Positions 1-24,539 of a DNA stretch of 24,539 nucleotides are shown in pieces (the stretch's first letter is position 1; the number at the start of each line of letters is the position of its first letter). Position numbers and translations under genes: made by a program. The notes under the pieces are model-generated. The model saw only the letters and a program-made list of their open reading frames with translations. It had not been told where the DNA came from and searched no databases. Origin of the DNA: a virus; the IMG/VR virus record IMGVR_UViG_3300023049_000335, positions 1 to 24,539 of that record; one strand, given 5' to 3'.

Positions 1-608
1 TTCATGGCGAGTTCCAAGCCCTCTGCAATTTGGATAATTGCGTCGGATACGCTTGGTTTTGCAACTACGTCCCAGGTGATGAAGCGAAAGCCTTCGTTGA
101 CTAGGATGATGTTCGTTCCGTCGATACGTTGTTCTGTGAGTTGGCCTGCTCCGCGTGAGCTGATGCCGACTCGTACGTCATGTTCGAGCAATCCTCTGAG
201 TGCGGCCCCGTGTGGGGTGCGGTGGAGGATTTCTGCTTTGCCGTAGACTTCTTTGCCGTCTTCCCAGATTTCGGTCATCAGGTGACTGACGCGATCGAGG
301 TTGACTTTTAGGGAGTCTGGGTGGTCGAATTCTCCCATGACGCAGCGGTTGGTGATGTCTTCCTTGATCTCGTTGACCGCTGGGTTTAGCACGGTTTTCA
401 TGTCGTAGTAACGAGTGTTCTCGTTTACTGCGTTTCCGCGTTGGAGCAAGGATTCGATGCGGAGTGCACTTTCTTCTTGTCCGTTTATTCCTTCAACGAT
501 GACGTTCTCTTTTTTGAGAACTCGCATTGAGTGTGTATCGCGGATGATACTCATACCCTTGGGTATGTTACCAGTGTGTGCGATTTCTGTTCTGTTGAAT
601 TTTGACAT
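1..608 (-). CDS. 21: Prohead protease, T4 gp21-like (partial, C-terminus off the left edge)
   Basis: The 202 visible residues look like the prohead core protease of T4-type phages (peptidase family S80), which degrades the internal scaffold and trims capsid proteins before DNA packaging. Visible family marks are the GEFDHP motif with candidate catalytic His96, the following VNLDRVSHL segment, and VGISSRGAG with candidate catalytic Ser150 or Ser151. The ATG at 608 is preceded by an AAGGGG Shine-Dalgarno-like run, and the gene starts 17 nt after the stop of the acidic core protein. The order portal, core protein, protease matches T4 genes 20, 67/68, 21, so scaffold and major capsid genes would be expected just beyond the left edge. 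The third catalytic residue may lie outside the window. The identification rests on motif and gene order. Confidence 0.88.
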   Translation of the reverse strand, partial: MSKFNRTEIAHTGNIPKGMSIIRDTHSMRVLKKENVIVEGINGQEESALRIESLLQRGNAVNENTRYYDMKTVLNPAVNEIKEDITNRCVMGEFDHPDSLKVNLDRVSHLMTEIWEDGKEVYGKAEILHRTPHGAALRGLLEHDVRVGISSRGAGQLTEQRIDGTNIILVNEGFRFITWDVVAKPSVSDAIIQIAEGLELAM

Positions 609-625
609 GGTCTTGATTATGCCCC

Positions 626-3600
626 TTAGTAGCTTCCGCCGAGTTGTTCACCGAGTTCGTCGCTGAGTGCGTGTGCGACTTCTGGTCCGAGGGGCACTCG
701 CTTTTTGGTACCATCTGGGAGGTCGAGTTCGACTTCTGCTCCGGTGACTGTCACGCTACGGTCGTCAAATGGAGCTTCGGGGGAGCTTGACATTGGGCTG
801 TCGTAGTCTCCGCCGTAGCTTTCGCCTGAGAATTCAGTGTCGAGATGGACGTTGAAGATCAGTTGGTCGGGGTCCATTTGGCCGGAGGATACTCCGTCTG
901 TGAGACCGAGTCGTTTGGCTACTTCTTGTAGGACGGCTGGGGCTGGGACGTCGGTGTTGACTGGGCCGTCTCCGATGAACCACTGGTTTTCGTACCAGTA
1001 TAATCCAATTGTAGCGTCGTGCTGTTCATTGGTTTGATTATATGGTCCTTCTTCGATGGTTTCGTCTTCGCCTTTGATCTTTTGATCGACGAAATCGGGC
1101 CGACCGTTGCCGTCCTTGTCTTCTGCTTCTTTTAGGAACGCCGGTTTGTCATCGCCTTCTTCAGAGCCTTCCTCCGATTCTTCTTCGTCATCGGAGTCGT
1201 CGTCTTCGTCGGAGTCTTCTCCGTCTCCGTCGTCCGATTCTTCATCTGAGCTTGGCGGCGTAGGAGGCTCCGGATTATCGTCGCCTCCATCTCCGTCACT
1301 GTCGTCGTCGGAACCGTCATCTTCGTCGTCGGAGTCGTCGTCGGAGTCGAATTCTGGGGGCTCATTTCCTGCATCGTCATCATCTTCTGGGAATTCCGGC
1401 TCTTCATCTGGTGCTTCGCCGGTAGGGACCATAGTACCATCTTCTTGTGGAGCTACGTTCATTTCTTCGCCAGTTTCCTGGTTGACCATCTTCAGACTGA
1501 ACATTTCGTCCATTCCGTAGTCAGAGCCCGAATCGGGGTCATCATAAACGGAAAGCATGTCATCGTCTTCAGCATCGTCATCCATTCCGCCCATTTCACC
1601 CATACCACCGGCTTGGCCGATAGCATCATCCAGATCGTCGTCTTCAAGCTCACTAAGTGGGCTCATGGACTCAACAATCTGAGCAACCCAAGTGTTGAAC
1701 TGCTTAGGGTCAGTATCAGAAAGCTGAAGACTGCCTAAAGCACTTTCGCACAATGGATTTGGAACGGGGACAGTAATGGAACCATCATTAGAACGCAATT
1801 CCATATTATTTAAATTGGAATGGCCCAAGATGAATTTTGTATTTTCACAAATACCATGGCTCACACCATCACCAACATTGGCCCATTCTACTACTGGGTC
1901 CTTGTTGTCGCTGTTGTTGATACCAAGGGGATTGGTGTTCGGACCGCGAAGTTGTTCTTCTTCGACAGCTTCGTCGTCTTCGTCCTCGTCTTCCCCTTCA
2001 CCAAGGTTCCGGATTGACGCTTGTTTCGGGTTCTTTCCGGATTGAAGTTCGAAGGAATCGTCGTCCTCGGAGACTTCTTCCATGTCAGCTGATTCGTAAG
2101 CGGCAACTGCCTCTTGAACCACTTGCCAGGTCGATGCCTTTGGATAAGTGATTTTCAAGATGGAGAGAGCACCTTCAGCAGCTTCGGTGATGTTGGTGGT
2201 ACCGGCGTTCATCAAGGAATGCATTGTACCAATTACATCATCAACCAATCCGCCTTCTTTAAGGATTTTTTGGCCGTATGTGCTGACGGATTCACTGATT
2301 TTCTTTGGATAGGACGTGGCTGGCATGTCGTCCTCGGAGCCCTGTTTCATTTCGTAATGAACGGGACTTTGGACGCTTTCACCGAAAGGGTTGTCCTCTT
2401 CCTCTTCGTCCTCCTCACCATCGAGGCCACCGAAGTCGAAGTCGTCTTCTTCCTCTTCAGCTCCACCAACTGCGAGTGGGTCCGAGGCTCCGCCACCGTC
2501 GCCCACTGGGCTTTCGTCGGTGTCGGCTAGATCAACGTCGAGTTCGTCGGTTTCGATGTCAGTATCCATGCCTAGAGCATCGTCGCCCATGGCACCTTCG
2601 AGGTCTTCTTCGGCTCCGCCTTCTCCGCCGCTTTCGCCGCCGATTTGGATGAGTGGGCTGTTGATGGTGATTGTGGTTCCACCGCCTTCGCCTTCGACAT
2701 CGGTTGCTACTGCGTCTCCAGCAGCATCGTCGAGGCCGTCTCCGCCGTCGTCAAGACCGTCTAGGTCGAAGTCGTCGGTTTCTCCGCCGCCGATGTTATC
2801 GAAGTCGTCGAGTGTTTCGGTGTCTTGGAGTTCGTCTCCGACAGCAGCCACGACATCTTCAGCTTCGAACATGGTTGCTTCGTCGACCTGTTCGCCTTTG
2901 AGGCGTCCAATCAACGACTGCATCTTCTCGTTGAGGTTGGGGTCCTTGGCGATGCCAGGGATGTTATTGGTCATTTTCTCAAGAGTGGTGCGAAGCATCA
3001 GGATCTTGGTGTCCCGTCCGCCTGCGTCCTCGAAGAGGATTGCGATGAACTTGCTGTGTACACCTGGGAAATTCGTGGAGTTTTCGAGTCGGTGGACGTT
3101 CTCAAGGAGAACTGTGCTACCGGCCTTCTTGGCGGTTTTTCGCCATTCTTGCACGATTTTCTTCTTGTTGACCTTCAGGTTCAATTGGTGAGCCATGACG
3201 CCAACGTCTTGTGCCAATTTATCATTGAAGATAGCTTGGGTGGCAAGACAGTTCTCAACGACAGTGATCATGTCGCTTTCTCGAAGCAACGTGAACTCTT
3301 CGTCGATTTGGAGGGCTCGGCCAATTCGTTTTGCGGAGTCTTCGGTTTTTCCTTCGGCCAAGAGGCTTGCGGATTCGAGGACTGCGTTGCGGAATTTGGT
3401 GTTTTCGTGGCCTTTGAACGCGACTTGTCGTAGTTGACGAGCACGAGCTGTGAATGGCACGATTGGGTCGATCTTCAGTGAGCTACCGGACCCGTTGTAG
3501 GCAACAATTTTGCCTTCTTTGATGACTACACCGCTGGTGTAGTGGGTCTTGGCTTCGTTGATGATTTGTCCAATTTCGTCGCTGTTGAAAATCCTGTTTT

Positions 3601-4051
3601 CATTAACGGGTAATTGGTAGACGTTTCCATCTCGACAACGAATACGTTGGCTTGCTGGGATGACGTGGCTGGAGAAGCGGTGAAGACTCATTCGGTTGAA
3701 AGCGGAGTTAACTGCTTTCTTGTCTTCTGCTTCTACGGATTCGACCAAGAGTTTGCACGCTTCGGCGAATTCATCTTGTTTGCCTTCGTCGATGATTTCG
3801 ACGGGCGTGATGTCGCTGATTTGCGGGTGAGGCTTAGCGACGTATTTGGCGAGAATGAATTGGTCCGATGTAGCGTCTTCAAATAGTAACTCAGTACCAT
3901 TTAAAGCCACCAACTCCCAATTGCGGTTTACCTTGTCACCAGCTTTTCGCACTGCTTCAGCTGCTTCGTTAAGCTGCGTGTTCAGTCCGTTGTTGATGAC
4001 TCGGATAAACTTTCGCACATCGATTTGTTGAGGCTTCGTGTAGGCCGACAT
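626..4051 (-). CDS. Giant acidic prohead core or virion protein at the gp67/gp68 position
   Basis: A protein of about 1141 residues starts at ATG 4051 (MSAYTKPQQ), preceded by AGGA about 11 nt upstream. An in-frame TTG at 4075 is possible but has no better ribosome site. I do not recognise the fold. The first 400 or so residues are of mixed composition and look globular. After that the chain alternates Asp/Glu/Gly-rich low-complexity blocks with short ordered islands. Near residue 978 there is an EF-hand-like loop, DKDGNGRPDFVD. It lies between portal and prohead protease, where T4 has the small acidic core proteins gp67 and gp68, so an internal core, scaffold or portal-associated role is inferred. 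It contains several (L/I/F)-x-E steps, such as IEE-G near 1050, ILKE-G and FGE-S, of the kind gp21-type proteases cut. It is far longer than the T4 core proteins. Confidence 0.8.
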   Translation of the reverse strand: MSAYTKPQQIDVRKFIRVINNGLNTQLNEAAEAVRKAGDKVNRNWELVALNGTELLFEDATSDQFILAKYVAKPHPQISDITPVEIIDEGKQDEFAEACKLLVESVEAEDKKAVNSAFNRMSLHRFSSHVIPASQRIRCRDGNVYQLPVNENRIFNSDEIGQIINEAKTHYTSGVVIKEGKIVAYNGSGSSLKIDPIVPFTARARQLRQVAFKGHENTKFRNAVLESASLLAEGKTEDSAKRIGRALQIDEEFTLLRESDMITVVENCLATQAIFNDKLAQDVGVMAHQLNLKVNKKKIVQEWRKTAKKAGSTVLLENVHRLENSTNFPGVHSKFIAILFEDAGGRDTKILMLRTTLEKMTNNIPGIAKDPNLNEKMQSLIGRLKGEQVDEATMFEAEDVVAAVGDELQDTETLDDFDNIGGGETDDFDLDGLDDGGDGLDDAAGDAVATDVEGEGGGTTITINSPLIQIGGESGGEGGAEEDLEGAMGDDALGMDTDIETDELDVDLADTDESPVGDGGGASDPLAVGGAEEEEDDFDFGGLDGEEDEEEEDNPFGESVQSPVHYEMKQGSEDDMPATSYPKKISESVSTYGQKILKEGGLVDDVIGTMHSLMNAGTTNITEAAEGALSILKITYPKASTWQVVQEAVAAYESADMEEVSEDDDSFELQSGKNPKQASIRNLGEGEDEDEDDEAVEEEQLRGPNTNPLGINNSDNKDPVVEWANVGDGVSHGICENTKFILGHSNLNNMELRSNDGSITVPVPNPLCESALGSLQLSDTDPKQFNTWVAQIVESMSPLSELEDDDLDDAIGQAGGMGEMGGMDDDAEDDDMLSVYDDPDSGSDYGMDEMFSLKMVNQETGEEMNVAPQEDGTMVPTGEAPDEEPEFPEDDDDAGNEPPEFDSDDDSDDEDDGSDDDSDGDGGDDNPEPPTPPSSDEESDDGDGEDSDEDDDSDDEEESEEGSEEGDDKPAFLKEAEDKDGNGRPDFVDQKIKGEDETIEEGPYNQTNEQHDATIGLYWYENQWFIGDGPVNTDVPAPAVLQEVAKRLGLTDGVSSGQMDPDQLIFNVHLDTEFSGESYGGDYDSPMSSSPEAPFDDRSVTVTGAEVELDLPDGTKKRVPLGPEVAHALSDELGEQLGGSY

Positions 4052-4100
4052 TAGCGTAAGTATCCTATAAAACAAACGTCAGATAGATGTGAATTGCTGG

Positions 4101-4106
4101 ATTATA
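4101..4106 (-). promoter_or_regulatory. Weak promoter-like TATAAT upstream of the acidic core protein
   Basis: The 75-nt gap between the portal stop and the core-protein ATG holds an exact TATAAT on the minus strand, about 50 nt before the start codon. There is no convincing -35 hexamer at 17 nt, and the site is only a partial match to the T4 late box TATAAATA. It is a candidate only, because an AT-rich gap can give this hexamer by chance. Confidence 0.2.
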
Positions 4107-4126
4107 TTTGTCGAGAGGCGATCACT

Positions 4127-7100
4127 TTATCCATTGATAGATTGATCGACATCCTCTTGAGTAACAACGCCAGCCTGAGTGGACTCTTGCAACGCTACGA
4201 TAGCGTTTTCGCGATCTTGATCCAATAACAATTGCTCTCTAGCAATCGTCCTAGTAGCAGCTTCTGAGATAATCTCGGAAGAAGGTAACTCCCCATAAAG
4301 CCTCTGAGTAGCCGAGCTTGACTCAAAATATTCAAACTCATAATTTTCAGAAACCTCGTCGATACCTTCGACCACTAATTGATCTTTCTTCTGCTCAATT
4401 GGTGTATTACTATTTGCTTCTCGGGCAGGAACCCCTAATAATTCATTCGATTCTATAATAGCAGAAGCAATAGAATTGTCACGTTTCGTCTTACCCATCA
4501 CTACCATAGCCTTCAATTTAGACATGGCCTCAGTGATCTGAATCTCACGGTCAGTCTTTTTATCACTCTCTTCGAGCTTCTTGAGCCGATAATCAAGTGA
4601 CTCACCCAATGGGTTATCATCCTCTTCACCGCCAGCAGCATCAAGAAGAGCACCACCACCAAGATCGTCACCACCTTCACCGCCGAATAGATCTTCCCCA
4701 CCGCCTTCATCCCCGCCGCCGAATAGATCTTCCCCACCGCCCTCTTCTCCACCACCGAATAGATCACCCCCACCCATATCGCCTCCACCGCCACCTCCAC
4801 CAAGCTCTGGAGTGGTCTCATCACCCATATCAGCATTGCCCTTAAGCATCATCTGCTGAATCTCATCCGGGCTAAGATCGGTAAAGTGGGACAAAATCCA
4901 TTCTTTAGGGAACCAACCAATATCACGAAGGTCAGCCATAATATTCGCACGAGTCTGCCACGTCTCGATTCTGTACAATTCTTCCATAGCAGAATTCACC
5001 ATCATGCTCGTCCAGAAAGAATTCATCTCATCACGAGAATAACCCTTAAGAGCAAGATGAACAAGAGCGATCTTCGTCAGGCCGACCGACATTACCTGTT
5101 GCACCCAAGTAATGTTCTTAGCGAAATCACTACTAGTCTGACTCAACGGTTTCCCATCAGTATCACCACCGGTCTTGTCACCAATACCCAATCGAGATGG
5201 GGGAATCTTGGTCGGAGCGATCATCTTCTTGAGGAAGTATTCAATATCATCAATCTGCCCAAGATTATCAGCTCCCTGCAATGTCTCAATATCAGGACCA
5301 GATCCATCCGGACGCTTAGGCAAGAAGAAATCGTCTTCCTGAGTCAACGGAGCGTAACGCTCGTCGAAGTTGCCGTTGGCCGGATTATAGAATTTCTTGT
5401 TCTTGAATTGTGCTGCAATCTTACGCAAGTATTCAGGAACCTGTTGGCTGGGAATATTACCAACTGGAATCGTGAATTTACGCTTCTGCGGAGCCCTGGT
5501 ATTATGAACTACCATACCATTAGCTATAAAATTATGCTCACCGTTCTCAACAGTGATATCAAACACTTCTTGCTGATCTAAGATATCGATTGATTCAATA
5601 GGCTCAAACAGATCACGAGGATTTGGGCTCACAAACAACTTATAACTAGTATAGACATCATTAAGATGGTTCAATCCAGATTCTCTAGTCCTAGTGCTTA
5701 TCTTCCCTGTTCTGTATCCAACCAAATCGCACAAATGTTTGAAGTCTTCAACGAGATTTTTGTTGCATAATTCTAATGCGAAGTAGTCATATCCAGACAT
5801 ATGGCTATTACCATCAGCTTCAATAAACCCGGTGATAAACGACTTTATCAAATCATGGCTTAGCCCGAATACCCATCCAGGAATCCTTTTAGTTTTTGAT
5901 GTTCCTAAGAACCCCCAAGAACTAACAGTATTGTGTAGAATCTTGTTGCTAGACACTACTTTACGATCGTTCTCAGGACCTTCTTCCCAAGAATTAGGGC
6001 ACAATGTCTTAGCATAGTTAAGGTACCATTGATTAAATGGCTTATAGTCACCAATCGCTAAGGTTATCCTATTACCAGTGGTGACCGAACCATCACCAAC
6101 AATAAACCCGAGATACCTCATCAGATCTATATTAGCCGTTTTCGGTATATTGGGAACTATCTTAATCCCTTTAGATTCTACAATAAGATTGTTAGAATCA
6201 AGATTCAATATTTCACATAATTGTTGAGCCTGACTTAGCGGCATTCTCTTTCTAGCATACAAAAATTGTCTAGTCAGAGTTACGGGATGGTTCAGTTCTC
6301 TCATTGAAGACGTGATATTATCATAATCATTGCTTCTAAACAATTGATATTGTTCATCTGACAGCTTAGCGTACTCAACACCGGCCCATTGCGGTGGTAG
6401 TGAACAATTATCAGGAGAATCGGGGGTTGGAACTACAATATGGTGTCTTCCTGGAACAAGATTCTTGACATCAACATACTCCGTATTCCCCGTGTCTACA
6501 TCCAACGCCAAAAATGGGTGGGTAATTGTTGCATCAAGATGGCGATATTTAGTCTTAACTCTAAAGACATCTTGAATTCCATTACTAATCCAATTCGTTA
6601 CTTTAGTTAATTTAACACCATCTTCTGTATAGCAATAAGCCAAGTCGCCAATCTTTATATCCTTAATTGGAATTGGCCCGTTGCTAGTCATAATTTTACT
6701 GTCACCAGTAAGACACAACCGATAAATGACAGCCGAGCTTTCCATCAAGATCAACTGCTTGAATGCCTTACGTCCACCTTCGATAACGGACTTGCCGTAA
6801 GGGTGGAATTTGGCTTCGAAGTTAGTCAGGCGGAAGTGTACTACTTCCCATGGGTGCAGGAAGTAGGACTGGTTGATTTCCGGGTCAGAATAGTGAAAAG
6901 CGACGAGGTCGCCGTTGGCTGTTTCGATCCGTGTGAAGTTGTAGACATCTAGCCTTTTGAGGCCGACCACGCCGGTACGGGTTTTGTCGAGGACGATGCG
7001 GAAGGCACAGTCGCCGTATTTGCAGAGGTATCGTACGATGGACCGGCATTGGTGGTCCAACATGAGGGTCTTGTTGTAGAGGTTTTGTACCTCTTCTTTG

Positions 7101-7420
7101 ACTCTTGTGCTTTCCCCGTAGACTTGGATGATGTGTCCGGTTTCGGGGTTGACTACGCAGGATTCGTCTGCGTACATGTCAAGGGCGAGAGAGATCTCGC
7201 CCATTTCATCCATTTTGTCATAATCCTTATACCTTTCTCTGCGAAAGTAGTTGACTTGGATGCTCTGTATAATGGCCGATTGTAGGCCATTGCGTTCTGG
7301 ACCAGCACTAGTTAGGGAGTCAAGAGACGGCTGATCCTGGAGAATGTTTTCATGTCGATATAGACCTGAACCACTGATATAAGCTCGAAGTCTATCGAAT
7401 GCTAACCAATTACTCGCCAT
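4127..7420 (-). CDS. 20: Portal protein, T4 gp20-like, interrupted by an intein
   Basis: The 1097-residue precursor contains a portal of about 692 residues after removal of a 405-residue intein (residues 236-640). The portal forms the dodecameric DNA channel at the capsid vertex and docks the terminase. The two exteins rejoin as YRL/TRAPQKRKF followed by IPVGNIP, which is the conserved gp20 signature. Other typical segments are EISLALDMYADE (75-86), the HPWEVVHFRLT region (189-199) and PPSRLGIGDKTGG after the intein. The C-terminal third is unusual: a Gly/Asp/Glu-rich 12-residue tandem repeat, then DNPLGES and a charged, possibly coiled tail. This extension makes it longer than T4 gp20, which has about 520 residues. 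The ATG at 7420 overlaps the 3' end of the homing endonuclease gene by 11 nt. The ribosome site GGTGAAAC is poor. Confidence 0.92.
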   Translation of the reverse strand: MASNWLAFDRLRAYISGSGLYRHENILQDQPSLDSLTSAGPERNGLQSAIIQSIQVNYFRRERYKDYDKMDEMGEISLALDMYADESCVVNPETGHIIQVYGESTRVKEEVQNLYNKTLMLDHQCRSIVRYLCKYGDCAFRIVLDKTRTGVVGLKRLDVYNFTRIETANGDLVAFHYSDPEINQSYFLHPWEVVHFRLTNFEAKFHPYGKSVIEGGRKAFKQLILMESSAVIYRLCLTGDSKIMTSNGPIPIKDIKIGDLAYCYTEDGVKLTKVTNWISNGIQDVFRVKTKYRHLDATITHPFLALDVDTGNTEYVDVKNLVPGRHHIVVPTPDSPDNCSLPPQWAGVEYAKLSDEQYQLFRSNDYDNITSSMRELNHPVTLTRQFLYARKRMPLSQAQQLCEILNLDSNNLIVESKGIKIVPNIPKTANIDLMRYLGFIVGDGSVTTGNRITLAIGDYKPFNQWYLNYAKTLCPNSWEEGPENDRKVVSSNKILHNTVSSWGFLGTSKTKRIPGWVFGLSHDLIKSFITGFIEADGNSHMSGYDYFALELCNKNLVEDFKHLCDLVGYRTGKISTRTRESGLNHLNDVYTSYKLFVSPNPRDLFEPIESIDILDQQEVFDITVENGEHNFIANGMVVHNTRAPQKRKFTIPVGNIPSQQVPEYLRKIAAQFKNKKFYNPANGNFDERYAPLTQEDDFFLPKRPDGSGPDIETLQGADNLGQIDDIEYFLKKMIAPTKIPPSRLGIGDKTGGDTDGKPLSQTSSDFAKNITWVQQVMSVGLTKIALVHLALKGYSRDEMNSFWTSMMVNSAMEELYRIETWQTRANIMADLRDIGWFPKEWILSHFTDLSPDEIQQMMLKGNADMGDETTPELGGGGGGGDMGGGDLFGGGEEGGGEDLFGGGDEGGGEDLFGGEGGDDLGGGALLDAAGGEEDDNPLGESLDYRLKKLEESDKKTDREIQITEAMSKLKAMVVMGKTKRDNSIASAIIESNELLGVPAREANSNTPIEQKKDQLVVEGIDEVSENYEFEYFESSSATQRLYGELPSSEIISEAATRTIAREQLLLDQDRENAIVALQESTQAGVVTQEDVDQSING
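4683..4776 (-). repeat. 36-nt tandem repeat in the portal C-terminus
   Basis: Three copies start at 4683, 4719 and 4755, an exact 36-nt period. The first 23 nt of copies 1 and 2 are identical, and copy 3 diverges after about 11 nt. On the minus strand the unit encodes a 12-residue block of the type GGGEDLFGGGDE. It adds a flexible acidic, glycine-rich linker with a repeated DLF motif to the portal tail. Confidence 0.85.
5501..6715 (-). mobile_element. Intein with LAGLIDADG homing endonuclease in the portal
   Basis: A 405-residue intein (precursor residues 236-640). It begins with Cys (CLTGDSKIM, block A), has block B ATITHPF with the TxxH pair, and ends ANGMVVHN before Thr, so the splice nucleophiles are Cys1, His-Asn at the end and Thr+1. 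The central part carries two LAGLIDADG motifs, YLGFIVGDG (Asp443 of the precursor) and ITGFIEADG (Asp536). Both catalytic Asp residues are kept, so the endonuclease looks active. It sits inside the conserved YRL/TRAP motif of the portal. The DNA is more AT-rich than the flanking 3' extein, which suggests fairly recent arrival. Boundaries were set by splice motifs and by restoring the gp20 signature. Confidence 0.93.
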
Positions 7421-8792
7421 GTTTCACCATTTTAATATTGCCAGCATCCCACAAACGTCGATAACCAGCGTTGAACATATTTTGAGATTCAGTTAGATTT
7501 GGATCAAACAGTTCACCAAGCATTCTTGATAATCTATGTTTCTGACATCTTTGTCTGGATAGTATCTCACTTTTAGTTACATATTTATAATTTGGTTTGG
7601 TTACACACAATTCTTTAAAACCAATCTTCTTGTAAACGTTGCCGGTAGAGTATCTCAAATCAGCAAAAGTGAACAAGTTAGAAATCTTAAACAATTTCAT
7701 CGCATTATTAATCAATCTGGACCCACCACCAATTACTGTTGACCCATTCTTAAAAGCCATTCTTATTAATTCACAGCCACCTTTGGTTTTGCTGATAGAA
7801 ACAGCACCAACGATTGATTTATTAAAAATCAAAGCAAGATAATGACGTGCTGGCCTGTGTCCTTGAAGATGGTTAGCAGAAAAGAAAAGATTGGCCTCTG
7901 ATTCGCTTATTTCAATAATACCGCATTTTCTTGCATGCAATTTTGATGATCTGCCTAAATAGTGACCTATCATTGATTTTATAAGATCTTTCTGATTATT
8001 CCATTCGAAACAATAAAATTGTTTAAGAGAAATATTATTCTTAATTGCTAATAGTGCCTTATCTTGATGTTTTTTCCTTTCTTTTACTGTTTCTTGTTTA
8101 TTGTAAGAATGCCAATAATAACCATGATATTCTATACCGAATTTTAATTCTGGAATATAAATATCTATTTCTAACGGTGAAATCGAAGTGCGATCATTAA
8201 TAACTGTCTCATAACCTAAAGATGTGATATGATCATTGATTAAAAGCTGTCCAGAACTGGTAGAACAAAATTTGCAAGACGGTATTGTTAAATGATTGTA
8301 TGGAGACTGCTGAGAGATGTTACCACAAAGATTGCATTTAAAATCGATTTTATTTTTCCAATTAATAAAAATCGTTTCGCTATAATCAAATAATTCCTTA
8401 TTTGCTTTTATGGCTCTTTCGATATATTCATCATTTGTTATTGATTTGAATTTCTCTCTGTAGTCAGAATCTTCCCATCTTTCTTCTCCCATCTTTCTTT
8501 GGTTTTCAAGATATTCGCCAGATTTTTTAACATCAACTTGATTACTTCTATATTCAGAATCAAGCCAACATTGTTTTGTGGATTCTGAAAATTTTTCGGA
8601 TAAACCTTGCCCAATACATGCTGGGCACTTCCAATCAATCTGATTTTCGACCACGCGGGATTTAACTCTTATAGTAACAATCCTCTCTTTGTTACATAAA
8701 TCGCATCTACATATTACCTTAGGTCTGTAGGCATTTTTGACACATTCTGCACCATATCCGAAATTTCCCTTGGTGGCATTCCAATCTATCAT
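7410..8792 (-). CDS. Free-standing Vsr-like (EDxHD-type) homing endonuclease with zinc ribbons and GNAT-like tail
   Basis: A 460-residue protein that looks like a free-standing homing endonuclease. Two CxxC...CxxC zinc-ribbon patterns (C30/C33...C56/C59 and C153/C156...C173/C176) come first. A Vsr-like nuclease core follows: SPLEIDIYIP with Glu208 and Asp210, GIEYHGYYWHS (219-229) and KHQDK (241-245), the layout of the EDxHD family often found near inteins in phages. The C-terminal part resembles a GNAT or Mom-like acyltransferase: GGGSRLI (355-361) and NVYKKIGF (385-392). It ends with WDAGNIK, a common tail in homing nucleases. The ATG follows the terminase stop directly (TAAATG), and the 3' end overlaps the portal start by 11 nt. 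The gene is strikingly AT-rich (12 G/C in 8341-8400), unlike its neighbours, which supports horizontal insertion. Confidence 0.82.
   Translation of the reverse strand: MIDWNATKGNFGYGAECVKNAYRPKVICRCDLCNKERIVTIRVKSRVVENQIDWKCPACIGQGLSEKFSESTKQCWLDSEYRSNQVDVKKSGEYLENQRKMGEERWEDSDYREKFKSITNDEYIERAIKANKELFDYSETIFINWKNKIDFKCNLCGNISQQSPYNHLTIPSCKFCSTSSGQLLINDHITSLGYETVINDRTSISPLEIDIYIPELKFGIEYHGYYWHSYNKQETVKERKKHQDKALLAIKNNISLKQFYCFEWNNQKDLIKSMIGHYLGRSSKLHARKCGIIEISESEANLFFSANHLQGHRPARHYLALIFNKSIVGAVSISKTKGGCELIRMAFKNGSTVIGGGSRLINNAMKLFKISNLFTFADLRYSTGNVYKKIGFKELCVTKPNYKYVTKSEILSRQRCQKHRLSRMLGELFDPNLTESQNMFNAGYRRLWDAGNIKMVKHGE
7582..7589 (-). promoter_or_regulatory. Perfect T4-type late promoter box inside the homing endonuclease gene
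   Basis: The minus strand reads TATAAATA, the T4 late-promoter octamer recognised by gp55-type sigma. It is about 160 nt upstream of the portal start and would give a leader of about 150 nt. It falls within codons for YKY of the endonuclease in AT-rich DNA, so chance is a serious alternative. A plus-strand copy of the same octamer occurs at 8156-8163 in the same gene, which weakens the case. Confidence 0.3.
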
Positions 8793-11700
8793 TTACTTGC
8801 CATAATATGATTTTCTCTTGACTACAGGTGCTTCCACCTTTTTTCGGTCGCCAAGCCAAAGGTCACGGGCGAATCCGGCCACTTGATCCTCGTATGACGT
8901 GGATTCAGGACCGTTAGGTTCGTCGTGGTCGACCGATACTGGTGACACCAAATTCTGATCGTATGCGATAATGGTTTCGTCTGAAGTGGTGGTAGCGAAA
9001 GCAATATCCTGATCGATCTTGAAAGGTAATACTTTACTTTTATTTGGATCAGGATTGCTAACCAGTGCCACCAAACCAAGCCCCGCTCCGAGGCAAAGGT
9101 CATCATGACAACCGACTTCCGCACCAGTTTTACCAGTGGGTCTACCACCACGATCTCGGTGATTAATGTATGTGCACAATTGGTCATGCAAGCGTGAACT
9201 ATAAACCTTCACGCATTCAGGCCGACCAAGTAGGTTGATCATCATCTTATTCAGGCCAATCTTACTAATATCAGTCGTAAAATGACCATAAGGATCAAGC
9301 TTCGGTTTTACCCCAGCTTTATCAGGAATTCTAATCCTACGCCAGAGATTAGGATAACCATACTCAAGCCGAAGCTCATCGATTACACCATCACCACCAT
9401 TATTGCGTTCCACATTAACCAAAGCATTATTATAGAAACGCCCAAGCATATCAACATATGGACAAAGCATCTTCGGGATGCAACGCATCATCATTTCAGC
9501 AACTTGCTCACCAGTCTCTAGGCAAAAGACTTCAAGAGCATGAAAGTCATTGCCACGACCAGTCATCGTATCAACGCCCATCGTGTAGGTATAACCCTGT
9601 GGGGCGTCCGGGTGTTGACGGACAGGCATTTCCCAGAACCAGAGGCCCTGATTCCCTTCAAAATCGAAATCCAACTGAATCGGCTCCCGTCTGATCGGGT
9701 GCATGTATTGCTGAATCCCCTTAGCGATCTTGAGGGGCTTGCGAACCATTTCATCGATAGCATCAAGATTCAGAGCTGGCAAAACAGTCTTACCAGAGCT
9801 GACCACGCGGGCTAAGATTTCTTGGTCGAACTTCCATGTTTCTCCTTCTTCCGCTAGAGCATTATACTGCTTTTGCAACCAGGGAGACCAATATGGGCCG
9901 TACTTCTCTCTTTCTTCAGATGTAACGCATTCTCGAATACCATCACATGGGGCAATTCTAACTTGCTCGTTGGTACCCTTATCCTTGTACTCGATCTCCC
10001 AATCCATGTCATACCAATTGATGGTAATGAGATTGAACCCGTTGGCATTCTGCTCAGCTCCCTTGAGCATTTTGTAGTACCAATCACCCATACCGTTCAA
10101 CGTAGAAACCACAATCACACGACCACCGTGTTGGAGTGTGTTGTGGCTCACAAGACTGTTTGATACGTAGCAGTGTTTTTCGGGGACTTGGATGTCGAAT
10201 GTTTCTCGAATGTCTTCTTCGACTTTAACGATTTTGTCGACGAAGAGCTTATTCTTCACGAGCCAACTATTGATGTCGCCTACTTCATGCTTGAATAGGC
10301 CATTAATATCGTTGTATCGAATTCGTCCATAAGACCCACATCGGGTGATTTCTTCATCACCGGGGTTCTCACGAATCAGAGTGTTGCATTCGGCTTCGAA
10401 AAGGTGGACCAATACTGGATGGTCGGTGTTGTATGATTGGCCGGATTCTGCACAGAGTCGTAGGTCGTGGCGGGTTGAGTAGAAGTGTTCTGAGAAGGTG
10501 TTTCCGAGATCGGAGTCGACGATTATTAATCGGTGGTGTCCAGCCGATGTCTGGGACACTGAGATCGGGAATCCAAAATCGAACATGATGTTTTGGATGT
10601 CTCGGACCAATTCTTGGCTGTCGAATATTGCTCCGATTCGTTTTCCGCTAGCACTTTGTGAATCGATTATGCCACAAAGAACATGGTAGTAGTTGTCGCG
10701 TCCCAGTTCTAGAATCTCATCACTGATTCGTCGTTCTGTTGGTTCAGTGGTTAGCGAGATGCCGTATTTTTCGGCTAGTTCGAACGCTTTGGGAGAGCTG
10801 ACTTTTAGTTGTCGTTTGTTGATGACGAATCCGTCTTGACCAAAGTATTCGGTTAAGACGTCGATGAATTCTGTGGTTTGTAGTTGGCTGTTGAATTTGG
10901 TGTGGATTTGTTTGCCGACTACGTGACCTCTGCTGAATAGGATACCAGCAAGGTAGAGTTCTGGGTTGACTTTTTTGATTTCTGGTGTGTCGCCCAATCG
11001 GACTACGATGTATTCACCGGGTGAGGCATCGTTCATGTAACGCCAGACGTACTCACCGTTGGGGTCGATGACTCTGAATCGGTGGTTGGGTGTGGTGGTG
11101 AGTTCGAGCCCTAGGTCGGTTGTGATTTTGCGGACTGGTCCTGTGCCTGATAGGTAGACTTTGTCGGCTGGTAGGATTTCTTCGTCTGTTTGTACTTTGA
11201 TGTCGATGTCTTGCCATCGTTCTTTTCCGCTGACAAGCGAATCCATACGGATTAGCCCGGTGTCAGTTGTCAGTAGCGTTTCAGCTACGACGCAAGAATA
11301 ACCTGATGCCCACATACGGTCCATACTCGGAATAAAGGCTGCTTCGTCAATAATATTTAGTGACGCGGAGTGGGATCGTAGAACTTCGGAGCTGCTTGTG
11401 AGTGATTTGATGCTTGAGCCATTGGGGAATACTATTTCGTGCTCGTTTCGTTTTTCGGGTTCCCAGAGCTTTTGCATCCATTCTGGTAGGTTGTCGAACA
11501 GGAAGGTGATGTTACGTCTCAAGAAGCCTTTCGCGTCGTCTTCTTTCTTGGAGATGATGAGGATGGCTTGATATGGGAAGAACATTCCCTGGTGGAGTGC
11601 GTAGGCTCCGGAGATTTGGGAGATGCCGCATTGTCGGCATTTTCTTACGATGTTGAACCTGTGGCTGTCGAATTGGCTTAGTGCGTTGAGTTGATACTTG

Positions 11701-11813
11701 AATGGGTTAAACGGGATGATGCCAGCTGATGGGTGCTGAATGTGGCAATGTTGGGATAGGAAATATGCGATAGAGCTTTGGCATTTGTGTATTTCTTTTT
11801 CGAGTTCGTTCAC
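8793..11813 (-). CDS. 17: Large terminase (ATPase/nuclease), T4 gp17-like, interrupted by an intein
   Basis: The 1006-residue precursor contains a 621-residue terminase (T4 gp17 has 610) plus a 385-residue intein at residues 174-558. This is the packaging motor: an N-terminal ATPase and a C-terminal RNase H-like nuclease. The Walker A equivalent is RKCRQCGIS (57-65), a deviant form without the usual GKT. Walker B and the catalytic Glu are IIDEAAF (154-160). The coupling motif is STLNG (570-574). Nuclease residues are visible at Asp748 (MGVDTMTGRGND), Glu802 (VNVERNN) and His903-Asp904-Asp905. The start is GTG at 11813, with AAGGG 6 nt upstream, sharing one base with the TAG stop of the small terminase. 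The stop touches the ATG of the homing endonuclease. Confidence 0.94.
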   Translation of the reverse strand: MNELEKEIHKCQSSIAYFLSQHCHIQHPSAGIIPFNPFKYQLNALSQFDSHRFNIVRKCRQCGISQISGAYALHQGMFFPYQAILIISKKEDDAKGFLRRNITFLFDNLPEWMQKLWEPEKRNEHEIVFPNGSSIKSLTSSSEVLRSHSASLNIIDEAAFIPSMDRMWASGYSCVVAETLLTTDTGLIRMDSLVSGKERWQDIDIKVQTDEEILPADKVYLSGTGPVRKITTDLGLELTTTPNHRFRVIDPNGEYVWRYMNDASPGEYIVVRLGDTPEIKKVNPELYLAGILFSRGHVVGKQIHTKFNSQLQTTEFIDVLTEYFGQDGFVINKRQLKVSSPKAFELAEKYGISLTTEPTERRISDEILELGRDNYYHVLCGIIDSQSASGKRIGAIFDSQELVRDIQNIMFDFGFPISVSQTSAGHHRLIIVDSDLGNTFSEHFYSTRHDLRLCAESGQSYNTDHPVLVHLFEAECNTLIRENPGDEEITRCGSYGRIRYNDINGLFKHEVGDINSWLVKNKLFVDKIVKVEEDIRETFDIQVPEKHCYVSNSLVSHNTLQHGGRVIVVSTLNGMGDWYYKMLKGAEQNANGFNLITINWYDMDWEIEYKDKGTNEQVRIAPCDGIRECVTSEEREKYGPYWSPWLQKQYNALAEEGETWKFDQEILARVVSSGKTVLPALNLDAIDEMVRKPLKIAKGIQQYMHPIRREPIQLDFDFEGNQGLWFWEMPVRQHPDAPQGYTYTMGVDTMTGRGNDFHALEVFCLETGEQVAEMMMRCIPKMLCPYVDMLGRFYNNALVNVERNNGGDGVIDELRLEYGYPNLWRRIRIPDKAGVKPKLDPYGHFTTDISKIGLNKMMINLLGRPECVKVYSSRLHDQLCTYINHRDRGGRPTGKTGAEVGCHDDLCLGAGLGLVALVSNPDPNKSKVLPFKIDQDIAFATTTSDETIIAYDQNLVSPVSVDHDEPNGPESTSYEDQVAGFARDLWLGDRKKVEAPVVKRKSYYGK
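10140..11294 (-). mobile_element. Intein with degenerate LAGLIDADG domain in the large terminase
   Basis: A 385-residue intein (precursor residues 174-558) that starts with Cys (CVVAETLL), has block B TTTPNHRF, and ends SNSLVSHN before Thr. Splicing restores WASGYS/TLQHGG just ahead of the STLNG coupling motif. The two LAGLIDADG helices are recognisable but damaged: LAGILFSRG has Arg295 where the catalytic Asp belongs, and LCGIIDSQS has Gln386 there. Splice-junction residues are intact, so the endonuclease is probably dead while splicing is kept. Base composition is close to that of the surrounding phage genes, unlike the portal intein, which fits long residence. Confidence 0.92.
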
Positions 11814-12388
11814 TATTGACCCTTACTTTTCATACCGTTTTCGAGCATGGCTACGAGGCCAGCACTTCCAACCGCTGTATTGGTTGAATTATTAGTTATG
11901 TTCTTAGAGGGACCTTTGCGAGCAGATAGAATTTTCGCCTGAGATTCCAGGACTTTGACGACGGTTTGGCTGATGCTGGATCGGGTGTCGATTGCTTGGA
12001 GAAGTCTTTGTAGAGTTCCGCCGTGGACGACTTTGTCCTGACTTTGAATCAGGTCTTTGATCATTTGAATGGCGGCTGTTGCTTCTTCGCGATCTTCAGC
12101 ACAGTTAGTGAGCACAAGATTTGTTATTGCTTGTGCTTTTTCGATGACGTAGTCTTCGAATTCGTCACGGTCGTCTTCTTCAATTTGGTCGTCGGTTTCC
12201 TGGATAATCCTCTGCGTAACTTTTTGGCTAGAGGATTCTTGCTCCATTAACTCTCCGACTTGTGGCGGGTCTGCGAGTGTGCCATCAAGCTCACTCAGCA
12301 TCGCCTCCATCTCTTCCATCGGGTTCGTTATCTGCGGACTCGTTGGCTGCGGATTGTCGCTGGGAGTCGGTTGATTTGTCGTGTCCAT
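11813..12388 (-). CDS. 16: Small terminase subunit, T4 gp16-like (probable)
   Basis: Directly upstream of the large terminase and sharing one base with its GTG start. The chosen ATG at 12388 (MDTTNQPTP) has GAGG five nt upstream. An in-frame ATG at 12403 has AGGA only two nt away and is less likely. The protein has a Pro/Thr-rich acidic N-terminus, a helical middle (YVIEKAQAITNLVL onward, then two further helices) and a polar linker ending in TAVGSAGLVAMLENG. That resembles the gp16 family layout of a central oligomerising helical core and a short conserved C-terminal segment. It would recognise phage DNA and regulate the gp17 motor. The call relies on gene order and layout rather than a diagnostic motif. 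Confidence 0.65.
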   Translation of the reverse strand: MDTTNQPTPSDNPQPTSPQITNPMEEMEAMLSELDGTLADPPQVGELMEQESSSQKVTQRIIQETDDQIEEDDRDEFEDYVIEKAQAITNLVLTNCAEDREEATAAIQMIKDLIQSQDKVVHGGTLQRLLQAIDTRSSISQTVVKVLESQAKILSARKGPSKNITNNSTNTAVGSAGLVAMLENGMKSKGQ

Positions 12389-12785
12389 GTTCACCTCTAC
12401 CATGTTCCTGAGTGTGGCCCGATCGTTTACGCTTGGGGTTCACTCTTCCAGAAGGTCGAATGTTACCAAGTTTCTGATGACCACCTGGAGTTATATGCCC
12501 CTTGGTAGGGTTCTTCCTAATCCGGCGTTGAATTCTATCACGCACGGAGCTTGCAACATCCTCTAATAGAAGATTAACATCCTCAAGGGTAGCACTACCT
12601 TCTGCAATTTTGATAAAGGTAGGATCTATGTCCGGGTTAAGCCCGTTCCGCTGACAGGCTTCAATGTAATCCCTGGGCGTTATTTGGATGTTTTTTCCTT
12701 CGAGGATTTCTTGGACTTTTTCGAACGCCGGGGCTTGGCCGGTGCAGACTGCGAGGACCCAGTCGGATTTGTTCGTTTTAGCCAT
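12291..12785 (-). CDS. Conserved-looking small protein of unknown function (164 aa)
   Basis: Not recognised. The first 90 residues (MAKTNKSDWV to VRDRIQRRI) look like a compact soluble domain with helices. The rest is basic and then polar low complexity rich in His, Gly, Ser and Asp. The ATG at 12785 has AAGGA about 9 nt upstream. The last 98 nt overlap the small terminase in another frame, and the first 106 nt overlap the preceding 65-codon ORF. The overlaps are long, so either tail could be a read-through of little importance. Position between a putative late sigma factor and the terminase suggests a late gene, but nothing in the sequence gives a function. Confidence 0.6.
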   Translation of the reverse strand: MAKTNKSDWVLAVCTGQAPAFEKVQEILEGKNIQITPRDYIEACQRNGLNPDIDPTFIKIAEGSATLEDVNLLLEDVASSVRDRIQRRIRKNPTKGHITPGGHQKLGNIRPSGRVNPKRKRSGHTQEHGRGEHGHDKSTDSQRQSAANESADNEPDGRDGGDAE

Positions 12786-12877
12786 CTATCTCGTTCCTTG
12801 GGATCAACAAATGAACTGACAGGATCTCCCCACTTATGAGGAAAGAAAGCACCGTCAGTAATATGATTTAACTGCAT
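12680..12877 (-). CDS. Small hypothetical protein with lysine-rich tail (65 aa)
   Basis: Not recognised. The ATG at 12877 lies inside the last codons of the upstream sigma-like gene (10-nt overlap) with GAGAA 8 nt before it. The first 34 residues (MQLNHITDGAFFPHKW onward) look protein-like. The rest is a Ser/Lys-rich basic tail (KPRRSKKSKKSSKEK) that is read in a different frame over the start of the 164-aa gene. It could be a real DNA-binding or virion-associated small protein. The tail may also be partly a shadow of the next gene. Confidence 0.5.
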   Translation of the reverse strand: MQLNHITDGAFFPHKWGDPVSSFVDPKERDRWLKRTNPTGSSQSAPAKPRRSKKSKKSSKEKTSK

Positions 12878-13776
12878 CGCAATTCTCGTGTATCGAAATT
12901 CTCAGCATGCAATTCCATCATTACACGTAGGACGACCAATGCATGGTCAACACTTTTACGTTCGACTCCAGATATAGTACATAATTTCTTCTTGAAATTC
13001 TTATCAGGGTCCGACTCGCTCGAAAGCTCAATCAAAGCATCAACCACATCACAATAATCAGGATTAAACCACATCTCCCGCTTAGCCTGCAGCAAAGCAC
13101 TAGTATACTGCTCATTGTTGCCATTTGAGTGCTTACGCGAGATAAACTCAGTGTAATTATCACCATTGCGTACGTCCCGAGTGTCCTTCTTCACATACGC
13201 CAGGATAACCGTGCGAGCCACCTGCGACCACATGTTAAAGACCTTAGACATGCCCCTATAAAGAACATGATAAGTCCCACCATACAACCCTTGGGAAGGC
13301 TCGATATACCCGTCATTCTTTAAGACCTGTCCACAATGTGGACACTTGGGGTACATCTGCACCAATCGATCCGGATTGATTATCCCGAACTCGAAAGCAG
13401 CCGGATCATAAAGAACCGAGGCATTGGGGCGATCATACGAGAAGCAACCGCGACAATGAGCACGGGCTCTGTATTTGTAGAGGGTGCGTTCGATTTGCAT
13501 GTACGCGACATGCACAAGCTCGTTCAACGCACTGGGATCATGACCTCGGTAGATGTTGTAGAGGCCCTGTTTGCGAATGAGTTGAATAATCAGCTCATTG
13601 GCGTGCTCCATGATGGAGTTTCGGTAGATTACACTAGTGGTCCCGGTCCAGATATACCGGGTCAGTTTCCATTCAACGATTTCATTGATGAAATAGTGTT
13701 TTTTCTTCAATTCTTCTCTGTCCGGCTTTAGGCTTGGCCGGAGGTCGGAAGTTGCGTTTGATGAGAGTAGGACCAT
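12868..13776 (-). CDS. Possible late-transcription sigma factor, T4 gp55-like, with inserted zinc ribbon
   Basis: A 302-residue protein with a pattern I read as T4 gp55, the late sigma factor. HYFINEIVEWK (27-37) matches the gp55 start, where an aromatic/Asn segment precedes a helix ending in WK. A helical region 2-like segment at 50-105 (ANELIIQLIRKQGLYN, then LNELVHVAYMQIERTL) resumes at about 165-200 with KVFNMWSQVARTVILAYVKKD, similar to the region that binds the RNA polymerase clamp and the promoter. Between them is a zinc-ribbon-like insert, C108xxC111...C145xxC148, which T4 gp55 lacks. The ATG at 13776 overlaps the helicase gene by 95 nt. A TTG at 13710 would shorten the overlap and still keep the HYF motif. 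Without a profile search this is a moderate-confidence call. Confidence 0.5.
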   Translation of the reverse strand: MVLLSSNATSDLRPSLKPDREELKKKHYFINEIVEWKLTRYIWTGTTSVIYRNSIMEHANELIIQLIRKQGLYNIYRGHDPSALNELVHVAYMQIERTLYKYRARAHCRGCFSYDRPNASVLYDPAAFEFGIINPDRLVQMYPKCPHCGQVLKNDGYIEPSQGLYGGTYHVLYRGMSKVFNMWSQVARTVILAYVKKDTRDVRNGDNYTEFISRKHSNGNNEQYTSALLQAKREMWFNPDYCDVVDALIELSSESDPDKNFKKKLCTISGVERKSVDHALVVLRVMMELHAENFDTRELRCS

Positions 13777-15307
13777 CTATTGTATCATGTCCAAAATTGA
13801 CCGCAGAATCGTATTCTGCATCGACGATGGTTTTGAGTCTGGCTTTGCCATGCTCGTACAGGTAATGATTGCATCGGAACAGCACGTCGTACACGTAGCT
13901 GAATCCTCTATTATTTACCCTTAGAGCACGTCCAATCTTCTGCAGGAAATCGGATCTCAATTTCCCGCCAGCAGCCATTATCAGGTTATCGACGCCACCC
14001 TTGACGTCAAGACCTCTATTAACTATTTTCCCTCCAATTAGAACATCGAGGTCCCCAGCAGCAAAACGATCAATAAATTCAGTCCTCTCCCGCTTTGGCG
14101 TCTTACCATAAATGAACCCTGCAGTCATACCTCTCGCACGAGCCGACTCAAGCAAATTCTCACCCAACGGAATTCTATCCACAAGGATCATATTCTTCTC
14201 ACCAGCATGGAATTGCACAATAGCAAGAATTAGATCATGGAATCTCTGATTCTCAACCATGAACAGATTCGTCGCTTCATCCAAAACAATCTTATTATGA
14301 AGATCGAATTGGGGGTCTTCATAAACCATCATTCGATACTTCAACGGAATGATCCGGCCCCGAGCCTCGATTTCTTTACGTTGCATTTCGAAAATAATGT
14401 AGCCGAAATTCTCTTCGACATTCAAATTCGAAATCGGCTTTTCATCATCAAACGGGGTAGCCGAGAACCCATATCGACGTCGACCATTAAAAAGCTTACG
14501 AATTACTTGCTTATAAGTCGAAGAGTTGCTGTGATCACATTCATCAACAATTATCATCTCCGCATTCTTCACATACTCCATCAACATCTTATAATTGCGT
14601 TTCCGCGTCTCATAAGCCAAAAGCGATGATTCCCAACGCTTATGAGCCTGCTTGAATGTCTTTTCGTTCTTATACGAGCCCTCTTCTGGCTCGTCCTTGG
14701 GCGGTTTGGGCGGGTTGAGGCTTTGGATAGATCCGATGACGATCTGCTCTCCGTTAGGCTTTTCGCCAGCGAAAAACATACCGATCTCACTAGCCACTTC
14801 ACGCAATTTCAGTCTATCGCTAAGTTGAGAAACCACAACGGTCATATCAGCAAGAATCAGAGTAGGACAATTAATTGCCTTACACATCCCGGCTATGATC
14901 TCTGTTTTACCGGCCCCGGTGGTGAGTTTGAATATGCCGCACTCACACTTGATACCCTTCTTGATTGCGGCTATTTGGTAGTCTTCGAGAGTGATGCCGG
15001 GCAAGAAATCCTTATCGACAAGCTTTTCGTCGATGTAGGTGTATTTCCATTTTGGGCGTTGATCTTCAACATGAAATGGGAGATCATGTTTCCGGCATTG
15101 GAAAGCCAGACGCCCTAAGAATGTTCTGACTACCCGTTTATTGATACGATCGAATTTTCGATATTTTCCCTGCCAGCTACGAGCCGTGCTTGTGGTTCTA
15201 TAAGCATTCGGATCTTCGAATGTAAACGCTTCCCATAAAATCTGGGATTCGGCATCCGAAATTGTGTCGAGATAGACGTGTTTATTATCTCTCAGTACAG
15301 CTCTCAT
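13682..15307 (-). CDS. uvsW: UvsW-like superfamily 2 DNA/RNA helicase
   Basis: A 541-residue SF2 helicase. Motifs in order: Q-like LEDYQIAAI (107-115), Walker A TTGAGKT (129-135), Walker B DECD (255-258), motif III SATP (282-285), motif V GGKIVNRGLDV (425-435) and motif VI QKIGRALR (456-463). The N-terminal 100 residues match the extra domain of T4 UvsW, which branch-migrates recombination intermediates, dismantles R-loops and shifts replication away from origin-dependent starts late in infection. T4 UvsW has about 500 residues. The ATG at 15307 has TGAGG 8 nt upstream. It is the first gene after the hairpin at 15369-15406, so it may have its own promoter. The last 95 nt overlap the next gene. 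Confidence 0.9.
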   Translation of the reverse strand: MRAVLRDNKHVYLDTISDAESQILWEAFTFEDPNAYRTTSTARSWQGKYRKFDRINKRVVRTFLGRLAFQCRKHDLPFHVEDQRPKWKYTYIDEKLVDKDFLPGITLEDYQIAAIKKGIKCECGIFKLTTGAGKTEIIAGMCKAINCPTLILADMTVVVSQLSDRLKLREVASEIGMFFAGEKPNGEQIVIGSIQSLNPPKPPKDEPEEGSYKNEKTFKQAHKRWESSLLAYETRKRNYKMLMEYVKNAEMIIVDECDHSNSSTYKQVIRKLFNGRRRYGFSATPFDDEKPISNLNVEENFGYIIFEMQRKEIEARGRIIPLKYRMMVYEDPQFDLHNKIVLDEATNLFMVENQRFHDLILAIVQFHAGEKNMILVDRIPLGENLLESARARGMTAGFIYGKTPKRERTEFIDRFAAGDLDVLIGGKIVNRGLDVKGGVDNLIMAAGGKLRSDFLQKIGRALRVNNRGFSYVYDVLFRCNHYLYEHGKARLKTIVDAEYDSAVNFGHDTIDGPTLIKRNFRPPAKPKAGQRRIEEKTLFHQ

Positions 15308-15339
15308 CCATCATACCTCAGTGTAAGATCAACGTGTTT

Positions 15340-15369
15340 TTAATACGTTCGAGAATCCTAATACGACAA
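15340..15369 (-). promoter_or_regulatory. Weak sigma70-like promoter upstream of the helicase
   Basis: On the minus strand TTGTCG (15369-15364) and TATTAA (15345-15340) are separated by 18 nt, each matching 4 of 6 consensus bases. The site lies between the hairpin after the reductase gene and the helicase start, about 33 nt before the ATG. It is plausible from position but weak by sequence. Confidence 0.25.
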
Positions 15370-15406
15370 GACCCCTGATAGAATAAATTTTATTCTACAG
15401 GGGTCT
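15369..15406 (-). terminator. Long hairpin between the reductase and helicase genes
   Basis: An almost perfect inverted repeat: nine pairs AGACCCCTG/CAGGGGTCT, one unpaired A (15378), then about nine more pairs TAGAATAAA/TTTATTCTA with a minimal loop at 15388. On the minus strand it lies 28 nt after the reductase stop. It is followed by TTGTCGTATT rather than a clean U-run, so it may act as a terminator, an RNA-processing site or a 3'-end stabiliser. It is in the longest non-coding gap of the window (15308-15433). Confidence 0.65.
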
Positions 15407-15433
15407 GTCTGCTCAATTATCAAAAACGGTGTG

Positions 15434-18400
15434 TCAGTTCAACACGCATTTGTCAGAATCACAATATTTCTCACCAACGGCTTCTTCAACCAACTGAGAC
15501 ATATCAATCTCTTTCAAACCAGCAAGATAATCCCTCACTTCTTCACGATCAGCAGCTTCATAAGGAGCTTGTACGTACCCATGGTTCGTCTTCGGCAGGA
15601 AACTCACTGCCTTGATTCGATCCTCGTAATGAGACAGAATCGTGGGAATGTCTTTGGCTTCATCCGGATCGAACTTGATCGTCACGCTAACGGCATTGTC
15701 AGCCCAGTAGTATTGCATTGAAGCAACATTGTCCATCTGTTCCCAGATCGAAACATCGGCTACTGGACGGACGCCCTCATCTTCGACACCGAACTTGACA
15801 ACGATAGTATTGTCCGGATCAGTAACAGAAGGCTCAATGTGATAACCCGCTTCTGCAAGGATACCAACCAGCGAGTGATTCTTATTAATACGCATTCGAC
15901 GCCAGTATGACCGGGCCTCAGGAAAGTGAACACCAGGAGCCACACCAGCCAGTAGGCTGACTGTGCCAGACGGCTTGACACTGGTGACTTTGACTGATTC
16001 TCGACAGGTGAGCCATTCACTGTAAATGTTATCCCATCTTCGGATTTCGCTGTAGGCAGCATCGCAGAAATTCTGCAGGTATCTACGTCGCCCGAACTTC
16101 TCCATCGCCTGGACAATACCTGATTGGCTCAAGCCAATCCGGCGATTACGAAGCATAACGCGGTTGGTGCGGTTATTGTGAGTCGGCAAGAGCGTGACCG
16201 TTTTGCCGTACAAGTAAGCGTACTTGATGGTCCGCATGTAATCGTCTTCATTGTCATGCTTCGACGGGAAAGTCTCGACAAGATTACACAATTCGTACGA
16301 TTCGAGGGTCTGTTCTACGCATTGTCCAACTTGATAACCATTAACAACAACTTGATTGGTTTCTGGTTCAGTCAAGCAGTAAACTGGTTGCCAACCAATT
16401 GATTCGATCGATTCGATGTTAACATATCTACCAGTATTAGAATTATTTGAACCACGATGACTTTGTAACCATTGAACGGCTTTTGCAGATTTCCAATCTT
16501 GAATAAATCCGATATCATCTAAGAATTTAGAAGTTTGTTTTATACCAGAAACAATTAACTCCCAACCTGGCTTACAATTATATTCTTTAAGACCACCTTT
16601 ACCATCATTCATTTTCAATTTGCGTTCATTGTGTCGAAACTGAACAGTGGACGCAATACCAAGTTGATTGAGCAAAAGACGACATTCACGCAACAAAGAA
16701 TCATTTACTTGCCAAATTCTAATAGAAATAGAATTCTTAGTTAAATTGACATAGCCATCTGCAGAAGCTAAACCACGAAGGAATGCACAAAGTGTGGCTT
16801 TCGTGCCGTTTAAAACGCTAAAGGGCACTTGGTGTTTATTTCCACAGATAACACCATCTTCGGCTAAAAGACGACCTAAAACATTTGAACCAATTCTAGT
16901 CTCTTGATGATCAAATGAAGAACCCGAAAAATCTCTTTCCCAACCGGCATACTCTGGCTGAACATTTTTAGATTTACTATGAGTTTCAAACAATTGTAAC
17001 ATCAATCCACGCAAACGTGGCAAAACATCAACAGAATCTTCATCATAAACAGTACATTCTGCTCTTGTTTGGCCAGATGATCGTGGGCTTAAAGACCCAT
17101 CGCCAATACACCATCCAGAAAGCTCAGAATAAACAGGATCATGAAATGTGCCGAAATGAACTTGCTGATTTAAAGGTATCAATTGACCAATTTGCAAATT
17201 GGCCAATTTGCATCGCTGCTCATCAAAAAACGTTTTCTTTTTCCCGCCACCAATTCTACGCACAGTACGATTAAGAACTATAAATTCATGAGTTTCTGTG
17301 GCATCAATCCATGAACCATCATTGAATTTAACTCTAAAAACTTCTTGGTTGTCACCAGTTTTATAAATTTTAGTGGCTTTAGAAATTCCATTGTTATTAA
17401 TAATAGATTGGCTACCATATTTATCTAGCATGTCGGCATCAAAACCATCAAACAACAATGCTCCTTGTTCTTTCCACAAATTCTCAATGTTTTTGTAACC
17501 AGAATCTGTAAACAAATTTCCAGAACCAGCAAAGCATGGGTTGCTCCCCATCACACGACCATCAATCCCAGGCTGAAAACCGTCTTTCATGCGGCCATAA
17601 TCCCGCATGTTATCAAGCCAGATGTAACCGGGTTCGCCGTTAGCAGCTGTTTGCTGGCCAACGTCAGTGTAGTCCATGCCGATTTCGCTGAACACTGAAT
17701 TGTTTGAAGCCCAGCGACGATCGTTGCAAGCGTTCCAGACGTCAATTGCTCTATCGAGCTTATCGCTCTGGATATCGCATCCAGTGAAGTCTTCAACGGT
17801 CGCTGAGTAACGGTTTTTGCCATAAAGGTCGCCAGTGACCTTGTAGAATTTCTCGGTTTCTTCGCCGCTCAGATCTCGAACGGGGTTCTTCATCGAGCGA
17901 TATTCAATATCGCCAGGGAAACCAAATGCGATCTCAGCACTTCGTCGGACGTTACCCGCGACGACGCATTTGCCGACCATGTTCATCAGATCGGTAATAT
18001 CAACGCTGTTCATGCGTCGACCGACCATTTTGCCGAAGAAATCATCGACACGGAACAATAGTTTTTCGAGTTCACCGGGGCCTGATGCTTCGCCGCCGAA
18101 TCCTTTAATAGGTGTTCCGTTGGGTCGGATTTCACTGAAGTCGTAGGTGAATCTGCCGTACTCGGGATGTAGTGTGTAGGAGTGCACCAGATCGATGAAT
18201 GCCAAGACCCATCCTTCTCGGCTGTCGTCGATGATGTATTTGGTTCGTCTGTCGACGGGTTTGCGAACCATTACTACGTCGGCTCCCTTTGTGTCAAATC
18301 CGATGCCGACGCCCAACATGAGCATGTCCATTGCGAAAGCAAAGGGTTGGGCCGGGTCTTCGTGGAAGTCTTGGTTCGTGCTGACGAATCCGCAGTTACC

Positions 18401-19885
18401 AGTAAGAATATTACCAGCCAATGTGAAACAATAAGTTTCAGGAACTTGAGGACAAAAGACTTCTTCTGTTCTACAAGTGGATTCCACAGAATCGACATAC
18501 CATGACTGATATGTGGAGATCTTCTTCCGACTTGCACTAATTCGAATTTCGAATCTTTCACGATGATCATCGATCAAGAAAAATTCTGGATTAAGGTACT
18601 CGGCCATCAAAGTAAGACGATATCCAATAAATTTCTTAACTTGTCCATCTTTTTTGATTGTCTGCAGACCTTGTGAGATCTCGAACGTCCCAATTCCAAG
18701 AATAGCACAAACAGATTGAACAAGTTCCAAATTTTGCCGTTCAGATGATGCAATTCTGACAGTCCCCTTGTCGGTGACGTCTCCATCAGCTGCAAAATAT
18801 CCGCACAAGAAACCGTAAAGGTAAGTCAACGATTCGTTTAAATCTGGAGCCCTTCTAAAAGCTCTCGGGAGATCAGCAACACGTATCGCACCGTGTTCAC
18901 CCCTTTCTGGGGCTTCAGTGCGATGGGACGCAAGGAAAAACCTTTCTAGCTGTGCGTCTTTGGGTTTGCATAAATACAAATATGTTCCATGACTTTCATT
19001 ATCCGATCCGGTTGTGCCATCGCCGAAACAGACACCATGAGCGATACCAAACGCACTTGGTCGTAAATTGGAATTATTAATTCCTTGACCAAAATTCATT
19101 GACAACCGAAGACCATCTTTCAACTCTTCAGTGGTACATTCACGAGTACAAGTATTATTCGAATCATCGGCAGCACCAACTGTGGCGAATTTTCGTGATT
19201 TAGAATGAACAAACCAACGGTGATCTGGAGTGGCATGAATAACTTTACGCCATCGACCACGACGGAGCACAACTTTAGTAAGTTGTTGTTCTCCAAAGCT
19301 TTTGATTTTCGCATCGACCCATTTGCCACCAGAAGTCAAAATCTTTTGTGTGGTGTTGACGCAATCGCCAAGCTTTTTGATCCCTTCTCTTGTGATAAAT
19401 TCTGTCTCGTGTGCGAAACAATTATTTAATCCTGCTCCGCCTGCTCGCCACATGAATGGTGTGCCCATGACCCAAAGGCCGCGTCCGGGCGGGACGAATT
19501 TGAAGTCCCAGATGCGTTGGAACATTTCTTGTGCTGAGTCTTGTGCTCGCATCCTGTCCCATGGGAGGTTGAATCGGTGGCAGTGTCGGCGTTGGATTTC
19601 GAATGTTCCGTCGACGACTCGATTGATTGTTTCCCAGAAGTGTTCTTTGCCGCCGTTTTCTTTCAGCCTTGAATAGGTGCGATAATAGGTGACTTCGCCT
19701 AGTCCGTTGTATCCAAATTCAGGGTCTCGTCCCTTGAATCCGTTGAGGAATGAGTCGTTGAGGCCGAATTCCTCGTCTGGCCCCGCTGTGAATCCGTAGC
19801 TGTCTACTACGTTCCTTACTATGCGGGTTGAATTGTGTACTGTGTCGTTACTGTGAAAATTGGGATCTGACAAAAGACCGGACAT
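15434..19885 (-). CDS. nrdJ: Class II (adenosylcobalamin-dependent) ribonucleoside-triphosphate reductase with two inteins
   Basis: The 1483-residue precursor yields a 736-residue enzyme after loss of inteins of 342 and 405 residues. Lactobacillus leichmannii RTPR has 739. The single-chain enzyme makes dNTPs from NTPs using a B12-generated thiyl radical. Diagnostic segments are VPPGRGLWVMGT (131-142), NNC/GFVST with the first redox Cys (L. leichmannii C119), and NPC-V-E with the radical Cys (C408) and Glu (E410). ESYELC follows, with the second redox Cys exactly 11 residues on (C419). The C-terminal pair C1475/C1480 has the same spacing as C731/C736. All catalytic residues appear present. The ATG at 19885 has GGAGAG 7 nt upstream, and the gene starts 4 nt after the preceding gene. 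It would supply precursors for phage DNA synthesis and depends on host cobalamin. Confidence 0.93.
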   Translation of the reverse strand: MSGLLSDPNFHSNDTVHNSTRIVRNVVDSYGFTAGPDEEFGLNDSFLNGFKGRDPEFGYNGLGEVTYYRTYSRLKENGGKEHFWETINRVVDGTFEIQRRHCHRFNLPWDRMRAQDSAQEMFQRIWDFKFVPPGRGLWVMGTPFMWRAGGAGLNNCFAHETEFITREGIKKLGDCVNTTQKILTSGGKWVDAKIKSFGEQQLTKVVLRRGRWRKVIHATPDHRWFVHSKSRKFATVGAADDSNNTCTRECTTEELKDGLRLSMNFGQGINNSNLRPSAFGIAHGVCFGDGTTGSDNESHGTYLYLCKPKDAQLERFFLASHRTEAPERGEHGAIRVADLPRAFRRAPDLNESLTYLYGFLCGYFAADGDVTDKGTVRIASSERQNLELVQSVCAILGIGTFEISQGLQTIKKDGQVKKFIGYRLTLMAEYLNPEFFLIDDHRERFEIRISASRKKISTYQSWYVDSVESTCRTEEVFCPQVPETYCFTLAGNILTGNCGFVSTNQDFHEDPAQPFAFAMDMLMLGVGIGFDTKGADVVMVRKPVDRRTKYIIDDSREGWVLAFIDLVHSYTLHPEYGRFTYDFSEIRPNGTPIKGFGGEASGPGELEKLLFRVDDFFGKMVGRRMNSVDITDLMNMVGKCVVAGNVRRSAEIAFGFPGDIEYRSMKNPVRDLSGEETEKFYKVTGDLYGKNRYSATVEDFTGCDIQSDKLDRAIDVWNACNDRRWASNNSVFSEIGMDYTDVGQQTAANGEPGYIWLDNMRDYGRMKDGFQPGIDGRVMGSNPCFAGSGNLFTDSGYKNIENLWKEQGALLFDGFDADMLDKYGSQSIINNNGISKATKIYKTGDNQEVFRVKFNDGSWIDATETHEFIVLNRTVRRIGGGKKKTFFDEQRCKLANLQIGQLIPLNQQVHFGTFHDPVYSELSGWCIGDGSLSPRSSGQTRAECTVYDEDSVDVLPRLRGLMLQLFETHSKSKNVQPEYAGWERDFSGSSFDHQETRIGSNVLGRLLAEDGVICGNKHQVPFSVLNGTKATLCAFLRGLASADGYVNLTKNSISIRIWQVNDSLLRECRLLLNQLGIASTVQFRHNERKLKMNDGKGGLKEYNCKPGWELIVSGIKQTSKFLDDIGFIQDWKSAKAVQWLQSHRGSNNSNTGRYVNIESIESIGWQPVYCLTEPETNQVVVNGYQVGQCVEQTLESYELCNLVETFPSKHDNEDDYMRTIKYAYLYGKTVTLLPTHNNRTNRVMLRNRRIGLSQSGIVQAMEKFGRRRYLQNFCDAAYSEIRRWDNIYSEWLTCRESVKVTSVKPSGTVSLLAGVAPGVHFPEARSYWRRMRINKNHSLVGILAEAGYHIEPSVTDPDNTIVVKFGVEDEGVRPVADVSIWEQMDNVASMQYYWADNAVSVTIKFDPDEAKDIPTILSHYEDRIKAVSFLPKTNHGYVQAPYEAADREEVRDYLAGLKEIDMSQLVEEAVGEKYCDSDKCVLN
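16322..17536 (-). mobile_element. Intein 2 of the reductase (LAGLIDADG, ends in Gln)
   Basis: A 405-residue intein (precursor 784-1188) inserted between NP and the radical-site Cys. It starts CFAGSGNLF, has block B ATETHEF, LAGLIDADG motifs GWCIGDG (Asp929) and FLRGLASADG (Asp1043), and ends VNGYQVGQ before Cys. The last residue is Gln instead of Asn and the one before is Gly instead of His, both non-standard. The boundary is fixed by restoring NPC-V-E and the exact C408-C419 spacing. The endonuclease motifs keep both acidic residues. The DNA is more AT-rich than the exteins. Confidence 0.92.
17187..17212. repeat. Overlapping 16-bp palindromes inside reductase intein 2
   Basis: The 26-nt stretch is CCAATTTG-CAAATTGG-CCAATTTG-CA. 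This makes two perfect 16-bp palindromes, at 17187-17202 and 17195-17210, that share their middle eight bases. It lies in coding DNA for ANLQIGQ, between block B and the first LAGLIDADG motif. Whether it binds anything is unknown, and it may be coding coincidence. Confidence 0.5.
18395..19420 (-). mobile_element. Intein 1 of the reductase (LAGLIDADG)
   Basis: A 342-residue intein (precursor 156-497) inserted between GLNN and the first redox Cys. It starts CFAHETEF, has block B ATPDHRWF, LAGLIDADG motifs HGVCFGDG (Asp289) and CGYFAADG (Asp367), and ends AGNILTGN before Cys. The terminal Asn is normal but the preceding residue is Gly rather than the usual His. The boundary restores NNCGFVST, which matches the family. 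Both endonuclease Asp residues are present. Confidence 0.92.
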
Positions 19886-19889
19886 AAAA

Positions 19890-20525
19890 CTACTCTCCGA
19901 GGATCTGCTTAATTGAGGAAGATTGTGCTTTGAACTTGTAGTGCGTCATGTAATGCAACGCGGCATTGCTGGCACAGAACTTGCGTTCGTCGGGATGGTG
20001 GTGAGCAATGACATTAAGAGCTTCGCGGCATACTGAAGAGAACGCAATGTAGGCTTTGCTCAGTTGCCCTTGTTGAAAATACACGATGATATTTGGGAGA
20101 GCACCTGCTTTATGCCTTCGAAGCAAATGAGTCAACTGACTCTGTGCGTCGGTGCCACATGTTGCCTTGAACCATTCGTGTATTTGATGGAATTCAACTT
20201 GTAGCTCATCAATGCTCGTCTGTTGCCGTTGAAGTTCGTCATAACAGAAGTCTAGCATGTCAGCTTTGACGACATTCTGGAGACTTTGCTGCCTGGGCGG
20301 CAATCGGCTAATTCGATGGGCTGCGATACGTATGTATGCGTCGATCTCGTCAGAAGTGAAGTCCCATTCAACGAACTTCTTGGTCAGTTTTTGTACGTGT
20401 TTCCAGATGTAGCTAAGTTTTAAAGGCGTGCCTTTCGCTGGACGCAGTGGCAATCCAACATTGGTAAAGTGTCTTTGACAGATTTCATAAACTTCATCCG
20501 AATTCAAAGAAAGAGTCTCTAACAT
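19890..20525 (-). CDS. Hypothetical protein, helical (211 aa)
   Basis: Not recognised. The sequence is soluble and mostly helical in character, with no signal peptide, membrane segment or clear catalytic motif. There are two His/Cys-rich spots (HHHPDERKFC near 175-184 and a later HYMTHY) but no complete metal-binding pattern. It ends 4 nt before the reductase start, so it is probably co-transcribed with it. Its ATG is on the same CATG palindrome as the start of the divergent plus-strand gene, and its own ribosome site is weak. A link to nucleotide metabolism is suggested only by position. Confidence 0.7.
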   Translation of the reverse strand: MLETLSLNSDEVYEICQRHFTNVGLPLRPAKGTPLKLSYIWKHVQKLTKKFVEWDFTSDEIDAYIRIAAHRISRLPPRQQSLQNVVKADMLDFCYDELQRQQTSIDELQVEFHQIHEWFKATCGTDAQSQLTHLLRRHKAGALPNIIVYFQQGQLSKAYIAFSSVCREALNVIAHHHPDERKFCASNAALHYMTHYKFKAQSSSIKQILGE

Positions 20526-20817
20526 GTCAGATAATGCGTCCCAAGAGCCGATTGACGAAAATTTCGCTTCTAAGATAGAACAACACGAAGCGAATCAACC
20601 AGAAAACACCTTTGATGAGCGAATGGTCGAACTAATGACCACGATCAAGGAGAACGTTCCGGGCGAATGCGATGCTGTTATCATCATCAAACCCCACGAT
20701 GGCGATACCCCCATTGTATTCACACAGGGACACCCCTATGATACTGCAGCATTGGGGGCTCAATTCACTCGGCAGATGAAACAACAACTACTAGCCGAAC
20801 TCGATACTGAGCGTTAA
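20524..20817 (+). CDS. Hypothetical small acidic protein, the only plus-strand gene (97 aa)
   Basis: Not recognised. The first 30 residues are polar and acidic. The rest reads like a small alpha/beta domain (MVELMTTIKENVPGE, DAVIIIKPHDGDTPIVFTQG, then a C-terminal helix). I accept it because no minus-strand ORF covers the interval, the composition is protein-like, and its ends fit the neighbours exactly. Its ATG shares a CATG with the divergent minus-strand gene, and its TAA overlaps the TAA of the convergent gene (TTAA). The ribosome site is a weak AAAGAAAGAG. Any promoter must lie inside the 211-aa gene on the other strand. Long minus-strand transcripts would be antisense to it. Confidence 0.65.
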   Translation: MSDNASQEPIDENFASKIEQHEANQPENTFDERMVELMTTIKENVPGECDAVIIIKPHDGDTPIVFTQGHPYDTAALGAQFTRQMKQQLLAELDTER

Positions 20818-21182
20818 GAAGATAGAGGTTCCGAAATAAGAAGATCAATTGATTTCTTGGTCTTCTTATTCACTTGCGGATACGCCGCGATCAAAGCCTT
20901 AACCACTGGATTCTGTTCATCAAGAATGATTTTCTTGATTTGAACCTGTGCGTCACCGATCATAATGACGTACATCCCTTCAGCTTCGTCCAATTGTAAA
21001 TGCTCTTTAACATTAGATGAGACTTTCTCAATAGCCTCATCTTTATTAGCTATACCATCGCTGATTTGTAGATCAGCGAAAGTATCAACGGCCTGGATGA
21101 GCTTTTCGAAGTTGTTATAAGTATAACTGAATTTATCTTGATCGAAATGAACATTCCAGAGTATAACTGATTTTTCAGACAT
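20814..21182 (-). CDS. Hypothetical protein (122 aa)
   Basis: Not recognised. A soluble acidic-basic mixed protein with predicted strands at the start (SVILWNVHFD) and in the middle (GMYVIMIGDAQVQIKKIIL) and a lysine-rich C-terminus (VNKKTKKSIDLLI). No motif is visible. The ATG overlaps the last 8 nt of the cupin gene, so the two are probably translated from one message. The TAA overlaps the stop of the convergent plus-strand gene. Confidence 0.7.
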   Translation of the reverse strand: MSEKSVILWNVHFDQDKFSYTYNNFEKLIQAVDTFADLQISDGIANKDEAIEKVSSNVKEHLQLDEAEGMYVIMIGDAQVQIKKIILDEQNPVVKALIAAYPQVNKKTKKSIDLLISEPLSS

Positions 21183-21534
21183 TGTGTCGCACTATATCAA
21201 AGACGGGTTTGGACCAATACAATTCCATTATGACTCCGTCCTCTAAAACTTGAAACTGATGAATTACACCAGGATGAATGGTGGCACGCTCACCGGAGAC
21301 AAGATCCACAAAGCGATCAGGATTAATTAAATCATCTTCGTGGAAATGATTGATCCGAATCTTTCCCGAGATTACTATAATCTCATTGTAATCACGTGCA
21401 TGATGATGCACACTACATTTACCATCGCCATCGCCCTTCACTATAAATCCCTGCCAGACCATCACACCATTGTAAGAACCGAGATATGCCGATTTGCCCC
21501 AGTTCTTGACTTGATAATCTAGCGGATCGTTCAT
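21175..21534 (-). CDS. Small single-domain cupin
   Basis: A 119-residue protein with both cupin motifs. Motif 1 has HHH at 43-45, Glu51 and Gly57. Motif 2 has HPGVIH at 87-92 with the last metal-ligand His. These fit a metal-binding beta-barrel of the small cupin type. Such proteins include isomerases, dioxygenases and non-enzymatic sugar- or ligand-binding proteins, and the substrate cannot be told from sequence. It overlaps the gp6-like gene by ATGA and the next gene by 8 nt, so it belongs to the baseplate operon. A structural or sugar-binding role in the virion is possible but is inference. Confidence 0.8.
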   Translation of the reverse strand: MNDPLDYQVKNWGKSAYLGSYNGVMVWQGFIVKGDGDGKCSVHHHARDYNEIIVISGKIRINHFHEDDLINPDRFVDLVSGERATIHPGVIHQFQVLEDGVIMELYWSKPVFDIVRHNV

Positions 21535-23132
21535 AGCACAGCATTCCCAGGAGCGATGTTGTCGTAGAAAAAGTCAACTTTGCTGGTACCAAGAGTGATG
21601 ATCTCATTAACCCCAATGAAGTTGGGATCGCCATCTGCAAGTCTGCCACTAGCGATGATGTTCTTATTGGGTGACTTTAAATCTATGTACCTCACGCCTC
21701 CGATCTGCTCAATCGTCTCTATCAAATTAGAAATATACAATGGTTCTCCAAGATCGAAATTATCCAATGCAAAAAACCCAGTCAAAGCATCATTGACTTT
21801 ATTTTGGACAATCCGACCATCAACATTCCGATCCAACACGACAATCATCTCAAGATCAATAGCATGGATTATACCATCCTTAATCCGAATCTCATCAGTC
21901 ACAACATTCAAACTAGACAACGAACTGACGAGAGCTTCTTTCAATTGGACGGTTGCCGAAATCGGTAAACCATCATTACCAGCAGCAAGGACATAAAGAT
22001 CAACGATGTTCTTGTTGGGAGAAGTCTCCAAAATCACAGCAGACTTACCAATCTCACCATAAACCGGATGACTGAAGCTATTGGCGAAATGAGCATAATC
22101 ATTTGCTGTCACCACAACAGAATGTAAAGCATATGTGCTAGGGGCTCTCCGTTTAGCGTCCGCGACACTTTCGCGGTTCGTACCCCCGACGCTAGGTGAA
22201 ATGTTCCTAAAGTTCACGGAGAACGATCTCCCGTCCAGACGGATAGTACGGGGCTGATCGATAGCACCAGCTGCTATCCGTCCAGCTGTCCCGCCACCGG
22301 TCCGATACCTGATAACGATCTCAGAACCCGAAATTGGTGCTTTGCCGTTGAAATCATCTCCGAAAATGAAACGAGCAACGGGTTGGCCTTCAATAGTGGT
22401 AAAGAATTGAATCTCGACGACCTCATCTTGCGGGCCATAAATCTGAATCGGTTCTTGAATTACCCGCCAATTTCTAGTGACACCACCATAAGTGACCTCA
22501 ACATAAATTGGATCAGGCAGGATGCTATCGTCAAATAGATCGTATCGCTGGTTAGGCCCGCCTAGAGCGACCTCATTGAATTCAGCGACAAATTGACCTT
22601 GCACGCCCCAGGCCACAACACCACGCTTACCGGCTGGGATGACAATATTACTGGTCCAATCACCCGGTCCCTTATAAACTTCGTAGAACAGCTCAGATCC
22701 ATCTGGTCCAATGGTAGAAACCAATGATCCAGGCGGAATTAGTACATCAGTGAATACTGGACGGTCGACCGTGACTTCCATTTCGACTGTGGCGGGAGTT
22801 TGACGACGAATCCGTTGACCAATCAATTGCAAGTGATTTTCAACGGCCTCTTCAGTCACAGCTGTTGGTAAGAATGCCTCATTAGCCATTAAATCAGTAC
22901 GTAGTGACAATTTGTCAGTCAACGCAGCTATGATATCCATCAATATGACGAAACCATTGCTGGCTACGAAATCATTGAAGTCATCTGGGTAGTAGGTCCG
23001 GACGTACTCGATAAGGGATTGCCGAGCGGTGTCGTAGTCTAATGCTGAAAAGTCTAGTTGTCTCAGATTAGAAGAGGGCAACTCAACAGCGAAACTTCGT
23101 GGTTCAGTTGGGATGTTGATTTCTGTTGTCAT
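21531..23132 (-). CDS. 6: Baseplate wedge protein, T4 gp6-like (baseplate J family)
   Basis: A 533-residue protein typical of the gp6/baseplate J family. It starts with an extended arm, then LRQLDFSALDYDTARQSLIEYVR, a segment usual near the start of phage gp6 homologues. The DFNDFVASNGFVILMDIIAALTD region follows, with NEAFLPTAVTEEAV after it. A beta-rich middle is followed by the J-domain core (RESVADAKRRAPSTYALHSVVVTANDYA) and a C-terminal part with IETIEQIGGVRYIDL. In T4, gp6 forms the inner ring of the baseplate around the hub. It follows the gp25-like gene after a single base, with AGGA 6-7 nt before its ATG. T4 gp6 is about 660 residues, so this is a shorter version. Confidence 0.9.
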   Translation of the reverse strand: MTTEINIPTEPRSFAVELPSSNLRQLDFSALDYDTARQSLIEYVRTYYPDDFNDFVASNGFVILMDIIAALTDKLSLRTDLMANEAFLPTAVTEEAVENHLQLIGQRIRRQTPATVEMEVTVDRPVFTDVLIPPGSLVSTIGPDGSELFYEVYKGPGDWTSNIVIPAGKRGVVAWGVQGQFVAEFNEVALGGPNQRYDLFDDSILPDPIYVEVTYGGVTRNWRVIQEPIQIYGPQDEVVEIQFFTTIEGQPVARFIFGDDFNGKAPISGSEIVIRYRTGGGTAGRIAAGAIDQPRTIRLDGRSFSVNFRNISPSVGGTNRESVADAKRRAPSTYALHSVVVTANDYAHFANSFSHPVYGEIGKSAVILETSPNKNIVDLYVLAAGNDGLPISATVQLKEALVSSLSSLNVVTDEIRIKDGIIHAIDLEMIVVLDRNVDGRIVQNKVNDALTGFFALDNFDLGEPLYISNLIETIEQIGGVRYIDLKSPNKNIIASGRLADGDPNFIGVNEIITLGTSKVDFFYDNIAPGNAVL

Positions 23133-23133
23133 C

Positions 23134-23523
23134 TTAATTCCTAGCCAATACTTGGATCAGTCGTTTGATCTCAATGTTGCGATCGGGATCTTCGATCAAG
23201 GTCACGACCAGATTGATTTCTAATTGAGAAGTGTCCGGAAACGGTAGCAATTCGAGCTTCTTTATGATTAAGCGTGGATCGTTCGCAATGATTTGCGTTG
23301 CGATCTCTTGTTCGAGTAAGGACAGGTTCTTGTTATTCAGCTTCTCGAACGTAAAATTTCGAAGATTAACACCAAATCCTGGCCTGAAAGGCAGCTCACC
23401 CGGCAGAATCAAAAGATTCTGTAGTACATCATTAGCAATCAATCGATCATCCGATTGCTGGCTCATAATGCCCTGTGGCCCACCAACAAATGGTGGATTG
23501 TATCCGATATAACGTGCGGTCAT
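23134..23523 (-). CDS. 25: Baseplate wedge protein, T4 gp25-like
   Basis: A 129-residue protein of the gp25 (W-like) family. The family pattern is clear: DDRLIANDVLQNLLILPGELPFRPGFGVNL, an initial helix, the PGE(R/L)...P.FG signature, then a second helix (LLEQEIATQIIANDP) and a beta hairpin with ELLPFP. In T4, gp25 links the wedge core to the tail sheath and nucleates sheath assembly. The position just before gp6 is usual. The ATG overlaps the stop of the upstream gene by ATGA. Confidence 0.88.
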   Translation of the reverse strand: MTARYIGYNPPFVGGPQGIMSQQSDDRLIANDVLQNLLILPGELPFRPGFGVNLRNFTFEKLNNKNLSLLEQEIATQIIANDPRLIIKKLELLPFPDTSQLEINLVVTLIEDPDRNIEIKRLIQVLARN

Positions 23524-24203
23524 GAGATCACCTTAGACAAACGACGAACTGAATCAGCTAATTGTGAACGCTGAACGTCCAAGGCTAAAATCTCATCACG
23601 CAAAGTGTCGATCAAACTCTCATTTGCAGCAATCTGAGATTCAAGATCGGTTACAGTGTCCAAGAGTTCTTGGTCATTAACTAGGATCTTTAAAGCTTCT
23701 TGCGTAGCTTGCAAACTCGAAATGGCAGCATTAGTGGAACGTTCTGTGTTCTCGATCTGAACTTGCTTAATACTAGATTCTTGAGATGCCGTCAACAATT
23801 GTTTCTGAGCTGTCACGTAAGCTTGATACAATTTAGCGTTAACAGGGTCCGTCGAAACATTGCTAAACCTTGGGAAGTCGACGGACTCGTCTAACGAACC
23901 ATTCCGAACATCCAAGGTCTTGTATTCGTCATTAAATTCGAGCACAGACCCAATAGGTCTTGGTGAAGTATCGATAACCGAAATATTTCGAAAAGATCGC
24001 AAAGTACCAAATTGGATCGTCCCTTGCGGATCAGTTGCGACCAAAGACGGAGAAGCAACAGCTAAATTATTAGTAATCTTCAGGAAGAAAAGAGCCCCAC
24101 GCGGTGGGGCCTCGGTACTAATGACATATGTAACATTCCCTCTATTCTCCGGAGAAGGCGGGAGAATATTTTTATAAAAACCAGAAGGGAAATCTAATAT
24201 CAT
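23520..24203 (-). CDS. Virion-associated protein with coiled-coil tail (unknown)
   Basis: Not recognised by family. The first 110 residues look beta-rich (GNVTYVISTEAPP, ALFFLKITNNLAV, GSVLEFNDEYKTL). The last 110 are a long heptad-like coiled coil rich in Gln, Ser and Leu (QAYVTAQKQLLTASQ onward to ESLIDTLRDEILALD). It lies in the baseplate cluster, 3 nt after the preceding gene and overlapping gp25 by ATGA. A baseplate-attached trimeric fibre or tail component is a reasonable guess but is not shown by sequence. Confidence 0.7.
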   Translation of the reverse strand: MILDFPSGFYKNILPPSPENRGNVTYVISTEAPPRGALFFLKITNNLAVASPSLVATDPQGTIQFGTLRSFRNISVIDTSPRPIGSVLEFNDEYKTLDVRNGSLDESVDFPRFSNVSTDPVNAKLYQAYVTAQKQLLTASQESSIKQVQIENTERSTNAAISSLQATQEALKILVNDQELLDTVTDLESQIAANESLIDTLRDEILALDVQRSQLADSVRRLSKVIS

Positions 24204-24206
24204 ACG

Positions 24207-24539
24207 TCAGTTCTCGGTACTATCATCAATTTGAGGGTTGAATTCAGATGGATCAATTCCCTCATAAGGCCCATTATACGTTTGGCCCCGATCGGATGGT
24301 TCGATCTTCTCTGGACGAGTCGGAGGTTCCAAAGGCTCGACAGAAACAGTGCCAGAAGTAACTGGGAATCCAGCACCAGGACCAGGGAATACACCACGGA
24401 AGAACCCACGGAATTCCGCGCCACTTATTCTGCAATTAGTGAAAATGTTACTCGCAAGAGTCATCTTCGCACCAGCATCAGCCTGCATTTGAACCCGGCG
24501 ACCACGCAGATTCAACAACCGCCCAGCATCAAGAGTAAT
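24207..24539 (-). CDS. C-terminus of a possible baseplate spike or hub protein (partial, right edge)
   Basis: The frame is open to the right edge (ITLDAGRLLNLRGRRV), so this is the C-terminal 110 residues of a longer protein rather than a gene starting at an internal TTG. The repeats of short strands (ITLDAGRLLNLRG, VQMQADAGAKMTLASN) resemble the beta-helical stalk of gp5/VgrG-type spikes. A Gly/Pro-rich segment and an acidic, disordered tail follow. Its place at the head of a gp25-gp6 cluster supports a baseplate role. The spike call is tentative because most of the protein is outside the window. Confidence 0.5.
   Translation of the reverse strand: MTLDAGRLLNLRGRRVQMQADAGAKMTLASNIFTNCRISGAEFRGFFRGVFPGPGAGFPVTSGTVSVEPLEPPTRPEKIEPSDRGQTYNGPYEGIDPSEFNPQIDDSTEN

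Follow-up and report, generated by a model that had tools for sequence, protein, structure and literature searches.

In the ribonucleotide reductase (RNR) RTPR of L. leichmannii, C119 and C419 form the redox pair, C408 is the thiyl-radical cysteine, and C731 and C736 are the shuttling pair. Inteins, for their part, favour conserved active-site motifs. A viral DNA of 24,539 nucleotides (IMG/VR record IMGVR_UViG_3300023049_000335, positions 1 to 24,539; the whole stretch is referred to herein as the window) carries an RNR gene in which two inteins each directly precede an active-site cysteine. An earlier note on this DNA, made from the letters alone, held that both inteins use a catalytic cysteine as the +1 splicing nucleophile, that they are very hard to lose, and that they could make dNTP synthesis dependent on redox state. 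Are these cysteines shared between splicing and catalysis, how often has such an arrangement arisen, and does it control the enzyme? We conclude herein that the placement of inteins directly before such cysteines is a recurring and mostly understood outcome of intein site preference. The explanation that best fits the locus as a whole, a class II RNR precursor with two homing inteins whose acceptor cysteines are also the catalytic ones, is very likely correct.

The reductase and its catalytic cysteines

The open reading frame at 15434-19885 is identified by its sequence as encoding a phage monomeric class II (adenosylcobalamin/B12-dependent) RNR (Table 1). With residues 156-497 and 784-1188 removed, the spliced protein aligned over its full length with L. 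leichmannii RTPR (1L1L; phmmer, E=6.8e-98), which itself has no inteins, and the alignment takes in LNNC (C119), NPCVE (N406-C408-E410), C419, and the C-terminal CX4C. In the window, the last of these reads CDSDKC, which we take to be the equivalent of C731/C736. The same alignment puts the two +1 nucleophiles on 119 and 408 and the next cysteine on C419, so that both assignments first proposed, as well as the spacing of 11 residues between C408 and the second redox cysteine, are borne out. The range given for the feature, 16319-19420, is exact: its two ends are the opening codon of intein 1 and the codon of the Cys at +1 of intein 2.

Table 1. Features of the RNR gene and of other parts of the window (a slash in a motif marks a splice junction)
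Feature	Position	Strand	Evidence
RNR gene with two inteins; 1483-aa precursor, 736 aa spliced	15434..19885	-	1L1L 6.8e-98; TIGR02505 6.8e-95 (bits below its cut-off, precursor used as query); phrog_367 1.6e-122
N-extein, residues 1-155, ends ...GAGLNN	19421..19885	-	ORF translation, 1L1L alignment
Intein 1, 342 aa, residues 156-497, predicted HINT + LAGLIDADG endonuclease, C1...TGN/C (N342)	18395..19420	-	AlphaFold, 1dq3 match, LAGLIDADG_3 1.4e-6
Intein 1 Cys1, class 1 nucleophile	19418..19420	-	65/65 family members with aligned residue
Intein 1 block B, His67 (B:10) to Trp69 (B:12), W of WCT triad	19214..19222	-	His 70/70, Trp 70/70
Intein 1 Cys323 (F:4), C of WCT triad	18452..18454	-	69/69; Cys part of scan pattern
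Intein 1 Thr340 (G:5), T of WCT triad	18401..18403	-	67/69; Thr part of scan pattern
Intein 1 +1 Cys, RTPR C119 equivalent, first redox Cys	18392..18394	-	1L1L alignment (LNN-C)
Middle extein, 286 aa, C119 equivalent to ...GSNP	17537..18394	-	ORF translation, 1L1L alignment
Intein 2, 405 aa, residues 784-1188, LAGLIDADG endonuclease, C1...VGQ/C (Q405)	16322..17536	-	LAGLIDADG_3 2.6e-14; Intein_splicing 3.4e-5 (under curated cut-off); intein_Nterm 5.9e-7
Intein 2 Cys387 (F:4)	16376..16378	-	conserved across six aligned site-2 inteins
Intein 2 C-terminal Gln405	16322..16324	-	translation; Gln also in five other site-2 inteins (see text)
Intein 2 +1 Cys, RTPR C408 equivalent, thiyl-radical Cys	16319..16321	-	1L1L alignment (NP-C); L008 empty site
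C419 equivalent, second redox Cys, 11 residues past C408	16286..16288	-	1L1L alignment
C-terminal CX4C (CDSDKC)	15446..15463	-	ORF translation
Intein-interrupted genes (T4-type portal protein, large terminase)	4127-7420 (residues ~236-641); 8793-11813 (residues ~174-559)	-	profile matches
Free-standing homing endonuclease between terminase and portal genes	7410-8792	-	phrog_3339 1.8e-86
Cupin-like protein beside baseplate genes	21175-21534	-	phrog_7851, cysteine dioxygenase, 5e-10

Splice junctions and intein folds

Both inteins lie in frame, are missing in relatives, and contain blocks A, B, F, and G. A sister phage on a 116-kb contig (L008), the RNR of which is 84% identical to that of the window, has intein 1 and an uninterrupted site 2 that reads ...GANPCVEQNLESYELC. 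Two other relatives, L027 and L028, lack both inteins, and their sites run without interruption as ...LNNCGFVST and ...NPC[LM]EQSLESYELC. The empty sites of these three relatives prove both junctions and fix them to the codon, exactly where they had been placed from the sequence alone. The same two-intein gene is present on four near-identical contigs and is therefore no assembly error. For two random positions preceding C, S, or T, the probability that both would be catalytic cysteines is p=0.0025, a value that is not independent evidence for function, because inteins prefer conserved active-site motifs in any case.

For intein 1, an AlphaFold model (pLDDT 89, pTM 0.89) predicts a splicing domain of the HINT fold together with a LAGLIDADG endonuclease. 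The closest solved structure is PI-PfuI of Pyrococcus furiosus (1dq3; Z 25.0, rmsd 2.8, 311 residues aligned), an intein endonuclease from an RNR, which differs in its length of 454 aa and is 16% identical. The model of intein 2 was unusable (pLDDT 35), and its fold thus rests on sequence profiles. In an alignment of 12 members of the intein-1 family, no member departs from the others at the splicing residues or at D134 and D212, the acidic residues of the LAGLIDADG endonuclease; the invariance of this acidic pair suggests that the family is recently or still mobile.

Recurrence at the active-site cysteines of RNRs

The first redox cysteine serves as the +1 residue in 36 of the 38 non-redundant, RNR-hosted relatives of intein 1 (34 in class II and 2 in class III); of the two exceptions, one is unalignable and the other has an ill-defined end. 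An apparent group of class I hosts was an artefact of reference proteins that still contained inteins and disappeared once these were removed, so hosts are claimed for classes II and III only. In the class III NrdD of a Morganella phage, the +1 residue of the intein is position 79 in T4 NrdD numbering, where T4 NrdD has its active-site C79.

Ten further phage RNRs of classes I and II carry an intein directly before the thiyl cysteine. Those of class I (NL/C) belong to SPBc2, Staphylococcus SPbeta-like, Staphylococcus RP15, Proteus, and Brochothrix phages, and those of class II (NP/C) to Thermus phage TSP4, Bacteroides phage DAC23, and the loci L204, L009, and L010. The BnrdE intein of SPbeta/SPBc2, which like related class I inteins sits at NL/CSE, is a distant homologue of intein 2, but it differs in having a class Ib host RNR, Asn at its end, and Asp at F:4. 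In TSP4 (L192:1921-4710), the NP/C408 intein extends across two ORFs about 30 bases apart, either as a split intein or through a frameshift in an unverified record.

In the extreme case, the RNR of a relative (contig G001; IMGVR_UViG_3300045256_000188, loci L201:3501-5579 and L280), a single open frame of 3046 aa contains six inteins. Two tandem relatives of intein 1 occupy the C119 site, the +1 Cys of the first being Cys1 of the second; a relative of intein 2 lies at NP/C408 and a further intein at EL/C419; the remaining two lie at VRR/T and PSG/T. The last two sites indicate that RNR inteins target conserved motifs generally, with catalytic cysteines favoured but not the sole targets. The C419 intein of G001 is homologous to the C408 intein of L009 (29% identity, 2e-35), their sites being 11 residues apart. 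Essential RNR cysteines, that is, C119, C408, and C419 in class II, C79 in class III, and the thiyl cysteine in class I, have been recruited repeatedly as splicing acceptors by distantly related or unrelated inteins. In A. aeolicus NrdB, too, the active site of an RNR is interrupted by a LAGLIDADG intein, the splicing of which joins metal-ligand residues (PMC8772380); however, NrdB is the radical-generating R2 subunit, and no description of its +1 Cys, which has metal ligands on either side, makes that residue catalytic.

Site-1 inteins were found in 3 of 160 class II loci (L033, L081, and L150) when the query was free of inteins; L008 to L010 were found through intein 1 and hence give no estimate of how often site 1 is vacant. 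Few RNRs of marine viruses hold inteins (8 of 18,726; PMC12918982). Relatives of intein 1 also occur in non-RNR phage genes (L205, L214, L224, L226, and L227), often before the first Cys of a CxxC, such as NAN/CLGC, or YW/CFGC in a Toprim primase.

Gain, loss and persistence

On a tree of 28 class II RNR rows, occupancy changed at least seven times at site 1 and at least four times at site 2. Site 2, empty in the sister phage L008, holds in L009 a different intein, unrelated or very distant, which matches intein 2 over only 33 residues. Inteins can thus be lost, replaced, or gained. The view that they are very hard to lose agrees with the retention of intein 1 in the window, L008, and L009, but it fails at site 2 and against the changes counted on the tree. 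Among these three phages, the protein sequence of intein 1 is better conserved than that of the enzyme (92% versus 77-89%, and 80% versus 62-77%). Four-fold sites are near saturation, at about 37-43% identity in intein 1 versus 24-53% in the exteins. Recent homing of intein 1 among the three was rejected, as four-fold divergence is about equal in intein and exteins.

Intein 1 combines features of two intein classes

The combination of Trp at B:12, Cys at F:4, and Thr at G:5 (WCT) is the signature of class 3 inteins (PMC7664689), and Cys-His-Thr has been described as a protease-like triad (PMC5050341). Cys1 is absent from class 3 inteins, the block B of which generally reads DxxH (PMC6195587). 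The intein-1 family, assembled from a family scan and the first set (88 inteins, 70 of them non-redundant at 90%), shares the triad with class 3 inteins such as MP-Be DnaB, Msm DnaBi1, and Mch DnaB1: Trp is present in 70/70, Cys in 69/69, and Thr in 67/69 members. The F:4 Cys and G:5 Thr were part of the scan patterns, so these two counts are biased upward; Trp and Cys1 lay outside the patterns. Unlike class 3 inteins, the family has Cys1 (65/65), TxxH with Thr at B:7 (69/70), and almost always Cys+1 (68/69). Intein 1 itself has W69, C323, and T340 alongside C1, T64xxH67, N342, and C+1. The Cys of TYCFTL was rejected as its F:4 residue, being missing in L010, whereas that of EEVFC is invariant in the family alignment.

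Could intein 1 be a class 3 intein in mechanism? Cys323, activated by His67 and Thr340, would then attack the N-junction first and hand the N-extein to C119, leaving Cys1 dispensable. The full WCT triad in the family argues for such a route, with the reservation that two of its three residues were written into the scan patterns. The retention of Cys1 in every member with a residue aligned there and of Thr B:7 in all but one argues the other way, as does the splicing-domain profile of intein 1, which matched class 1 inteins in the PDB (DnaE, 2.3e-6; gp41-1 carrying an engineered WCT, 1.6e-4) but, with hits accepted up to E=10, nothing of class 3. On the latter ground, direct kinship with class 3 was rejected; structural Z-scores, about 17 for class 1 and class 3 alike, did not separate the two. 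We consider a class 3 mechanism unlikely. Judged from its residues, intein 1 is class 1 by definition and probably by mechanism too, with the class 3 triad already present. Given that the family keeps Cys1 and TxxH together with WCT, the F:4 Cys may join or replace the first splicing step. Further still, the family might be a living intermediate between classes 1 and 3, specialised on the first redox cysteine of several RNR classes, in which two competent N-junction nucleophiles would allow splicing to start from either Cys; we regard this as rather doubtful.

WCT inteins with Ser or Cys at position 1 were reportedly described by Tori and Perler (2011), so the combination of WCT with Cys1 may have precedent. 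Its fixation across an RNR-specialised intein family appears to be new relative to the searched literature, and such a natural family offers a test bed for the origin of class 3 inteins from class 1. The class II RNR of Thermobifida phage P318 has a relative of intein 1 at the same first redox cysteine, again with WCT and Cys1; it differs from intein 1 in ending with Gln, and the P318 RNR has no second intein. WCT together with Cys1 also occurs in the C408 intein of L009 (RNR residues 766-1030).

Intein 2 ends in glutamine

Intein 2 has the class 1 features C1, TETH, and C+1, with Phe at B:12 and Val at G:5 and hence no WCT triad. Its last residue is Gln405 instead of Asn, a point absent from the earlier note. 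Gln also ends the thiyl-site inteins of L010, L009, Staphylococcus phage RP15, Bacteroides phage DAC23, and G001. Counted before G001 was included, terminal Gln occurs in 5/11 site-2 inteins versus 1/69 members of the intein-1 family (Fisher p 1e-4), or in 4/9 site-2 inteins by lineage (p 4e-4). Intein 2 pairs this Gln with Pro at -1, each of which slows some inteins.

These features bear on whether the gene is dead, with one or both inteins degenerate and unable to splice. Intein 2 lacks the terminal Asn, and the penultimate His is missing in both inteins. Against this, the splicing residues and the catalytic residues of the exteins are intact, intein 1 is more conserved than the enzyme, and Gln-ended inteins recur at site 2 in independent phages. 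Gln-ended inteins able to splice are known: the RNR intein of Chilo iridescent virus (CIV), likened to intein 2 by description and different in that its host is a eukaryotic virus, splices with its native C-terminal Gln (PMC4031507). A mycobacteriophage intein with a penultimate Gly even outperforms its own His mutant in splicing (PMC5050341). A dead gene is thus very improbable.

Splicing, enzyme activity and redox state

The preferred reading is that of one precursor carrying two full-length, endonuclease-bearing inteins that splice. Cys1 of each would form a thioester at the N-junction, the chain would be transferred to the catalytic +1 Cys, and cyclisation of Asn (intein 1) or Gln (intein 2) would release the intein; the enzyme barrel would then fold into an active reductase. 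Because each intein directly precedes an active-site cysteine, the same residue would serve first as the +1 splicing acceptor and then as the redox (C119) or thiyl-radical (C408) cysteine. As insertions of 342 and 405 aa break up the active-site barrel, we infer on sound grounds that the RNR is inactive until both inteins are excised, as was first suggested. The inteins would be kept mainly as homing elements, their endonucleases recognising strongly conserved codons; the catalytic-Cys positions may be hot spots because they are conserved and supply the +1 Cys.

Redox control of dNTP synthesis through the inteins is possible but unsupported. Oxidation of Cys1, the F:4 Cys, or the catalytic +1 Cys would pause splicing and keep the reductase off. 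Three cysteines do converge at each splice centre, one of them a redox cysteine of the RNR, and there is a precedent in M. smegmatis DnaBi1, the F:4 Cys of which makes a disulfide under oxidants, whereupon splicing stops (PMC6195587). On the other hand, oxidant sensitivity in vitro is common to any Cys-based intein. No non-catalytic cysteine among those checked in intein 1 is conserved in the family (C20 in 4/70 and C206 in 3/70), and no dedicated disulfide partner is therefore evident. The sister phage L008 does without an intein at site 2, so control via intein 2 is not a conserved need. We hold such a switch to be improbable. Two inteins in one enzyme, with empty-site relatives, nonetheless provide a system for asking if the supply of dNTPs to the phage is limited by splicing. 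Work at the bench would be best spent on the hybrid WCT/Cys1 family and on the thiyl-site inteins that end in Gln.

Other features of the window

Rfam and tRNA scans across the window found nothing. A free-standing homing endonuclease and a cupin-like protein are encoded elsewhere in it (Table 1). The genes for the T4-type portal protein and the large terminase are also intein-interrupted, which brings the number of inteins to four in 24.5 kb.
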